Assembly (NCBI RefSeq): GCF_008329965.1
Contig: NZ_CP036150.1
Span: forward strand, 2,294,001 to 2,358,000
DNA: 64,000 nucleotides
Reading direction: 5' to 3'
From: Oceanispirochaeta crateris
GTDB taxonomy: Bacteria; Spirochaetota; Spirochaetia; DSM-2461
Shown: positions 1 through 64,000 of the stretch, piece after piece
How positions within the stretch are numbered: the stretch's first letter is position 1
How the letters are laid out: each line of letters starts with the position of its first letter
Notes under the pieces: model-generated
The model's input: only the letters and a program-made list of their open reading frames with translations
Told to the model about the DNA's origin: nothing
Database searches by the model: none
Position numbers and translations under genes: made by a program

Positions 1-1
1 C

Positions 2-1141
2 TTGGGAGCAGAATTTGATCCGACAATGCTGGCTGGAAAACTATCCATTGCCGAGCAGCAGCAGATTGAAATTGCCAGAGCTTTGATTCATGAAAGCAAG
101 GTCCTGATCATGGATGAACCAACGGCCGCCTTGAGTGATAGAGAAACAGAGAAACTCTTTGAAGTCGTTATGTCTCTCAAGAACCAGGGAATTTCCATTA
201 TATATATCAGTCACCGTCTGAATGAAGTGACCCGCATCGCCGATAGAGTCACCGTACTACGAGACGGTAAATACATTGGGACTCTAGCTAAAGAAGAGAT
301 TGTTTCATCCAAAGTAGTGTCCATGATGGTGGGCCGGTCTCTGGATGATTTCTATAAACATGAAATTAATACAGATATCAGAAGAGGCACATTTGTTGTC
401 GAAAATTTCTCCGACGGTAAAACAATCAAGAATGTCAGTTTTGATGTTGGTTCAGGAGAGATCCTTGGTTTGTCAGGACTCGTCGGTGCTGGACGGACTG
501 AAATGGCCAGGATGATCTTCGGTATTGACCGTAAAGTCTCTGGTCAGGTTTATCTGGATGGAGAACAAATTACGATAAAGAACCCCGGCGATGCCATATA
601 TCATGGCCTCGGCTATGTTCCGGAAGACCGAAAGTTGCAGGGTCTTTTTTTAGATATGAGCGTAGGTGACAACATTGGTATGAACGTCCTGGGTAAACTG
701 GCCAAGGGGGGGATTCTTTCAAAGGGGAGTAATAATCGTTTTTCAGGCTCCTCCATAGCAGAATTGAATATTAAGGTAACCTCTCCAAATGTCAGAGTAC
801 AGAAGCTTTCAGGAGGGAACCAGCAAAAGGTTCTTCTCGCCCGCTGGCTGGCCATAAAACCTAAAGTTCTCATCCTGGATGAGCCGACCAGAGGAGTGGA
901 TGTTGGAGCCAAAAGCGAAATATACAGGATTATCGGAGAACTGGCTTCCAGTGGTGTTGCCGTCATCTTCATATCCAGTGAACTCCCCGAAATTGTGGGA
1001 ATCTGTCAGAGAATTCTGATTATGCGCGAAGGAAGTCTTATTGGTGAGATTTCAGATCGCTCAGAGATTACTCAGGAAAATATAATGTCCTATGCCACGG
1101 GTGTCCGTGAAGCAGATTACAGCTATACAAAGGAGGGTTGA
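2..1141 (+). CDS. Sugar ABC transporter ATP-binding protein, RbsA/XylG type (5' end outside window)
   Basis: This is the C-terminal three quarters of a double-domain sugar importer ATPase that powers pentose or hexose uptake at the inner membrane. The first visible part is the end of nucleotide-binding domain 1, with signature LSIAEQQQ and Walker B KVLIMDEPTAALS. Domain 2 follows with the degenerate Walker A GLVGAGRTEM, normal for this family, then signature LSGGNQQKVLLAR and Walker B VLILDEPTRGVDV. The frame is open to the window edge, so the real start and first Walker A lie upstream. The stop is two bases before the GTG of the permease gene, whose ribosome site (AGGAGG, 1131-1136) lies inside this gene, so the two are translationally linked. 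The family is sure; the sugar is not known. Confidence 0.93.
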   Translation: MGAEFDPTMLAGKLSIAEQQQIEIARALIHESKVLIMDEPTAALSDRETEKLFEVVMSLKNQGISIIYISHRLNEVTRIADRVTVLRDGKYIGTLAKEEIVSSKVVSMMVGRSLDDFYKHEINTDIRRGTFVVENFSDGKTIKNVSFDVGSGEILGLSGLVGAGRTEMARMIFGIDRKVSGQVYLDGEQITIKNPGDAIYHGLGYVPEDRKLQGLFLDMSVGDNIGMNVLGKLAKGGILSKGSNNRFSGSSIAELNIKVTSPNVRVQKLSGGNQQKVLLARWLAIKPKVLILDEPTRGVDVGAKSEIYRIIGELASSGVAVIFISSELPEIVGICQRILIMREGSLIGEISDRSEITQENIMSYATGVREADYSYTKEG

Positions 1142-1142
1142 A

Positions 1143-2099
1143 GTGAAAAAGCCCCAATTTTTAACGAATACATCTTTTATGAAGAATCTGGGAATCTTTC
1201 CCATACTGGTACTGATCCTTATTTTGTTCTCATTTCTTAATCCCTACTTTATGACAAATCATAATATGACAAATGTACTGCGCCAAGCCTCCATCAATAT
1301 TGTTTTGGCTGCAGGGATGACAATGGTCATTCTCACAGGTGGTATAGACCTGTCCGTCGGATCAATTCTAGCCTCAGGAGCAGTTATTTCAGTGTCTGTA
1401 TCCCTGATGCCTACACTTGCCCCCCTGGCAGTGCCCATCGGTCTGCTCTTCGGTCTTCTGATCGGACTGATTAATGGAGCTTTGATTTCCTTTGTCGGTT
1501 TGCCGCCCTTTATTGTCACTTTGGGCAGCATGACAGTCTTCAGAGGAGCAGCCTACTTGTTGGCTAATGGCACAACGGTCATAAACAACGACCTTGGATT
1601 TGCCTGGATAGGAAATGAATACATCGGTCCTCTCCCCTGGCTTTCGGCCATTGCTCTGATTGTGATTCTGGCTATCTGGTTTCTCCTGAAGAGAACTGTC
1701 ACGGGTATCCGAATTTATGCCGTGGGAGGAAACGAGGAAGCAGCCAAACTGACGGGAATTAAAACCTGGAAAATACTGCTGATTGTCTATGGATTAAGCG
1801 GTTTGCTTTCAGGTTTGGCCGGAGTCATGCTGGCCAGCCGGCTTTACAGCGGGAACGGGCTACTCGGTCAAGGTTACGAACTGGATGCCATTGCTGCGGT
1901 TATCCTGGGAGGAACCAGTATGACCGGAGGTATTGGAGGAATATTCGGAACCCTTATAGGGGCGCTGATAATTGCGGTACTGAATAATGGTCTAACCATC
2001 ATGAATATTTCCTACTTCTGGCAGTTGGTCATCCGAGGTGTTGTTATCATCATTGCCGTTGTTATTGATAAGTTCAGAGTTTCAAAAATGAGATCTTAG
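1143..2099 (+). CDS. Sugar ABC transporter permease, RbsC type
   Basis: Inner-membrane permease of a ribose/xylose/galactose-type importer, partner of the ATPase just upstream. It is 318 residues with about eight to ten hydrophobic segments. It carries the family landmarks TGGIDLSVGS near residue 75 and GGTSMTGGIGGIFGTLIGA in the last quarter. The GTG start at 1143 is chosen because AGGAGG ends six bases before it; a longer reading from 1092 would run through the upstream gene and has no ribosome site. No binding protein follows, so it is probably upstream of the window. A strong hairpin follows the stop. Confidence 0.92.
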   Translation: MKKPQFLTNTSFMKNLGIFPILVLILILFSFLNPYFMTNHNMTNVLRQASINIVLAAGMTMVILTGGIDLSVGSILASGAVISVSVSLMPTLAPLAVPIGLLFGLLIGLINGALISFVGLPPFIVTLGSMTVFRGAAYLLANGTTVINNDLGFAWIGNEYIGPLPWLSAIALIVILAIWFLLKRTVTGIRIYAVGGNEEAAKLTGIKTWKILLIVYGLSGLLSGLAGVMLASRLYSGNGLLGQGYELDAIAAVILGGTSMTGGIGGIFGTLIGALIIAVLNNGLTIMNISYFWQLVIRGVVIIIAVVIDKFRVSKMRS

Positions 2100-2102
2100 A
2101 GC

Positions 2103-2136
2103 TGTCAGCCATCCCCTTCAGCAGGGATGGCTGACA
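2103..2136. terminator. Bidirectional hairpin between convergent permease genes
   Basis: A perfect 13-bp stem (2103-2115 with 2124-2136, core GTCAGCCATCCC) closes an 8-base loop directly after the permease stop. It lies 17 bases from the stop of the convergent permease gene. There is no long T run, so termination strength is uncertain, but the position suits both strands. Confidence 0.65.
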
Positions 2137-2153
2137 ATCTCTTACCAGCTGTA

Positions 2154-3146
2154 TCAGGTCCTCTTTTTCAGGTCATCCAGATATACAGCAATCAAAATCA
2201 CAAAACCCTTCACAACCAGTTGCCAGAATGAATTGATATTAAGCAGATTCAATCCATTGTTTAAAACTCCGATGACCATGGCACCCAACAAGGCCCCCAT
2301 AAGGCGTCCTGTTCCACCGGTCATACTCATACCGCCAAGAACACAAGCCGCCACCGCATCCAGCTCAAATCCCTGCCCGGCCGATGGCTGTCCCGAATAA
2401 AGGCGGGCCGATAAAATGACACCCGTAAAAGCTGTTATAAATCCCGAAAGGGCGTAAACAGAAAAACGGATACGTCGGACCTTGATACCGGCAAAATAAG
2501 CCGCATCCGTACTGTCTCCCACGGCATAAACATGCCTACCGAAGGTCGTCCGTTTTAATATAAGATCCAGAAGAACAAAAAGTATAACGAGATAAATAAT
2601 CTGAAAAGGGATAGGCCCCATGTAGGCCAGACCGATGCGGTTATAGGACTCAAGGTCGACCCTCACAGGCAGACCGCCTGTATAAATATAGGCAAATCCC
2701 CGAACAATATTCATCATCCCCAGGGTGGCGATAAAGGGAGCAATTCCTGTAGAGGCAATAATCAACCCATTAACAGAACCAATAAGGATTCCCGCTATAA
2801 GAGCGATTCCCACAGCAAGAGGCACAGCAAGACCGGAGATGGCAATGAGACCAGCAGCCAGAGTCCCGGTAAAGGCCATCACCGAACCGACAGAAAGATC
2901 GATCCCTCCGGTGAGGATGACAAAAGTCATGGCCATAGCCAACATACCATTCGTTGAAACCTGCCTCATGATGTTAATCAGATTTCCCGGGGTCAGGAAA
3001 ACAGGACTCATGATGGTCATGACTGTTCCGAGAACAAAGAGTCCAATAAGAGTAGCACCATAGCGTTTAAAATAGGATTGTGCCCCATGGGTGATGATTT
3101 GAAACGACCAGGGATTCCCAGCCAAATCCTGCAGTAAAGGTTTCAA
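2154..3146 (-). CDS. Sugar ABC transporter permease, RbsC type (second system)
   Basis: 330-residue inner-membrane permease, last gene of a leftward operon with the ATPase and binding protein. The N-terminal 30 residues are soluble, followed by repeated hydrophobic segments. TGGIDLSVGSVMAF and GGMSMTGGTGRLMGALLGA match the RbsC family landmarks. Start is a TTG at 3146, backed by AGGAG seven bases upstream; no ATG fits better. It is clearly related to the permease at 1143-2099 but is a separate system. Substrate is unknown; neighbouring pentose genes suggest a pentose-like sugar. Confidence 0.9.
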   Translation of the reverse strand: MKPLLQDLAGNPWSFQIITHGAQSYFKRYGATLIGLFVLGTVMTIMSPVFLTPGNLINIMRQVSTNGMLAMAMTFVILTGGIDLSVGSVMAFTGTLAAGLIAISGLAVPLAVGIALIAGILIGSVNGLIIASTGIAPFIATLGMMNIVRGFAYIYTGGLPVRVDLESYNRIGLAYMGPIPFQIIYLVILFVLLDLILKRTTFGRHVYAVGDSTDAAYFAGIKVRRIRFSVYALSGFITAFTGVILSARLYSGQPSAGQGFELDAVAACVLGGMSMTGGTGRLMGALLGAMVIGVLNNGLNLLNINSFWQLVVKGFVILIAVYLDDLKKRT

Positions 3147-3162
3147 TAATTTTCTCCTGAAT

Positions 3163-4092
3163 TCAATTCCAGCTATTAAAAGCGAATTGGCGGATATTAC
3201 CGCTGTTTATCAAAGTCACTGGAATGATTATTTCTTTTTCAACTGTTTGATGATCCAGATACCTTTCAGCCTGCTCCACCGCCAGTTTGCCCATTTTCAG
3301 GGGAGACTGGGCCACGGTACCCATCATTTTTCCATTCCGGACCATGGCCATCCCTGCAGGAGAACCATCGATAGCATATACCAGAACATTTTTTTTGCGA
3401 TTAGCGGCTTCCAAAGCCGAGATGGCCCCCACGGCAGTGGGATCATTGGTACAAAAGACAACACTGATGTCGTTGTGTGTCTGAAGAATATTTTCCATTT
3501 TGGGAACAGCCCCGTCAATGGACCCGAAGGCACTGCTTGTGGCCACAACTTTGAACTCAGGATGCCCACCAAGAACATCCAGGAAGCCATTCAGTCTGTC
3601 GATAGAGGGTTTATTCGTGGGATGATCCAGAATAGCAATTTTGGCTGACTCTCTGCGGGCGATAAGATCCAATCCGATGAGCTTTCCGGCACCATAATTA
3701 TCCGATGAGATAGTCGAGATCACTAGATCACTATCGTATACGGCAGCATCGATGACAATAACCGGAATCCCGGCTTTAGTAGCCTCTTCCAGAGCGGGTC
3801 TGATTCCCTTCCAGTCTACAGGATTCAGAAAAATGGCATCCACACCCAATGAGATCATATCCTGTATCTGGTCAATTTGTCGAACCTGATCTAAATCTGG
3901 ATTATAGGATAGTAATCTGTCCCCATTTTTTTCACACTGCTCCTTAATACTATCATTCAGAGCCACAAAAAATGAGTTATTCAGAGTCATGAAGGTGGCC
4001 GCATAGGTTCTACCTTTAAACTCCTGCTGCCCCTTCCCGGATAAAAATGCAGGCATTAAAAGGACCACGACAATAAGAAGAAAATGTTTCAA
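3163..4092 (-). CDS. Periplasmic sugar-binding protein of ABC transporter
   Basis: 309-residue periplasmic-binding protein of the ribose/galactose type (Peripla_BP_4). An N-terminal signal peptide (residues 1 to about 19, ending AFLSG) lacks a lipobox Cys, so the protein is probably soluble in the periplasm. The fold landmarks are visible: alternating strands and helices, VDAIFLNPVDWKGI near the hinge, and IPVIVIDAAVYDSDLV. Start is TTG at 4092, overlapping the upstream ATPase stop by four bases (TTGA), with AAGGAGG ten bases upstream. The gene order ATPase, binding protein, permease is unusual but seen in this class. Confidence 0.9.
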   Translation of the reverse strand: MKHFLLIVVVLLMPAFLSGKGQQEFKGRTYAATFMTLNNSFFVALNDSIKEQCEKNGDRLLSYNPDLDQVRQIDQIQDMISLGVDAIFLNPVDWKGIRPALEEATKAGIPVIVIDAAVYDSDLVISTISSDNYGAGKLIGLDLIARRESAKIAILDHPTNKPSIDRLNGFLDVLGGHPEFKVVATSSAFGSIDGAVPKMENILQTHNDISVVFCTNDPTAVGAISALEAANRKKNVLVYAIDGSPAGMAMVRNGKMMGTVAQSPLKMGKLAVEQAERYLDHQTVEKEIIIPVTLINSGNIRQFAFNSWN

Positions 4093-5633
4093 ATCGAGGT
4101 ATCCTCCTTCTTAGAGATTCTGGAATCAATGGCATAATGAAGAATCATCTCCTCATTAAACTCTGTTTTTCTCAGTTCCTTTACAATCTGTCCTGACTTC
4201 ATAATAAGGATTCTATCACAATTGTTTATCAGATCTCCCAATACCGAAGAAATCAGAATAACAGCTGTTTTTTGACCCGCAAGGTTATTAAGAATGGAAA
4301 AAATCTCCTTCGAGCCTTCAATGTCCACTTCTCTGGCCGGTTCATCTACGATGAGGATATCAGGATGATTACTTGTGCACCTGGCAAAGGCCACCTTTTG
4401 CTGAGTTCCCCCACTCAGAGTCTTGACCAATTGATCAGGACTGTATTTTCCAAGTAGAAAACATTCCATGGCGTTCGATATGGCAGCCCGTTCCTTTCTT
4501 TTCAGAATATAGAAGAATTGACTTATCCGTTTAAGTATATTGACTGTCAGATTGAACCCCATGGACTGATCTTCCATGACACCAAAACTATGACGGTCTT
4601 CGGAAGTGTAACCAATGCCCAGATTCAAAGCCTGCCGGGGGGAATCAATAGAGACAGATTTTCCCCTCAATAAGATAGTTCCTTCATCGGGTTTATCCAA
4701 ACCAAAAAGGATACGCCCCAGAGTCGTTCGACCCGATCCGACTAGTCCGGCCAGCCCCAGAACCTCACCCTCTCTCAGACTTAAGGAAATATTTTTTAAA
4801 CGGCGGTTCTTACCCAACCCCTGGACTGTCAGAATTTCATCGCCTCCTGAGAAATGAGGCTTCCAATAATATGTTTGGGTGAATTCTTTGCCTACCATAT
4901 GAGAAATAACATCATCCCTCGTTAACTTTTCTGTCAAGGAGCTGACAATGAGAGCCCCCTCACGCAGCACAGTGATCCTATCGGAGATTCTCAAAACCTC
5001 ATCCAGTTTATGGGAAATATGGATGATACACATTCCCTCATTTCTTAGAATTCCCATAAGACGGTTAAACCTCTCACTTTCGGTAGTTGAAAAGAGATTC
5101 GTAGCTTCGTCCAGGATCAGGATTTTCGGATGCAGATACACTGCTCTCGCTACGGCAAGCATTCTCTTTTCGGCAAGATTCAGCTCTTCCACCCTGGTAC
5201 TGGATGAAAAACTTAACTGCAGCCGTCTCAGTATTTCATCGGATTTCTTGTAAATAGTCTTATAATCGATAACCCCCCAGAGGGAGGGTTCTCTACCGAG
5301 AAAGATATACTCTGCCAGAGTCGATTTTCCAGGAAGGATCAGGTTTTGCCGGACGATGACTATCCCCATTTTAAGAGCAGTCTGATAACCGAGGGATGAC
5401 CAAGTTCTTCCGTTTACCTGAATTTCGCCATTGTCAGGTTTAAGAAGTCCACTTATAATATGTACAAGAGTGGTTTTACCGGCTCCGTTCTCACCCACAA
5501 TGGAGTGTATCTCTCCGGAATGGAAATCCACATTGATATTGCGTAATACAGGGACGGAGTTAAATGAACGGCAAATATCAGAGAGTTTTAAGAGAACATT
5601 CATCCATCTGGAAATTATCATGCCCCTATGCAT
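4089..5633 (-). CDS. Sugar ABC transporter ATP-binding protein, RbsA/MglA type (second system)
   Basis: Double ATPase subunit, 514 residues as read from 5633. A start at ATG 5603 (MNVLLKLSD) fits the domain boundary as well, and neither has a strong ribosome site. Domain 1 has Walker A GENGAGKTT (residues 47-55), a poor signature (LNLAEKRML instead of LSxGxxQ) and Walker B ILILDEATNLF. Domain 2 has the degenerate Walker A GLVGSGRTTLG and signature LSGGTQQKVAFAR. It is the first gene of the leftward transport operon and is divergent from the GntR regulator at 5674. The altered first signature suggests asymmetric ATP hydrolysis, which is inference. Confidence 0.91.
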   Translation of the reverse strand: MHRGMIISRWMNVLLKLSDICRSFNSVPVLRNINVDFHSGEIHSIVGENGAGKTTLVHIISGLLKPDNGEIQVNGRTWSSLGYQTALKMGIVIVRQNLILPGKSTLAEYIFLGREPSLWGVIDYKTIYKKSDEILRRLQLSFSSSTRVEELNLAEKRMLAVARAVYLHPKILILDEATNLFSTTESERFNRLMGILRNEGMCIIHISHKLDEVLRISDRITVLREGALIVSSLTEKLTRDDVISHMVGKEFTQTYYWKPHFSGGDEILTVQGLGKNRRLKNISLSLREGEVLGLAGLVGSGRTTLGRILFGLDKPDEGTILLRGKSVSIDSPRQALNLGIGYTSEDRHSFGVMEDQSMGFNLTVNILKRISQFFYILKRKERAAISNAMECFLLGKYSPDQLVKTLSGGTQQKVAFARCTSNHPDILIVDEPAREVDIEGSKEIFSILNNLAGQKTAVILISSVLGDLINNCDRILIMKSGQIVKELRKTEFNEEMILHYAIDSRISKKEDTSI

Positions 5634-5674
5634 TTGTCAAATTAATTGATAAGTTGAATCAGGTTAATTGACAA
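5634..5674. promoter_or_regulatory. Candidate GntR operator cluster in the divergent intergenic region
   Basis: Three related 7-mers lie between the divergent transporter and regulator genes: TTGTCAA (5634-5640), TTGATAA (5646-5652) and TTGACAA (5668-5674, the exact complement of the first). The first two form an inverted repeat with a 5-base gap. Position and symmetry suit autoregulation by the adjacent GntR protein; this is inferred, not shown. Confidence 0.45.
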
Positions 5675-6756
5675 TGAGTAGCAAAGAATCCAAACACAGA
5701 ATCATCTATAACGACCTCTATAAAAAAATCCAGACCGGGGTATATAAAAAAGGGGATCAGATTCCCACTGAATTTATGCTGGTCAAAGAGTACGGAATAT
5801 CCCGACCCACTGTTGCTAAGGCTCTTAATGACCTTCAGGAAGAAGGCTTAATAGAACGAAAAGTCGGAGCAGGAACCTTTGTCAAAAACACTCCACAGGG
5901 AGAGGAAGACCGTTACCTGGCTCTTCTTGTCCCCGATATAGGCCGTAACCAGATTTTGGAGCCATTATACTCACAGATAGCCCGTTCCTGTGAAGAAGAA
6001 GATTATACCCTCATATGGTCGGGAGCTCTGATAGGAACCTCGGAGGAACGAATACAGCAATCTTTTGAATTCTGCCGAAAGTATATAAAGCAAAATGTAG
6101 CAGGTATTTTTCTGTATCCCGCTTCAGACATACCCACAGAAACCTATGAGAAAATGATCAGCCTTTTTGAGAATGCAGGCATTCCAGTTCTCATCATCTA
6201 TCAAAACCTGTATTCCTTTTCCCGTAACACACCCTATGATTTCTGCGGGATGGACAGCTATGCTATGGGTTACCGGGTCGGATGTTCTCTTATTTCAAAT
6301 GGGAGTGTACATCCTGCCATCTGCTGGGAAGAGGAAAGTCCTCTTATAAGCTCACTCCTCATCAAAGGTTTTGAAGAAGCCGCCCGGGAATCCTCCCTCC
6401 AGGTAAGGACATATCAAATGAACCGAAGTGACAAGCTTGATATAAAAACAGATGAAATCATCGGCTCCGGTACAGATGCCCTGTTCTGTACCTCTGACTC
6501 TCTGGCTGCTGATTTTATGACAGAACTTCTGGACAGAGAAATTAGTATTCCAGGAACCATTCAGGTTGCCGGTCTCGGAAATACCCGCTTTGCCAAACAC
6601 CTGAAAGTCTCTCTCTCCTCTTTGGCTATCAATATGGAAGAAATTGGAAGAATGGCGGTAGACCTGATGCGGCTGCGTCTCAGGAAACCAGGATCTACAC
6701 CACGGAAGATGTTGATTGATGGTCAGTTTCTTGAACGAGAATCAACTCTCTGCTAA
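5674..6756 (+). CDS. GntR-family transcription regulator with LacI-type sugar-sensing domain (AraR-like)
   Basis: 360-residue regulator. Residues about 5-75 form a GntR winged helix: RIIYNDLYKKIQTGVYKKGD, then ISRPTVAKALNDLQEEGLIERKVGAGTFV. Residues about 85-360 are a periplasmic-binding-protein-like effector domain (YLALLVPDIGRN and onward). This layout is that of AraR-type pentose repressors. ATG 5674 is preferred over TTG 5668 because the TTG codon belongs to a candidate operator. It is divergent from the ABC operon at 2154-5633, so it most likely controls that uptake system. The araD pseudogene converges on its end. Confidence 0.88.
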   Translation: MSSKESKHRIIYNDLYKKIQTGVYKKGDQIPTEFMLVKEYGISRPTVAKALNDLQEEGLIERKVGAGTFVKNTPQGEEDRYLALLVPDIGRNQILEPLYSQIARSCEEEDYTLIWSGALIGTSEERIQQSFEFCRKYIKQNVAGIFLYPASDIPTETYEKMISLFENAGIPVLIIYQNLYSFSRNTPYDFCGMDSYAMGYRVGCSLISNGSVHPAICWEEESPLISSLLIKGFEEAARESSLQVRTYQMNRSDKLDIKTDEIIGSGTDALFCTSDSLAADFMTELLDREISIPGTIQVAGLGNTRFAKHLKVSLSSLAINMEEIGRMAVDLMRLRLRKPGSTPRKMLIDGQFLERESTLC

Positions 6757-6828
6757 ACAATAAAATCCCAAGTTTAAGACAATCTTGAAAAAATAGATAT
6801 AAATCACATTCCTCCGGAAAATCCTCCA

Positions 6829-7514
6829 TTATGTATTAGATAAATCATTCAATTTTCTCTCACTCTTAAATGAGCTAAATTCAGTCCTATCATCAATAAC
6901 AAGGGCTTCCATTCTGCATAGCTCTTCATAATCTATAAGTATTTCAGTTGCATTATTTTTACTGTATCCCGTATGATTAGTTCCCCGGTAAAAATCAAGA
7001 CTCCTATGGTTAAAGACAGATCCGCTTAAAGTTTCAAGAGAACCAATACCACAGGCAACCTAGGTAGGTGTTTTCCTAGAAACAAAAGTCTTTTCATCAT
7101 TGATCAGAAGGCAGAAGTGACCTATTCCTGATAATCGACCAGCAACGGGTTTAGATTCTAGTATGTATTCATCTACAGCATGACACCACCGCAGGAGGAA
7201 GTAGAACTATCACTGATACAAAAATCCTTGATTTCTCCAGGATTTTTTATAGCCTCTTTCTTTATAATTTTTGCGGAGTCCCCATCCTGATATCTCAAAT
7301 ATTTAGAAATTTCTTCAATGTGGTTGCACTCCTGCGTCAGTGTATCTTCACCTTTCATTTACGAAGAATAAGCCCCAATTATCTTTATTGCAAATATTCA
7401 ACTTTTACTATCAAGGGCACTCAAATTACCAAAAATACAAATAGTAAGATTTCTAGCGAGGATCAACATATTAACTTCATAGTAGTTCTTCTTCAATTCT
7501 TTCATATAACTCAT
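6829..7514 (-). pseudogene. araD: Decayed L-ribulose-5-phosphate 4-epimerase (AraD-family) gene
   Basis: Read leftward from ATG 7514 (AGAGGG upstream, 15 bases after the LacI-type gene), the frame gives MKELKKNYYEVNMLILARNL and FGNLSALDSKS, then IFAIK. These match the AraD N-terminus (EANLxL, WGNVSAID, FAIKPSG). The frame is broken by TGA at 7398-7400, TAA at 7359-7361 and TAG at 7173-7175. After a frameshift near 7175-7200 the reading resumes in another frame, with an amber at 7060-7062. It then gives GYSKNNATEILIDYEELCRM, matching the AraD C-terminal WGK(x)nA..LEE.A.M motif, and ends at TAA 6829-6831. Total span is about 228 codons, the normal AraD length. At least four lesions make it a true relic, not a sequencing error. 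Confidence 0.8.
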
Positions 7515-7529
7515 AATACCCTCTGCGAT

Positions 7530-8600
7530 TCAGGAATTCCTTGTGTAATGCTCAAAAGTATGCAAATTTTCTTTCGTAATAATATTCAGGGGCGTAATGA
7601 CTACTCTTTGAATTGACTTTTTGAGGACCTGGGAATCATAGAGGGACATGACCCCCTTATACCCCTGATCTTCGGGTTGCTGGGTCAGAATGAAATCGAT
7701 GATGCCCTTCTCAACATAGCCCTCTCTACCGGGAATTAGGTCGTACCCAATCAAGGGAATACGACAGTAAGACTCCCCTCGTTTTTCAAGAAAGGAGGCT
7801 ACGTAATAAACCGATGAGTTGGCTACGAAAATTCCGCTGGGAGGAAACTGGACTCCCCTGAAAAACTCATCCAGACAGGAATGAAAACTTGCCTCATCAT
7901 CCACATCTTCCTTCATATTCAAAAGAAGCGTATCCCTCCGGTTCTCCTGCATAAACTGACGGAATCCATCTATCCTCTTGGCTAGGTGTGGATTGCTTCC
8001 AGGCGGCTCAATAAGCAATATAGATTGACCAGATTCTCCTTGAGGGGAGTGATTGAGAAGCAGACTCATGAGCTTTCCCGAAAGGGCGCCGCTTTGATAA
8101 GAGTCCTGTCCGATATAGGAAAGAGTCCTGGTTAATTCTGGAATATCCGAGTCGATGAACAAGTAAGGGATTGTCAGATCCCTCAAAAAAGGCTTCAAAT
8201 CATCCGGCCGGACGGCGGCGATAAGGAGCCCGTCAACATGAGAGGCCAGTACATCTTTTAGGATAGCCAAACATGATTCTGAAGAATACCTGTCAAATGT
8301 GAATAATTGAACTGTGCTGCCGTAAGAGCCAAGCTCCTGAGCCGCCTTTTCTATGCCCTCTGCAACGAGCTGCCAGTAACCGCCGTCTTGGGCCAGATGA
8401 GGAATCATGGCAGCAAAACTATGGCTCTTCGTTTTCTTCAGACCCCTGGCATGGATATTGGGAATATAGTGAAGCTCTTCCATGGCCTGCCTGACTTTTT
8501 CGGCTGTCTTATCTGAGAAACGGCCTCGCTTATGAATGATCCTGTCTACAGTTCCTATGGAAACACCCACTGCATCTGCAATATCTTTGATAGTAGGCAT
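7530..8600 (-). CDS. LacI-family transcription repressor, sugar-responsive
   Basis: 356 residues. The N-terminal LacI helix-turn-helix is intact (TIKDIADAVGVSIGTVDRII, then the hinge helix region RQAMEELHYIPN). Residues about 60-350 form a periplasmic-binding-protein-like effector domain. ATG 8600 has GGAGG just upstream. It is divergent from the FGGY kinase and was once followed by araD, so its natural regulon was probably an L-ribulose or related pentose pathway. The 18-bp palindrome at 8728-8745 is its most likely operator. Confidence 0.92.
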   Translation of the reverse strand: MPTIKDIADAVGVSIGTVDRIIHKRGRFSDKTAEKVRQAMEELHYIPNIHARGLKKTKSHSFAAMIPHLAQDGGYWQLVAEGIEKAAQELGSYGSTVQLFTFDRYSSESCLAILKDVLASHVDGLLIAAVRPDDLKPFLRDLTIPYLFIDSDIPELTRTLSYIGQDSYQSGALSGKLMSLLLNHSPQGESGQSILLIEPPGSNPHLAKRIDGFRQFMQENRRDTLLLNMKEDVDDEASFHSCLDEFFRGVQFPPSGIFVANSSVYYVASFLEKRGESYCRIPLIGYDLIPGREGYVEKGIIDFILTQQPEDQGYKGVMSLYDSQVLKKSIQRVVITPLNIITKENLHTFEHYTRNS

Positions 8601-8698
8601 TCATCCTCCTCACAGAACAATATCGTAAACTTGTCAAAAACCGCCTTTCATATTTGGCTCCGCAGGTGATCTTCACGGCTGGGAGCATGAAATTTCAA

Positions 8699-8728
8699 TT
8701 GACAGGAAGGCAGTACAGGGACTAAAAT
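8699..8728 (+). promoter_or_regulatory. Sigma-70-type promoter of the FGGY kinase gene
   Basis: TTGACA (8699-8704) and TAAAAT (8723-8728) are separated by 18 bases. The -35 is a perfect consensus and the -10 matches five of six. The predicted transcript start falls inside the adjoining palindrome, giving a leader of about 50 bases. Confidence 0.7.
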
Positions 8729-8745
8729 GCGTTATCGATAACGCA
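8728..8745. promoter_or_regulatory. Perfect 18-bp palindromic operator for LacI-type repressor
   Basis: TGCGTTATCGATAACGCA reads identically on both strands. The central CG, even symmetry and length are typical of LacI/GalR operators. It begins at the last base of the -10 element, so a bound repressor would block the kinase promoter. It lies 128 bases upstream of the divergent repressor gene, so autoregulation is possible. Assignment to the adjacent repressor is inference. Confidence 0.75.
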
Positions 8746-8787
8746 AATAATAAATCCAAATAATAGTGTTGTAAAGGGGAATATAGA

Positions 8788-10374
8788 ATGGGTCTGAAAA
8801 AACAAATTGAATCAGGGCAGGCTGTTCTGGGCATCGAGCTGGGTTCAACCAGGATCAAGGCGGTCCTCATAGATGCGAACAGGAAGCCTATTGCCTCCGG
8901 TGGATATGACTGGGAAAACTCTCTTATTGACGGAGTCTGGACCTATGATCTGGAAGAAGTCTGGACAGGGGTTCAGGGCAGTTATGCCAAACTGAAACAG
9001 GATGTCATGGCAAAATACGGAGTCACTCTTAAAACAGTAAAAGGCCTCGGTTTCAGCGGTATGATGCATGGATATATTGTCTTCGATAAAGAGGACAAAC
9101 AGCTCACCCCCTTCAGGACATGGCGTAACAATTTCACCAGTGAAGCCTCGGCTGCACTGACAGGACGTTTCAACTACAACATACCCCAAAGATGGAGCAT
9201 AGCCCATCTCTATCAGGCTATTTTAAACAATGAATCCCATGTCTCTGAAATCGCTTATATGACAACACTGGCAGGATACATTCACTGGAAACTCACTGGA
9301 GAAAAAGTGATGGGTGTCGGCGAAGCCTCTGGAATGTTCCCCATTGATCTTAAAAGCAAAGAGTTTGATGCCGACCTCATCAACAGCTTTGATACACTCA
9401 TAGAAGAAAAGGGATTCAAATGGAAGCTTAAAGAGATACTGCCCCAGGTGCTGGTTGCAGGAGAGAAAGCAGGAACTCTGACAAAAGAGGGAGCCCTCCT
9501 CCTGGATAGCAGCGGAGAACTGACACCAGGAATTCCCCTTTGTCCTCCCGAAGGCGATGCGGGTACAGGAATGGTTGCCACCAACAGTGTTGCCGTCAGA
9601 ACCGGAAATGTTTCGGCTGGAACGTCTGTGTTCGCCATGCTGGTCCTGGAAAAAGCACTGTCAAAAGTTCATCCCGAGATAGACCTGGTCACTACTCCAG
9701 ACGGCAATCTTGTGGGAATGGCCCACTCCAATAATTGTACCTCCGATTACGATGCCTGGATATCCCTCTTTGGTGAAGCTGCAAAAGCCCTGGGAGCGGA
9801 AGTATCAGTACCGGTCCTCTATGACACCCTACTCGGCCTGTCCCTCAAGGCAGATCCGGATTGTGGAGGTCTTCTGGCTTACGGCTATATCTCAGGAGAA
9901 CATATGACTGGTTTCAGCGAAGGCCGGCCTCTTTTTGCAAGATCGAATGACAGTAACTTTACCCTTCCAAATTTCATAAGAACCCATCTTTTCACCTCTC
10001 TTTGTGCTTTGAAAACGGGCCTGAATATCCTGATAGATGAGGAAAAGGTTGTGGTGGATGAAATAAGAGGACATGGCGGATTTTTCAAGACAGCCGAAGT
10101 GGGACAGAAAATCATGGCCGCCGCGACAAACACTCCAGTTTCTATTCTTGAAACAGCTGGTGAAGGCGGAGCATGGGGCATTGCCCTTCTGGCCTCCTAT
10201 ATGGCTCAAGAAGAAGAACAGACCCTCCCTGAATTTCTCAATGATGTTTTCAAAGAAAGTATGGGTGTTGCGGTAAAACCAGACCCCGCAGATGTGAAAG
10301 GATTTAATTCCTTCTTCGACCGCTACCATAAGGGGCTTCCCCTGGAAAGAGCTGCCGTAGAAAACCTGGATTAA
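8788..10374 (+). CDS. FGGY-family carbohydrate kinase, probable L-ribulokinase/xylulokinase type
   Basis: 528-residue sugar kinase of the actin-like ATPase superfamily. The phosphate-1 loop [17 protein letters not shown] is at residues about 13-30, the sugar-site region [13 protein letters not shown] at about 89, and [19 protein letters not shown] around 274 is the second-domain nucleotide region. The shape fits clostridial and Thermotoga kinases that work with AraD and arabinose isomerase. With the araD relic next door, L-ribulose is the most likely substrate; xylulose or another ketose cannot be excluded. ATG 8788 has AAAGGGG about 9 bases upstream. Its TAA overlaps the stop of the convergent HD-GYP gene. 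Confidence 0.88.
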
Positions 10375-13178
10375 TCTTGGTCATCCGGAATGGGAAGATC
10401 CATATCGACCTGTTCCGGATTCAATTCTTCTGTAGCATAGCGGGTCAAACTCCCGCTCCGTAGAAAGATGTCCATCAGATCTTCATCCAAATGTCCCTCC
10501 GAGACCATTCCTTTCATGATTTTTAGAGCCTTGGATAGTTTCATGGGTTCACGGTAAGGACGATCCATGGCGGTGAGTGCCTCGAAAATATCGGCTAGTG
10601 TGATGATCCTGGCCTGCAGGGGAATCTGGTCGGCTTTGAGTCCCCGGGGATAGCCTGAGCCATCAAGCTTTTCATGATGCATGGATGCATAATCCCCCAC
10701 CCTGGACAGATGGCCAGGAAAGGGCAACTCTTCAAGAATCTGGAAGGTCATCTGAGCATGGTGTTCGACCTGCTTCCGTTCTTCAGGATTCAGATTTCCT
10801 TTGCGAATAGAGAGATTGTACAACTCATTTTCGGTCAAATAAGGATAGGATTGATCCTTATAGGTATAACTTTTCCCACTGATTTCTTTGAGTCTCTTCA
10901 GGTTTTCATCACTTAAGTATTCTGAACTGCTATTACAGCTTTTCAAAAATTCAAACTCTTCTTCCAGTTCATCCCAATCTGCCTGCCGTGCTTCGTTGCA
11001 ACCCATGGACCCCATCATTCTGTACCGGGCTTCAATGATCTCAATACCATCTTGCATTCTCTCGAGCTTGGTCCTTTTATCCATCACATTTTCAGGGGTC
11101 GTGATCTTGCCGATATCATGCATCCATGCAGCCAGTCGCAGTTCCTCCAACTCCTCTTCATTAAAGAGGACAGGTCCGTACTTTCCCATTTGGTTACGGT
11201 TCACCTCGGCGGCGATATACATGGTCAAAATAACTACACGCCTGATATGACCACCCGTATAGGCAGATTTTTCATCAATGGCAGCGGCAATACTGCGGAT
11301 AAAGGCATTGAAGAGCTCTTCCAAATTCTTGCCTAGCTGGACATTGGTCAAGGCGACAGCGGCTTGAGAGGCTAAAGAGATGATCAATTTCTCTGAAAAA
11401 TCAGAGAAGGGCTGAACAGCACAGAGGTCCTGACTCCGGGCGTTGATCAGTTGAATCACTCCTATCAAATCTCCGGACATGTTCTTCATGGGAATAACCA
11501 GCATGGATTCAGAGCGATAATTATTCAGTTTGTCATATTCGACAACACCGGAAAAATCAAAGCTTTCTCCGGTTTCATAGACATTGGAAATATTTATGAC
11601 CTTTCCGGTCACAGCGGCATGAGAGGAAACATTGGCTGTATTCGGTTTTCCGTCCCTGATCAAAGGAACTGGAGGAAGTCCGATGGGATCTCCACGCACT
11701 CCCCCCTGGCGAATGCCCATGGACTGATTATGTAGAATTGAAAATTCAAGGTGGTTCTTTTCGGGGTTATAAAGATACAGGGTACCGCCGTCAGCCCTTG
11801 TCAATTTTTCGGCTTCATCCAGAATCAATTCCATTAATCGATTCACATTCCTTTCTGTAGAAAGGGCAAGACCGACCTCGGCAAATGCCCTATATCCGCT
11901 TTCGCTCTCTTTCAGGAAGTCTACTTTATTCTTCAGGTTTTTGTTGGCATCTGCAAGATTACGCCTCAGCTCATTGTAGGTCTGGGACAAGAGGCAAAAC
12001 TCATCATCCGTGTCTAGTTTAATCTCCTTAAAATGGTCCATGTCTCCGGATTTCATGGAATCAATGAGCAGCTCCAGAGGATGAATAATCTGTTTGTGAA
12101 ATCGATTTCGAAACACAAAATACAGGAGGGCAATGGAAACAAGGATGAATGACAAAATAGAAAAGAAAATGATGTTCCGAGTTCTTAGAAGGGAGGACCT
12201 ATTGTGAATAAGCAGCACCGCATAGTGGGTATTCTTGTTTACGATCCCGGAGAGAGACAAGGGAGCATAATAAATATTCTGAGCATTCCCAGAAAATTGG
12301 ACATTTTCATAATAGCCTGTCTCTCCTGCAATGCCTTTTACAACGGCTTCACTGATTTCCTGAGGCCAGTCAATGTTGTATTCCTCATGATTTAAATATC
12401 CCTGGCCATTGAGCTCTGAGACATCAGGCCCCAAGACGGAACGTTTCATAGTTTTAAGATTGAACATTTCGGAGAGAATTGCACTATCAGGATGAGCGAT
12501 CACCACGCCTTCCGTATCGGTAACAATGGCATACATATCTTCCAAAACCAGGGAAGATTCAACAATCTCCTGAAATTTATGAAAATTGATATTCATCCCC
12601 ATGATTCCGATGAACTGTCCCTGGTCCCAGATAGGATGAAAAATCGAAGCCACCGGCTTGGCACCGGTCAATGAGAAATAGGAGTGGGAAATAAAGGAAC
12701 GGTAGTCCTGATTGAGTGCCATTTCTCTAAACCACCAACGGTTTTCTCTTTCTCCCAAGTCACCATAGGATCTGGCCGTTTGATACCCATTGTGATCCTG
12801 TATGAAAAAGAGTTCTACAAAATCGTACTGATTCTGAACCTGTCCTAATAAAGGATAACCAGAGCTGTCACTCAAAGGAGATTCTGTATCATAGAGATTT
12901 CGGTATGTCTCAGACCTTATCTCCCAGTTTTCATCGGCATTGAGGATGGTGTCTTTGATCTCAGGATTAATGGAGAGTTGGTAATTCACTGAAATCGCAT
13001 GATCCAGAAAAATCCGGATGTGATCACTCAGAGCCTTCAGCTGTATTTGGTCTTTCACATGTCCATCTTGCTCATTACTAAATAAGAGGTAAGCCGTAAT
13101 GGATATGGATGAGATGAAAACGGATAAAGCGACAGACAGGATCAGCAGCAAATTGAATCTGCGGGAGACTTTACTCAT
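10371..13178 (-). CDS. Membrane sensor with Cache, HAMP, GAF and HD-GYP domains (probable c-di-GMP phosphodiesterase)
   Basis: 935 residues. Transmembrane segment about 9-33, a large periplasmic Cache-type sensor (about 35-330), a second transmembrane segment near 333-353, HAMP linker, GAF domain about 425-610, and a C-terminal HD domain. Catalytic HD is at 687-688 (WMHDIGK), HH at 806-807, HHE at 834-836 and the GYP at 842-844. HD-GYP proteins hydrolyse c-di-GMP. About 95 residues are inserted between HDIGK and the next conserved histidine block, where canonical members have about 30. No strong ribosome site precedes ATG 13178. The gene is monocistronic and ends in a four-base overlap with the kinase. 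Confidence 0.88.
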
Positions 13179-13262
13179 TATACAAACTTCGGATGATTAT
13201 CAGAGTTGTGTCAAGCATTATTTAAAGAAGCCTGTATGTCAAATGGTGAAATCATCAAAAAA

Positions 13263-14810
13263 TCACCAATCAATGGGAAAGTAATCTTTGAGAAACTTCC
13301 CGCACCAATGTTTTCCAGTATTGATACCGTCAAAAAAGGGATCACAAACTCTGGCAGCACCATCAACAATATCCAGTGGCGGCTGAAAATCATGTAGCTC
13401 TTCTTTCAGTTTAGAAAGCTGAACAGGGTCTTCATCAGTGACCCATCCTGTATCTACCGCATTCATATAGATTCCAAAGTCGGCCAACCCTCTGGCTGAA
13501 GTATGGGTCAGCATGTTCAATGCAGCCTTTGCCATATTGGTATGGGGATGACGTTCGGCTTTTTTAAAGCGATGAAATTTACCTTCCATAGCAGAAACAT
13601 TGACGATGTGTTTTTGACCCGTATTATCCCGTTTCATCATGGGGATGAGCCTGTTGCAGAGCACAAAGGGGGCCACCGCATTGACCAGCTGTATTTCAAG
13701 CATCTCTGAAGTCTGGATCTCTCCAAGTTTTAGACGCCAACTATTGGTTTTTCTCAAATCGACCTGCTGCAGATCCACATCCAGCTTCCCTGCGGGAAAA
13801 ATGGCCTCCGTAGAGAGGGTATCATCATAGGTATAGGGAATTTGGGATAGCCGTGCCGATTCTCTGAGGCCGACTCCCGGGAGTTTCCCATGCCAGGAGA
13901 CGGGCAATGCGCTTTCCCGGCTCAGATCATATTGGTCCACTGAGTCCAGTTTTGCTGTGCAAACCTGAAAATTTTCCAGTAGCTTCTGTGTGTTCTCAGG
14001 CAGATCATGAAAAGACCTTGATTCATTTTCCATCATGTGGGCATAAAATCCGGGAGGTCTTCTCACTGTTTGGGCCGCATTGTTGATAAGGATATCCAGG
14101 CGGCTATATTTTTCTTCCAGATGGCTGCAGAATATCTCCACACTGGGCGTATGCCTCAGATCCAGACCATAGATGTGAAGCCTGTCACCCCAATCCTTAT
14201 AGCCCTCTTCTTTCGCATATCGCAGGGCCGAATCAACGGGAAAACGGGTTGTTGCAATCACAGTAGCTCCGGCTCGGAGCATCATCAGGGTAGCCTGATA
14301 CCCAATTTTCAAACGAGAACCCGTAATCAGGGCAACCTGTCCTGTTAAGTCGGCACTCTGAAATCGTTTTTGATAGTTCAGCTCCGCACAGGAAGGACAC
14401 ATGGCATCATAAAAAAAATGCAGCTTTTTGTATTCGGCCTTACAGACATAGCAGTTTCTGGGAGAATGAAGTTCCAGAGTATCATCATTTTCGATGGAGC
14501 TGTCCCTAAGCAGAAGCTGAGCTGGAGCCGTAAAGACCTCAAACTCTCTGGCTTGACGGATTCCCGTAGAAGCCCTGGCTTTCCGCTCTTCTAAAACGAT
14601 CTGCTGCCGCTTTATCTGGCGTTTTGTCTTATACCTCAGCTTTCTCTGATTGATATCAGGTTTAGACAGAATTCCAGCTGATTTCATGAAGTGGATCTGC
14701 TGTTCTTTGGGAAGTCTTGCAAAGTCATCATGATGTGCCGCCAAATGAGAAAGCACATCCAGGCACAACTCTATGTCTTCTTCTGAAAATTGTTTAACAC
14801 CGGTTTTCAC
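13263..14810 (-). CDS. Short-chain dehydrogenase-like protein with N-terminal extension and zinc ribbon
   Basis: 515 residues, about twice a classical SDR. Residues 1-115 are a charged extension, 120-141 hold CxxC-x14-CxxC (C120, C123, C138, C141), a likely zinc ribbon, and about 155-500 are a Rossmann fold. The nucleotide loop is TGSRLKIG (163-170) rather than TGxxxGxG, NNAAQ is at 243-247, and Ser406 is in VNVSAMEG. Lys428 is present, but the catalytic Tyr four residues before it is Thr424. A helix-rich insert lies at about 250-370. It is probably NAD(P)-binding, but may not use the classical YxxxK chemistry. Substrate is unknown. Confidence 0.75.
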
Positions 14811-14928
14811 ATTCTCACCCTTATCAACATCTTTGAAATTATTGCCGCATTATAGCGAAACAGAGAGACTTACTCATTCGAAAATCTCTCAATATCATGT
14901 TGTTTTTGTGGTTTTCTTAAGAAAAACG

Positions 14929-14956
14929 AAACCTCCGGAATTCACTCCGGAGGTTT
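14929..14956 (-). terminator. Rho-independent terminator after the GGGtGRT gene
   Basis: AACCTCCGGA (14930-14939) pairs with TCCGGAGGTT (14946-14955) around a 6-base loop. On the minus strand the stem is followed by TTTCGTTTTT. It ends the scaffold/GGGtGRT transcript before the SDR gene. Confidence 0.85.
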
Positions 14957-14979
14957 TAAACTCAATGATAACTAGAAAA

Positions 14980-15978
14980 TCAGGCCATTGCTTTTTCGAC
15001 GGCAACCGCCACGGCAACAGAAGCACCGACCATGGGGTTATTTCCCATTCCGATGAGTCCCATCATTTCTACGTGAGCCGGTACGGAAGATGACCCTGCG
15101 AACTGAGCGCTGGAGTGCATTCTACCCATGGTATCGGTCATACCATAGGAAGCAGGACCGGCAGCCATATTGTCAGGATGCAGAGTCCGTCCTGTTCCTC
15201 CACCGGAGGCTACAGAAAAGAAGTCTTTTCCCTGCTCATTGCACTCTTTTTTATAGATACCTGCTGTGGGGTGCTGGAATCTTGTGGGGTTTGTAGAGTT
15301 ACCTGTAATGGAAACATCTACGCCCTCTTTGTGCATAACAGCAACACCTTCAGAAACATCATCCACACCATAACAGTTGATGGTCCCTCTGTCTCCATCG
15401 GAGAATTTGGTTTCCTTCACAACGGCAAGTTCCCCTGTTTCATAGTTGTACTTGGTTTCTACATAGTTGAACCCGTTGATTCTGGAAATCAGGTAGGCTG
15501 CATCCTTACCAAGTCCGTTCAGGATTACCCGCAGGGGTGCTTTTCTAACAGTATTGGCATTCTGGGCAATCTTAATTGCACCTTCAGCGGCTGCAAATGA
15601 CTCATGACCAGCAAGGAAACAGAAGCAGTTGGATTCATCGCTCAGGAGTCTGGCGGCCAAATTTCCATGACCAATACCGACTTTTCGCTGATCTGCAACA
15701 GAACCGGGAATACAGAAAGCCTGAAGGCCTTCACCCAAAACCTCAGCAGCCTCACTGGCTTTTTTTATGCCCCGTTTAACAGCAATAGCCGCCCCGAGAA
15801 CGTAAGCCCAGCTGGCGTTTTCAAAAGCGATATTCTGTGTTTCTTTAACGATTTCATAAGGATCGAAGCCTTTATCGGTACAGATCTTCCTAGCTTCTTC
15901 AAGGGATGAGATGCCGTTCTCTTTGAGAACTACTTCAATCTGTTTTATTCTTCTTTCATAACTTTCAAACAGTGCCAT
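14980..15978 (-). CDS. GGGtGRT protein
   Basis: 332-residue protein of the family named for its GGGTGRT motif, here residues 259-265. A glycine-rich C-terminus follows (MGLIGMGNNPMVGAS). Other features are a helical N-terminus, CFCFLAGHESFAAAEGAI near 118-135, and no signal peptide or membrane segment, so it is cytoplasmic. No biochemical role is established that I can name. It follows an iron-sulfur scaffold gene by 17 bases and shares its transcript, with GGAGG 12 bases before the ATG and a terminator after it. That pairing suggests a role in metal-cluster assembly or use, which is inference. Confidence 0.88.
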   Translation of the reverse strand: MALFESYERRIKQIEVVLKENGISSLEEARKICTDKGFDPYEIVKETQNIAFENASWAYVLGAAIAVKRGIKKASEAAEVLGEGLQAFCIPGSVADQRKVGIGHGNLAARLLSDESNCFCFLAGHESFAAAEGAIKIAQNANTVRKAPLRVILNGLGKDAAYLISRINGFNYVETKYNYETGELAVVKETKFSDGDRGTINCYGVDDVSEGVAVMHKEGVDVSITGNSTNPTRFQHPTAGIYKKECNEQGKDFFSVASGGGTGRTLHPDNMAAGPASYGMTDTMGRMHSSAQFAGSSSVPAHVEMMGLIGMGNNPMVGASVAVAVAVEKAMA

Positions 15979-15995
15979 AATCTTTCTGCTCCTCC

Positions 15996-16691
15996 CTACT
16001 CGTGTCTCGGGTTAACAAATTTCACACCCTCGGCAAAACGACCATAGCTATTAGTACAGGCTTTAACCGCTTCATTGGCGTCTTTACCGTCTTTGATAAT
16101 CATATCCATCATGGGTCCTGTTTTTACATACTCATAACCGATGATCTCATCATTCTTATCCAGAGCCAGTTTGCTAATATAACCTTCGGCAAGATTAAGG
16201 TACCTGGCACCCTTGGCCTTTGTACCATAGGTGGTTCCCACCTGGGAAACGAGTCCTTTACCAAGGTCTTCCAATCCGGCACCCACGGGCAGTCCACCCT
16301 CTGAGAACGCAGTCTGGGAACGACCATAGGCGATCTGAAGAAACAGTTCTCTCATGGCAACATTGATTGCATCACAAACAAGGTCGGTATTGAGGGCTTC
16401 CAGAATAGTCTTTCCTGTGAGCAGTTCTGAGGCCATAGCCGCAGAATGAGTCATCCCGGAGCAACCGATTGTTTCAATCAGACACTCTTCGATGATCCCT
16501 TCCTTGATGTTTAATGACAGTTTACATACACCCTGCTGGGGTGCACACCAGCCGGCTCCATGGGTAAACCCGGAGATGTCGGTAACTTCCTTAGCAACCC
16601 TGAATTTTCCTTCCATCGGAATGGGCGAAGATTCATGCTTGGGTCCTCTGGAAATGGGACACATTTCTTTTACTTCTACAGAGTATTCCAT
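15996..16691 (-). CDS. NifU/IscU-like iron-sulfur cluster scaffold protein (GGGtGRT partner)
   Basis: 231 residues. The central region resembles the IscU/NifU-N scaffold: LIETIGCSGMTHSAAMASEL and LLTGKTILEAL match the GCG..AIASSxLTELxxGKTxxEA pattern. Candidate cluster ligands are C49 and C56 (GWCAPQQGVC), C77 (IGCSG) and C106; C11, C70 and C212 are extra. The usual third IscU ligand motif HCS is not visible. Residues about 155-230 are an extension beyond the 125-residue IscU fold. ATG 16691 has GGAGG upstream. It is first in a two-gene unit with the GGGtGRT protein, so it is not a housekeeping IscU beside IscS. Confidence 0.85.
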   Translation of the reverse strand: MEYSVEVKEMCPISRGPKHESSPIPMEGKFRVAKEVTDISGFTHGAGWCAPQQGVCKLSLNIKEGIIEECLIETIGCSGMTHSAAMASELLTGKTILEALNTDLVCDAINVAMRELFLQIAYGRSQTAFSEGGLPVGAGLEDLGKGLVSQVGTTYGTKAKGARYLNLAEGYISKLALDKNDEIIGYEYVKTGPMMDMIIKDGKDANEAVKACTNSYGRFAEGVKFVNPRHE

Positions 16692-16946
16692 TTTTCCTCC
16701 ATTATACGGCCGGGATTGAAGAGCAACCCCGGTTTCATATTTTGTTCAAAGCCTTAGGGCCTTGTGTTGGTGAGTCTTTCCATTAAATGTGATTATTGTT
16801 AAAGGTGATAAAACACATATGGCAAGCTTAAATGACTTAGATAACAGTTTTGAATATATTAGGGGAAAACAATGATTTTGAAAATAGGCTTTTCAGGATA
16901 AATGAGTAATATTTTATCTTATACCCCAATGCTTAAATCATTGGCT

Positions 16947-17276
16947 TCAGATAAATAGGAAACGCCACAGAAAGAAAACGAACAGACCGCTGGCAATAGA
17001 AGCCATCAAAGTATGCTTTCTCCACAAAGAACCTGCAGTTAAAGCTGCCAAAGAACCAAAGATGTAGGCATTCTGCCAACTGATATCCCAAGAGCCTTCG
17101 GGAAGTAGGACAGATGGCATAATGATGGCCGTCAGTACCGCCGGAGGAACATAATAGAGGGCTCTCTCCATCAAATCGGGCATTTGGAAACGATCGGCCA
17201 AAGCCAGGAGTATATACCGAATAAGAAATGTGACAGCCGTCATACCTGCCAGCATAAGAACTTCCTGGCCGCTCAT
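16947..17276 (-). CDS. azlD: AzlD-family branched-chain amino acid exporter subunit
   Basis: 109-residue hydrophobic protein with about four membrane segments. AzlD-type proteins partner AzlC to export branched-chain amino acids. [11 protein letters not shown] near the N-terminus and [19 protein letters not shown] are typical. Its ATG overlaps the azlC stop by four bases, so the two are co-translated. Only a weak hairpin (CCAATG/CATTGG, 16926-16944) follows. Confidence 0.88.
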
Positions 17277-18001
17277 GCCCGATCCTCCTTTAATACAGCC
17301 TTGATGGAAAGAGATTTTTCTGTGAGCAATCCGGCGGCCACTCCAGCTAGAGCGGCAACGATGAGTCCCAACTTAAAAGGAAAAAATCCAGTCATCAAAG
17401 AGACAGCACCAGCGCTTATGACACAGATGAGGGCGGGTTTGTTCCTCACAAAGGGGATAGTCATACCAATAAATGTCACGGGCATGGCAAAATCCAGCCC
17501 CCAGGATGTGGCGTCGGGAATACGGCTTCCAAGGAGGAGTCCCAGGGCACACCAAAACTGCCAATTGACATACATGGCTAAAGAAGCGCCCAGCTGATAC
17601 CAGTGTTTTAAGGGTGAATGATCTTCCTGCCGATACCTGACCACCGAAACGGCAAAGGCCTCGTCAGTCAACCAGAAAGCCAGAGGGATTCTCCATCTTT
17701 GGGGAAGAGTCCTCAAATAGGGAAGAAGAGTGGCGCTGTACAGCATATGTCTGAGATTCACCACAAGGGTTGTAAATACAATGATTAAAGTGGGAGCTCC
17801 AGCCGCCACGAGACCAACAGCAATGAACTGGGCCGAACCGGCAAAAACAAGGAGAGACATAACCATAGCAGCGGCGTTGGAAAGTCCTGCCGTCACCGCC
17901 AGAGTTCCGTATATCAGTCCGAAGGGAGCCGTTCCGAGAAGGAGGGGAATAGCCCCTCGTGTTCCATTTATAAATTCTTTAGTCCTACTCATATTTTTCA
18001 T
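17273..18001 (-). CDS. azlC: AzlC-family branched-chain amino acid exporter subunit
   Basis: 242-residue polytopic inner-membrane protein of the AzlC family, with [20 protein letters not shown] at residues about 15-35 and [15 protein letters not shown] near 85, both family landmarks. It is the larger subunit of the AzlCD amino acid exporter. The start ATG 18001 has only a weak GGAAA upstream. No Lrp-type regulator is adjacent. Confidence 0.88.
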
Positions 18002-18178
18002 CGCGTTTCCAGTTTATTTAACATTTGCAGGAATTTTTAGCAACTTCATCATAAAAAGAATAAAGATGGAAACTCTGAGAAAACCTATGGGAGAACTATT
18101 TTTAGAATACAATAGGCACCATACGGTTTCACAGAGATCGGGACCAAGGTGACATTTGTTTCCACATTGGAATCTGCG

Positions 18179-18202
18179 AATCCACCCCTCTCGGGGCGGA
18201 TT
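18179..18202 (-). terminator. GC-rich hairpin at the end of the glycosyltransferase gene
   Basis: AATCCACCCC (18179-18188) and GGGGCGGATT (18193-18202) form a 10-bp stem with one mismatch and a 4-base loop, overlapping the stop codon. There is no T run, so it is only a possible terminator. Confidence 0.4.
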
Positions 18203-19613
18203 AAACTGCAAAAGTAGTATTACTCTTGGAAAGGCGTCTGCGGGAAGCCAGGATTTCATCTCCGTAAGCCCCTAAAATGCTCTCCAGCTTTTTTTCCAAT
18301 ACGGGCATTCCAAAGGCTTTCTTCATGGCATTAAAGCTGTTTTCGGTCCTAATGGCTCTGACACCAGGATCCTGAATAAACTGATAAATTTGGCCCAGGC
18401 AGTTCTCGGGAATGATCAAATTCCCTTTTTCATCATAATCATCCCTAATTTCGACGCATTCCAGGCCCCGGTTCATAATGTCTGTCTTATAGACCAGGTA
18501 AGTGGCCACAATGAGGGGCACTCTGGCAGCGACAGTTTCTAAAAGGGCATTCCCAAAACCTTCCCAGATGGGCAAATAGGTGACTATGTCTGAATTTACG
18601 AGAACATCCCTGTTTGTATATAATTTCCGGCCTTGTGCATCAACACCCCGAATAGAGGCAACACGATCAGCAATCAGATCCAGATGCACGCCTACACTCT
18701 CTGCAAGGGATTGAATACCTGTGACATAACTGTCATCCAGTTCATCCCCCTGATACAATGAAATAACAAAACGGATACGCTCTTTTAACTCCGGATATTT
18801 CATTTGAAACTGGGATACGAGCAAAATAGAATCTTCAATCCGTTTCCGGGGAACAATTCTAGTTGGCTGGAGGAACAGGATATCATCCTCTTTGAACCCC
18901 AGATCCATCCGAAATGTGCTGTTGTACTCATCTTTCACCGGAGGATGGTCAAAATCTTCACAATTGGGGACGATGTGCGGATTCACCCGCTTAATGGTCC
19001 TTAGATTATGGGCAGCATAAGAAGAGATCACAACATGTTCCAAAGAGGGATCATCGGGCGGCATGATTTCTTTCAGAAGATCTTCCATATGATTCCCGCT
19101 GAAACGGCTCCGCTCCCACCAGAAATCATGGTGATGAAATATCACAGACATCTTGTACTCCGATGCCAGTTTATATACGGCAGAACCACCGATGAGTGTC
19201 ATGGGCATTGCATTTGTATTCTGGGCGATAAGGCAGTCAATCTTGTTATCGAGGAGAAAACGATGGATAGTATCCGCTGCTTCGGCTCCCTTTAAATCCA
19301 GATCCTCCAGAAGTTCTTTCCGATTATGCTCAGAAAGATTGCTTCTGTTTCCCGGAATGATATGGGGAAACATCAAAAGCTCTATATTTTTTTGGAAATC
19401 CGAATCAAAACACAGTTCTGGGACCTCCAGTCTTTTTTGTTCGGGCACCATGGGGAGATCGGAGGCAAAAGATCCCGCAATGGCGTAGACTTCATGTCCC
19501 AGAGAACCCAGGACTTCGATCCATTTATCAACTTCAAGGGACACGCCGTCAACGTCGCCCAGTTTTCCGCATACAAAAGCCAGCTTGTATTTCTGATTCA
19601 TATTTCTAATCAA
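18201..19613 (-). CDS. GT-B glycosyltransferase (group 1/GT4-like)
   Basis: 470 residues with the two-domain GT-B plan. The N-terminal half begins KLAFVCGKLGDVDGVSLEVD, a donor-side glycine loop. The C-terminal half has DILFLQPTRIVPRKRIEDSI and PIWEGFGNALLETVAARVPL, the GT4 phospho-donor motif (E-x7-E). It likely transfers a sugar from a nucleotide-sugar to a lipid, polysaccharide or small acceptor in the cytoplasm. TTG 19613 or ATG 19601 are both possible starts, neither with a strong ribosome site. No capsule or LPS cluster is adjacent, so the acceptor is unknown. Confidence 0.78.
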   Translation of the reverse strand: MIRNMNQKYKLAFVCGKLGDVDGVSLEVDKWIEVLGSLGHEVYAIAGSFASDLPMVPEQKRLEVPELCFDSDFQKNIELLMFPHIIPGNRSNLSEHNRKELLEDLDLKGAEAADTIHRFLLDNKIDCLIAQNTNAMPMTLIGGSAVYKLASEYKMSVIFHHHDFWWERSRFSGNHMEDLLKEIMPPDDPSLEHVVISSYAAHNLRTIKRVNPHIVPNCEDFDHPPVKDEYNSTFRMDLGFKEDDILFLQPTRIVPRKRIEDSILLVSQFQMKYPELKERIRFVISLYQGDELDDSYVTGIQSLAESVGVHLDLIADRVASIRGVDAQGRKLYTNRDVLVNSDIVTYLPIWEGFGNALLETVAARVPLIVATYLVYKTDIMNRGLECVEIRDDYDEKGNLIIPENCLGQIYQFIQDPGVRAIRTENSFNAMKKAFGMPVLEKKLESILGAYGDEILASRRRLSKSNTTFAV

Positions 19614-19812
19614 CCTATAACTTACAATTTTAGTGTTTTCAGATCAGTATATAAAAAAACCGGAACCATGTCCCCGTGTCAAAGGAGGGATTCTTGGTTT
19701 TTCTCCTCTTTTACGCCCGGATAATAACTCTCTCGAATAAAAGTTCTCTGACTGAAAATGAATGAAAGAAAGGTCCTCACAAGGAAATGAAACCTGCATG
19801 AAAAGGCGATGA

Positions 19813-21405
19813 TCAGCCACAGGAGGCTTCATCAGCCAACAGAAAAGAATTATTGCGCCGAAATGTCTTAAAATCAATGTTGTATTTTCTGGCACGGATG
19901 CCCATCATCCTGTTGGTAAGCCCCAACTGCTCCGCTGCCCGAGACAGATTTCCTCTCGTAGATTTTAGTGTTTCTACAATCATTTCATACTCAATGGAAT
20001 CCAATTTTTGCTGAAGGGTTCCATGGATCTCCCGAGTCCCCAGATGCGGATCTGCCATCTGGAGAGACGGAGGCAGATGATAACCGTGAATAACGCGGTC
20101 TTCGCTGAGAATAACCGCCCGTTCTATCGAGTTCTCAAGCTCCCGAACATTCCCGGGCCAATGATATGAAATGAGCATATCAATGGCGGATGTCGAAATA
20201 CGGTGAACATCTTTGCCGTTCAGATGGTTGTATTTTTCTATAAAGAAATCACTAAGAAGGAGGATATCCGTCGGTCTGGCTCGAAGAGGGGGAACCGTGA
20301 TGGGAATAATATTCAATCTATAAAAAAGATCTTCCCGGAACTCCCCGGACCTCACTTTTTCTTCTAGGTTTTTATTTGTAGCGGCGATGATTCGCACATC
20401 AACTTTTATGGTGACAGACCCTCCAACGCGCTCGAACTCTCTCTCTTGAAGAACCCTGAGGAGCTTCGCTTGAATTCCAGGGCTGATCTCCCCAATCTCA
20501 TCCAGAAACAGCGTGCCCTCCTGGGCTAGCTCAAAGCGGCCTTTCCTAGGATTAAGCGCCCCGGTAAAGGCTCCTTTCTCATGGCCAAACAATTCACTTT
20601 CTATGATTGTTTCAGGCAAAGCCGCACAGTTGAGTTTTACAAAAGCCCGTCCGGCCCTCGTGCTGGCATAATGGATGGCTTCGGCAACAAGTTCTTTCCC
20701 GACACCGCTCTCTCCTAAGATGAGGATTGTAGAATTGGCGGGAGCCACCTTTTGGATCATCTGATAAACAGGTTGGAGTGCCTTGGAATTGCCGATGATA
20801 TTGGGTGGGTGTTTAACGGGATCTTCACAGCCTGAATATTCTTCCTGAATTTTCTGAATGCTCTCTTCATCTCTGGATCTGCTATGCTGAGCCGTCTGGG
20901 CAATCATGGACGCCAGAATCTGCAACAGCTGTTCATCCCCATCCAAACAGGAATCAGGAGAATAATCCTTGACCACACTGATGGTTCCTATTATCTGTAC
21001 CCCCGTTCGGATGGGAACACAAAGAAAGGAACTCTCCCCGAGGTTGTTAAGCGTGCCTGTTCTATTGAGAAAACGTGCATCCTCACGAATCAGAGGGACA
21101 AGAATGGTCCGTCCAGTTTCGACGACTTCTCCCGTGATGCCTTCACCAGGATAGTAAATGCCTTTGGCTTTTTCCTCATCGGACACCCCAAAGGCTTCCT
21201 TAATCAGGATAGAACCGGCCTTTCTGTTAAAGATAGAAATCATTCCCCTTTTGTAGCTGTGATGCACACAGAGGCTCTGCAGAACCTGCCTCAGAAGTCT
21301 ATCAATATCATTTCCGCTGAGCAGCAGTTGGCTGATGCTGGATATAAAATTCAGCTCTTTCCAAGTTTGATCATTACAATGAGGGCACTTCTCCGCCATA
21401 TTCAT
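19813..21405 (-). CDS. NifA-like sigma-54-dependent transcription activator (GAF, AAA+, Fis-type HTH)
   Basis: 530 residues. A short N-terminal CPHC motif (C7, C10) precedes a GAF domain (about 20-175) whose sequence RGMISIFNRKAGSILIKEAF resembles NifA. The AAA+ domain has Walker A GESGVGKE (231-238), the sigma-54 contact loop GAFTGA (278-283) and Walker B GTLFLDE (297-303). A Fis-type helix-turn-helix ends it (RGNLSRAAEQLGLTNRMMGI). The Cys-rich interdomain linker of oxygen-sensitive rhizobial NifA is absent. AAGGAG lies just upstream of ATG 21405. No nitrogenase gene is in the window, so nitrogen-fixation control is possible but not shown. Confidence 0.85.
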   Translation of the reverse strand: MNMAEKCPHCNDQTWKELNFISSISQLLLSGNDIDRLLRQVLQSLCVHHSYKRGMISIFNRKAGSILIKEAFGVSDEEKAKGIYYPGEGITGEVVETGRTILVPLIREDARFLNRTGTLNNLGESSFLCVPIRTGVQIIGTISVVKDYSPDSCLDGDEQLLQILASMIAQTAQHSRSRDEESIQKIQEEYSGCEDPVKHPPNIIGNSKALQPVYQMIQKVAPANSTILILGESGVGKELVAEAIHYASTRAGRAFVKLNCAALPETIIESELFGHEKGAFTGALNPRKGRFELAQEGTLFLDEIGEISPGIQAKLLRVLQEREFERVGGSVTIKVDVRIIAATNKNLEEKVRSGEFREDLFYRLNIIPITVPPLRARPTDILLLSDFFIEKYNHLNGKDVHRISTSAIDMLISYHWPGNVRELENSIERAVILSEDRVIHGYHLPPSLQMADPHLGTREIHGTLQQKLDSIEYEMIVETLKSTRGNLSRAAEQLGLTNRMMGIRARKYNIDFKTFRRNNSFLLADEASCG

Positions 21406-21426
21406 AAACTCCTTTGGTTGCTATAA

Positions 21427-21842
21427 AGAATCCGCTTTTTTTGAAGACAACCATTCCGGAAAGCCCCAATTTACGGATTCTTCAATCTGCACTCTTCTTT
21501 TACAGCCGAGGACAGTACCGGGAGTCTGCTCCCCTAAGCATAAGGAACTACTTTCAAAAATATTTTGGAATCGAGTCATGAATACCTGAAATGCAATTAT
21601 CAGGCCAAGTGAAACTAATAATTGATATTATATTATATGCTTATGTATAAATGACTTACAAAAACATACAAGAAAGGATGATTCTTTTCACAATGCATAA
21701 AAACAAACATTTATGTCTTATAATAACACTTCTCCTACAGAAATGTGGAAAAGTACTCTTTGGAAGAAAAGAGGAATCATCCCTGTTAAAAGGAAGATTC
21801 CCAGCTTTTCCGGAGATGCGAAAGGTTTAAAAACCAGGCTGA
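21427..21842. other. Intergenic region without a supported gene
   Basis: About 415 bases upstream of the NifA-like gene and downstream of the aminotransferase gene. The centre (about 21600-21730) is AT-rich and could hold the promoter of the NifA-like gene. A 50-codon frame at 21678-21830 on the plus strand has no clear ribosome site or known domain. I see no RNA gene or repeat. Confidence 0.5.
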
Positions 21843-23306
21843 TCAGGGGTGGAATTCACGCATTAGATCGGGCATGGAGAGCTCTCCCGCTTTCCGGGTA
21901 AACTCACCACTCTCCTGATGGAAATCATAATCCTCTCCCCAGGTTTTATAGTTCCTGATAACCTGAACAACAGACTGCCCTATATAACAGGCCTCGTCAT
22001 CTGTCATTGTTGGATGCAGAGAGATCCTGACCCAACCCGGTTTCTGGGTCAAATCACCATGATCAATCATATCTGTGATCTTTCTGGATGTGTTATGATC
22101 GATGGAAAAAAGGATGTGTCCATAGGTTCCTGCACAGCTGCATCCCCCTCTTGTCTGGATTCCAAAGCGATCATTCAATAGTTTTACAATCAGATTATGG
22201 TGTTCTCCAAGAGCATAGACAGAAACGATTCCCAGCCGATCCCTGTTCTGGGGTTCCAGCATGAAAACAAGAGGCTCTTTTTTCAACTCGTCCAGGAGAA
22301 TTTTATAGAGTTCCTCTTCTCTAGCTCTGATTTTCAAAGGGTCCATAGCTTCTTTCACTTCGATGGCAAGAGCCCCGCGGATGGCCTGTAGAAACCCGGG
22401 AGTACCTCCGTCTTCCCTGACTTCAATCTCATCAAAATAACTGTGACTACCAAAGGGGGTCGTCCATTTCACAGTACCACCCCCGGGCTGATCCGGGATG
22501 ACTCTCTGATATAAATCATTGCTCAGTACAAGGACCCCAGAAGACCCCGGTCCTCCCAGAAACTTATGGGGAGAAAAATAAATGGCATCCAGCCTTTCTT
22601 CCGGATCTTCAGGATGCATGTTCATATCGACATAGGGAGCAGAAGCAGCAAAGTCAACAAAACAATACCCTCCTGCCTGATGCATCATTTTTGCCATTTC
22701 ATAATAGGGAGTGATAATACCTGTCACATTACTGCAACCAGAAAAGGCACCTATTAAAAGGGGTCTATCCTGGTTTTTTTTCAAAAGGAATGCCAGAGAC
22801 TTTAAATCGGGTAGTCCCGTCGTATCCACCCGGGGAAGGATCTCCACATCACAGGCACACTCTTCCCAGCTGATCTGATTTGAGTGGTGTTCCATATGAG
22901 TCAGTATGACTAGAGGTTTATTATCGCCATGGCAAGTTTCGGGACATCCCTCGGGGAGTCTCAGCCCCAGAATACGCTGGAGTTTACTGATGGCGGCGGT
23001 CATTCCGAACCCGGCTAGGAAAAGAGAGTCCCGTTTGTCTGCCCCCACATGGGATTTGATTTTCTGCCGGGCCTCATGATAGGCCCGGGTCATAGTTGTC
23101 CCCGTGATTGTAGTTTCCGTATGAGTATTGGCCACATAGGGACCAATCTTATTGGTCATGAACTCTTCTATGGGACCATAGAGACGACCGCTGGCAACCC
23201 AGTCAGCGTAGACGATGGGTCCGGTCTCTCCTGAAGCAAGGGTCATGCTCTGATTATTGCCGATGATTTTGTCACGAAAAGGAGCAAAGTGTTCACTTAA
23301 AGTCAT
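21843..23306 (-). CDS. Class V aminotransferase, cysteine desulfurase-like (SufS/Csd relative)
   Basis: 487-residue PLP enzyme, longer than the usual 400. The PLP lysine is K248 (YFSPHKFLGG), with HMEHHSN at 137-143 and VDFAASAPY around 217. C389 and C391 in RGGCSCAGTYGH sit at the desulfurase active-site loop. Cysteine desulfurases supply sulfur for iron-sulfur clusters, but some longer relatives act on other substrates, so exact activity is unsure. ATG 23306 is preferred because AGGAA lies five bases upstream; a longer frame to 23366 adds 20 poorly conserved residues. It stands alone next to the NifA-like gene, with no SufU or IscU. Confidence 0.82.
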   Translation of the reverse strand: MTLSEHFAPFRDKIIGNNQSMTLASGETGPIVYADWVASGRLYGPIEEFMTNKIGPYVANTHTETTITGTTMTRAYHEARQKIKSHVGADKRDSLFLAGFGMTAAISKLQRILGLRLPEGCPETCHGDNKPLVILTHMEHHSNQISWEECACDVEILPRVDTTGLPDLKSLAFLLKKNQDRPLLIGAFSGCSNVTGIITPYYEMAKMMHQAGGYCFVDFAASAPYVDMNMHPEDPEERLDAIYFSPHKFLGGPGSSGVLVLSNDLYQRVIPDQPGGGTVKWTTPFGSHSYFDEIEVREDGGTPGFLQAIRGALAIEVKEAMDPLKIRAREEELYKILLDELKKEPLVFMLEPQNRDRLGIVSVYALGEHHNLIVKLLNDRFGIQTRGGCSCAGTYGHILFSIDHNTSRKITDMIDHGDLTQKPGWVRISLHPTMTDDEACYIGQSVVQVIRNYKTWGEDYDFHQESGEFTRKAGELSMPDLMREFHP

Positions 23307-23515
23307 AAAAGTTCCTGTCATAAATATATTTCTATATATAATAATCCCTAATAAAGGATAGAACAAGGTTCATTACATATAGTTTTCGTATCAAGAAACA
23401 TCCTTATCAACGTGATTCGTTATCAGAGAGGACTTTGTAATATCCAGAATTTCAGTAAACCCTCTGCCCCCACTGACTGTCCGGGCCTTAAAAAGGAATC
23501 TCGTTGAAAAAGGCC

Positions 23516-23950
23516 TCACCTAGAGATCTGCTCCAGCAATTCCAGGAGATCCTTTCCAGGGTTTTCCAATTCAAAAATAACCCTATCTTCCGACCCCTCC
23601 TGCAGCAGATGAAACCGGGGCGAGGGTGTGGTCAGAAAACCGAAGAATCCCCGCTTGTGAACCCTCATCAAAGACAGGGTTTTTTCTGGGGAAAAGCACA
23701 GGTGAATCAAAATATCACCAGAGTCTTTCCGGACGGAACCTGTCCCTGAGTGAACCAACGCAGAGAACCAGTTTTCCTGATGAAAACGGATGAAGTGGAG
23801 CTGCCTCTTTGAGTCATAGACAAAGAGTCCCCAAAGAGGAGTGTCAAAGCTTCCCGGGTTGGACAAGAGACGCCCGAGAGACCAGGCGACTCCATCGATA
23901 CCCAAAGACTCTTTTAGTTCAGTCTGCAAATCTGAGTTCGAATCATTCAT
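23516..23950 (-). CDS. Hypothetical protein, 144 residues
   Basis: I do not recognise a family. The protein is soluble, without signal peptide or membrane segment. It has a strand-rich middle (WGLFVYDSKRQLHFIRFHQE) and a C-terminal amphipathic helix (DLLELLEQISR). Codon use is like the neighbouring genes and the frame is open throughout, which favours a real gene. It is divergent from the small membrane-protein gene at 23977, with only 26 bases between. No clear ribosome site is seen. Confidence 0.55.
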   Translation of the reverse strand: MNDSNSDLQTELKESLGIDGVAWSLGRLLSNPGSFDTPLWGLFVYDSKRQLHFIRFHQENWFSALVHSGTGSVRKDSGDILIHLCFSPEKTLSLMRVHKRGFFGFLTTPSPRFHLLQEGSEDRVIFELENPGKDLLELLEQISR

Positions 23951-23976
23951 GACTCTATTATAATTTAAAAGCCAAT

Positions 23977-24447
23977 GTGAGAATAGAAATTAATACCCTT
24001 TTCACTTATAGGAAAGGATCTCAAGGATATGCTTTGATGCTTTTATCCGTGTATCAGAATCCAGGGATATGGAATTTTTTCAGCGAAACAGGTACATTCA
24101 TCTTTGAAATGATCATGATACTCCACAGGATTGCAGGATTTTTGCTCCTACTATCTCATTCTCTTTTTCTCATTAGGTCATGGATCCTTCTAAAAAATGA
24201 TAGAAGGCCATTACAATTCGATCGGTGGATGATGACTCTCTCACAGATTCTACTTCCTTTAACGATCCTCACAGCGATCCCTGTTTTATCAGAGACTGGA
24301 GCGCTTCACTTCCTATTGAGCTTAATGCCCCTGATCATGATGTTAATTCTGTCCCGAAGGAGTCTCCGCCGCCAAAGACCTCTGCTGCTCCCCCTAGTAA
24401 ATGGGATTTTTATTGCAGCCGCCTTTTTAACGGGGATAATGTTATGA
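23977..24447 (+). CDS. Small integral membrane protein
   Basis: Up to 156 residues with four predicted membrane segments (IMILHRIAGFLLLLSHSLFL, then LSQILLPLTILTAIPVL, LHFLLSLMPLIMMLIL and LLLPLVNGIFIAAAFLTGI). The true start is uncertain: ATG 24034 has AAGGA nine bases upstream and removes a non-hydrophobic leader. Its stop overlaps the macrodomain ATG by four bases, so they are translationally coupled. I cannot name a function. Confidence 0.6.
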   Translation: MRIEINTLFTYRKGSQGYALMLLSVYQNPGIWNFFSETGTFIFEMIMILHRIAGFLLLLSHSLFLIRSWILLKNDRRPLQFDRWMMTLSQILLPLTILTAIPVLSETGALHFLLSLMPLIMMLILSRRSLRRQRPLLLPLVNGIFIAAAFLTGIML

Positions 24448-24995
24448 GGTTCATGAAGGGACGTGTGGAAACCCTCTGCGGAGACATTACCGCAATAGAT
24501 TGCAATGCCATAGTCAATGCCGCCAATTCCAGCCTCATGGGAGGAGGAGGTGTGGACGGAGCCATCCATAGGGCGGCCGGTCCATCCCTGTTAAAGATCT
24601 GTCACCGTGTGAGAAGGGAACAGTATCCGGAAGGTTTACCTCCGGGTGAAGCCGTTCTGACAGGCCCTGGAAATTTGCCTTTTCAGGGAATAATCCATAC
24701 TGTCGGGCCCATTTGGCAGGGAGGAAATGCGGGAGAAGCGGAACGGCTCTCATCCTGTTATAGACAATCCTTGATGCTGGCTGAAAAAAATCGGTTCAAG
24801 ACCATCGCATTCCCGGCAATATCTACTGGTGTATACGCCTATCCACCCGAAAAAGCGGCTTTGGTCGTTTATAATACACTCAGGAAAGAACTATTACCTT
24901 TAGAATATCCAAAGAAGGTCTACCTTGTTTTCTATTCTCACACAGGAGAAAAACAGTTTCTCCAGGCTTTAGAGAACAAAGGAGTGACAGAGTGA
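24444..24995 (+). CDS. Macrodomain protein, O-acetyl-ADP-ribose deacetylase type (YmdB-like)
   Basis: 183 residues, a single macrodomain. GDITAIDCNAIVNAANSSLM at about residues 13-32 and GGGGVDGAIHRAAG after it form the ADP-ribose pocket. GVYAYPPEKAA near 130 is the second ligand loop. Such enzymes remove acetyl or ADP-ribosyl groups from ADP-ribose adducts in the cytoplasm. ATG 24444 is used because it overlaps the previous stop (ATGA) and follows GGGG. The next gene starts inside its last codons (GTGA overlap). Confidence 0.9.
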   Translation: MRFMKGRVETLCGDITAIDCNAIVNAANSSLMGGGGVDGAIHRAAGPSLLKICHRVRREQYPEGLPPGEAVLTGPGNLPFQGIIHTVGPIWQGGNAGEAERLSSCYRQSLMLAEKNRFKTIAFPAISTGVYAYPPEKAALVVYNTLRKELLPLEYPKKVYLVFYSHTGEKQFLQALENKGVTE

Positions 24996-26377
24996 GCCTC
25001 AACTGGGTTGAAATCAATAGAGTTCTAGAAGAACTGCCTCTGGAAGGTTCCTTCCTGCAGAACATACGGCAAATCAGTTACACCCAGTTAATTTTTGAAT
25101 TTCACCGTCCAGGGCGAAGCTTTAATATGCTCATTTGTCTGGATAGAAAGAGCCTCCGGATTCATGAAATCAAAAGCCGTCCCCCGTCCCTGCCTAAACC
25201 GCCCAGATTCACCACATTCATGAGGTCCAGAATCAAGGGGTGCCGGGTAATCCAATCGGGTCAACTGGGCACAGACAGGATCATTAGACTAGTGCTGAAA
25301 AAGGGAGAAAGACAGGACATCCTGTATATCAGACTCTGGGGCGGTGCTGCGAACCTGATCCTTTGTGATAAGGAGGACAAAATTCTAGACGCCTTTTCAA
25401 GAAGACCCGCCCGAAAAGAGATTCCAGGAGAACGATTCAAACCCGAAGTAAATGAAAAAGCACCCGGTAAAAAATTCTCTCTGCGCCTCCCAGCTGAGAA
25501 AATAGAGAGTTATAGTTCCTTTTTAGAAGAACTCTATTCTGCTGAGGAATCAGAGGGGCAAATCGAAGAATTGAGAGTCAAAGCCAGAAGGAGCCTGGAA
25601 TACAAAGAAAACGGCATAAAAGTCAGTCTCAAAAACCAGGAAGCAAAGCTGAAGGAATATCAGAATGAAGAGAAGTACAGGCGTATGGCAGACACTTTGA
25701 TGTCGTCCCTTCATCTGATAAAACGGGGTCAAAAAGAATTCCTCCCCGCAGATGGTACAGAGGCCATCCCCCTGGATTCATCAAAATCTGCCGTTGAAAA
25801 TGGCCAGAACTACTATAAAAAAGCCGGAAAAGCAGCGAGAGGACATGAGCTGAGAAAAGATGAAATCAGCAATTTGCAGATGCGCCTAGCCCAGGTTCAA
25901 GAGGATCTGAGACGCCTAGATTCCATTGAAGACCTGGAGACCCTCAAGGCAATGGTTCCCCCAGAAAATGAGCAAAAAAAAGAGAGCCACAACGAAGTCC
26001 CCGGTTTGAGTTTTACCTCTGGTAATTTTACCATACTCGTAGGCCGTTCCGCCAAGGAAAATGAAACACTTATGGGGAAGCATGTGAGGGGAAACGACTA
26101 CTGGCTTCACACAAGGGATTATCCGGGAGCCTATGTCTTTATCCGCCTGCCCCGGGGAAAGTCGATTCCTCTGGAAACCTTGTTGGATGCGGGAAACCTG
26201 GCCCTTTTTTACAGCAAGGCCAAGGCATCGGGAGCGGCAGACCTATACTACACTCAGGTCAAATACTTAAGAAAACCAAAGGAAGGTAAAAGAGGACTGG
26301 TTCTACCAACCAGAGAAAAAAACCTCTTTGTAAAATTGGATGAATCCAGAATCCAGCGACTGAAAGGAACAACATAA
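24992..26377 (+). CDS. NFACT-family protein (Rqc2/RqcH homologue), short form
   Basis: 461 residues. The N-terminal NFACT-N region (about 1-180) is followed by a coiled coil (about 190-330) and a C-terminal NFACT-R domain (GKHVRGNDYWLHTRDYPGAY). Proteins of this family bind 60S/50S subunits with stuck peptidyl-tRNA and add C-terminal alanine tails in ribosome quality control. Typical bacterial forms are about 570 residues, so this is compact. The GTG start overlaps the macrodomain stop (GTGA), with GGAG upstream. It is the third gene of a coupled set. Confidence 0.85.
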   Translation: MSLNWVEINRVLEELPLEGSFLQNIRQISYTQLIFEFHRPGRSFNMLICLDRKSLRIHEIKSRPPSLPKPPRFTTFMRSRIKGCRVIQSGQLGTDRIIRLVLKKGERQDILYIRLWGGAANLILCDKEDKILDAFSRRPARKEIPGERFKPEVNEKAPGKKFSLRLPAEKIESYSSFLEELYSAEESEGQIEELRVKARRSLEYKENGIKVSLKNQEAKLKEYQNEEKYRRMADTLMSSLHLIKRGQKEFLPADGTEAIPLDSSKSAVENGQNYYKKAGKAARGHELRKDEISNLQMRLAQVQEDLRRLDSIEDLETLKAMVPPENEQKKESHNEVPGLSFTSGNFTILVGRSAKENETLMGKHVRGNDYWLHTRDYPGAYVFIRLPRGKSIPLETLLDAGNLALFYSKAKASGAADLYYTQVKYLRKPKEGKRGLVLPTREKNLFVKLDESRIQRLKGTT

Positions 26378-26381
26378 AACC

Positions 26382-27206
26382 ATGGACATATTAAAAAAAG
26401 ATATACGGAAACCCATTGTGAGCGGCCTATTCTACCCGGATAATCCCGAAGAGCTGAAGGCAAAAATCGAGGCTCTCATGAATGGATGTCCCCGGGGTGA
26501 TGCAGCTGTTATCCTCTGCCCCCATGGCACATGGGATAAAACAGGGGAGTCCCTGGGGGCCGCTTTTGCGGCAGCCAGCGAATTCAAACCGGACCGGGTC
26601 CTTCTGTTGGGCCCCGTACACAGGGAAAAAGACCGTAGAGTCCTATATCTGTCCAGTAAAAAATATTTTGAAACAGCTTTGGGATTCGTCAACGTTGATA
26701 GTTCTGCCGCTTTGAGTCTGACAGAAAAATCGGATCTGTTTGTTTTTGATGATTCTCCCCATATGGAAGAGCATGCTCTGGAGCTTCAAATTCCCTTTAT
26801 CCAAACCCTCTTTCCCCAGGTTGAGATCATCCCGCTCTTATTGGGTGGTTTGAAGCGATCCGACCTAAAGAAGGCTGCGGGAACTTTGAAACAAAGGCTG
26901 TTCACTCCAGATAAAAAGATACTGGTTGTTCTGTCGGCCAATCTAAGCCGCTATGGACTGGCAAGCCAGACTGAAGCAGAGGCTCAAAGATTGTTAGACA
27001 ACTTAGAGATGCCTTTAAAGCGATCCCTAAAGGAACTGGAAACAGAAGGGCTGATCAGCAGCTGCGGGACAGCGCTATTAACCCTGCTGTCCGATCTTGG
27101 TATTCTTCAGGACAAAACCCTTCATATTCTGAAAAGGGACAAAACAGAATTACTGGACAGAGGCGAATTAAAGGCCGTATATTACGCCGGAATCAGCTGG
27201 TCTTAG
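26382..27206 (+). CDS. amrB: AmmeMemoRadiSam system protein B (MEMO1 family)
   Basis: 274 residues of the MEMO1 family, fold related to non-haem iron dioxygenases. Landmarks are RKPIVSGLFYPDNPEEL at the N-terminus, LCPHGTWDKTG near 45, GPVHREKDRR near 78, MEEHALELQIPFIQ near 128 and SSCGTALLTLL near 226. It lies four bases after the NFACT gene and 13 bases before the AMMECR1 gene. The radical SAM member (AmrS) usual in this system is not in the window. Function in bacteria is not well defined. Confidence 0.9.
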   Translation: MDILKKDIRKPIVSGLFYPDNPEELKAKIEALMNGCPRGDAAVILCPHGTWDKTGESLGAAFAAASEFKPDRVLLLGPVHREKDRRVLYLSSKKYFETALGFVNVDSSAALSLTEKSDLFVFDDSPHMEEHALELQIPFIQTLFPQVEIIPLLLGGLKRSDLKKAAGTLKQRLFTPDKKILVVLSANLSRYGLASQTEAEAQRLLDNLEMPLKRSLKELETEGLISSCGTALLTLLSDLGILQDKTLHILKRDKTELLDRGELKAVYYAGISWS

Positions 27207-27219
27207 AAAGGAGGAGAAG

Positions 27220-27792
27220 ATGGGAGACCTTGACTTAAATCATAAAGAACAAGAAGGACTTCTGGACTGGGTTCATGCCGTCATAGGAGTAGCCTTTGGT
27301 CATCCAGAACCTGTAACTCCAGATTTTCTCCGGGAAATGCCCCGATGCGCTGTCTTTGTAACCCTTCATCTGAAAGGAGAATTGAGGGGCTGTATCGGGT
27401 ATATGCAGTCTGACAAAAAACTGGAAGAGGCCTTGAGGGACGCGGGTGAATCGGCAGCGTTTAAGGATTACCGTTTCAATCCGCTGAGCGAAAATGAGTG
27501 GAATGATATTGAAGTTGAGGTCTCACTCCTTAGCCCCATGGAGGAAATATCAGGTCCTGATGAGCTCATTATGGGGGAACATGGCGCCCTTCTTGCCGCC
27601 AGAGGGAGACAAGGTCTGTTTCTTCCCCAGGTGGCCAGCGAACAAAACTGGGACAGGAACAGCTTTATGAATCAGCTCTGCAGGAAGGCAGGACTCCCAT
27701 CGGATTTCTGGAAGAAGGACAGCTACACACTGTACAGATTCTCCGCGAGGGTCTATTCCCTTCCTATTTTAGATGAAAAATATACTGACTGA
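27220..27792 (+). CDS. amrA: AmmeMemoRadiSam system protein A (AMMECR1 domain)
   Basis: 190 residues with the AMMECR1 core LRGCIGYMQ (GELRGCIGYMQSDKKLEEAL) and the usual C-terminal FLPQVASEQNWDRNSFMNQL. AAAGGAGGAG sits before ATG 27220. Partner of the MEMO1 gene directly upstream. Molecular function is undetermined, though the pair is widely conserved. Confidence 0.92.
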   Translation: MGDLDLNHKEQEGLLDWVHAVIGVAFGHPEPVTPDFLREMPRCAVFVTLHLKGELRGCIGYMQSDKKLEEALRDAGESAAFKDYRFNPLSENEWNDIEVEVSLLSPMEEISGPDELIMGEHGALLAARGRQGLFLPQVASEQNWDRNSFMNQLCRKAGLPSDFWKKDSYTLYRFSARVYSLPILDEKYTD

Positions 27793-27859
27793 TGCCTCCC
27801 AGCTCTTAATTTAGTATATTATCCCTATAGATGCAGCCAGATTCTAGCGGGAGCCCCAT

Positions 27860-29247
27860 ATGAATACATTGAAACAAGACGACAACAACCTGATTCCTCT
27901 AAACATTGATGGAAAAGAGTATTCGGCGATCCTCAGCGGATTGAATTCAAAAGTTTTCAGATCTGTCGATATAACGGCTCTCCAAAATGAACCGGGTTGG
28001 ATTTTCGACGATGAAGAGCGGATGGAACCATGGAATCTGATTGGAATCAGCGAACACAGGGGCTGCATGGTTTTTTATGGTCCCCTCGTGGAAGGACGGG
28101 AATTCACATCCGCCGACCTTGATCTGGAGAAACTGAACAGGATGGTTCATCTTTTCCAGGCTCTTAGAAACAAAAAAATGAGTTATCAGGGGTTTTACTC
28201 CCGGGGATGGATTTTTCTCAATGACGGAAGAATCCTTCTCCTGCCCAACAGTCTCATGGAGTTTATCCGCAAAAGCGACAATGAGAAAACAAGGATGCTC
28301 CACTGGTACCCCTACAACCATCCTGATCACAGCGGCCTGAAAGGTCTGGAGTTTACTGCTGCGATTCTCTCAGCGACCCTCCTCAAGGGTCAGCACCCCT
28401 ATGCCCCCTGGAAACTGAAGAGGATAACAGGAACGAACAACTGCGCAGGAGCCCCCTCCTCAGTCCGGACCTGCTGATTCCCGGCCTCAAAAAAGAGATA
28501 TCCCAGGTCATGGCGAGATCCTTCAAGGGGGAGAGCCAATTCATGAAACAGTGGATAGACGCTCTGGATCTTTGGGTCAAAGAGGGCCCTGTCAACGCAC
28601 TAAGCAAGGAAGAACTGCAGACAATTGAAGCTAAAGCTTCACAAAGAGTAGAACGGGGAGAGAAAAACCAAAGGCGGAGACAGATTTGGAGACAAAAAAA
28701 TACTTTTTTTATGATCACCGCCATAACAGTGATCCTTCTGGGTGTCATTGTAGGAACCCCCATCAGAAAATCTCTTGAACCGCCGGTGACAATGGGAATG
28801 GAAGCCAGAGAAGTCATACACTCCTATTATGACGGATTCAACACTATGAACCAGGAGATAATGGAAGACTCCATAGACAAGAAAGTAGGGAAAGGCGACC
28901 TGACAGAAGTGACCAACTTTTTTGTGACCTCCCGTGTCCGTATGGGGTATGAAGGGAAATCCGGAGTGCTCAGTGCCGCAGAGTGGGTCGCCTCAGGACG
29001 GCCGGAACTGGAATCTGGAATCAATTTATATGGTGTGGCAGAACTCAGCATTGAGGATTTGGGAGAGGGACAATTTAGGGTCAGCTATGAAAAATGGATA
29101 CCCGGTTCATCCAACGAAATAGACCAAGTAGGACCGATCCCGCCGGAAGGCTATTTTGTCACCGATCTAGTCACCCTGGAAAAACAGAAGAAAGGGAACT
29201 GGCTCATAGTCGGCCTGAATCGCAGTCTCCAAAAAATAACAGAATAA
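27860..29247 (+). pseudogene. Frameshifted membrane protein: kinase-like N-terminus, one TM, NTF2-like C-terminus
   Basis: Two frames, 27860-28477 and an upstream-open frame ending 29247, read as one 462-residue protein if one C is restored in the C5 run at 28404-28408. The second frame has no start or ribosome site of its own at its 5' end. Residues about 1-185 include GLEFTAAILSATLLKGQHPY, resembling the helix after the activation loop of Ser/Thr kinase-like folds (LLTGxxPF), but no catalytic HRD or DFG is visible. A single membrane segment (FFMITAITVILLGVIVGTPI) is followed by an extracytoplasmic NTF2/SnoaL-like domain (AREVIHSYYDGFNTM). The lesion may be a base-calling error. Family assignments are tentative. 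Confidence 0.7.
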
Positions 29248-29251
29248 AAGA

Positions 29252-30190
29252 TCATGGCAGAATAAGAGACCTTATATAGAAATATCCACCGGCGGCGATC
29301 AGGGACGATCCCACCGTGGTGAGACCAAATCCCATGGAAGAGTCATCTGCGGCCAGGTAAGCCGTTAGCCCCGCACCAACAATAAAAGCTCCTGTCAGTG
29401 TGGAATACAGGGCTCCTTGTCTTAAAAGCTCAGCATCATTATGGAAGTCCTGAAAGTTCATCTTCTCCATGTCCTCTTCTTCACCTTCATATAGAAAATC
29501 ATTGATTTCCCAATATTCCTTCACCTCCAGTTCTATTTTCTTCTTGTTCAAAGGAGCCGTCTTATCCTCTGATGAAACAGAAACCATCTCGTTCCTGCCC
29601 AAAAGAACGGTGGATGTATAATCCTTTCCTTTCGCAAAGTCAGAGTCAGCCTGATAGGCATCTCCCTCCTCTGTGTCTAGCCGGCGTACAACTTCGACCT
29701 TTCCTTCAAAACAGTAAATACTGACATTCTTTTTTTCAGGTGAACTCCCGTCATAAAAAAGATCATAACCGAAGTCGGTTCCTCTCACCCCGGCAACTGT
29801 ATCCCCCCCCTCAATCCAGAAGGGTGTGTCCGTTGTTAATTTTTCAACCCGGGCTCTCACCCTTCCATAGGAAACCTTAAAGATTCCGCCCTCATTCTGG
29901 AGAGACTTGAGGGTGAAGGTGGTGTTTTCTGAAATTTTGATGATGGTTGAAGAGCCTCCAAGCTGTATTTCAAGCCATGTATCTTCTTCGGTGAGTAGGA
30001 GATCCCCTCCTTCCAAGAGCAGTCCTTCAGCCCCTTGGCTGTAAAGGTCATAGTATAGAGATTTTCCCCCTCGAACGAGAGTAAACCCTTCTCCCTCGGC
30101 ATAGACTAACATGGCGGAATCATCTGCCAAAAGCGAGCTTATCCCCGAGAATAATAAGAGGATGAATAAGGATCTAAACTTGAAAGACAT
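29252..30190 (-). CDS. FecR-domain exported protein
   Basis: 312 residues from ATG 30190, chosen because it starts the signal peptide (FRSLFILLLFSGISSLLA). A FecR-type beta domain follows: GGDLLLTEEDTWLEIQLGGS, then VAGVRGTDFGYDLF near 145-160 with the conserved GVRGT. A transmembrane or hydrophobic hairpin region ends the protein (YSTLTGAFIVGAGLTAYLA). Such domains in these organisms are extracytoplasmic sensors or structural proteins of unknown role. It is divergent from murD. A second FecR-domain gene is at 57210. Confidence 0.78.
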   Translation of the reverse strand: MSFKFRSLFILLLFSGISSLLADDSAMLVYAEGEGFTLVRGGKSLYYDLYSQGAEGLLLEGGDLLLTEEDTWLEIQLGGSSTIIKISENTTFTLKSLQNEGGIFKVSYGRVRARVEKLTTDTPFWIEGGDTVAGVRGTDFGYDLFYDGSSPEKKNVSIYCFEGKVEVVRRLDTEEGDAYQADSDFAKGKDYTSTVLLGRNEMVSVSSEDKTAPLNKKKIELEVKEYWEINDFLYEGEEEDMEKMNFQDFHNDAELLRQGALYSTLTGAFIVGAGLTAYLAADDSSMGFGLTTVGSSLIAAGGYFYIRSLILP

Positions 30191-30280
30191 TTTCGGTTCC
30201 CACCTTTGGCAAGTATTCAATATTCTGCTACTATGCCTATTATACCATTATATGCGGAGATTCACAGCAGGAGCACTGAA

Positions 30281-31645
30281 ATGAAGTCACATGATTTTAA
30301 AAATATGAACGTCACAGTTATGGGCCTGGGATTAAATGGCGGCGGTGTGGCTTCTGTGCGCTACCTGGCAGAACAGGGTGCCAGAGTGACAGCAACCGAC
30401 CTCCGGTCAGCGGAGATACTCAAACCATCCCTCGATAGTCTGAAGGATCTGGATGTTCACTATGTTCTGGAGACACACAGGATGGAAGACTTTGAAAACG
30501 CCGACATGGTCATAAAAAACCCTGCGGTTCCCCCATCCTCTCCCTACTTGAAGGCGGCCCAAAGGGTAGAAACGGATTTATCCCTTTTTCTGACTCTCTG
30601 CAGCAATCCCATCATTGCCGTCACCGGAAGCAAGGGAAAATCTACGGTCGTATCCGCCCTTCATCACATCCTGAAGGCAAAGTATCCGGGATGTTCCCTG
30701 GGAGGAAATATCACCGTTAGTCCCCTCTCCTTCCTCAAGGATCTTAAGAAAGAGGATCCCGTCATACTTGAACTGTCCTCCTGGCAGTTGGGAGATCTAA
30801 TGGGAAGAGATCTTCTGCATCCTCAAATCTCAGTGCTCACCAATATTATGAACGATCACCAGAACAAATATGACTCCTTTGAAGATTATGTTGATGATAA
30901 GCGAGTCATCTACCAGGGACAGACAGAAACTCAGGATGCTATTTTTCTAGACGATGAGAGAGGCAGGTCCTTCGCGAAGGAGTGCCGGGCCCGCTCCTGG
31001 TTCTACAGCTCAAGTGAAAAAGAAGGTTCACATCTGTATCTGAAACAGAAGGAGGGGATCTTTAAAAGAAATGAAAAAGAGGAATCACTACTGCCTGAGA
31101 CTCTAAACACGCCGGGATTCTTTTTCAGGCAGAACTGCCTGATCGCAGCAGGAGCTGCCAGGCTCTTCGGATTGGATCCAGCAGCAATTCGCGCCTCTCT
31201 GAAGGATTTTCCGGGCGTACCCCACAGACTGGAACTGGTGGCAACCCGAGGTGGGGTGGAGTATTACAACGACACAACAGCGACGATCCCCGAAGCCATG
31301 GCCGCGGGAATCCAAAGTTTCTCCAGTCCTCTTCACCTGATATGCGGCGGTTCAGACAAAGAACTAAATTTCCAGGGGGTAGCATCTCAGCTCTGCAGTG
31401 TTGACCAGATCTACCTCTTGGAGGGAACCGCCTCAGAAAAAATAATAAAACTCCTGACTGAATCTGAAAAATCCTTTCACGGGCCTTTTTCTACACTGGA
31501 AGCGGCCTTCGATCTGGCCCGCAGGCAGGCGAGGCCCGGAGATGTGGTCCTCCTCTCTCCCGGAGCGACATCTTTTGGCATGTTCATCAATGAGTTTCAC
31601 AGAGGGAACCTTTTCCGCGATCTGGCCAAGACTCTCCCCTTCTGA
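30281..31645 (+). CDS. murD: UDP-N-acetylmuramoyl-L-alanine--D-glutamate ligase
   Basis: 454 residues, cytoplasmic peptidoglycan-precursor ligase adding D-Glu. The N-terminal Rossmann domain begins VTVMGLGLNGGGVASVRYLA. The ATP loop GSKGKSTVVSALHHIL is at about residues 111-126, and ELSSWQLGD and TNIMNDHQNKYDSFEDYV mark the central Mur-ligase domain. ATG 30281 is chosen for AGGAG seven bases upstream. It is not in a dcw cluster, which is odd but common in reduced gene orders. Confidence 0.94.
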   Translation: MKSHDFKNMNVTVMGLGLNGGGVASVRYLAEQGARVTATDLRSAEILKPSLDSLKDLDVHYVLETHRMEDFENADMVIKNPAVPPSSPYLKAAQRVETDLSLFLTLCSNPIIAVTGSKGKSTVVSALHHILKAKYPGCSLGGNITVSPLSFLKDLKKEDPVILELSSWQLGDLMGRDLLHPQISVLTNIMNDHQNKYDSFEDYVDDKRVIYQGQTETQDAIFLDDERGRSFAKECRARSWFYSSSEKEGSHLYLKQKEGIFKRNEKEESLLPETLNTPGFFFRQNCLIAAGAARLFGLDPAAIRASLKDFPGVPHRLELVATRGGVEYYNDTTATIPEAMAAGIQSFSSPLHLICGGSDKELNFQGVASQLCSVDQIYLLEGTASEKIIKLLTESEKSFHGPFSTLEAAFDLARRQARPGDVVLLSPGATSFGMFINEFHRGNLFRDLAKTLPF

Positions 31646-31767
31646 CCATAGACAGATCTGTTCAAAAACCTTATTACTTTCTATAATACGCTCTTAGATT
31701 GATCTGTGTCCCTGTTATCAAAAAGGATTCAAAACAGATTGCGAGTTAGAATTTGAACGGAGAAAAC

Positions 31768-32622
31768 ATGAAGAAACAATCAGCCATTCTCTTTTTATCC
31801 TGTGAAGACCGGAAAGGTATTGTTGCAGAGATAACACATTTCATTACCATGTATGAAGGAAATATCCTGAATTGCGATCAGCATTATGATGAATCTGGTA
31901 TGTTCTTCATGAGGGTGGAATGGGACCTCACAGACTTTGCCATCCCCCAGAAAAAGATAGAATCCGCCTTTGAACCCATCGCTATCAAATTTGAGATGGA
32001 CTGGCGTCTAGAGTTTTCCACACGGCAGGCCAAGATGGCCATACTCGTCTCCAAATACGACCACTGTCTATATGAACTCATTCTAAAAAACCGGGCTGGC
32101 GAGCACAATGGTGAAATCAAACTGATCATATCCAACCACGAAGACTGCCGGCCAATTGCCGAATACTTCAATATCCCCTTTTACTGTTTTCCCGTAACGA
32201 AGGATACGAAAACTGAGGTTGAAAAACAGGAAATTGCCCTTCTCAGAAAAGAAAAAATTGACCTGGTGGTTCTGGCAAGGTACATGCAGATCCTTTCGGG
32301 TTCTTTCATAGAGGCCTTTCCCCGAAAAATCATCAATATCCACCACTCATTTCTTCCCGCCTTTGTTGGGGCAAAACCCTATCATCAGGCATTCTCAAGG
32401 GGTGTAAAACTCATTGGAGCCACGAGCCATTATGTGACCGAAGACCTCGATCAGGGACCAATCATTGCCCAGGATGTGGCCAGGGTGAACCACCGGGATA
32501 ATGTGAGTGACCTTGTGGAGAAAGGACGAAACCTTGAGAAGAATGTTCTCTCAAGGGGGGTCAGACTCCATCTGGAACACAAGGTTCTGGTTTTTGGAAA
32601 CAAGACGATTGTCTTTGACTGA
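31768..32622 (+). CDS. purU: Formyltetrahydrofolate deformylase
   Basis: 284 residues. An N-terminal ACT domain (about 1-85, LSCEDRKGIVAEITHFI) is joined to a formyltransferase-fold hydrolase. The catalytic region is IHHSFLPAFVGAKPYHQA and the aspartate motif SHYVTEDLDQGPII. The enzyme releases formate from 10-formyl-THF to balance one-carbon pools. ATG 31768 has CGGAG seven bases upstream; a TTG at 31753 is in frame but poorer. Confidence 0.94.
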   Translation: MKKQSAILFLSCEDRKGIVAEITHFITMYEGNILNCDQHYDESGMFFMRVEWDLTDFAIPQKKIESAFEPIAIKFEMDWRLEFSTRQAKMAILVSKYDHCLYELILKNRAGEHNGEIKLIISNHEDCRPIAEYFNIPFYCFPVTKDTKTEVEKQEIALLRKEKIDLVVLARYMQILSGSFIEAFPRKIINIHHSFLPAFVGAKPYHQAFSRGVKLIGATSHYVTEDLDQGPIIAQDVARVNHRDNVSDLVEKGRNLEKNVLSRGVRLHLEHKVLVFGNKTIVFD

Positions 32623-32649
32623 TCCTCAAATCCTTACCCTGAACTTCAG

Positions 32650-33486
32650 TTAAAGAGGAATACTCTTCCATCCGTCGAGATCAAGGATCATCTGTTCCCT
32701 GTATCCAGCATCCATTGCCGCATCCCTGGCCATTTCAAAGTGGCTATCCAGATGGTCAGGATTATGGGAATCACTGTTGATCAAAATAGGAATATTCCTC
32801 TTGCAGCACTCTCTTAGAATAGGCTGGGATGGATATAAATCCTCTGTGGCTCCTCTGGAGATTCCCCCTGTGTTAATTTCCAGGGGAACTTCTTTTTTCC
32901 TGAGCAGCTCCAGAACTGATATGACTTTCTTCAGATACCAATCCTCCTTTTCATTGAGAAAACCGAGGGCCTTGTTCCTTTTCTTAACAACATCCAAATG
33001 TCCCAGAAAGTCAAAGTGCTCTCTAGTAATCATAAGGGCTATGCTATGGTAGTAATCTTCCACCATCTGCCGGGCATTCCCGTCATAGCCTTTGTCTATC
33101 AGCATGGACAGCTCTTTTTCGGGACCATCAACAGACATGAGCCTATCCAATTTTTGAGAATACAGCCAATGCACCGAACCTATGACATAATCCAGAGACT
33201 GATCTCCCCAGCTCTTGATGGGCCAGCAGGAGTTCGTTGCTATAAAATCCATTTCCATCCCGGCAAGAATGAGGATGGATTCTTTATACTTTTCCCCCAG
33301 TTCCCGTATCCTTTGGACATATACAGGTACTTCATCGGCTGCAAGTGTCCAATCTTCCCCCTCAATGGGAGAATGGGATGAGAATCCAAGAATATCTATT
33401 CCCTTATCTATCGCCGTCTTGATGATTGTTTCGGGATCGCCAAATCCATCGCAAAAATTACAGTGTGTGTGGTAGTTGGTTTTCAT
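32650..33486 (-). CDS. PHP-family histidinol-phosphatase-like hydrolase
   Basis: 278 residues of the PHP phosphoesterase fold (HisJ/HisK type). Metal-binding motifs are visible: NYHTHCNFCDG at the N-terminus, GFSSHSPIEGEDW near 35, and late INSDSHNPDHLDSH. It probably dephosphorylates histidinol phosphate, but no his gene is near and PHP specificity is hard to read from sequence. It converges on purU. Confidence 0.85.
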   Translation of the reverse strand: MKTNYHTHCNFCDGFGDPETIIKTAIDKGIDILGFSSHSPIEGEDWTLAADEVPVYVQRIRELGEKYKESILILAGMEMDFIATNSCWPIKSWGDQSLDYVIGSVHWLYSQKLDRLMSVDGPEKELSMLIDKGYDGNARQMVEDYYHSIALMITREHFDFLGHLDVVKKRNKALGFLNEKEDWYLKKVISVLELLRKKEVPLEINTGGISRGATEDLYPSQPILRECCKRNIPILINSDSHNPDHLDSHFEMARDAAMDAGYREQMILDLDGWKSIPL

Positions 33487-33611
33487 GGTGTTTATTCTAA
33501 ATACTTCAGATTAGATGTGCCAGTGGCAAAAGCAATAACTTAAGGCTCCATGTTAAGGGTGGCGTAGCCATTTTTCTTATTATGGTATTTCTACACCTAA
33601 TTACCTTTTAT

Positions 33612-33625
33612 GTAACATGTGTTAC
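33612..33625. promoter_or_regulatory. Palindromic operator upstream of hcp (GTAAC-N4-GTTAC)
   Basis: GTAACATGTGTTAC lies 98 bases before the hcp ATG. The 5-bp arms and 4-base centre have the size expected for a Crp/Fnr-family dimer site. A Crp/Fnr gene lies just beyond hcp on the other strand, so it is the natural candidate regulator. Confidence 0.55.
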
Positions 33626-33723
33626 CGATATCTTTATCCTCTCCCTCTATAGTGATTCCAAGAACAAGAAATTATGAAGAACCGGATCTCCACAGAGAGC
33701 TCGGGATTTTAAGGAGTTTAGTT

Positions 33724-35364
33724 ATGAGTATGTTTTGTTTTCAGTGTCAGGAAGCCGCCAAAGGAACAGGGTGCGAAATAAGAGGTGTTTGCGGAAAAGA
33801 ACCGGAAACAGCAGTACTGCAAGACCTTCTTATCTACACTCTCAAGGGAATCGCCCAGGTGGCCGGTCCCGCCAGACTCCAGGGAAAGATTCTTCCCGAA
33901 GCAGACCAGGCCATCATGCGCGGTCTGTTTATGACCATCACCAATGCCAACTTTGACAATGACGTATTTGTAAAAACAATCATTGAAGACCTGGCCTTAA
34001 GAGACAAGCTCAAGGGTGAACTGGGAGACCTCGTCCCCTCAAAACTTCATGACGCGGCAACATTCACAGTACTCGATGCTGCCAAAATGCAGGAAAAAGG
34101 TGAACAAGTTGGAGTCATGCTGACAAAAAACGAAGATATCAGATCTCTCAGAGAACTGATCATATACGGTCTGAAGGGTATGGCTGCCTACGCCTACCAT
34201 GCGGATCATCTGGCACAGCAGGATGAATCTGTTCTTCAATTTATGTACAAGGCTCTCTACTCCACACTGGATGACTCCCTCACTGTAGACGATCTTGTTG
34301 GACTGACCCTTGAAACAGGCGCCAATGGCGTCTCAGTCATGGCACTTCTGGACAAGGCCAACACCGAAAGCTACGGCAACCCAGAAATCACAGAAGTGAA
34401 TATCGGAACAGGCAGCAACCCCGGAATCCTGATTTCCGGTCATGATCTGAGAGACATGGAAAGTCTCTTAAAACAGACCGAAGGCACTGGAGTGGATGTG
34501 TATACCCATAGCGAAATGCTTCCCGCCAACTATTATCCCTCTTTTAAAAAGTACAGCCATTTTGTAGGGAACTATGGAAACGCCTGGTGGAAACAAGACA
34601 AGGAATTTGCATCATTCAATGGTCCGATCCTGATGACAACCAACTGTATTACCCCTCCCAAGGCCAGTTATATTGACAGAATGTTCACCACTGGTGCCGC
34701 AGGATACCCTGGTGTGAAATTCCTTGATGCCAAACTTGAAAATGGAGACAAAGACTTTTCTGCCGTCATCGAAGCCGCCAAAAAATGTGACCCCCCTGTA
34801 GAAATAGAGACAGGAACTATTGTTGGTGGATTTGCCCACTCTCAAGTCCTGGCACTGGCCGATAAAGTTGTGGATGCCGTAAAATCCGGCGCCATCAAAC
34901 GGTTTTTTGTTATGGCCGGCTGTGACGGAAGAATGAAGGGACGGGACTACTATACCGAATTTGCCCGTCAGCTTCCCGAAGATACGATCATCCTTACCGC
35001 AGGCTGTGCTAAATACCGTTACAACAAGCTGCCCCTTGGAGACATCGGCGGCATTCCCCGGGTACTTGATGCCGGTCAGTGCAATGACTCCTACTCCCTG
35101 GCAGTCACTGCCTTGAAACTCAAGGAAGTATTTGAACTGAACGATATCAATGACCTGCCCATCAGCTATAATATTGCCTGGTATGAACAGAAAGCTGTGA
35201 TTGTTCTACTGGCTCTTCTGTCTTTGGGTGTTAAGGATATCCACCTGGGACCAACTCTTCCTGCCTTCCTCAGCCCCAATGTGGCTAAGGTGCTGGTTGA
35301 AAACTTCGGCATAGCCGGAATCGGTGCCGTAGAAGAGGACATCCAACTCTTCATGGGTGCCTGA
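33724..35364 (+). CDS. hcp: Hydroxylamine reductase / hybrid-cluster protein, class I
   Basis: 546 residues. The N-terminal cluster ligands C5-x2-C8-x8-C17-x5-C23 fit the class I spacing of strict anaerobes. Later Cys residues of the hybrid 4Fe-2S-2O cluster are present ([44 protein letters not shown]). Hcp handles nitric oxide or hydroxylamine in the cytoplasm under anaerobiosis. ATG 33724 has AGGAG nine bases upstream. It converges on a Crp/Fnr gene, with a bidirectional terminator between them. Confidence 0.95.
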
Positions 35365-35377
35365 TATTCAAGTCAAT

Positions 35378-35411
35378 AAAAAAACGGCTCAGTAAGATGA
35401 GCCGTTTTTTT
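35378..35411. terminator. Bidirectional terminator between hcp and the Crp/Fnr gene
   Basis: CGGCTCA (35385-35391) pairs with TGAGCCG (35398-35404) across a 6-base loop, flanked by seven A and seven T. It works for both strands as a classical terminator and touches the stop of the convergent gene. Confidence 0.93.
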
Positions 35412-36096
35412 ATTCGTCCCTCATGGCCCGCAGCAGTTTCTGCCTATCTAGTATGAGGACCTTCTTTCCCCTGGCTTCGATGAGACCGATGTTTGCCAGA
35501 TTGGAAAACTCACGGCTCAAGCTGGGCCGGGCTACTCCCATCAGCTGTGCCAATTCTTCCCGGGAATACACCATATCCACATCGTCCTTACCCTGTCTGT
35601 CAGAGAGCATGAGAAGATGACTGATGATTTTCTGTTTCAAAGACTTAAACTGAAAGAGCCTGATCTTCTCTGAAAGGAATATGAGTTTATCCCCATTCTC
35701 CCTCAAATAGGATCTAAGAAAAGAAGGATAGGTCTGCATCAGTTTCACAATCATATTTTCAGGGATTCTCACAATCCTGCACAGATTGTTGGCATGAAGG
35801 GTCACCGGTAGAGATTTCTGGCTTGAGAAGAGGACCGCCGTGGCTGCAGCACAGGGTCCCGACAGAGTTTCAAGTCGGACAACTTTTCCATTGGGCGCTG
35901 TCATGGAGGCCGTTACCCGGCCCTGGATAAGGATAATCAATTCCTCATACAGATCACCCTGCTCAGCAACCAGCTGGTCATTCTCAAACTGCTGTATCCT
36001 GAGCGGGTATTTCTTAAAGAAGGCATCCAGATCCAGTATATCCAGGTCCTTGAAAAGTGAAACTTCCGACAAGTCGACAAGTTCCTGCTGAGTCAT
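35410..36096 (-). CDS. Crp/Fnr-family transcription regulator, HcpR-like candidate
   Basis: 228 residues with a cyclic-nucleotide-type beta-roll (about 15-125) and a C-terminal winged helix (YSREELAQLMGVARPSLSRE). Fnr-type cluster cysteines are not seen (C83 and C106 only), so it is not a classical [4Fe-4S] Fnr. Its place next to hcp and the GTAAC palindrome suggest it controls nitrosative-stress genes. The ATG directly follows the mgsA stop (TAAATG), so they form one operon. Confidence 0.85.
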   Translation of the reverse strand: MTQQELVDLSEVSLFKDLDILDLDAFFKKYPLRIQQFENDQLVAEQGDLYEELIILIQGRVTASMTAPNGKVVRLETLSGPCAAATAVLFSSQKSLPVTLHANNLCRIVRIPENMIVKLMQTYPSFLRSYLRENGDKLIFLSEKIRLFQFKSLKQKIISHLLMLSDRQGKDDVDMVYSREELAQLMGVARPSLSREFSNLANIGLIEARGKKVLILDRQKLLRAMRDE

Positions 36097-36561
36097 TTAC
36101 CCCATCCTGTTGATATAGGATGAATAATCTTTCACAACAGGTTCATATTCATGTCCGTCAAACAAAGGAGATGAAATAAGATAGTCGGCGGTGGCCCTAT
36201 TATTGGCTATGGGGAGATTGTAGAGCACAGAAATACGTAACAGAGCTTTGACATCAACATCATGAGGCTGGGGCTGCATAGGGTCCCAAAGGAAAATAAG
36301 GACATCCACTTTTCCGTCACAGATCAAGGCTCCCAGCTGCTGATCTCCCCCAAGAGGTCCGGACTTCAGCTTTGTAATATCAAGACCATGATCACCTTCC
36401 AGAGCGAGCTTCTTCATGATGGCTTTTTCTACCAGCTTGCCAGTAGTACCCGTACATATCATCTTATGCTCAGTGAGAATCTGATAGTTCCATTCAACCC
36501 ACTCGATAAGATCTTCTTTTCTGTTATCGTGTGCGACCAAAGCAATTGTTTTCTTTTTCAA
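36097..36561 (-). CDS. mgsA: Methylglyoxal synthase
   Basis: 154 residues, the normal length. It converts dihydroxyacetone phosphate to methylglyoxal and phosphate, a bypass of lower glycolysis. MgsA landmarks are ALVAHDNRKEDLIEWVEWN, TGTTG at 38-41, SGPLGGDQQLGA (67-78) and FLWDPMQPQPHDVDVKALLR (90-109) with the catalytic His/Asp. It is the promoter-proximal gene of the mgsA/crp pair. Confidence 0.95.
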   Translation of the reverse strand: MKKKTIALVAHDNRKEDLIEWVEWNYQILTEHKMICTGTTGKLVEKAIMKKLALEGDHGLDITKLKSGPLGGDQQLGALICDGKVDVLIFLWDPMQPQPHDVDVKALLRISVLYNLPIANNRATADYLISSPLFDGHEYEPVVKDYSSYINRMG

Positions 36562-36761
36562 TTTACGATCCTTAAATTCTAAAATAATTATAACCAGTTT
36601 AAACTTTCAGGACGAATGAATCCATAGAATCTTAAATATTGCGCATATTGCAACTACCCGTCCTTTATATTTCACCGGATTCAACCTTGATTTCACGAGC
36701 AATCGGATTATACTAAATCAATTAAAGAACGATAAAATTATCAGACACAGGAGCAATAGAT

Positions 36762-38609
36762 ATGGCAGGAGTATGGAGAAGTTCAGAAACCAAGGACGGG
36801 CGCCGAATGGCAGGAGCCAGAAGTCTCTGGCGGGCAAACGGAATGACAGAAGAACAGATGGACAAACCTGTGATTGCCGTTGTCAATTCATTCACACAGT
36901 TTGTACCCGGCCATGCCCATCTCCATGACATAGGACAGAAAGTCAAAGGGTATATAGAAGAGCTTGGCTGTTTTGCCGCCGAATTCAATACGATTGCCAT
37001 CGATGATGGAATTGCCATGGGTCACGATGGAATGCTCTATTCCCTTCCTTCCAGAGAGGTCATCGCCGACAGCGTGGAATACATGTGCAACGCTCACAAG
37101 GTAGATGCCATGATCTGCATATCCAACTGTGACAAGATTACACCCGGAATGCTCATTGCTGCCATGAGACTGAATATTCCTACAGTCTTTGTATCGGGAG
37201 GTCCCATGGAAGCGGGACGGATGTCCGACGGCAAAGGTCTGGACCTTGTGGATGCCATGGTCATGGGGGCCGACACATCTGTTACTGACGATGTTGTTTC
37301 AGTTGTGGAGCAACTGGCCTGTCCAACCTGCGGTTCCTGTTCAGGAATGTTTACAGCCAACTCTATGAACTGTCTTGTCGAAGCTCTGGGTCTGGGTTTG
37401 CCTGGAAATGGAACCATATTGGCAACCCATGTCAATCGCCTGGGCTTATTTAAAAAAGCCGCAGCCATATTGGTAAAAAATACCTATGCCTACTATCAGG
37501 ATGGGGACGATTCAGTCCTACCCCGTTCCATCGCCACCCTGGATGCCTATAAAAATGCCATGAGCCTGGATATTGCCATGGGGGGATCTACCAATACAGT
37601 CCTTCACATATTGGCCATTGCCCGGTCTGCAGGAATTCACTTTACCATGGACGACATCAACGCTCTGTCCAGAAAAGTCCCCTGTTTGAGCAAGGTCTCC
37701 CCCAACTCCCCCAAATACCACATAGAAGATGTGCATAGAGCCGGAGGAATCATCGGGATTCTGGGTGAATTGGATCGAATGGGTCTATTGAACACAGAAT
37801 CCGGCCACGTGGCCGGTTCCAGTCTTAAAGACGTTCTCAACAACTATGACATCATGTCCCCCATGGTCTCCGAAGAGGTCAAAAAATTCTACACATCTGC
37901 TCCAGGCCGTAAAAAATGCCTGGTCATGGGTGGACAGGAAAACTACTTCAAAGAACTGGATACAGACAGAGCCGAGGGATGCATTCGGAATGGGGCCAAC
38001 TGCTATACGAAAGACGGCGGCCTTGGTGTGCTTAAGGGTAATATTGCCCGTGACGGGTGCATCGTAAAGACCGCAGGTGTTGATCCTTCCATATTCAAAT
38101 TCACTGGTCCCGCAAAAGTTTTCTTCTCCCAGGATGCCGCCTGCGAAGCCATTTTGGATGCTGAAATTGTAGCAGGAGATGTGGTTGTGATCCGATATGA
38201 AGGACCCAAGGGAGGACCGGGAATGCAGGAGATGCTCTATCCCACCTCCTACCTCAAGTCCATGCATCTTGGCAAAGAGTGTGCTCTGATTACTGATGGC
38301 CGTTTCTCCGGAGGAACGTCCGGCCTTTCTATCGGCCATGTCTCTCCCGAGGCCGCAGCGGGAGGTGAGATAGCCCTGATCCGTGATGGTGACCTTATTG
38401 AAATTGATATCCCGGAACGAACAATCAATGTTCTCATCTCAGATGAAGAAATGGAAGCTCGTAAACGGGAGGAAGAATCAAAGGGTAAAGATGCCTATAC
38501 CCCTGTCGGTCGAAACAGGGTGGTCACCCAGGCACTGAAAGCCTACGCCCTCATGGCATCCTCCGCCGACAAGGGAGCCATAAGACTACTGCCCGGAGAA
38601 GAGAGTTAA
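36762..38609 (+). CDS. ilvD: Dihydroxy-acid dehydratase
   Basis: 615 residues, full length. Iron-sulfur dehydratase of valine, isoleucine and pantothenate synthesis. Cluster ligands lie in [14 protein letters not shown] and [39 protein letters not shown] near the end is the family signature. ATG 36762 has AGGAG upstream. No other ilv gene is adjacent; instead a TM1266-type regulator overlaps its stop by one base (TAATG). Confidence 0.96.
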
Positions 38610-38869
38610 TGGATAAACGCTTTGGATTTGTGGGAATTACGATAGAAAACAAGGAAGAGCATGCCCTGCAAGTCCAGAAGATCCTGTCAGAATACTCAGA
38701 AATTATTTTGGGAAGGATGGGACTACCCCATCTGGAAGAAAACAAGATTGCCGTCATAACCCTGATTGTTCAATCCACAACGGATGAACTGGGAGGATTG
38801 ACGGGGAAGCTGGGTAGAATTGCAGGAGTATCGGTTAAATCGGGTCTAACGAAAAGACCTCAGACCTGA
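38609..38869 (+). CDS. TM1266-family iron-only hydrogenase system putative regulator
   Basis: 86 residues, ACT-like small domain of the TM1266 family (RFGFVGITIENKEEHALQVQ; VKSGLTKRP at the end). Members are usually near [FeFe]-hydrogenase maturation genes. Here it is co-translated with ilvD by a one-base stop/start overlap, an unusual partnership. Confidence 0.85.
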   Translation: MDKRFGFVGITIENKEEHALQVQKILSEYSEIILGRMGLPHLEENKIAVITLIVQSTTDELGGLTGKLGRIAGVSVKSGLTKRPQT

Positions 38870-38930
38870 GTCCCCACAGGGGGACTGCCATCGGAATCCC
38901 CCTCTCTGTATAAAAAGGAGAGGGGAATCC
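38869..38930. terminator. Double hairpin between convergent genes
   Basis: AGTCCCC (38869-38875) pairs with GGGGGACT (38879-38886). A second stem is CCCCTCTC (38899-38906) with GAGAGGGG (38918-38925). The first touches the TM1266 stop. Together they probably end transcripts from both sides, although long T runs are lacking. Confidence 0.65.
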
Positions 38931-38945
38931 GCTAAATATCAAACT

Positions 38946-39539
38946 TTAATGATTTCCGCAGCCGCAGCCTTCACTTTGTCCCTCACCATGACCTCCGCAG
39001 CCACAGCCTTCACCTTCACCCTCACCATGGCCTCCACAACCGCAGCCTTCACCCTCGCCATGGCCTCCACAGCCACAGCCTTTCTTTGTCAGTGCTGCGA
39101 TCTCTTCTTCACTTGCCGGACGGACACTATTGAGAGTCCCGCTGAATTTCATATGTTCACCAGCCAGGGGATGATTCGCATCCAGGATGATCTTGTCTCC
39201 CTCGATGGTCTGCACTGTCATCAGCTTGTTTCCCTCAGGAGTATGGGCTTCTATGATGGTACCGACTTCCAGTTCTGTAGCAGAACCATGAAAATCCTTG
39301 GCTGAAACTTCCATAACATTTGACTCATCTTTTAGACCATACATATCGACCGGATCGAGGACGACATCAAATTCACTGCCCTCTTCCAGACCTTTTAGAG
39401 CCTTTTCAATACCGGGAACCATCATTCCCAGGCCTTCAATATAGTTTAAAGCTCCACTGTGTTCGGAGCTGTCTACCAGAGAACCATCCTGTCTTCTCAG
39501 TACGAAATCGGCAGTAATACTGTTCTGAACTTCACTCAT
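38946..39539 (-). CDS. SlyD-type FKBP peptidyl-prolyl isomerase with Cys/His-rich tail
   Basis: 197 residues. Residues 1-150 are an FKBP domain with an IF insert as in SlyD (LEEGSEFDVVLDPVDMYGLK, ANHPLAGEHMKFSGTL). The tail 154-197 repeats GCGCGGHGEG-like units with Cys pairs at 155/157, 166/168, 179/181, 192/194 and His at 160, 171, 184, 197. SlyD folds proteins and carries nickel for hydrogenase; the tail is likely metal binding. AAGGAAGAG precedes ATG 39539. Confidence 0.88.
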   Translation of the reverse strand: MSEVQNSITADFVLRRQDGSLVDSSEHSGALNYIEGLGMMVPGIEKALKGLEEGSEFDVVLDPVDMYGLKDESNVMEVSAKDFHGSATELEVGTIIEAHTPEGNKLMTVQTIEGDKIILDANHPLAGEHMKFSGTLNSVRPASEEEIAALTKKGCGCGGHGEGEGCGCGGHGEGEGEGCGCGGHGEGQSEGCGCGNH

Positions 39540-39571
39540 ATCATCTCTTCCTTATCTTTTAGAAAAGACTC

Positions 39572-39585
39572 CGGCCTATAGGCCG
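39572..39585. promoter_or_regulatory. Perfect 14-bp palindrome upstream of the SlyD-type gene
   Basis: CGGCCTATAGGCCG lies 33 bases before the ATG on the minus strand. A second inverted repeat, CTTTTAGAAAAG, is beside it. It could be an operator or a leader hairpin; no T run follows on either strand. Confidence 0.4.
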
Positions 39586-39795
39586 AAATCCTCCTGTTAT
39601 TTACATGTCTTCCTACTATAGATTAATCTTCCGCATATTAAAAGTTTTACACCCCTTTCGGACCTCTTTTTCCTGAATAATCCTGTTTAATTGGGATATG
39701 ACGTTGATTTTACCCTCTCACTTCCGATACAATCAGCCGTTGATTTTAAGATGAAACTCTTTTAATCCGTATTTATATAAGAGAGAAGGACCCCT

Positions 39796-40476
39796 ATGAT
39801 ACTTGGTGAACAACCTGATTTTCTAGGCAATGAACGTCAGCTAAAAATGCTCCAGAGAGCTCTTGAAGAAGAGAATATTCTTATTTGGAATAAATTCAAT
39901 GCCAGCAATGGACCTCAATTTAAGGCCAACCTGAAGGGCATCAACCTGTCCGGCCTGGAACTGAAGGAAATAAATCTAACACGGGCTAATCTGACAGGGG
40001 CAAATCTGACAAATACAGACCTGAGGTTTGCCAAGCTTGAACACGCACAATTGTCCGGAGCCGATCTTACAGGAGCCGACTTAAGGGGTGCCATCCTGAA
40101 TGACGCCGACCTCAGCCGGGCCACCTTGAAAAAGACAAACCTGAGCAAGGCAAGACTGGGACGGGTAAATCTGACAGAGAGTGATCTGACTGGTGCAGAT
40201 ATGACCGATGCATCTCTAACGGGAGCCAAGGTCAAGCCCGAAGGACTGGCAAAAACAATAATTAGTAACACAAAGATGCCCGGTAAAATTAAAATTGTGT
40301 CAAAAACAGATGACACCAATGCTCCCCCCTGGATGAAAGCCAAGGAGGAAGAGCAGCAGAGGAAACAGCTTCGCCTCAAACAAGAAAAGGCCAAGGAAGA
40401 AGAAGAGAAGAAAAAACGCCTTCGCCGCTTAGGCATCAAACAGAGTTTGAGCAGTTGGGATGACGACGACGATTAA
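39796..40476 (+). CDS. Pentapeptide-repeat protein with charged tail
   Basis: 226 residues. Residues about 50-145 carry tandem A(D/N)LxG repeats ([20 protein letters not shown] and following), which fold as a right-handed beta-helix. The C-terminal 50 residues are a Lys/Glu-rich helix ending [14 protein letters not shown]. No signal peptide. Function is unknown. Its stop overlaps the ZIP stop (TTAA). Confidence 0.85.
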
Positions 40477-41285
40477 CCCAGAGCGACATCCAGTGTCATC
40501 ATGACGGCAAAGCCAACCATGGCACCCAGGGTGGCAATATCTGTATTGCCTGAACTCTGGGACTCTGGAATAGCCTCTTCAACAACTACAAAAATCATAG
40601 CACCCGCAGCAAAAGCCAAGGCATAGGGCAGAACAGGCTGCATTACGAGAACAAGCAAGGCTCCTAAAACACCGGCAATGGGCTCTACAATACCAGAGGC
40701 CTGTCCATACATAAACGATTTAGTCCTGGAGAGTCCCTCCCGTCTGAGGGGAATGGAAACCGCAGCACCTTCTGGAAAATTCTGAATACCAATTCCAAGG
40801 GCAAGAGCCACAGCTCCGGCAAGTGAAGCAGAGGGAATACCCGCGGCCACAGCACCAAAAGCAACACCGACCGCCAGACCCTCAGGAATATTGTGCAGAG
40901 TAATAGCAAGGGTCAACAGAATACTCTTATGCCAGCTGGTTTTAACACCTTCGACTTCCGACATGGGGGCATTGAGGTGAAGGTGAGGCAGAAGCTTATC
41001 TACCAGTCTCAAAAAGGCTCCACCCACAAGAAAACCGATCACAGGAGGAACCCAGGGGATCATACCCATCTGCTCTGCCATATCTATGGAGGGAGCAAGG
41101 AGTGACCAGAAGCTGGCGGCAATCATCACACCCGCAGCAAACCCGAGCATCCCATCAAGTACTTTTTTACTGATATTCTTAAAAAAGAACACCATGGCAG
41201 CCCCCAAGGCTGTTACCGCATATGTAAACAGAGTTCCTATTAAGGCTTGTTGAACCGGTTGAAATCCGGAAATCCATTCAATCAT
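40473..41285 (-). CDS. ZIP-family divalent metal transporter
   Basis: 270 residues with about eight membrane segments. Metal-pathway motifs [14 protein letters not shown] (in segment 4) and [16 protein letters not shown] (segment 5) are intact. ZIP proteins move zinc or iron into the cytoplasm. GGAGG lies nine bases before ATG 41285. A Zur or Fur site was not recognised. Confidence 0.9.
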
Positions 41286-41494
41286 CGAAAAAATCCTCCA
41301 TATCTTGTTTTTTAATCATAGCGATTTTTCTGGACACTGCAACAAATTGAATCAAATCAATTAAAAAACTTACGATTGATGAATCGGAGTGTCTAGAGTA
41401 GAATCTGTATAGTCTTTTTGACCAGCCCCTTGGGTCCACAACTAAATAATGACCAGACTTCTCATAGACCCCTGACAGAACATGGAGAACCCCG

Positions 41495-42238
41495 ATGTTG
41501 AGAATTGCCCACATAACAGATACTCATATTAGCAAAGAGAAGCAGCCCCTAGATGGCATAAACACCAGAGAACAGTTCTTGAGGATATTGAAAGAGATCA
41601 AGACCCGGGAAGTGGATTTGATCATTCACACCGGAGATGTCAGCTTCCCCGAGGGAAGCAGGACAGTCTACGCATGGGTTAAAAATATCCTGGAGGAAAC
41701 AGAGATTCCCTACCTCCTGACTCCTGGAAATCATGATGACCCATTTATGATGCAGGAAGTTTTTAATGTGCAGAATCTTCCAGCCAAGGTGATCACAACC
41801 GGGGCGGTTGCCATGAAAGGTCAGTCACTCATGTTTCTGGACAGCTCTTCAGAAAGGCTCACCATGAAACAACTCCTCTGGCTCAAAAGAGAGATTGAAA
41901 TAGAAGAGGATCAGCTCTTCCTGTTTCAACACCATCCCCCCTGTACCTGTGGTGTAAAAGTCATGGATGAGAAATACCCTTACAAAACTCCTGAACTTTT
42001 TCAGAAAAATTTAAAAGAAACAGAGCGGTCTCTCATCCTTTTTTGTGGACACTACCATATTGAAAAAGAGCTAACCCTCAGCACTCCTGATTTGAAGGTC
42101 TTTATAACTCCTCCCACCTTTGGTTCGATCGATCCGGATTCAGAAGACTACCACATCAAAGATCAACGCCCGGGGTGGAGAGAAATTAGAATAGAATCAC
42201 AACAGTTGGTCAATACAAGCTGCCATTACCTCCAATAA
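41495..42238 (+). CDS. Calcineurin-like metallophosphoesterase (CpdA-like)
   Basis: 247 residues. Metal ligands are D9-x-H11 (HITDTHIS), G47-D48, GNHD at 78-81, FQHHPPC near 151 and GHYH near 189. It resembles 3',5'-cAMP phosphodiesterases CpdA, but substrate is unsure. GGAG sits seven bases before ATG 41495. Confidence 0.82.
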   Translation: MLRIAHITDTHISKEKQPLDGINTREQFLRILKEIKTREVDLIIHTGDVSFPEGSRTVYAWVKNILEETEIPYLLTPGNHDDPFMMQEVFNVQNLPAKVITTGAVAMKGQSLMFLDSSSERLTMKQLLWLKREIEIEEDQLFLFQHHPPCTCGVKVMDEKYPYKTPELFQKNLKETERSLILFCGHYHIEKELTLSTPDLKVFITPPTFGSIDPDSEDYHIKDQRPGWREIRIESQQLVNTSCHYLQ

Positions 42239-42346
42239 AACTCCTTATATGGATATTATGAAGTTTTTGTCCTACACTCTATACAGGATTTGTGGATGAA
42301 AGTGTTTTACTGCATGATCCTAAGATGAATCCCAGGAGAAAACCAA

Positions 42347-42826
42347 ATGAAAAAAACTTTACTGACAGTCCTCATGCTGTCCATACTCTTACCGGCAACT
42401 TTGTTTGCTGCAACACCCACTGATGAAGAAGTTTATCAGGCCACTGTAGCCGTATTATCTGTATTCGGTCTTGTTTTTATGTCTTCCATGTTTGGAGAAG
42501 CACCTGCAAATGTGACAATGGATATGAATATGGAAACCGGATCAGCCATGATGGATTTTGAGAATTTTCCAGTTGAGGACTTCACAGAAAGCATGGCAGA
42601 AATGATGGAAACAACAGAAGAAGATCCCATTGTATTTGGATTCAGCGAAATGACTGGAAAAATACTTGTCAATGAAGCCGGCAATCTCAATATGGATGTC
42701 ACTTTGACCGGAGGAAATGTGAAGACCCTGGTCATGACTTCTGAAGGAGAGGATATTGTTTCCATCGAAGCAAACGGAAAATCCTACAACCATCTAAAAG
42801 AACAGCTTATGAACGCAGGAAACTGA
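42347..42826 (+). CDS. Secreted hypothetical protein
   Basis: 159 residues with a clear signal peptide (MKKTLLTVLMLSILLPATLFA, cleavage after residue 21). The mature part is Met- and acidic-rich (MDMNMETGSAMMDFENF, ESMAEMMETTEEDP) and strand-forming, and has one hydrophobic stretch just after it. I recognise no family. GGAG precedes ATG 42347 and a terminator follows. It is probably periplasmic. Confidence 0.75.
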   Translation: MKKTLLTVLMLSILLPATLFAATPTDEEVYQATVAVLSVFGLVFMSSMFGEAPANVTMDMNMETGSAMMDFENFPVEDFTESMAEMMETTEEDPIVFGFSEMTGKILVNEAGNLNMDVTLTGGNVKTLVMTSEGEDIVSIEANGKSYNHLKEQLMNAGN

Positions 42827-42853
42827 TCAAAATGTCTTCATAGATCATTAAGA

Positions 42854-42900
42854 GGGGCCGACTACTGTTCGGCGGATGAGACTCGGCCCCTGTTCTTTTT
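42854..42900 (+). terminator. Terminator of the secreted-protein gene, overlapping the arfB end
   Basis: GGGGCCGA (42854-42861) pairs with TCGGCCCC (42883-42890), followed by TGTTCTTTTT. The second arm is inside the last codons of arfB on the opposite strand. Confidence 0.75.
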
Positions 42901-43284
42901 CTTGTGACTCAGTTTTTTCTTTCCATCCATTCTTTTTTGCCTGGCCGCTCTGGAAGGCCCGGTTTTTCTTCTTTTCTTTGGAATGATCAGGGATTCCATG
43001 ATTAAGTCAGCCATTTTTTCTACAGCTTTTTCCCGGTTCATAATCTGCGACCGTTCTTCCTGCAACTGCACATAGAGTTCATCTCGGCTGTTTAAGCGTG
43101 AGGCTAACTTTTCCCGAATTTTCAAGATTTCCCACTCCTGAAATCCCTCCAACTCTTTTAGGGACACAGTCAAAAGGACCTTTGTGTTCACCTTGTTCAC
43201 ATTCTGACCACCGGGTCCACTGGAACGGGAGAATGAGAACTGGCCCTTTGCTTCAAGCATGTAAACTAAATCTGAACGCTTCAT
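42862..43284 (-). CDS. arfB: Alternative ribosome-rescue factor ArfB (YaeJ-type peptidyl-tRNA hydrolase)
   Basis: 140 residues. The RF1/RF2-like catalytic domain carries the GGQ motif in SRSSGPGGQNVNKVNTKVLL, and the basic C-terminal tail (KKRRKTGPSRAARQKRMDGK and after) inserts in the mRNA tunnel of stalled ribosomes. It frees peptides from ribosomes without a stop codon. The gene is alone. Confidence 0.92.
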   Translation of the reverse strand: MKRSDLVYMLEAKGQFSFSRSSGPGGQNVNKVNTKVLLTVSLKELEGFQEWEILKIREKLASRLNSRDELYVQLQEERSQIMNREKAVEKMADLIMESLIIPKKRRKTGPSRAARQKRMDGKKKLSHKKKNRGRVSSAEQ

Positions 43285-43443
43285 ATGCAGAAAAGGTTAT
43301 AACCTTAGCTAAGACAGATCAAGTGCATCAGAAACCATCTTCATTCCACCGAAGAGAGGGGATGATGACTTTTTTTAAAACAAGATTTAATTCTATTTCA
43401 GTTTATGTATACAAGCTTGACTGCATCAAGGTAGAATACACTC

Positions 43444-44223
43444 ATGATGAAGACTGTCGACCCTGTTCTCTCCGTTTTAAAAACGATTAAACTCCTGGAA
43501 ACTCTATCAGAACAAGAAGAAGTGGGGGTCACCGAACTCGCAGAAGCAGTGGATGGCAATAAGAGCACAGTCTACAGATTTCTGAACACACTGGCGTCTC
43601 TTGGTTATGTGAGGCAAAACAAGACCAATGAAAAATATACCCTCACCCTTAAACTCTTCCAGGTGGGTGTTCAGGTTTTAAACCGGCTGGATATCCACAA
43701 GGCATCTCTTGCCGTAATGGAAGAATTGGCTGAATACTCAAAAGAGACAATTCACCTGGCCTCCATGGAGAACCACCAGGTCTTCTACCTCGATAAAATA
43801 GAGTCTCCTCTGGCTCTCAGAGTGGCCATGGGTTCCGCACAGGGACGCTTTGCTCCGGCGGTCTGCACGGGAGTTGGAAAGGTCATATTGGCTTACCTGT
43901 CGGCAGATGAAAAGGAAGAGATGCTCAAACACGCCGACTGGACTCCCAGAACCGAAAATTCCGTCAAGGATGCTGTAGATCTGGAGCAGAGACTCCTCGA
44001 AATTAGGAAGTGTGGTTGGGGATTTGATATGGAAGAGAACGAACAGGGAGTCCGCTGTGTTGCCGCCCCCATCTTCGATAATAGAGGAATCGTCTGCGGT
44101 GCCGTGAGCATTTCCGGTCCTTCGGTGAGAATGACAAAGGAAAAGCTTAAAAAACTAGCTGTAAAGGTCAAGGAAGGAGCTGGACGCATATCAGACGACT
44201 TAGGGTATATAGACCGCGGTTAA
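43444..44223 (+). CDS. IclR-family transcription regulator
   Basis: 259 residues (258 if ATG 43447 is used). An N-terminal winged helix (VGVTELAEAVDGNKSTVYRF, residues about 28-47) is followed by the IclR effector domain (GRFAPAVCTGVGKVILAYLS; GVRCVAAPIFDNRG). The genes it controls are not evident; it is alone between arfB and the psp genes. No strong ribosome site. Confidence 0.9.
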   Translation: MMKTVDPVLSVLKTIKLLETLSEQEEVGVTELAEAVDGNKSTVYRFLNTLASLGYVRQNKTNEKYTLTLKLFQVGVQVLNRLDIHKASLAVMEELAEYSKETIHLASMENHQVFYLDKIESPLALRVAMGSAQGRFAPAVCTGVGKVILAYLSADEKEEMLKHADWTPRTENSVKDAVDLEQRLLEIRKCGWGFDMEENEQGVRCVAAPIFDNRGIVCGAVSISGPSVRMTKEKLKKLAVKVKEGAGRISDDLGYIDRG

Positions 44224-44289
44224 ACTGATTTCTAATCAGAAATACCGGCAATCCGGGTGAAAGTACCGGTTGTTCTGATTATGAACCAT

Positions 44290-44634
44290 CTACTTCTTCT
44301 CTCTTCGAAACCTGTCTTCCCAATCCCGTTCCTTGTCAAATACGCGGCTTTCCATATTCTTCACCCGTTCTTTCAAATCAGAAAAATCCCGCCGGATATT
44401 ATCCTGTCTTCTCTGGTTATCATCTCCCCTCACATCCGGTTCCAAAGGCAGGAATAGGGCTGCAAGAAAATAGAGGATTCCCACAGGGAAAAAGCCTGTA
44501 AAGAGAAAGGCAAGGATCAAAAAAATACGAATATACTCGACGGGCAGATCTCGCCAGTCGGCAATTCCCTGACAGATTCCAAAGATCTTTCCCCTTCGGG
44601 AACGCTGCAGTTTATGTGCTGAATAAGCCATCAT
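44290..44634 (-). CDS. pspC: Phage-shock protein C domain protein
   Basis: 114 residues from ATG 44634 (AGGAG seven bases upstream). The PspC core RRGKIFGICQGIADWRDLPV leads into two hydrophobic segments (IRIFLILAFLFTGFFPVGIL). A basic, coiled-coil tail follows. PspC anchors the stress sensor that controls PspA and PspF. Last gene of the leftward psp operon. Confidence 0.88.
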   Translation of the reverse strand: MMAYSAHKLQRSRRGKIFGICQGIADWRDLPVEYIRIFLILAFLFTGFFPVGILYFLAALFLPLEPDVRGDDNQRRQDNIRRDFSDLKERVKNMESRVFDKERDWEDRFRREKK

Positions 44635-44680
44635 TTCAATCTCCTGTAATAACAACACCGATCCATCTTCCTAGGAATGA

Positions 44681-44908
44681 TCAGTATGTTCTATTTTCTA
44701 AATCCAGGAGGATGGTTTCTAAATTTTCCACCCTCCTCTTGAGTTCTTTCATGCCAGAGCTGATATCATCCAGAGATTCTGATTCATCCCTGCGTCTGAT
44801 TTCCCGCTCTTTTTCTTTGTTGACATAGTAAAGTTTCATAAGACGGATAATAGTACCGCTGATCACCGGGATTCCCACGGCGACAGCGACGATCCAAACA
44901 GCCTGCAT
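44681..44908 (-). CDS. PspB-like small membrane protein
   Basis: 75 residues. One N-terminal membrane segment (WIVAVAVGIPVISGTIIRLM) followed by a charged coiled coil, the same plan as PspB. Sequence similarity is weak, so the name rests on shape and place. It begins three bases after the pspA stop. Confidence 0.7.
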   Translation of the reverse strand: MQAVWIVAVAVGIPVISGTIIRLMKLYYVNKEKEREIRRRDESESLDDISSGMKELKRRVENLETILLDLENRTY

Positions 44909-44911
44909 GAT

Positions 44912-45589
44912 CTACTCTTTCCCCTTCATAGACTTTTTCAAGGCTGCCAGCTCTTCATCAATCTCGGTTTCAGATTCCAGCTTATCAAATTCATGTTCTA
45001 TGGAACTGTCTCTAGAACCGGAGATTCCAAAGCCCGACATTTCGGCTTCGGCTTCCATCCGTTCAACCTTCTTCTCAAGATCGTTGAATCGCTGAAATGC
45101 CTGGGTGCCATCAGCCTGCCGCAGCACTGTACGTGCCTGTTTCGTTTCTGCAGCATGACGTCCTCTTTGAATGAGGAGTTTATGTTTTTGTCTTACCTCT
45201 TCCAGCTTTTGCTCAAGTTGGAGGATGTTGGATTTGCACTCATCTATTAAGGTCGTAAAGTGATCCAGATCCTTGGCCAATAAATCAATCTGATTCTGAC
45301 TATTCTTCTTTTCCAGTAGGGCTTCCCTGGCCAGATCCTCCCGGTTCTTTTCAATGGCCAGCCTGGCTCTGCCGTCCCAACGTTCCAGAGTCTTTTCAAG
45401 ATACTCTTTTTCCCTGTTGATCTCCGCCTTGGATGCCATTTTTCCAGCACAGGAAGACTTCAATTCTACCAAAGTATCTTCCATCTCCTGGATCATCAAG
45501 CGTATCATTTTTTCAGGATCTTCCACCTTGTCCAGAATATCATTGATGTTTGAGTTCACGATATCCCTGAACCTAGAAAAAATACTCAT
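44912..45589 (-). CDS. pspA: Phage-shock protein A
   Basis: 225 residues from ATG 45589, chosen for AGGAGG upstream and the canonical N-terminus MSIFSRFRDIVNSNINDILD. Long coiled coil (about 25-190) as in PspA/IM30 ESCRT-III-like proteins, which stabilise damaged inner membrane and bind PspF. First gene of the leftward operon with a sigma-54 promoter upstream. Confidence 0.94.
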   Translation of the reverse strand: MSIFSRFRDIVNSNINDILDKVEDPEKMIRLMIQEMEDTLVELKSSCAGKMASKAEINREKEYLEKTLERWDGRARLAIEKNREDLAREALLEKKNSQNQIDLLAKDLDHFTTLIDECKSNILQLEQKLEEVRQKHKLLIQRGRHAAETKQARTVLRQADGTQAFQRFNDLEKKVERMEAEAEMSGFGISGSRDSSIEHEFDKLESETEIDEELAALKKSMKGKE

Positions 45590-45670
45590 ATTGTCCTCCT
45601 GTGTCATCCTTTCCGATTTCGATTCCCAAAGAAAGAACAACTTCTTTTAAATTAGTCTTACAAATACTAA

Positions 45671-45686
45671 TGCAAGGTTTATGCCA
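45671..45686 (-). promoter_or_regulatory. Sigma-54 promoter of the psp operon
   Basis: On the minus strand TGGCATAAACCTTGCA has the -24 GG and -12 GC at the exact spacing of the sigma-54 consensus TGGCACG-N4-TTGC. The transcript would start near 45660, about 70 bases before pspA. The divergent PspF-like activator matches. Confidence 0.85.
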
Positions 45687-45738
45687 AGTCTTAAAATTGA
45701 GCCTAAATCGGAGTTTTAAAGGATACCACAATATAATA

Positions 45739-45768
45739 TTGGCAATTTTTACCTATAATCAGTATAAT
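45739..45768 (+). promoter_or_regulatory. Candidate sigma-70 promoter of pspF
   Basis: TTGGCA (45739-45744) and TATAAT (45763-45768) are 18 bases apart. Transcription would start at or within a base or two of the ATG at 45775, so the message would be nearly leaderless. An alternative -10 (TATAAT, 45754-45759) lacks a good -35. Confidence 0.5.
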
Positions 45769-45774
45769 AGGCCT

Positions 45775-46812
45775 ATGAACAGAGATTATAATCCATCAGC
45801 AGATGCCTTAGGCGAATCCAGTGAGTTTATGGACTTTCAGCAAAATCTGAGTATGGCAGCCAGGGTGGACAGACCCGTACTCCTCGTGGGAGAAAGAGGA
45901 ACGGGGAAGGAACTGGCAGCCACAAGGCTTCATTTTCTGTCTGGAAGATGGAAAGACCCCTATATTCCCGTCAATTGTGCCGCCCTACCCCCTTCCCTCC
46001 TGGAATCAGAACTCTTTGGCCATGAATCAGGAGCCTTTACAGGAGCCGGCAAAATGCGCAAGGGACGGTTTGAAGAGGCTCACAAGGGGACTCTCTTTCT
46101 GGATGAAATAGGACTGGTGCCCATGGAAGTTCAGGAAAAGATCCTCAGAACAGTAGAATACGGCCGTTTCAGCCGTGTTGGGAGTTCCACAGAAATGGAA
46201 GTCGATGTCAGAATCATCGCTGCCACCAATGCAGATCTTCCCACCCTCTGCAAAGAAGGAAAATTCAAGGAAGATCTTTTAGACCGCCTCTCATTCGAAG
46301 TCCTCTACCTTCCTCCCCTTCGCTACCGCAGCACCGATATAGACCTACTGGCTGGGCATTTTGCTATGCGAATGGCCCGGGAGATGGGGAAACCGGAAAT
46401 TCCGGAGTTCTCACCGGAATTGATACAGAAGATGAGAGAATACTCATGGCCTGGAAACATTCGGGAGTTGAAAAATACCGTTGAAAGGGCAGTTTATAAG
46501 ACGGAAGGCTCTCTGATCGAAGAATTGAATCTGAATCCCTTCAATAATCCCTACCTTCCAGATATGAACCCGGAACTGAAACAAGAGTCAGAGGACTCAT
46601 GCAAAGATCCCCGCCTCTTAGCTGAGAAGGAAATCCCCCTCAATCAATTCAGAGAGTATATTTTAGAACTGGAGCTACACTTCATACGCAGAGCTTTGGA
46701 AGAGAACAGATACAGCCAGAAGAAAGCAGCGGAAGCCCTGGGTCTGACCTATGACCAGTTCCGAGGTTTGTATAAAAAATACCAATCCTCACTGGAAAAA
46801 GAAAATGGATGA
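45775..46812 (+). CDS. pspF: Psp operon sigma-54 activator PspF
   Basis: 345 residues with no sensor domain, the PspF plan. AAA+ domain from about 10: Walker A GERGTGKE (39-46), GAFTGA (86-91), GTLFLDEIG near 105, and SWPGNIRELKNTVERAVYK. A C-terminal Fis-type HTH follows (RYSQKKAAEALGLTYDQFRG). The start aligns with E. coli PspF by the NLxGEA..F motif (ALGESSEF here). It activates the divergent pspA operon and is held off by PspA. Confidence 0.94.
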   Translation: MNRDYNPSADALGESSEFMDFQQNLSMAARVDRPVLLVGERGTGKELAATRLHFLSGRWKDPYIPVNCAALPPSLLESELFGHESGAFTGAGKMRKGRFEEAHKGTLFLDEIGLVPMEVQEKILRTVEYGRFSRVGSSTEMEVDVRIIAATNADLPTLCKEGKFKEDLLDRLSFEVLYLPPLRYRSTDIDLLAGHFAMRMAREMGKPEIPEFSPELIQKMREYSWPGNIRELKNTVERAVYKTEGSLIEELNLNPFNNPYLPDMNPELKQESEDSCKDPRLLAEKEIPLNQFREYILELELHFIRRALEENRYSQKKAAEALGLTYDQFRGLYKKYQSSLEKENG

Positions 46813-46835
46813 GCTTCCCGAGTATATAAGGACTG

Positions 46836-47720
46836 TTACGCCTTGAGAGCCTCCAGCATGGAGGCCGCATTGTAGGAACTTCGTACAAATGGAGCACAGG
46901 CGGCTCCCTTAAAGCCCATATTTAAGGCTGTGTCCCTATACCGGTCAAAGGTATCGGGGCTGATATATTTCTTGACCCTCAGATGTTCTTTAGAGGGTGC
47001 CAGATATTGGCCCATTGTCAGAAAATCAACATTCGCCCTTCTCAAATCTTCCAGAACGACGAAAATTTCCTCTTCAGTCTCTCCCAATCCAAGCATCATA
47101 CCGGATTTTGTGTAGATGCTGTCATCGATCTGTTTTACCCGGGACAGAAGCTGAAGAGACTGCTGATAGTCGGCTTCGGGGCGGACAAGGGAATAAAGCG
47201 AAGGGACTGTTTCCACATTGTGGTTCAAGATTTCCGGTTGAGCATCCAACACAGTTATCAGAGCATCCTTATTCCCCTGAAAGTCTGGAATTAGGACTTC
47301 AATGCCGACTCTTGGCTCCAAAGCGTGAACTTCACGGATGACCTTGGCAAAATGGGACGCACCTCCATCCTCAAGGTCATCCCTGGTAACGGATGTCACC
47401 ACAGCAAATTTAAGCCCAAGGGCATGAACCGCTTCAGCCAGTTTCACCGGTTCTTCATTATCAACACACTGTGGTTTCCCCCCATGAACGTTACAAAACC
47501 GGCAACCCCTGGTACAGACACTACCCAAAATCATGAATGTAGCGGTTTTATTGCTGTAACACTCCATTCGATTGGGACAGTTGGCTTCTTGACACACAGT
47601 ATTCAAGGTGGAATCCTTGAGGAGATCTTCCACATAGGCCAGATTATTTCCCCTGCGAATGGGAATTTTCAGCCAATCCGGTTTCCTAAGAACGGGTGAT
47701 TCTCTTTGTTTATTTTCCAT
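46836..47720 (-). CDS. lipA: Lipoyl synthase
   Basis: 294 residues, radical SAM enzyme that inserts two sulfurs into octanoyl groups. Auxiliary cluster Cys are in [13 protein letters not shown] and the SAM cluster motif is CTRGCRFC; the C-terminal serine ligand is in FVRSSYNAA. It overlaps lipB by 11 bases, so the two are co-translated. Confidence 0.96.
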
Positions 47721-48363
47721 GGATGATCTCCATTGATTCGTATCCGTATATTTCTTTGTAAATCTCTGCTATTGCAGGAATGACCAGGTTCATATCCTGA
47801 GTCTTTCCCGTTAGCTTTTCCAGAGAGGTGACTCCCTTATCCTGAATACCGCAGGGAATAATCCATTGAAAAGGATCAAGGTCCGTATTGATATTAAAGG
47901 CGAAGCCATGCATGGTAATTTCTCTCTCTATGGCCAATCCGATGGCTGTGATCTTATCCTCTCCGACCCAGACTCCTCTATGTTTATCATGACGTTCTGC
48001 CTGGATAGCGAATTCATGGTTAAGATAGCGTACAAAAACATCTTCCAAATTGTAAACAAACTGCTTCACCCGGCGGGAAAAAGAAGAAAGGTCAACAATC
48101 AGGTAACCCACAAGCTGACCTGGTCCATGGTAGGTCACCTCTCCCCCCCGATTTGTTTTGATCACTGGAATATTTTTTGACGCTGGATCAATGAGAATAT
48201 TATGGTCTTGTTGCCTCCGCCCGGTTGTCAAAACAGGGGGATGTTCCAAGAGAATGAGTGTATCGTCAATAAGCCCGTTCCGCCGCTTTTCCACGAGGTC
48301 ATACTGCCATTGAAGAGCTTCTTCATAGGGAACCAATCCCGGTACAATTACGTTCAGTTTCAT
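47710..48363 (-). CDS. lipB: Octanoyltransferase
   Basis: 217 residues. Moves octanoate from acyl carrier protein to lipoyl domains. Family motifs are [35 protein letters not shown] and [20 protein letters not shown] with the catalytic Cys. First gene of the lipBA pair. Confidence 0.96.
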
Positions 48364-48388
48364 AGTCCCATTCTATAGGGAGAGATTG

Positions 48389-49804
48389 ATGAGGGAAAGC
48401 CCCCGGAATCATGGAGAGAACAAATCAGTCCTTTACTTTATGTCTCTGGCGAAATATTATTTATGGATGGAAAAAAGCCTTGCCAAACTTGTTATCCTCC
48501 CTTTCCTGATTTTCAATTCAGCCCTACTGTATGCTCAGGAAATGAAGGGAGATTACTTCCTCAATGAGATTCAGTATGACATTGATGGTAGAACTAGAGA
48601 GTCCGCCCTGGAAAACTACCTTGATTTACCAGAAGAGCTTAATTTTACCGACTTTGCATCCATGGATGATTTTGCAGACAGAGTGGTCCAGGACTTATTG
48701 AATTTAAGAGTATTCGAAAAGGTGGAATCAGAGCTTATCCCCCTCGAAAATGATGCTCTATCTCCGAACGACAATAAAAGCTACAAAATGAGAGTAGTTA
48801 TCAAAGATGGATGGACCCTCTTTCCCCTGATAGTCCCCACATTTGACACCAATGATAACTTATCACTGAAATGGAAGATCAACTATGCAAATGTGTTGGG
48901 ATCTCTTGTCGAATTTGACATTGATGGCGATTTCGGCATCGATCAGCATTTTGATGATTACGCTGTGGATATCAACTACTGGAATATTGAATCCAATTTT
49001 TCAAATATATATTACCGTGGCATAAACTATACATTCTCCTGGAATCAGGCATATGCCCGAATCATTGAAAAAGACGGTACAGAATATACGAATCACTACT
49101 CTTTCTACAAAACAGACTTTTTCCTCACAGGAACCTTCGATTTGGGCAATGGATATTTTTATGAACTGGGACCGGCCCTCGAGTTCACATATAACTATCA
49201 GGATAGATTGGAGAGCGGAACATCCACATTCATTAAAGAACCACAGTCTTTTGGAATTTATCAAAAAGGAGGACAGGACAGAGTCGACTGGATGGGGAAT
49301 TTCCAGTCTGGAAATCATTATGAGGGAGAAATAAAAACCAGAATCGTCCCCACTCAGGGTTTCAAAGGAGCTCTGTACCTCACAAACAGATGGTTTACCA
49401 TATTCAATTCCCGCCTGTCCTACGGCAACAGGATAACCGCCTTCTCCACTTATAACGATGAATTGTTTTCATTGGGTGAATACATGCGTGGCGTACCAGA
49501 CTTTAACCTCTCCGGAGACTGGGGATTCTTTGTAAATAACACCCTCCCCATCAGCCTCTTGAAATGGAAAGGGGTCATGGAAACACAGATACAGCCTTTC
49601 ATAGATTTTGGACTCGTACATCCTTCGTCTAAGGAATTGTCTCCCAGCAGAGACATGCGCCTGAGCCTGGGGGGAGACTTAGTCTTCTTTCCCGAAAATA
49701 TATCCTCTGTAAACCTGCGTCTGACCCTGGGATACGACCTTTTTGGACCCGGAACTCCTTCAGACCGCTACGAAATACTCTTGTCCACATCCCTTTTCTT
49801 CTAG
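48389..49804 (+). CDS. Outer-membrane beta-barrel protein with POTRA-like N-terminus
   Basis: About 471 residues from ATG 48389 (GGGAG upstream). A start at ATG 48467 would place the signal peptide first (LAKLVILPFLIFNSALLYAQ), and is equally likely. After it comes a POTRA-like region (FLNEIQYDIDGRTRESALEN and FADRVVQDLLNLRVFEKVES), then alternating aromatic strands ending in LSTSLFF, a C-terminal Phe as in barrel proteins. It resembles the Omp85/TamA plan but with a single POTRA; function is not known. Confidence 0.7.
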   Translation: MRESPRNHGENKSVLYFMSLAKYYLWMEKSLAKLVILPFLIFNSALLYAQEMKGDYFLNEIQYDIDGRTRESALENYLDLPEELNFTDFASMDDFADRVVQDLLNLRVFEKVESELIPLENDALSPNDNKSYKMRVVIKDGWTLFPLIVPTFDTNDNLSLKWKINYANVLGSLVEFDIDGDFGIDQHFDDYAVDINYWNIESNFSNIYYRGINYTFSWNQAYARIIEKDGTEYTNHYSFYKTDFFLTGTFDLGNGYFYELGPALEFTYNYQDRLESGTSTFIKEPQSFGIYQKGGQDRVDWMGNFQSGNHYEGEIKTRIVPTQGFKGALYLTNRWFTIFNSRLSYGNRITAFSTYNDELFSLGEYMRGVPDFNLSGDWGFFVNNTLPISLLKWKGVMETQIQPFIDFGLVHPSSKELSPSRDMRLSLGGDLVFFPENISSVNLRLTLGYDLFGPGTPSDRYEILLSTSLFF

Positions 49805-49810
49805 GATAGA

Positions 49811-51009
49811 TCAGAACTGAAACTGTGCCGGCCTTTCTGAAAGGACAATCTTGGTTGATTCTACTTTACCCGCCCTCAGATACTCAATTTCATATTTTTC
49901 TCCCGGGTGTGAACCTTCAAGAACACTGAAGTAATCCAAAACATTTTTAATCTCGGTTCCATTGATCTTTGTAATAATATCGCCTCCAACGGCGATGCTG
50001 TTCAGTCCCAAACCGATACTCCGCCTCTGATCACCCCCCAACAGGCCCGCCTGTTCTGCGTTTCCCTTAGGAAGCACTGAAGTAACCAGAATCCCGGGCT
50101 GTATAAAGGCAATATTGAGTTGCCGAGCCAAGCTCGGTGTCAAAGACAGGGCTTCGATCTCAATCCATCCTCTGTTGACCCGGCCGTTTTTGATGAGCTC
50201 CGGTATAATTCTCAGCGCCGTTTCCACTGGTATGGCAAAACCGATCCCCACACTTCCATTGCCTCCTGGGCTGATAATCATCGTGTTGATGCCGACCAAC
50301 TCCCCCGGGAATTGAGGAGAGCCCCCCCGGAATTCCCCGGATTGATGGCCGCATCTGTTTGAATCATGCCTTTTAAAAGAAATCCGTCAGCCGATTGAAG
50401 AGGCCTGTTGATCCCGGAGACGATCCCCGTTGTCAGGGTTCCTTCCAAGCCGAATGGATTTCCCAGAGCCAAGACCTGCTGTCCTACCTGAAGATCTTTT
50501 GCACTGCCTGCCTGAATTGTTTGAAGAGATCTTCCCAGGGGTTCGAATTTAATGACCGCCAGATCATTCTCTGCATCACTCCCTACGGTTTTTGCCTGGT
50601 ATGTCGTTCCGTCATAAAGAGTGACAACAACAAAATCTGCATTGGCAATGACATGCTTATTGGTGAGAATATACCCGTTTTCCGATACAATGACACCCGA
50701 CCCACTTCCTTCTTGAGAGTAGGTTCCCGCAAAACGGGACTGATACAAGTTGACTGTGGTCACATTGACAATCGCCCGGATATTGTCTCTGTAGACTCTC
50801 ATGCTGTTTATTTCCTGATGAGTGAGCCCCTCTTCCCGGATGGCCGGCAGAGGTGGTTCTTCAAAATCCGACCCTAGGTCGGGATCACTCCAGGAAGCAG
50901 AAGAAACCGCATCGCTGCCTTCATAACTGCTTTCCAGGGAAATACAGGACCCAAGTATGAACAGAAGAGGAAAGAGGGTCAAAGAGAGGATTGTTGATCT
51001 GATTTTCAT
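49811..51009 (-). pseudogene. DegP/HtrA-type serine protease lipoprotein, frameshifted
   Basis: Two frames (51009-50278 and 50299-49811) join into a 399-residue protease if one G (C on plus) is added to the five-base run at 50302-50306. The first part has a lipobox (L19-G-S-C22), His119 (NKHVIAN), Asp149 (ENDLAV) and Ser227 (NPGNSGGA). The second part has VGINTMIISPGGNGSVGIGF and a PDZ domain. All catalytic residues are in the first frame. As it stands the product would stop after LLNSRG with 7 odd residues and no PDZ. This is either a real null or a base-calling error. Confidence 0.85.
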
Positions 51010-51096
51010 AAATACATCCTACCGGAAATTGAAGGCATTAAAAGAATACCGCTCCCCTCCATTATAGAGGCAGAGCCGGGCTGGATGGTATCTTTT

Positions 51097-52026
51097 TTAC
51101 CCCCGTTTAAATAAAGAGGCTAACTCATTTCTGCTGAAATCATAAGAAGTATTGCAGTTATGACAGGTCGTCAGCACAGGAAATGGTCCGTTTTCAAGAA
51201 TCTCATCCTGCTCTGATGGGGAGAGGTTTGCCAGAAATTTTTCAAATCGCGGCTTACTGCAGCCGCACATAAACTCAACTCTTTTCTCATCCAGGATATC
51301 CGGCTGAAAATCCGAGAGATAGGCATTCAGAAATTCACCGGCATCCCTTTCGGCGGTGAAAACGCGGCTCAATGAGGGGATTTCAAGGGCGGCATCCTGA
51401 ACCATCTCCAGTACTTGCTCATCCGCTCCTGGCATGGCCTGGAGGAACAAGGCCGCTCCGCCGGAAAGATCTCCGTTTTTCTCCAGATGAACACTGAGAT
51501 TAAAGACGGTCTGAATCTGTTCTGATTCTTTGTAATAGTATGCCAGATCTTCCCCCAGCCGGCCGGTTTTTAACTCAACCTGTCCCGTAAAAGCATTTTT
51601 TAGCTCCCCTGAGAAACGGGTGACAGACAAGAACCCCGGACCGAAAAGGAAGGATGTGTCCAGAGTCTCGGGAACCTTCTCCAGGGGGATAGGGTTTTCC
51701 ATGAGAAATCCCCGCACAGTTCCGTGCGAATCAGCTTCGACCGAGAGCCCTCTCAAGGGGCCGCCGCACTCCACTTTCAACTGGATCAATCCATCTTCCT
51801 TGAGCCCCGATGCAATCAGGGCGGACCCCAGATAGGCCTGTCCGAGTATGATACTTTCCAATACACCCAGATTATGGTTCAACTGCATTTCACGGAGCAT
51901 CCGGCTCCCATGTATGAGAACGCCCCTAACGGCGCCTCCCGCCATAACAAAGTGATAACGCCTGTCTCTGGACCGGGCTATCAACATCGCTTTTTTGTCA
52001 TCTCCCGGAATGGGTTGTTTAATCAT
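51097..52026 (-). CDS. hslO: Redox-regulated chaperone Hsp33
   Basis: 309 residues. The C-terminal zinc switch keeps all four cysteines: FMCGCSKPRF (near 254) and TTCHNCNTSY (near 287). ARAVRGVLI-type N-terminal core (GGAVRGVLIHGSRM). Oxidation releases zinc and turns on holdase activity in the cytoplasm. ATG 52026 has AGAGGCA upstream only. Confidence 0.92.
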   Translation of the reverse strand: MIKQPIPGDDKKAMLIARSRDRRYHFVMAGGAVRGVLIHGSRMLREMQLNHNLGVLESIILGQAYLGSALIASGLKEDGLIQLKVECGGPLRGLSVEADSHGTVRGFLMENPIPLEKVPETLDTSFLFGPGFLSVTRFSGELKNAFTGQVELKTGRLGEDLAYYYKESEQIQTVFNLSVHLEKNGDLSGGAALFLQAMPGADEQVLEMVQDAALEIPSLSRVFTAERDAGEFLNAYLSDFQPDILDEKRVEFMCGCSKPRFEKFLANLSPSEQDEILENGPFPVLTTCHNCNTSYDFSRNELASLFKRG

Positions 52027-52054
52027 AGTATTTGCCTCTTTATGACTACCCGCA

Positions 52055-52693
52055 TCAAGCGGGCAGCATCTTTTCTAAATCAAGTATATCCCGAATCCAC
52101 GGGAATTTCCCGGAACCTTTATCAGGTCCGACCAATAAGCCATGTCCTCCCAAGCGGGAAAAGGCCTCCAGATTAATTTCCTTATCATCCAGAAACAGAA
52201 CTGAAGATGCTTTTTCACCCATATGGGCCAAAACCTTCTCATAGGCCGCCGTATAGGGTTTTCCCTCGAACCCCAGCCACTCTAGAGCATAGAGGTGAGG
52301 AAAAAGATCATTAACGCCAAGGGCCTTCAACACTCTCCGGGCATGAAACTCGGGTCCATTGGTCAAAATTTCAAGACGGTAGGGCATTTTTTCCAACATC
52401 TTCCTCAGAGCCGGATTCTCTTGGAGATAAGAATCGATATTCTTGGGATGCACATATTCCATATAGGCAGAACTCTCTTCCAGACCATGGCAGACCTGAA
52501 GCCAACGCAGTGTCGTACCGTACTCAGGAATCGACTGTTTCCTCTTCTCAACGACCTCATTCCTGCTGATTCCCAGATAATCTGAAACGAATTCATTGAT
52601 TCTGCTGTTCATAGCACTTTCTACACCGCAATGAGCATCGTAGAGGGTATTATCCACATCAAAGAGAACTGTCGTTAGGACCGTGTTTTTCAT
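52055..52693 (-). CDS. HAD-superfamily hydrolase, pyrimidine 5'-nucleotidase-like
   Basis: 212 residues. HAD motif I is LFDVDNTLYD (residues about 9-18), motif II LTNGPEFHARRVL and motif IV SVLFLDDKEINLEAF. The plan is of the SDT1/YjjG nucleotidase type. It starts inside the stop of the phosphohexomutase gene (ATGA). Confidence 0.8.
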   Translation of the reverse strand: MKNTVLTTVLFDVDNTLYDAHCGVESAMNSRINEFVSDYLGISRNEVVEKRKQSIPEYGTTLRWLQVCHGLEESSAYMEYVHPKNIDSYLQENPALRKMLEKMPYRLEILTNGPEFHARRVLKALGVNDLFPHLYALEWLGFEGKPYTAAYEKVLAHMGEKASSVLFLDDKEINLEAFSRLGGHGLLVGPDKGSGKFPWIRDILDLEKMLPA

Positions 52694-54591
52694 CCGCAGG
52701 CTCCGTCGGCCTGGGCAATCATCGCCTTATGCCAGTTCAAAAGGGCCGATTCAGCATCGGGGTTATCTCCTTTCCAGTCGGCTAAAACACGGAACACCGG
52801 TTCTGTCCCGCTACCTCTCATCCAAATAAACCCCTGCACTTCCCCTTGAGAATCTAGGAATCGGATGGTCAGCCCCCCCGTATGTCCTCCGCTTCGAAAG
52901 GATCGCCCCATCCCCTGGAGAGAAGAGGTTCCTTCCTGATTCCACTCCTCCCAGGAGACAATCCCAAAACGGTCATAAAGCTCATTTTTCTTGAGCTCCC
53001 ACTCCTTGAGGAAGACTTCTTCGTATTTTTCTTTGAGGAGAGCATGGTCCATAGTTCTGATTTTTAAGATGGCCCGCTCTTCGAAGGCACTGGTGGTCGT
53101 GTACACGGGCAAGGAATCGATGACATCCTTCAAATCAAAATCCTCACGGTAAAGGTTGCTTTGATTGGACAAATGACACCAGATTTCAAAGAGGCCTGCT
53201 CGACCGGCAGAACTGCGGAGAGCTAAGAGTTTTAAGAGGGCTCCCAGAGTATTCAGAGGATCTCTGACGGCGGCAGGCCAGGTGATATTCCCCCCGTTTG
53301 ATCCCTCTCCCAGAATGCGGACCTGCCAGCCTTCTTCCCGTTTAGAAGAAGCAAGATTGACAACATTGGCCTCACCCACTTCCGCCCTGAAAACAGAACA
53401 ACCAAAAGCTTCAGCGATATCCTCGATCCTCCCGGAGGTGGGACCGTTGATGGCAACGGCGGTCTTCTCTGTCATTTTTTCGCTCCAATAGAGGTAGGCC
53501 AGCTCGGACAGAACAGACAGGGCAAAAACCTCCTGGGCCTCCAGAATATGAGCCTTGCCCTCTTTGGGACTGCAGTAAACCAGATTCCCCCGGTCTCCGT
53601 CATTATCGGGAACATAGCCCAGCTGAAAGGCAGGATTAAGAGCGGCTTCCTCTTCTAAAACACTGCGGCACTGATCCAGAGACTCTCCCTCAGGCACAAT
53701 TCTATGGGCGATCTGACGGGGTACACCATTGACCAGCCGGACCCCGATCCCAAGATCCTCCAGAAAATCCTTATCCACAGTCAGTGTTCGGGCACTGCCG
53801 TTCAGTTCGGCCACGAGAGCCACAGGAGAACTGGAAATACCCTTTTTCAAGGCATCAAAAAACATGTCTTGCTCCGCGAGATTTTCCAGCCCGCTGATGA
53901 CACGTCGTGAGAAGGACTTATAGGACTCATAGGACTCATGTTTCCAATGGGACACCCTTGAATAGACCTCTTCCACCTTCGAAGGGTCCACATTATTCAC
54001 CCTCTGAACAAGAAGATTCAGGGCCGTCCGGTCTTTGAGGAGATTCTGATATATCCCAATCAATTCTGTAGCCTGAGCACCTGAGAGGACCCCTCCAGTG
54101 GTCAAACCGAATTTAACTCCGTTATGACCGATGGGATTATGACTGGCTGAAATATAGATGAAACCATCACAGTCTGCACTCTTTCCTGTATAACTCATCA
54201 ATTCAGGAGCCGCCGCAATGAACAGATACCGGAGACTGATACCGCGGCTGATAAGGACCCGGATCATCACATCCGCCAGGGCGGGACCTGTGAAGCGGGC
54301 ATCCAGGCCCAGAACGACAACAGGAGTAGAGCGTCCTCCACGAGGAAGGAGAAAATCAACATAGGCCTCCGCCATGGCCGCCGCCAGGAGTTTATCAGAG
54401 GGAGTCAATTCCTCTCCCCGGCTCTCCTCATCACCATCAAATGCAAAAACTTTCCTCCAGCCAGAAGCAGAAAGGATCATGGTAGCCAGAGCTTTCTCAA
54501 GATTCTCCATGTTCACATCGCTTCCATCAAAGGGTTTGCATGCGGGGTCTCCCAAGACAAATCCTGTATTTTTATCCACTATGACTGACAT
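52690..54591 (-). CDS. Phosphoglucomutase/phosphomannomutase family protein
   Basis: 633 residues, alpha-D-phosphohexomutase superfamily. The phosphoserine loop is ISASHNPIGHNGVKFG, the metal loop is YVPDNDGDRGN, and the sugar loop is LGEGSNGGNITW. A C-terminal domain has FIWMRGSGTEPVFRVL. It interconverts hexose 1- and 6-phosphates, perhaps with broad specificity. Confidence 0.88.
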   Translation of the reverse strand: MSVIVDKNTGFVLGDPACKPFDGSDVNMENLEKALATMILSASGWRKVFAFDGDEESRGEELTPSDKLLAAAMAEAYVDFLLPRGGRSTPVVVLGLDARFTGPALADVMIRVLISRGISLRYLFIAAAPELMSYTGKSADCDGFIYISASHNPIGHNGVKFGLTTGGVLSGAQATELIGIYQNLLKDRTALNLLVQRVNNVDPSKVEEVYSRVSHWKHESYESYKSFSRRVISGLENLAEQDMFFDALKKGISSSPVALVAELNGSARTLTVDKDFLEDLGIGVRLVNGVPRQIAHRIVPEGESLDQCRSVLEEEAALNPAFQLGYVPDNDGDRGNLVYCSPKEGKAHILEAQEVFALSVLSELAYLYWSEKMTEKTAVAINGPTSGRIEDIAEAFGCSVFRAEVGEANVVNLASSKREEGWQVRILGEGSNGGNITWPAAVRDPLNTLGALLKLLALRSSAGRAGLFEIWCHLSNQSNLYREDFDLKDVIDSLPVYTTTSAFEERAILKIRTMDHALLKEKYEEVFLKEWELKKNELYDRFGIVSWEEWNQEGTSSLQGMGRSFRSGGHTGGLTIRFLDSQGEVQGFIWMRGSGTEPVFRVLADWKGDNPDAESALLNWHKAMIAQADGACG

Positions 54592-54632
54592 ATAGACTCC
54601 TCATTATTTTACCAGGCTGATAAATGGTTCTC

Positions 54633-55703
54633 TCAAGGCGAAGGGGTAATATCCGTTTTAAGAATCCCTTCTCCTGAGGAGATGTCTCTCACGACTCTAC
54701 GCCCCAGGATTTCCCTGTAATACCGGGGATGCATTCCCGGGGTCAGCACTTTTTCTGTTCTAACAACGCAACTGTTTTCTTCGGTCAACACCGTACCGGC
54801 CTTCAGATCTGTCAGGGCATGGATGCTCCGGTTGGTTCTTCCATAATTCGGAGCCTCCGACGGAGCCAACTCCTTAATCCCGGATCCGCTGACCGCCAGG
54901 ATCTCCTGAGGGGAGAACCACTTGTTCAGTTGCTTTCTCACATCCTCGGCACTGCTCAGGTACTCCAGATCATGCAGCCTCCCGGCCATTTGTTTGAAGT
55001 CTTCTGGCTCCAGGGCGATAGGATCGTCCAGCCCATCTTCTTCCCTGGATAGGGTGAAGTGTTTCTCTATCATGACAGCACCGTAGGAGGAGGCCACACA
55101 AGGCACCAAAGAAGGGTGCATGGAGTGATCAGACACGCCTATGGGCAAGTCCAGCTGTTGACGTAAAACAGGCAGCAGAGAGAGATTGTAATCCTCTTCT
55201 GGAGCCGGATAGGCTGTGACACAATGTAGAAGAGTCAGTTGATCTTTACTAAAGAATCCAACAGCCTCTTTTATATCATCAAGCTCACAAACTCCTGAGG
55301 AAAGAATCACAGGCAGTTTCCAGGAGGCGACTTCCATGAGTAAATCCGTATAATTGAGCTCCGGAGAGGCAATTTTGACGGAATCGGGCTGTAAAGATTT
55401 TAAAAGAGAAGCACTTTCAAGCCCGAATGGGGTGGCCAGGAATTCCAGATTTTCTGATTCTGTGATCTCTTTAAGAGCTTGATAGAAAGAGAGGTCCTGT
55501 TCCAGGGCCTTAAAGACCTCAAAAAGCGGTGTTGCTCCCCCGGGGAGAGGAACAGAACCGGTAAGTGGGTGCAGAATCTCCCTGGCAAAGACAATCTGAA
55601 ATTTAGCGGTATCCGCACCACAGCGGGCGGCTTCCCGGATCAGCTGCTCTGCTTTTGAAAGGGACCCCCGGTGAGCAGTTCCAATTTCTGCAATGATTTT
55701 CAA
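54633..55703 (-). CDS. N-acetylneuraminate/legionaminate synthase family (NeuB-like) with SAF domain
   Basis: 356 residues. TIM barrel from AEIGTAHRGSLSKAEQLI to about 270 with KFQIVF and the ligand His in VSDHSMHPS, then a C-terminal SAF (antifreeze-like) domain (LKAGTVLTEENSCVVRTEKV). It condenses PEP with a hexosamine to make nonulosonic acids. No NeuA, NeuC or flagellin-glycosylation gene is adjacent, so its product sugar is unknown. Confidence 0.87.
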   Translation of the reverse strand: MKIIAEIGTAHRGSLSKAEQLIREAARCGADTAKFQIVFAREILHPLTGSVPLPGGATPLFEVFKALEQDLSFYQALKEITESENLEFLATPFGLESASLLKSLQPDSVKIASPELNYTDLLMEVASWKLPVILSSGVCELDDIKEAVGFFSKDQLTLLHCVTAYPAPEEDYNLSLLPVLRQQLDLPIGVSDHSMHPSLVPCVASSYGAVMIEKHFTLSREEDGLDDPIALEPEDFKQMAGRLHDLEYLSSAEDVRKQLNKWFSPQEILAVSGSGIKELAPSEAPNYGRTNRSIHALTDLKAGTVLTEENSCVVRTEKVLTPGMHPRYYREILGRRVVRDISSGEGILKTDITPSP

Positions 55704-55818
55704 TCTCCCGACTCCCCATCCCCTTCAAAATCGGCCGGCGCCGGATACATCGAGAATCCGTAAGCCGGAGGATCAGATTCACAGGGTCACACCAATTGAT
55801 TGCAAGGCCGACCTCTTT

Positions 55819-57096
55819 CTATGAGCGCCGAATTTCAGAAAATCCGGTGTAAGGCACCAATTTCTCTGGGATGCGAATAGAACCGTCTTCCTGCTGAAAA
55901 TTTTCCATTATGGCAATGATCCCGCGAGAAATGGCGATGGCCGTGCCGTTGAGGGTATGAACAAGGTGGTTTTTCCCCTCTTCGTCCTTGTACCTGATCC
56001 CCAGTCGTCTGGACTGATAATCTGTACAATTTGAGGTACTGGTCACTTCGCCCCAGTCTCCCTCATCACCCCTGCCTGGCATCCAGGCTTCTAAGTCAAA
56101 CTTCCTATAAGCCGGTCCGCCCAGATCTCCCGTGCAGGTATCGACAATCCGGAAAGGAATTTCCAGACCGTTAAATATTTCTTCTTCGATGGATCGCAGC
56201 TTCATTAAAAGAGCATCAGACTCTCCGGGCTTGCAATAGGCAAACATCTCAATCTTGGTAAACTGATGAACCCTATAGAGTCCTTTGGAATACTGACCGG
56301 AGGCTCCGGCCTCTCTTCTAAAACAGTGTGACACACCTGCCATCAGGATGGGTCCGTTAGACAGGTCTACAATCTGACCGGCATAGTATCCACCCAGAGT
56401 AATCTCAGCGGTCCCCACAAGACAGGTTCCGGTTCCTTCCAGTGTATAAATATTAGATTCTTCACCTCTTGGGTTAAACCCTATGCCTTCTACAATCTCC
56501 TCCCGGGCAATATCCGGGGTTATTGTCAGAATAAATCCATGCTTCTGCAGGACATCCAGGGCGTAGCGGGTTAAAGCCAGTTCCAGTAAAACCGCTTCAT
56601 TTTTTAGGTAGTAGAATTTAGATCCCGACACACGGGTGGCGTTTTCAAAATCAACAAGGTCCATGGCTTCTGCCAGTTGGACATGATCTTTTGCCTTGAA
56701 GGAAAATTCCGGAACTGTCCCGCTTCTCAATATTTCGAGATTGTCCTTATCTTCCTTACCCACAGGGGCATCAGGATGGGCCATATTGGGAATCAGAACA
56801 GCAGCTTGCTGCAACTCTTTCAGGAGACTGTCCATTCGGACTTCTACTTGGGAGATCTGATCCTTGAGAGCTTTTCCCTCATCTATGAGCCCCTGCCGGA
56901 CTTCAGGGTCAAGCTTCCCTTTCATCTTCGAGGCATTTTCATTTCTCTGACGCCTGAGGTCTTCTAGCTCCTGAAGGACTAGATTCCGCTGATCATACAG
57001 CTCAACAACTTTTTCAGGGGAAGCCGTAACATTACGATTTTTGATGTTTTCCCGGACTGCGTCCAGATTGTCTTTGATAAATTTAAAATCCAGCAT
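55819..57096 (-). CDS. serS: Seryl-tRNA synthetase
   Basis: 425 residues, class II synthetase. N-terminal coiled coil (about 30-105, RNLVLQELEDLRRQRNENAS) binds the tRNA-Ser long arm; motif 2 GLYRVHQFTKIEMFAY and motif 3 LNGTAIAISRGIIAIMENFQ are intact. ATG 57096 follows a weak ribosome site. Confidence 0.97.
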   Translation of the reverse strand: MLDFKFIKDNLDAVRENIKNRNVTASPEKVVELYDQRNLVLQELEDLRRQRNENASKMKGKLDPEVRQGLIDEGKALKDQISQVEVRMDSLLKELQQAAVLIPNMAHPDAPVGKEDKDNLEILRSGTVPEFSFKAKDHVQLAEAMDLVDFENATRVSGSKFYYLKNEAVLLELALTRYALDVLQKHGFILTITPDIAREEIVEGIGFNPRGEESNIYTLEGTGTCLVGTAEITLGGYYAGQIVDLSNGPILMAGVSHCFRREAGASGQYSKGLYRVHQFTKIEMFAYCKPGESDALLMKLRSIEEEIFNGLEIPFRIVDTCTGDLGGPAYRKFDLEAWMPGRGDEGDWGEVTSTSNCTDYQSRRLGIRYKDEEGKNHLVHTLNGTAIAISRGIIAIMENFQQEDGSIRIPEKLVPYTGFSEIRRS

Positions 57097-57209
57097 AGTA
57101 TGGTGATAGTATCAGATTGGAATTTATTGATCAATTCATTTCAATTGAAAAGCGTACAAGTGAACTGTTTAGTGAAAAAAAAACATTAAACACGAAATAA
57201 GGAGGTTCT

Positions 57210-57875
57210 ATGAAAGTTCAGTATTTAATCCTGTTGATGCCCCTGTTTTTCATGATGTCATGCCTGGAAGAAAAGCAAAAAGTAAGTCCACCACAGAGCG
57301 TAACCGGAAAAATCATCGGAATGGAAGGAGATGTGAAACTGGAAGGGAAAATTGTCGAAACAGGAGATTCGGTTCCAGATGGTTCGGTCATAACCACATC
57401 TTTGGACGGATACTGTGAAATTCAGTTTCTGGGAAGCAATATCATAAAAATCTATGAAGATTCCATCCTTAGAATCTCCTTTACAGATTCAACCATATCC
57501 CTGGACAGAGGTGCAGCCGCGGCAGTCCTGCGAAATATAGGGACATTGATCCAGAATATGGACGACGTTTTCACCATCCAATCCGGTACGGTTGTGGCAG
57601 GAATCAGAGGCACATCCTTCTACATGCAAAGAGAAGATGCCGATACATCATATTTCTGTCTATGTAACGGAGAAATAGACCTCTCAGATTCAAATGGTAA
57701 ATTCTCACAACCCATGAAAAACATCCACCATGGCGCCGTGAGAATCTCTGAAAAAGATAATCAGATTGAAGTGAGCCGTGCCCCCATGCTCTATCATACG
57801 GATTCAGACATGGAAGCATTGGCCTCCCGGATCGGTGAAAAAATGGATTGGACCCATGTGGAGAGCTCACATTGA
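57210..57875 (+). CDS. FecR-domain lipoprotein
   Basis: 221 residues. Lipobox MMSC places the lipid on C18. A FecR domain follows: GKIIGMEGDVKLEGKI, SVITTSLDGYCEIQFL and VVAGIRGTSFYM. AAGGAGG precedes ATG 57210. It belongs to the same exported family as the protein at 29252. Converges on pepF. Role is unknown. Confidence 0.8.
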   Translation: MKVQYLILLMPLFFMMSCLEEKQKVSPPQSVTGKIIGMEGDVKLEGKIVETGDSVPDGSVITTSLDGYCEIQFLGSNIIKIYEDSILRISFTDSTISLDRGAAAAVLRNIGTLIQNMDDVFTIQSGTVVAGIRGTSFYMQREDADTSYFCLCNGEIDLSDSNGKFSQPMKNIHHGAVRISEKDNQIEVSRAPMLYHTDSDMEALASRIGEKMDWTHVESSH

Positions 57876-57882
57876 AGGCAGC

Positions 57883-59679
57883 TTAAAGGAGCTCCTTCTC
57901 AAGCTGTTCTACTAGGGCGGCAAATCGTCCCAAAGCCTTATTAACTGCCCCGGGGAGACTCATATCAACCCCGGCGGCTTTCAATGAATCCAGAGGGAAC
58001 CGGCTGCCTCCGGACTTGAGAAAGTTCATATAGGACTCTCTCTCGGGCGCTCCACCCTCCAGAACCATTTCTGAAAGAGCCATGGCCGCAGACAGTCCTG
58101 TGGCATATTTATACACATAAAAGGCATTGTAAAAATGAGGAATCCGCAGACCCTCCAAATCGGCCTTTTCATCCAGAACCACATCAGGACCAAAATACTT
58201 CACTAGAAGTTTTTGATACTCCTGACGCAGGCTATCCACAGTCAGAGGCTGACCGGACTCTACCATAGCATGACAAATCATTTCATACTCGGCAAACATG
58301 GTCTGCCTGTAAATAGTAGCCAAAGTGTCATCGATTTGACGCCCCAGCAGATAAAGTGTCATCTCTTTGGAGCTGGAATGATCCATCAGATAACGTCCCA
58401 AGAGCTGTTCGTTGAAGGTTGAAGCCACTTCTGCTTCAAAAATAGTATAATTGTAGTTCTGAAAGGGATTATTTCTCACAGAATACCAGGAGTGCATGGA
58501 ATGCCCTCCCTCATGAGCCAGGGTAAAAACATCCCGAATATCATCTTCTTTGAAATTCATGAGGATGTAAGGCTCTCCCTTGTAGGACCCTGCCGAGAAT
58601 GCCCCGGATCTCTTGCCCTTGTTCTCATACCGGTCTACCCAGCCGCCGCTTAGTCCATTTTTGAGGACTGTTCCGTACTCTTCACCCAGGGGTGATAGAG
58701 CCTTGAGAACAACATCCACAGCCTCATCAAAGGTATGACGCACAGACATATCAGGGATAAGGGACACTTTTGTATCGTAAAGCTGTAACTCCTCTAAGCC
58801 CAGAACCTTTTTCCTAAGGGAGTAATACCGATGAAGAGGAGCCAAATTGGCCGACACGGAAGAAATGAGATTATCGTAAACATCCACGGGAACATTATCA
58901 GGAAACAGACTGGCTTCACGGGCAGAGGAAAACCCTCTAACTCTGGATGTATAAACATCTCGGAGGACACTCCCGCCATAGAGCTCACAAAGGGTATTCT
59001 TATGTCCTTCAAAAACATCGAAAAATTGATGAAACGCCTTCTTTCGAACCTCTCTGTCTGGATTTAAAAGGAAGACCCCGAAGGAAGAATTGGTCAGTTC
59101 TTTTTCTTCTCCCTCCACGAGGATTGTTCCAAAATTCATATCCGCATTGGTCAGGGCTGAAAATGCCTTCCTGGCGGTTTGAGCAGATTCGGCCTGCATG
59201 GCCAGGAGGTTTTCTTCCTTTTCTGACAGAATGTGGGGCTTGTACCTGATGATTCTCTCCAATGAGATACGGAACTCTTCCAGGACAGGCTCTTTCATGT
59301 AAGAGTCCAGTTTTTCCGCCGGTAGAGTTTGAATTTCAGGCTTGAGGTAACTGGCAGCGGCACTGCTTTTCGTAGCCACAGCCATATAGCGTGAAAAACG
59401 CCCCATGGATTCACTATCAGCCACATCTTCTTCTTTGCGAAGCATGGCATAATAACCTAATCGTTCTTCTAAAATTTCAAGTCGGTTAAAAAAATCAAGG
59501 CAGGTCTTAAGCTGTTGCGCTGATTCTCCCAACGTTCCTTTGAATGATGTAATTTCAGGAATCAGAGCCTCCAATTCCAGAAGAGCTTTTTCCCATTCCT
59601 CCGGATTTTTAAAGAGGGCAGTCAAATCCCATTTATCCCCTGATGGTACGTCTTTCCTTTCCTTGAGAACCTTGCTCAT
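57883..59679 (-). CDS. pepF: Oligoendopeptidase F
   Basis: 598 residues, M3B zinc peptidase. Catalytic LAHEGGHSMHSW (HExxH) and the distal Glu in YTIFEAEVASTFNEQ. Cleaves short peptides in the cytoplasm. Its start overlaps the rdgB stop by four bases. Confidence 0.95.
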   Translation of the reverse strand: MSKVLKERKDVPSGDKWDLTALFKNPEEWEKALLELEALIPEITSFKGTLGESAQQLKTCLDFFNRLEILEERLGYYAMLRKEEDVADSESMGRFSRYMAVATKSSAAASYLKPEIQTLPAEKLDSYMKEPVLEEFRISLERIIRYKPHILSEKEENLLAMQAESAQTARKAFSALTNADMNFGTILVEGEEKELTNSSFGVFLLNPDREVRKKAFHQFFDVFEGHKNTLCELYGGSVLRDVYTSRVRGFSSAREASLFPDNVPVDVYDNLISSVSANLAPLHRYYSLRKKVLGLEELQLYDTKVSLIPDMSVRHTFDEAVDVVLKALSPLGEEYGTVLKNGLSGGWVDRYENKGKRSGAFSAGSYKGEPYILMNFKEDDIRDVFTLAHEGGHSMHSWYSVRNNPFQNYNYTIFEAEVASTFNEQLLGRYLMDHSSSKEMTLYLLGRQIDDTLATIYRQTMFAEYEMICHAMVESGQPLTVDSLRQEYQKLLVKYFGPDVVLDEKADLEGLRIPHFYNAFYVYKYATGLSAAMALSEMVLEGGAPERESYMNFLKSGGSRFPLDSLKAAGVDMSLPGAVNKALGRFAALVEQLEKELL

Positions 59680-60290
59680 ACGAGAACCTCCAGTAGTGAT
59701 TTCATGATTTTTCCGGCCTTTCCCCTATGGGAGACCCGGTTTTTTTCTTCCTCCGACAATTCTGCCGCTGTTTTCCCCGTCTGGGCATCCACAAAAACGG
59801 GATCGTACCCGAACCCGCCTCCACCAAAGGGAGTGCTTGCAATCCGTCCGGCAAAAGACTCCTGAACCGAATAGACCCTATAGGGAGCTAGAATCAGAAC
59901 CATGGCGCAAACAAAAAACGCCTCCCGGTCGGTCACTCCTTGCAAATTTTTGAGCAAGAGAAGATTTCTATCTCCATCGGAGAGAAGAGGCCCGCCTTCG
60001 GAGGAACCATATCGGGCGGAATAGATTCCGGGAGCACCCTTCAGGGCTTGGACACAAAGTCCAGAATCATCGGCGAGAACAGGCCTCCCTGCAAGCTTAT
60101 ATAGGGTTTCGGCCTTGAGGAGAGCGTTCTCCATAAAGGTGCTTCCTGTTTCATCACAATCAAATTCAATCCCCAGATCGGATGGAATGAGGATACTATG
60201 GCCGGATAAAATCTGTTCCAGCTCTTTTTTCTTATGCATATTGCCAGTGGCGAGTACTATTTCCATAATCATAGAAGATAATGCATTCAC
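59676..60290 (-). CDS. rdgB: Non-canonical purine NTP pyrophosphatase (RdgB/HAM1)
   Basis: Up to 204 residues; ATG 60266 (MEIVLATGNMHKKKELEQIL) is the better start, giving 196. Motifs GSTFMENALLKA, LADDSGLCVQALKGAPGIYS and GFGYDPVF are the family's. Hydrolyses XTP and dITP to keep them out of DNA. Co-translated with pepF. Confidence 0.95.
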   Translation of the reverse strand: MNALSSMIMEIVLATGNMHKKKELEQILSGHSILIPSDLGIEFDCDETGSTFMENALLKAETLYKLAGRPVLADDSGLCVQALKGAPGIYSARYGSSEGGPLLSDGDRNLLLLKNLQGVTDREAFFVCAMVLILAPYRVYSVQESFAGRIASTPFGGGGFGYDPVFVDAQTGKTAAELSEEEKNRVSHRGKAGKIMKSLLEVLV

Positions 60291-60328
60291 CCGTGACTGC
60301 GCAACAGCCTTGAAGAATACTCAGCAGG

Positions 60329-61234
60329 TCAATCGGGAGGGAAAGCCCGGCAGTCTCGCGATTCCTCGAGATCCTTGAGATAAGACCTCAAATAGAAGAG
60401 CCCTGAATCCACGGAGCCCTTAGGCAGATGGAGGAGAAATGCTATATTCTCATTACTGGGAACGAGGGGGATGGACAAGAGCTGTTCATCCAGCTTTTTA
60501 AGTCTCCTCCGGTATAAATTGCAGCGTTTTTCAAGCCCGGGAATCAAATGCGGATCTGCAATGGATGCTTTTTTTCTCTCAGTCAGGTTCAAACGGAAAT
60601 AGTTTTCATTTCTCTTTCGACTCAGGAGCTCTTTCCGCTCATATTTCTTTCTAAGGCACTCCTGCAGGAATTTTCTGAAGAAAAGAGCCTCTTCTGCTGA
60701 AGGTCCGAGAAAGGGGAAAGCCGTCAAAAAATCATCTTCCTCCACAAAGGAAATATTTTTCAGAACAAACAGCAGCAGCCTTTGCCGCAGGGCTTCCTTC
60801 CTGTAAGGGGTCATACCAGAACTTTCAATAATGGAGACCATTTTGTCCAACAGACAGTATTTTCGTGGGATACATTCGCATCGGCGATTGTATTCATACT
60901 CTATGATCGACTCTCTTACATAGACCCAGTCATCATCCAGCCCCTTCTGGTTCTGCCTATAGAAGGATCGTAAATACCAGGACAGGACCTTATTCAGGTA
61001 ACAGATAAATGAGAGTCCCCTGTAATTGAAATTCATAAGAACTCCATGCATCCGTCCCATAAACCCGAGGAGAAAATCACTCCAATCTTCTTCATTCAGT
61101 GATTTCTTGTACCCTGGAAAAGAATATATATACATGTTTAATTCGTCATATAGAGCTCTGTGGAAGAATTCCATATCTTTATCATTGACAGTGGCCTGAT
61201 ACACCAGAACCTGATGGGTTAGAAAATCGACCAT
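60329..61234 (-). CDS. Unknown protein, possible divergent sigma factor
   Basis: 301 residues with no signal or membrane segment. Residues 68-93 (NFNYRGLSFICYLNKVLSWY and onward) resemble sigma-70 region 2 (F..rg.F..WL..i.rn...d..R). Residues 264-287 (IAFLLHLPKGSVDSGLFYLR) resemble region 4 (ia..l.ip.GTVksRl.RaR). The middle is charged and helical. Promoter-melting residues cannot be confirmed, and the linker is long, so I call it a candidate only. GGAGG sits seven bases before ATG 61234. Confidence 0.55.
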   Translation of the reverse strand: MVDFLTHQVLVYQATVNDKDMEFFHRALYDELNMYIYSFPGYKKSLNEEDWSDFLLGFMGRMHGVLMNFNYRGLSFICYLNKVLSWYLRSFYRQNQKGLDDDWVYVRESIIEYEYNRRCECIPRKYCLLDKMVSIIESSGMTPYRKEALRQRLLLFVLKNISFVEEDDFLTAFPFLGPSAEEALFFRKFLQECLRKKYERKELLSRKRNENYFRLNLTERKKASIADPHLIPGLEKRCNLYRRRLKKLDEQLLSIPLVPSNENIAFLLHLPKGSVDSGLFYLRSYLKDLEESRDCRAFPPD

Positions 61235-61278
61235 GGCAACACCTCCATTTTTTACCTAACAAGATGTATGCCAGTGCC

Positions 61279-61308
61279 AAAAAAAGGGGAAATCATGGTG
61301 ATTTCCCC
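61279..61308 (-). terminator. Terminator of trpS
   Basis: GGGGAAATCA (61286-61295) pairs perfectly with TGATTTCCCC (61299-61308) around a 3-base loop. On the minus strand seven T follow the stem. It separates trpS from the downstream sigma-like gene. Confidence 0.92.
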
Positions 61309-61344
61309 GTAAATTTCTCTAATATTAAGAATTCCTTAAGAAAT

Positions 61345-62358
61345 TCAGTGATCAAACCCCATGGCTCGTCGTAATGTACTGATCTTGGCTGCCGCCAGAT
61401 CTCTGGCTCTTTGCGCTCCTTCGTCCAGAATCTTGTCGATATAAGACGTATCATCCATTAAGGCAACATAGCGCTCCCTCATGGGAGCAATCGTATGATT
61501 AAGGACCCTGAAGAGTTCAGCTTTGGCCTCTCCCCATCCCATTCCACCGGCCCTGTAACGGTCGGCCAGAACAGCTTGCTCTTCCTGGGATGCAAAGAGT
61601 TGATACAAAGTGAAGACATTGCATGTGTCGGGGTCTTTCGGTTCTTCAACGGTCTGAGAATTGGTAACAATTTTGTTACAGAGTTTTTTAAGCTGCTTCT
61701 CGGTAATAAAAAGGGGAATCGTATTATCATAACTCTTACTCATTTTACGGCCATCCGACCCCACAACGACCTGTGTATTCTCGGAAACAACCGCCTCAGG
61801 AAGAGTGAGGAGTTCCTGTTTATAATTTCTATTCACGGCCTGGGCTATATCCACAGCCATCTCAATATGTTGAACCTGATCCTTTCCCACAGGAACATAA
61901 TTGGTATCAAAAAGCAAAATATCTGCGGCCATAAGCACTGGATAGGTATACAGCCCCATGTTGATATTATGATCTTCAGGCTTATCCTTCTCCCTGTTCT
62001 GATCCACCTGGGCCTTGTAGGCATGTGCTCTATTCATCAATCCCTTGGAGGTAAAGGCCATGATCATCGTAGTCAGTTCAAAGGTTTCTGGAACATCGGA
62101 CTGTCTGTAGATCAGGGTTTTTTGAGGATCCAGTCCGCAAGCCAGCCAGCAGGCGGCAATCTCATAGGTATATTCCTTCAGCAGACAGGGATCTTTAATA
62201 CTGTTCAAAGAGTGATAGTCCGCAATAAAATACCTAGCATCATAGCTCTTTGCTAATTCAAGTGCCGGTTTTATGGCTCCCAGGTAGTTCCCCAGATGAG
62301 GCATTCCCGTGGGTTTTATTCCTGTGAGTACAACTTTTTTGTCCATCCCCGATTCCAT
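61345..62358 (-). CDS. trpS: Tryptophanyl-tRNA synthetase
   Basis: 337 residues from ATG 62358; ATG 62346 (MDKKVVLTGIKPTG) is a likelier start with AAGGA upstream. Class I motifs are PTGMPHLGNYLGA (HIGH site) and GRKMSKSYDN (KMSKS). Full-length; a terminator follows. Confidence 0.96.
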   Translation of the reverse strand: MESGMDKKVVLTGIKPTGMPHLGNYLGAIKPALELAKSYDARYFIADYHSLNSIKDPCLLKEYTYEIAACWLACGLDPQKTLIYRQSDVPETFELTTMIMAFTSKGLMNRAHAYKAQVDQNREKDKPEDHNINMGLYTYPVLMAADILLFDTNYVPVGKDQVQHIEMAVDIAQAVNRNYKQELLTLPEAVVSENTQVVVGSDGRKMSKSYDNTIPLFITEKQLKKLCNKIVTNSQTVEEPKDPDTCNVFTLYQLFASQEEQAVLADRYRAGGMGWGEAKAELFRVLNHTIAPMRERYVALMDDTSYIDKILDEGAQRARDLAAAKISTLRRAMGFDH

Positions 62359-62698
62359 CCTTAAAACAAGTCAGTTTCTGTTTAATTTGGCAGGGGCGAT
62401 TTTATCATAATCCCTTATTAAAGGAAAGAGAGTGTATATTCTCCATCATGAAGGTCGAAAAAAAGAACAGGGAGAAGCTGTGAATAAGTGCTCTACATTC
62501 CTAATTCTCAGCTTCAGAAACATCTGAGAATCTCTTCTTTGAACCACCCGGAAAACCAGAGGAATAGGGAAATTCACAAAACCTTCATTATTTCTTCAAA
62601 GCGTCCCCTTACCCGGAGTTCATCATATTGTGCAGGAGATTTTTCCCACAGTGGAAAAAGGACTGGTAAATTCGGTTAAATTCAGGCAAAATATCTAT
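62359..62698. other. Intergenic region between trpS and the response regulator gene
   Basis: About 340 bases upstream of both divergent genes. It must hold two promoters but no element is convincing by eye. A 63-codon frame at 62488 looks random. No RNA gene or repeat was seen. Confidence 0.5.
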
Positions 62699-63385
62699 AT
62701 GGCACTAATTTTTGTTATAGAAGATAATGACTCGATCCGGGAAGCCGTATCGGGCTACCTGAAGTTGTCCGATTATGAGGTGGAAGAATTTGAGGGTCTG
62801 AGCGGTGTAAAAGAAGCCATGGCCTCCAGAAATCCGGAACTCCTGATCCTTGACGCCATGCTCCCCGATGGAGATGGTTTCATTTTTGCAAAGGAGATCC
62901 GTCAGAAATCTGACATTCCCATCATCTTCATGACAGCCAGAGAATCCGAATCGGATAGAATCACCGGTTTTGAGGTGGGGGCCGACGATTATGTCGTCAA
63001 ACCCTTCTCGCCGAAAGAACTGGTGCTGAGAGTGGGAGCCGTCTTAAAAAGAACAGGGACAGCTCTTCCCCAGAAAAAGATGCACGGCTGGACCCTGGGG
63101 GGACAGGTGCTGACAACCGATGAAGATTCCCACAAGGCCATGCTGAACAATCAGTTGCTGAAACTGACCGCAGCGGAGTGGAAAATCCTCCTGTATCTGT
63201 CTTCCAATGGCGGAGCCGTTGTCTCCCGGGAACAGATACTGGACCGTTGTCTGGAATACTCCTTTGAGGGTTATGACCGGACGGTGGATACCCATATTAA
63301 AAACCTCCGTGCCAAGCTTCAGAATCCCGATTGGATCGAGACTATAAGAGGATACGGGTACAGGTTTGCAGGAAACAGTACATGA
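62699..63385 (+). CDS. OmpR/PhoB-family response regulator
   Basis: 228 residues from ATG 62699. Receiver domain: acidic pocket VIEDND, phosphorylation site in LLILDAMLPDGDG (about D52) and Lys in YVVKPFSPKEL. The C-terminal winged helix ends VDTHIKNLRAKLQ and ETIRGYGYRF. Only a weak ribosome site is seen. The kinase gene overlaps the stop by four bases (ATGA). Confidence 0.92.
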   Translation: MALIFVIEDNDSIREAVSGYLKLSDYEVEEFEGLSGVKEAMASRNPELLILDAMLPDGDGFIFAKEIRQKSDIPIIFMTARESESDRITGFEVGADDYVVKPFSPKELVLRVGAVLKRTGTALPQKKMHGWTLGGQVLTTDEDSHKAMLNNQLLKLTAAEWKILLYLSSNGGAVVSREQILDRCLEYSFEGYDRTVDTHIKNLRAKLQNPDWIETIRGYGYRFAGNST

Positions 63386-64000
63386 GATCCATGCGCGCCA
63401 GAATGCTGGCGGCTTTTTTCCTGATTATCCTATTAAACAGTATTTTACTTATTCTGAGCCTTTTATTTGGATACTCCAATTCTCGCAAGCACTGGAATGA
63501 CCACGTAGAACATGAGTCCCGGAAGCTGGTTATGGAATTTCTCACGGCCATGATGGATCAGGAGGGAATCCTTGATGCCACATCCAGTGCAGAAATTTTG
63601 AAGGCCTCCCGATCCTATAAAATAGAATCTGCTCAAATTTTTCTATTTTCACCCGGTGGAGATCTCTTACAAAGCTGGTCAAATCCTTTTCAAAATCGAC
63701 AAGATCCGGAACAAGCCGACATTTCCAAGGCAGAACCTCTCATTCTGGGAGGACAACTCAAGGGATCTGTTCAGATCGTGCCCCTCTCCTTTGGCTCCGT
63801 AAACCATAACAGCATATTCATCACAAGGATTGTCAAACTCTTCAGCCTGGGGTTGATCCTCTCTGGCAGTCTCTCCCTCCTTTTGGCCTACAGGATATCC
63901 GCCGCGTTTACTAAAGAAGCGGGTTCTACCGCCAGATCCCTGATCAAGCTGGCAAGAGGCTCACGGCTGGAACAATTCTCAAACTCCCCCACGAAAGAAC
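63382..64000 (+). CDS. Sensor histidine kinase, N-terminal part (3' end outside window)
   Basis: The frame from ATG 63382 stays open to the window edge (206 codons). It has a first membrane segment (LAAFFLIILLNSILLILSLL), an extracytoplasmic sensor of about 120 residues, a second membrane segment (FSLGLILSGSLSLLLAYRIS) and the start of a HAMP-like linker. The catalytic domain must lie beyond the window. It is the partner of the response regulator. Confidence 0.85.
   Translation, partial: MRSMRARMLAAFFLIILLNSILLILSLLFGYSNSRKHWNDHVEHESRKLVMEFLTAMMDQEGILDATSSAEILKASRSYKIESAQIFLFSPGGDLLQSWSNPFQNRQDPEQADISKAEPLILGGQLKGSVQIVPLSFGSVNHNSIFITRIVKLFSLGLILSGSLSLLLAYRISAAFTKEAGSTARSLIKLARGSRLEQFSNSPTKE

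Follow-up and report, generated by a model that had tools for sequence, protein, structure and literature searches.

What has the pentose locus of Oceanispirochaeta crateris lost, and what do the genes that remain around the loss serve? L-arabinose is a plant sugar, and araA and araD are among the usual genes for its use. In the window (the whole stretch of 64,000 nucleotides that was analyzed), a broken coding relic lies on the minus strand at 6829-7514. An earlier note, made from the sequence alone, took it for a decayed araD gene of about 228 codons inside an otherwise intact locus. We find that the relic spans two genes, araD and araA, so that the locus is not otherwise intact and the AraD-like length is a deletion accident.

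The relic was read in all three frames of the minus strand. Its ATG at 7514 aligns with the araD start of the closest relative, a member of the same genus designated G002. Five in-frame stops interrupt it (TGA 7400-7398, TAA 7361-7359, and TAG at 7175-7173, 7160-7158 and 7062-7060), and the frame shifts by about 5 bases near 7132. All of these breaks except the third TAG had been listed in the earlier note. Tblastn with the G002 proteins as queries resolves the relic into three pieces, collinear as AraD 1-57, AraA 18-83 and AraA 447-494. The 5′ piece, at 56% identity to G002 AraD (E 9e-12), contains FGNLSALD, correctly recognized before as an N-terminal AraD signature, and matches AraD model NF006047 at 3.4e-7 over model residues 2-55. 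The middle piece is 53% identical to G002 AraA (4e-15), and about 60 residues of it match PF02610 AraA_N at 1.5e-4. The 3′ piece is 67% identical to G002 AraA (2e-15). The last 50 or so residues, including GYSKNNATEI, match positions 446-493 of the L-arabinose isomerase model NF002795; this motif had been assigned to the C-terminus of AraD and belongs to AraA instead. A translated search of the relic against AraD, as proposed in the note, succeeds for the first quarter, but the remainder matches AraA, at both its N- and C-terminal regions. Whole-genome HMM searches independently recovered the same pieces. As a control for chance, 500 dinucleotide shuffles searched with the G002 proteins gave a maximum of 27 bits, compared to 56-71 bits for each real piece, which excludes chance as the source of the matches. 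A search of 5000-9000 against Rfam matched no RNA family, so a known structured RNA does not explain the stretch. Table 1 collects the features.

Table 1. The araD-araA relic and its neighbors, in window coordinates.
Feature	Position	Strand	Basis or remark
araD remnant (L-ribulose-5-phosphate 4-epimerase), codons 1-~53	7355-7514	-	tblastn, NF006047; TGA and TAA inside
Junction 1, araD codon ~53 / araA codon ~19	7344-7358	-	breakpoint fit on G002 sequence
araA remnant (L-arabinose isomerase), codons ~19-84	7161-7354	-	tblastn, PF02610, HMM; TAG inside
Junction 2, araA codon ~84 / codon ~392	7150-7163	-	alignment to three intact orthologues
araA C-terminus remnant, codons ~392-495	6829-7154	-	tblastn, NF002795, nucleotide alignment
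LacI-family repressor, intact	7530-8600	-	PF00356 and PF13407; directly upstream of araD in relatives
FGGY pentulokinase-like gene, intact, divergent	8788-10374	+	PF00370/PF02782
AraR-like regulator, intact, converging on relic	5668-6756	+	PF00392 and PF13377
Sugar ABC transporter ATPase, intact	4089-5633	-	xylose/arabinose/ribose-type ATPase models; divergent from AraR-like gene
Sugar-binding protein of the same transporter, intact	3163-4092	-	PF13407
Permease, intact, presumably of the same transporter	2154-3146	-	open frame, position

The relatives document what stood here. At the same position between the same neighbors, G002 carries intact araD (233 aa) and intact araA (505 aa). The G002 gene order, sugar-binding protein, ATPase, AraR, araA, araD, LacI, kinase and an HD/GAF gene, is that of the O. 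crateris locus, and the genes intact in both are 73-90% identical. Two congeners (G001 and G004) have LacI-araD-araA with both enzyme genes intact, and the G003 contig runs through LacI and araD and breaks off after the start of araA. The same LacI-araD-araA order is found in two more distant Spirochaetales records (L029 and L031). In L031, an isomerase-like gene of 480 aa (1847-3289, plus strand) with a weak match to sulfoquinovose isomerase precedes a kinase-LacI-araD-araA block. The relatives thereby resemble araBAD-type loci under LacI/AraR control, with araD and araA behind LacI and divergent from an FGGY kinase; O. crateris differs in that araD and araA form one fused, broken remnant.

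Compared to G002, two internal deletions account for the fusion. The first removed about 756 bases, comprising the rest of araD, the intergenic region and the start of araA, and the second about 0.92 kb between araA codons ~84 and ~392. The two deletions together amount to about 1.7 kb and leave the araD-araA pair at about one third of its length. Because the relic sequence has diverged, the junctions are placed only to about 15 bases. The position of junction 2 is approximate and comes from alignment with three intact orthologues, which we preferred to an ungapped breakpoint fit whose diagonal conflicts with the gapped alignment. No open AraD frame remains, with TGA and TAA in the N-terminal piece and the codons past ~53 deleted, and no complete AraA frame remains, with about 0.92 kb of its center gone in addition to the stops and the frameshift. 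The relic is a pseudogene pair, araD-araA, and from its stops, frameshift and deletions we infer that it makes no functional enzyme.

The mode of decay can be read from changes specific to the O. crateris branch, polarized with G004 and G001 as outgroups and counted per eligible site. In the relic, 42/184, 49/198 and 27/100 sites of codon positions 1, 2 and 3 had changed (0.228, 0.247 and 0.270; p = 0.73). The intact G002 copies changed at 3, 1 and 12 of the same sites (0.016, 0.005 and 0.12). Equal change at all three codon positions indicates that the decay is neutral. At positions 1 and 2 combined, the relic has 91/382 changes versus 18/934 in the kinase of the same locus (p = 3e-35). The relic's rate at these two positions has reached the third-position rates of its neighbors, and so the decay has probably been going on for a large part of the period after the lineages of O. 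crateris and G002 separated. These rates carry no absolute date, but they suggest that the decay is not very recent. The GC content of the relic is 0.35, versus 0.49-0.53 in G002 araD and araA; the flanks are mostly at 0.41-0.50.

The neighbors have fared differently from the relic: the tested ones (kinase, LacI, AraR-like regulator and ATPase) are under purifying selection. As previously noted, the relic begins 15 bases after the stop of an intact LacI gene, and the divergent kinase is likewise intact. The kinase has an omega of 0.046 versus G002, and its own-branch changes at positions 1, 2 and 3 (0.017, 0.021 and 0.171) are distributed as in a gene under constraint. LacI is 76% identical to its G002 counterpart and free of internal stops, with an omega of 0.072 and own-branch changes of 0.076, 0.053 and 0.202. 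The AraR-like regulator, a GntR DNA-binding domain (residues 13-72) fused to a LacI-type sensor (209-360), is 90% identical at the same position in G002 (omega 0.055). The ATPase is 88.5% identical (omega 0.065), and the sugar-binding protein 87% over the part compared. The permease gene stands tail to tail with another ABC permease gene (1092-2099, plus strand), and the two apparently belong to different transporters.

Whole-genome profile searches found no standard-family AraA or AraD above cut-off elsewhere in the genome. The suggestion that the epimerase might persist elsewhere finds no support in these searches: the search for araD and araA that the note had proposed returned only distant paralogues beyond the relic itself. 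The AraD superfamily appears outside the relic in two places only, a class II aldolase at C1:2693810, with 47 bits against a cut-off of 257, and a 373-aa aldolase-type gene adjoining an isomerase-type gene. The sole other full-length AraA-family protein (457 aa; C1:3233077-3234414, equivalent to L138:7090-8463 on the minus strand) has the AraA central and C-terminal domains and scores 95-97 bits against a cut-off of 622. Its neighbors are an amidohydrolase-like gene, a carrier and a deacetylase, with no sugar genes. A non-orthologous arabinose isomerase has been predicted in Caldicellulosiruptor (PMC8579813), and the C1:3233077 and C1:2693810 proteins could in principle stand in for the lost enzymes. 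GH51 arabinofuranosidase has three matches in G002 and none in the O. crateris genome. Genes for xylose isomerase and for a xylulokinase that passes its cut-off lie together at another genomic site, which makes the kinase of this locus dispensable for D-xylose. The part of the Oceanispirochaeta literature that was available to us gave no arabinose growth data.

What, then, does the kinase act on? Against the ribulokinase model NF003154 it scores 36 bits and does not reach the cut-off of 428; its best NCBIfam model is XylB, at 117.5 bits and below the cut-off of 380. Orthologues at 63-73% identity are present in seven related genomes (G005, G006, G011, G015, G018, G020 and G025), several of them incomplete drafts, in which araA was not found. 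Since the kinase occurs without detectable araA, it probably acts on a pentulose other than L-ribulose, in its place or alongside it. The neighborhoods of these orthologues and of second copies of the kinase have no single constant partner gene, and therefore do not identify the substrate. The partners seen are a PfkB kinase, a GH43-like gene, an MCP, sugar ABC genes and a zinc-type polyol/alcohol dehydrogenase, the last two accompanying the second copy in G001. Phosphorylation of L-ribulose is suggested solely by genome context in the relatives, and calling the kinase AraB on the evidence of its neighbors would be unsafe.

The reading that we hold with high confidence is one of ordinary pathway erosion. 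An ancestor with the usual L-arabinose genes suffered two large deletions that merged araD and araA into one remnant, which has drifted neutrally and yields no functional enzyme. Since the later relic pieces are araA, the isomerase and the epimerase were lost together. The earlier inference that the epimerase is lost while repressor and kinase are kept was right on all three counts, but it was incomplete. The standard L-arabinose route went with the two enzymes, and growth on L-arabinose presumably with it. The kinase, LacI, the AraR-like regulator and the ABC transporter were retained by selection, the kinase most likely for another 2-ketopentose such as D-ribulose, D-xylulose or L-xylulose, none of which would require AraA or AraD.

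The simpler proposal of a decayed araD alone has its first ~53 codons and a total length equal to that of AraD in its favor. It is nevertheless very hard to credit, as the other three quarters match AraA in AraA order, both later pieces refute it, and the AraD model matches, confined to residues 2-58, do not pass relic residue 62. The length of 228 codons is a coincidence of two deletions across two genes. The idea that the genes are intact and only look broken through sequencing or assembly errors has nothing to recommend it and is close to inconceivable: it does not explain the missing 1.7 kb, and errors cannot cause either equal drift at all codon positions or a GC content some 13-18 points under that of the intact orthologues.

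It is also conceivable that the whole locus is dying, with the kinase, LacI, AraR-like regulator and transporter next in line and too little time elapsed to break them. LacI has indeed evolved slightly faster than in G002 (38 versus 22 changes at positions 1 and 2, p = 0.046). We consider this unlikely, since the relic has been near the neutral rate for much of the branch while the kinase has fewer changes at positions 1 and 2 than in G002 (18/934 versus 27), the tested neighbors are stop-free with omega values of 0.05-0.08, and kinase orthologues persist where araA was not found. We would give slightly less credence to continued use of L-arabinose, with the missing steps taken over by the C1:3233077 and C1:2693810 proteins and L-ribulose still phosphorylated by the kinase of the locus. 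Both frames are open and of plausible families, but their scores fall far under the cut-offs, the C1:3233077 gene sits away from sugar genes, and GH51 is missing too. Erosion of the L-arabinose pathway within a selected neighborhood leaves room for a bolder extension, that the locus is now an uptake-phosphorylation module for a different pentulose, e.g., D-ribulose, to which the regulators once tied to arabinose have been retuned. We offer this tentatively, as doubtful but worth keeping in mind; if true, it would be a natural substrate switch of a sugar locus through gene loss.

Two further systems invite comparison. In the maltodextrin locus of Shewanella oneidensis MR-1, pathway genes are likewise broken in one species and kept in relatives (PMC2996990); the O. 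crateris case differs in that two internal deletions fuse adjacent genes. A remnant of one gene's length is here two deletion-fused genes, and recognizing this changes the metabolic reading to loss of both isomerase and epimerase. In EHEC, AraB phosphorylates D-ribulose and the product enters the pentose phosphate pathway; with the Aau transporter, an arabinose-type kinase is thus fed D-ribulose with no need of AraA or AraD (PMC12307932). EHEC employs the canonical ara machinery for this, and a parallel to the O. crateris locus would be by analogy. In O. crateris, selection maintains the kinase and the nearby transporter in the absence of the L-arabinose pathway.

Elsewhere in the window, a GGGtGRT-family protein (PF14057) is encoded at 14980-15978 on the minus strand, adjoining a gene at 15996-16691 on the same strand whose 231-aa product resembles, by eye, an iron-sulfur scaffold.

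Follow-up and report, generated by a model that had tools for sequence, protein, structure and literature searches.

A probable ECF-derived, non-canonical sigma-70-family protein with a C-terminal extension in spirochaetes

Introduction

The locus analysed here raises the question of whether a protein that standard family searches pass over can still belong to the sigma factors and, if so, to which kind. The window, by which we mean the whole stretch of 64,000 nucleotides that was analysed, carries near its right end a gene for which an earlier note had proposed a divergent sigma factor. We compared its product with sigma factors by sequence profiles and predicted structures, and examined its relatives and their neighbouring genes in the phylum Spirochaetota.

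Identification and distribution of the gene

60329..61234, minus strand: putative divergent ECF-derived sigma-family protein, 301 aa (reading frame; 238 of 297 class genomes; HHalign to ECF sigma factors; AlphaFold2)

A minus-strand frame of 301 codons with an ATG start was present at 60329-61234, and the sequence GGAGG, which resembles a ribosome site, lay immediately 5' of this ATG. The 301-residue protein claimed earlier, for which no strand had been given, is thus present. A search with the single protein (E<=0.01) gave matches in 49 of 61 genomes, its own included, the closest match from another genome being 69% identical; judged by this conservation, the frame is a gene and not a chance ORF. 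The gene was present as one copy in its own genome, where a search at E<=10 returned this single match and no second copy. The region-2-like motif (YRGLSFICYLNKVLSWYLRS, residues 71-90) and the region-4-like motif (LPKGSVDSGLFYLR, residues 270-283) that the earlier note had pointed out were located in the order claimed.

From the 49 matching genomes 30 loci were obtained, and these, except L021, which had a stop within the matched stretch, gave a 29-row alignment (A1) whose rows had been fetched by overall similarity. With the A1 profile, 238 of 297 genomes of the class Spirochaetia matched at E<=0.001, mostly with one match each, and the family was found in 104 of the 112 genera searched in the class. 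This presence would be wider than expected for an accessory ECF sigma factor. Among the non-matching genomes, of which all but 39 were listed, nine belonged to family f20 (1.0–1.8 Mb), which was represented by no matching genome; our guess is that f20 is a Borrelia-like group. Across the phylum 107 of 149 genomes matched, those in the class included, and many matches outside the class extended over only a part of the profile. The searches covered the phylum Spirochaetota, plus phage and plasmid records beyond it. A phage origin was considered and rejected: none of 50,697 phage records searched by tblastn with the window protein matched at E<=0.01.

For the relatives outside the class, 20 regions were fetched and 19 yielded a member, 17 of them outside the class and two (L208 and L209) inside it; L207, a match of the phylum search without a recovered ORF, was excluded. 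A larger family alignment of 86 rows was made from 126 sequences by removing those shorter than 230 aa and near-copies. Because some of its loci had been fetched by the peptide pattern PKG[ST][VI]DSG[LI], the C-terminal conservation in the 86-row alignment is inflated; the recognition-helix counts given below were taken from A1.

Sequence kinship to ECF sigma factors

When the window protein was compared with Pfam, the sole hit at E<=10 was FERM_F2 (E 0.1), an unrelated family whose match was taken as chance, and the sole hit in NCBIfam was a sigma model at residues 261-288 (E 0.055). Neither the window protein nor any of ten class members scanned singly reached the cut-off of a curated sigma model, as the earlier note had anticipated in writing that standard searches may miss the protein. 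We attribute this to a helical arm that the family has gained and to changes in its DNA-reading helix. The window genome had six matches to Pfam sigma-70 region 2, and the window protein would be a further sigma-type factor, missed by those models.

Of the 29 A1 members, 22 were matched at E<=1 by the NCBIfam sigma70-ECF model TIGR02937, the strongest of them at 2.5e-9; Pfam Sigma70_r4_2 matched nine (best 0.0017), and Pfam Sigma70_r2 matched one (0.0048). Among the ten class members scanned singly, eight matched TIGR02937 at E<=0.05, none above the 42.9-bit cut-off, and these eight matches spanned the protein from the N-terminal region 2 to the C-terminal region 4; the other two, L010 and L002, gave no TIGR02937 match.

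HMM-HMM comparison, which had been named earlier as a way to check the proposal, was carried out with HHalign and supported both regions. In comparison with 21 aligned ECF sigma factors (retained from 30 loci of related genomes after length and outlier filtering), residues 1-120 reached 79.1% (E 1.6e-5) with A1 and 89.7% (E 1.8e-6) with the 86 rows. Residues 226-295 reached 95.5% (E 1.5e-8) with either alignment, over 36 columns in the 86-row comparison, which indicates a region-4.2-type helix-turn-helix (HTH), short HTH motifs being less specific. Non-sigma control families, 13 in the A1 comparison and 11 in the 86-row comparison, gave 12.7% as the highest value anywhere; with the 86 rows, the best control was 0.4% for residues 1-120 and 12.7% (ClpP) for residues 226-295. 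Reversed segments compared with the same ECF alignment gave 0.6 and 0.8%, respectively, with the 86 rows, and no reversed alignment exceeded 4.9% in the A1 and 86-row comparisons. Because the matches to ECF sigma factors stood at 89.7 and 95.5% against low controls and reversed segments, both motifs exceed, at the level of profile comparison, a chance resemblance. When the family was represented by four Leptospira-like rows, however, reversing the C-terminal segment left a match of 61.8%; with 17 out-of-class rows the reversed segment reached 2.8%.

The 86-row family matched 16 sigma-70 and group 2 rows, which had been chosen with a region-2 motif, at 7.7% at most. This argues for kinship to the ECF sigma factors (89.7–95.5%), and a primary or group 2 sigma factor was rejected on the same value. 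The similarity of the family profile is significant and places the protein in the sigma-70 family by descent, though the window protein alone stays below the cut-offs. The Q-E pair of region 2.2 has a role in clamp binding. In the family, 78 of 86 rows had an acid at the E position of this pair (D in 42, E in 36), and at the Q position S, A or G stood in 78 of 86 rows.

Homologues outside the class and the Leptospira protein LIC_10225

Five of the seven out-of-class homologues scanned passed the TIGR02937 cut-off of 42.9 bits, scoring 116.2, 112.9, 95.2, 63.4, and 45.0 bits, and the remaining two scored 42.7 and 20.0 bits; the best E value of these homologues to sigma70-ECF was 1e-33. A profile built from four of these seven homologues retrieved class members, the best being L020, which matched nearly end to end (E 1.4e-12); many other class members matched in part, and the window protein was absent from the best 60 rows listed. 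An ordinary ECF sigma factor (L162) also matched this profile (4.5e-7). Ordinary ECF sigma factors reached at most 17.0 bits with the class profile (E 3.8e-6 in a small set), and the out-of-class member L195 matched it over positions 18-279 with an E value of 1.6e-21. A tree of the sigma-2 region, built from 72 rows over only 78 columns and with roughly half of its internal forks left open, set the 48 family rows apart from the 21 ECF and the 3 sigma-70 rows at an SH-aLRT of 97.

L195 was 54% identical to Leptospira interrogans WP_001054050.1, which is annotated as a sigma-70 family RNA polymerase sigma factor. Table 2 of PMC12655853 gives this protein as LIC_10225, an "unclassified" ECF sigma factor of 301 aa, and that paper places a sigma-70-ECF region at 21-194 and leaves the protein out of the ECF re-classification. 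LIC_10225 thus equals the window protein in length, and its relative L195 matches the class profile. L195 itself differs from the class members in scoring far better as an ECF sigma factor (112.9 bits), in its neighbouring genes, and in a C-terminal HTH that lacks PKG(S/T)VDSG. The gene lic10225 appears in a table of a transposon-mutant fitness study (PMC5100919), an entry which suggests that it can be disrupted, and also in a table of PMC6941012. In a Leptospira record called plasmid pLiSL25 (L210, NZ_CP092665.1 40403-51284), dnaE is found close to the LIC_10225 protein, and the stretch may therefore belong to the chromosome.

Predicted structure

AlphaFold2 modelling of the window protein on A1 gave a mean pLDDT of 88.8 and a pTM of 0.55, with eleven helices and no strands; because of this pTM the arrangement of the domains is uncertain. 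In VIA-align the model matched region 2 of E. coli sigma-E (4lup_A) over 91 of 91 residues at 2.7 A with Z 8.7, which indicates a predicted sigma-2 fold, a Z in this range also being attainable by a common helical arrangement. The VIA-align list was headed by sigma-B 8x6g_H (Z 10.1, 157 residues aligned, rmsd 17.1), and sigma-E 1or7_B was third (Z 9.5, 153 residues aligned, rmsd 19.0); these high rmsd values mean that the domains were not superposed together. Unrelated helical hairpin proteins scored similarly, on residues 196-258 of the model.

In Foldseek, no PDB hit was found at E<=0.001 for either the window model or a model of L195. With the window model, the first 15 rows were not sigma factors and sigma-E stood at rank 16 (E 1.5); the first hit, a cyanophage pre-ejectosome chain (E 0.013), had a TM-score of 0.19 and was dismissed. 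The L195 model, made from alignment A3 (pLDDT 87.5, pTM 0.54), had nearly the same helix plan. For it, 12 of the first 15 Foldseek rows were sigma factors by title, with SigW at the top (probability 1.00, E 0.0093), and sigma-E topped the VIA-align list with Z 10.1. Since helical hairpins score alike and Foldseek placed a sigma factor only at rank 16 for the window model, the structural match is support for a sigma-type fold and not proof. The earlier note had held that a predicted structure with neither a sigma-2 nor a sigma-4 fold would speak against its proposal; the AlphaFold2 model contains a sigma-2-like fold. Together with the HMM-HMM matches of both regions, this fold favours the reading as a divergent sigma factor.

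Domain anatomy

60932..61225, minus strand: sigma-2-like domain, residues 4-101 (HHalign 89.7%, E 1.8e-6; VIA-align to 4lup_A, Z 8.7)
60965-61024, minus strand: first motif of the earlier note, residues 71-90, within the sigma-2-like domain
60641..60853, minus strand: probable degenerate sigma-4 (middle HTH-like domain), residues 128-198 (AlphaFold2; HHalign)
60476..60697, minus strand: predicted antiparallel coiled-coil hairpin, residues 180-253 (AlphaFold2 helices 180-224 and 228-253)
60359..60460, minus strand: C-terminal sigma-4.2-like HTH with PKG(S/T)VDSG, residues 259-292 (HHalign 95.5%, E 1.5e-8)
60386-60427, minus strand: second motif of the earlier note, residues 270-283, within the C-terminal HTH

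The computations support an N-terminal sigma-2-like domain, a C-terminal region-4.2-type HTH, and a predicted folded, helical region between them. A region between the motifs does exist, as implied by the "long charged linker" described earlier, but it is predicted to be folded and helical and not a mere linker, with block-mean pLDDT values of 87–97 for residues 131-290 and 64–71 for residues 101-130. The predicted helices of the middle domain lie at 128-137, 143-159, 166-176, and from 180 onward, and the domain ends in an HTH-like pair; its last helix is the beginning of the first helix of the hairpin. Column counts showed a basic-basic-N pattern conserved around residues 207-209 in the hairpin, and numerous hairpin proteins were matched by VIA-align at residues 196-258.

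The anatomy can be parsed as a tandem, in which the middle domain is a degenerate sigma-4 and the C-terminal HTH a second copy, or as an insertion, in which the original sigma-4 would be the C-terminal HTH and a single insert between sigma-2 and sigma-4 would comprise the middle domain and the hairpin; the choice concerns anatomy only, with the same function. The insertion is closest to the earlier "linker" view and agrees with TIGR02937, which aligns region 4 with the C-terminal HTH; when each was compared alone with ECF region 4, the C-terminal HTH also stood far above the middle domain, which was weak in the class rows (95.5% vs 7.6%, E 0.0046). Against it, the middle domain of 17 out-of-class members reached 58.4% with ECF region 4 (E 9.6e-5), the best control being 3.0%, and SigX, SigY, and other single-family models put region 4 on the middle domain of L195 and L202 (SigX, for example, at 21-201 of L202); the sigma-70-ECF region of LIC_10225 is listed at 21-194 (PMC12655853, section 3.3). 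The tandem is further favoured by residues 1-225, which matched whole ECF sigma factors better than residues 1-120 did, both in the class (94.1%, E 1.3e-7, vs 89.7%, E 1.8e-6) and with the 17 out-of-class homologues (97.6%, E 4.1e-12, vs 96.0%, E 4.8e-9); a second alignment pointed the same way. It is disfavoured by the four Leptospira-like rows, with which the middle domain gave 2.3% and a control 4.1%. We lean toward the tandem and hold the insertion to be the less probable parse, with a real share of the odds. Compared as a sigma-3 with the 16 sigma-70 and group 2 rows, the middle domain gave 0.5% and aligned to their last part, which lends that reading no support, and one A1 member did match Pfam Sigma70_r3 (0.013).

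Altered recognition helix of the C-terminal HTH

At three recognition-helix positions that are basic in 17, 18, and 17 of the 21 ECF sigma factors, none of the 29 A1 members had a basic residue; the same positions were occupied by D (24 of 29), G (23 of 29), and Y (22 of 29). At the last of the four positions, 27 of 29 members kept a basic residue, and in 24 of 29 a K appeared in the turn. With three of four basic positions lost, the basic recognition helix of a canonical ECF sigma factor is lacking, and ordinary −35 recognition is doubtful. In the signature PKG(S/T)VDSG, P was kept in 26, K in 24, G in 28, S or T in 29, D in 24, S in 28, and G in 23 of the 29 members. So fixed and so little basic a signature would be odd for a base-reading helix and points to a different contact. 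The signature is much stricter in A1 than most of the protein, and no reading proposed here accounts for this strictness.

Genomic neighbourhood

59676..60290, minus strand: rdgB/ham1, Ham1 family (PF01725, 2.5e-56), 38 nt downstream of the sigma-like gene
57883..59679, minus strand: pepF-like M3 oligopeptidase (PF01432, 5.9e-71), overlapping rdgB by 4 nt
61345..62358, minus strand: trpS-like tRNA synthetase, upstream neighbour (PF00579, 1e-53)
61286..61308, minus strand: terminator-like hairpin after trpS, a 10-pair stem followed by a T run

Because the terminator-like hairpin follows trpS, the sigma-like gene probably starts its own transcript. It probably forms an operon with rdgB and the pepF-like gene, the latter as the third gene. 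A search for a sigma-70-type promoter of the gene between 59600 and 61500 gave no minus-strand site and two plus-strand sites, a number within chance. No anti-sigma-type gene was present among the window neighbours. Between serS and pepF, on the opposite strand and not adjacent to the sigma-like gene, lies a gene for a 221-aa FecR-domain protein (57210-57875, plus strand; PF04773, 2e-6); section 3.3 of PMC12655853 describes a FecR-like protein as a regulator of another ECF sigma factor in Leptospira.

The neighbour counts come from profile searches of 68 named loci and of the window. In the class, 59 of the 67 loci whose sequence sufficed had rdgB directly downstream on the same strand; a DHH phosphoesterase gene lay immediately upstream at 39 of 59, both flanking genes were present at 37 of 57, and pepF lay within 2.5 kb downstream at 30 of 65. 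The DHH gene of the window genome is located elsewhere and not beside the sigma-like gene. Four loci (L081, L084, L085, and L088) were without the rdgB and DHH neighbours and shared another conserved neighbourhood, with gene clusters 22, 23, and 24 upstream and 17 downstream.

Outside the class, CHAT genes lay within two genes of five members, identified by Pfam for L195 and L204 and by similarity for L194, L202, and L205. An anti-sigma-type zf-HC2 gene adjoined L204, and a homologue of that gene adjoined L205. A gene for the helicase loader DciA adjoined L190, and similar genes adjoined L191-L193; in these four loci (family f53) a 166-aa gene on the other side was also conserved, its L190 copy being without a Pfam match. 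These out-of-class neighbours suggest a sigma function there and a control that may have changed between lineages.

Discussion

We conclude, with a probability of roughly 0.7, that the gene encodes an ECF-derived member of the sigma-70 family, non-canonical in form and carrying a C-terminal extension, and that this protein would act as a sigma factor. It is probably an ECF sigma factor of sigma-2 and sigma-4 extended by a coiled-coil hairpin and a second sigma-4.2-like HTH. Relative to the earlier note, the analysis adds that the protein is ECF-like and not primary-sigma-like, that the "linker" is predicted to be folded, and that the recognition helix has lost most of its basic residues. In this reading the sigma-2 domain would dock on core RNA polymerase, and the protein would take part in initiating transcription at a particular set of promoters; the C-terminal extension, its hairpin included, may replace or modify −35 recognition, switch activity, or both. 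In the class, the gene would be co-transcribed with rdgB and serve a housekeeping rather than a niche role.

The protein might instead be a sigma-derived accessory factor, such as a transcription cofactor, a sigma-appropriation protein, or an anti-sigma-like protein, that may bind RNA polymerase or another sigma factor and no longer recognises promoters alone. A recognition helix that has lost basic residues and at the same time holds strictly to a new signature, the loss of the Q of region 2.2, and the housekeeping-like distribution would all fit such a role, but homologues from outside the class have the scores of ordinary ECF sigma factors, a Leptospira member carries a sigma-factor annotation, and the zf-HC2 gene beside L204, with its homologue beside L205, suggests a real sigma factor there; we therefore consider an accessory factor unlikely, if well short of negligible. 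That the protein is no relative of sigma factors and is a helical HTH protein converged on their pattern seems to us very improbable. It is all-helical, unrelated helical proteins align to its hairpin with similar Z, it matches no curated model by itself, and Foldseek ranks non-sigma proteins first; against this, its homologues tie it to sigma70-ECF at 1e-33 and the profile comparisons beat their controls.

A bolder and distinctly speculative extension of the ECF-derived reading would be an unnamed, phylum-wide sigma-type class with two sigma-4-like modules joined by a coiled-coil arm, the second of which dropped ordinary −35 reading in favour of a new fixed contact, either to a promoter element out of the ordinary or to a partner protein. 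Within the class Spirochaetia, such a protein would have taken on a housekeeping role linked to the cleaning of the nucleotide pool, and it might sense faulty initiating nucleotides or act against them; the link is proposed because rdgB lies downstream and the DHH phosphoesterase gene upstream in many genomes. If the protein is active as a sigma factor, it would be a conserved added layer of spirochaete transcription, give a home to the unclassified leptospiral LIC_10225, and offer a natural case of a rebuilt −35-reading module.

Comparison with known systems

That a Leptospira member is annotated as a sigma factor is already known. In the open-licence literature, we found no description of the class-wide or phylum-wide family, of its anatomy or a tandem sigma-4 ECF sigma factor, of the altered recognition helix, or of the tie to rdgB.

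In type III-E CRISPR systems, as described in PMC10028731, the inhibitor Csx30 of CASP-sigma is cleaved by a CHAT protease, and the CHAT and zf-HC2 neighbours of the out-of-class members recall this CASP-sigma/Csx30/CHAT arrangement. The NCBIfam model CAS_III-E_sigma matched one of the 29 A1 members (8.6e-5), L200 (0.0018), and L204 (0.0024), and CHAT genes stand no more than two genes away from some of the out-of-class members; however, these matches are weak, and there is no CHAT gene among the window neighbours.

With E. coli sigma-E (RpoE) and SigW, the window protein would share the predicted sigma-2 fold and a region-4.2-type HTH, but both are shorter, with one sigma-4 and, judged by the 21 ECF sigma factors, a basic recognition helix. 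The sizes of ECF sigma factors listed in Table 2 of PMC12655853 are mostly about 170–210 aa, and the canonical form consists of sigma-2 and sigma-4 only, whereas the window protein has 301 aa, a middle domain, a hairpin, and an extra HTH. ECF41, ECF42, CorE, and others are alike in having an ECF core followed by a possibly regulatory C-terminal extension (PMC8999054). The extensions described there include SnoaL-like, Cys-rich metal-binding, WD40-like, and protein-interaction domains, unlike the hairpin and HTH of the window protein. At least 26 ECF groups carry extensions, many of them unstudied (PMC8999054), and a hairpin with an HTH may occur among them. The window protein is accordingly filed as an ECF derivative and not as a canonical ECF sigma factor.
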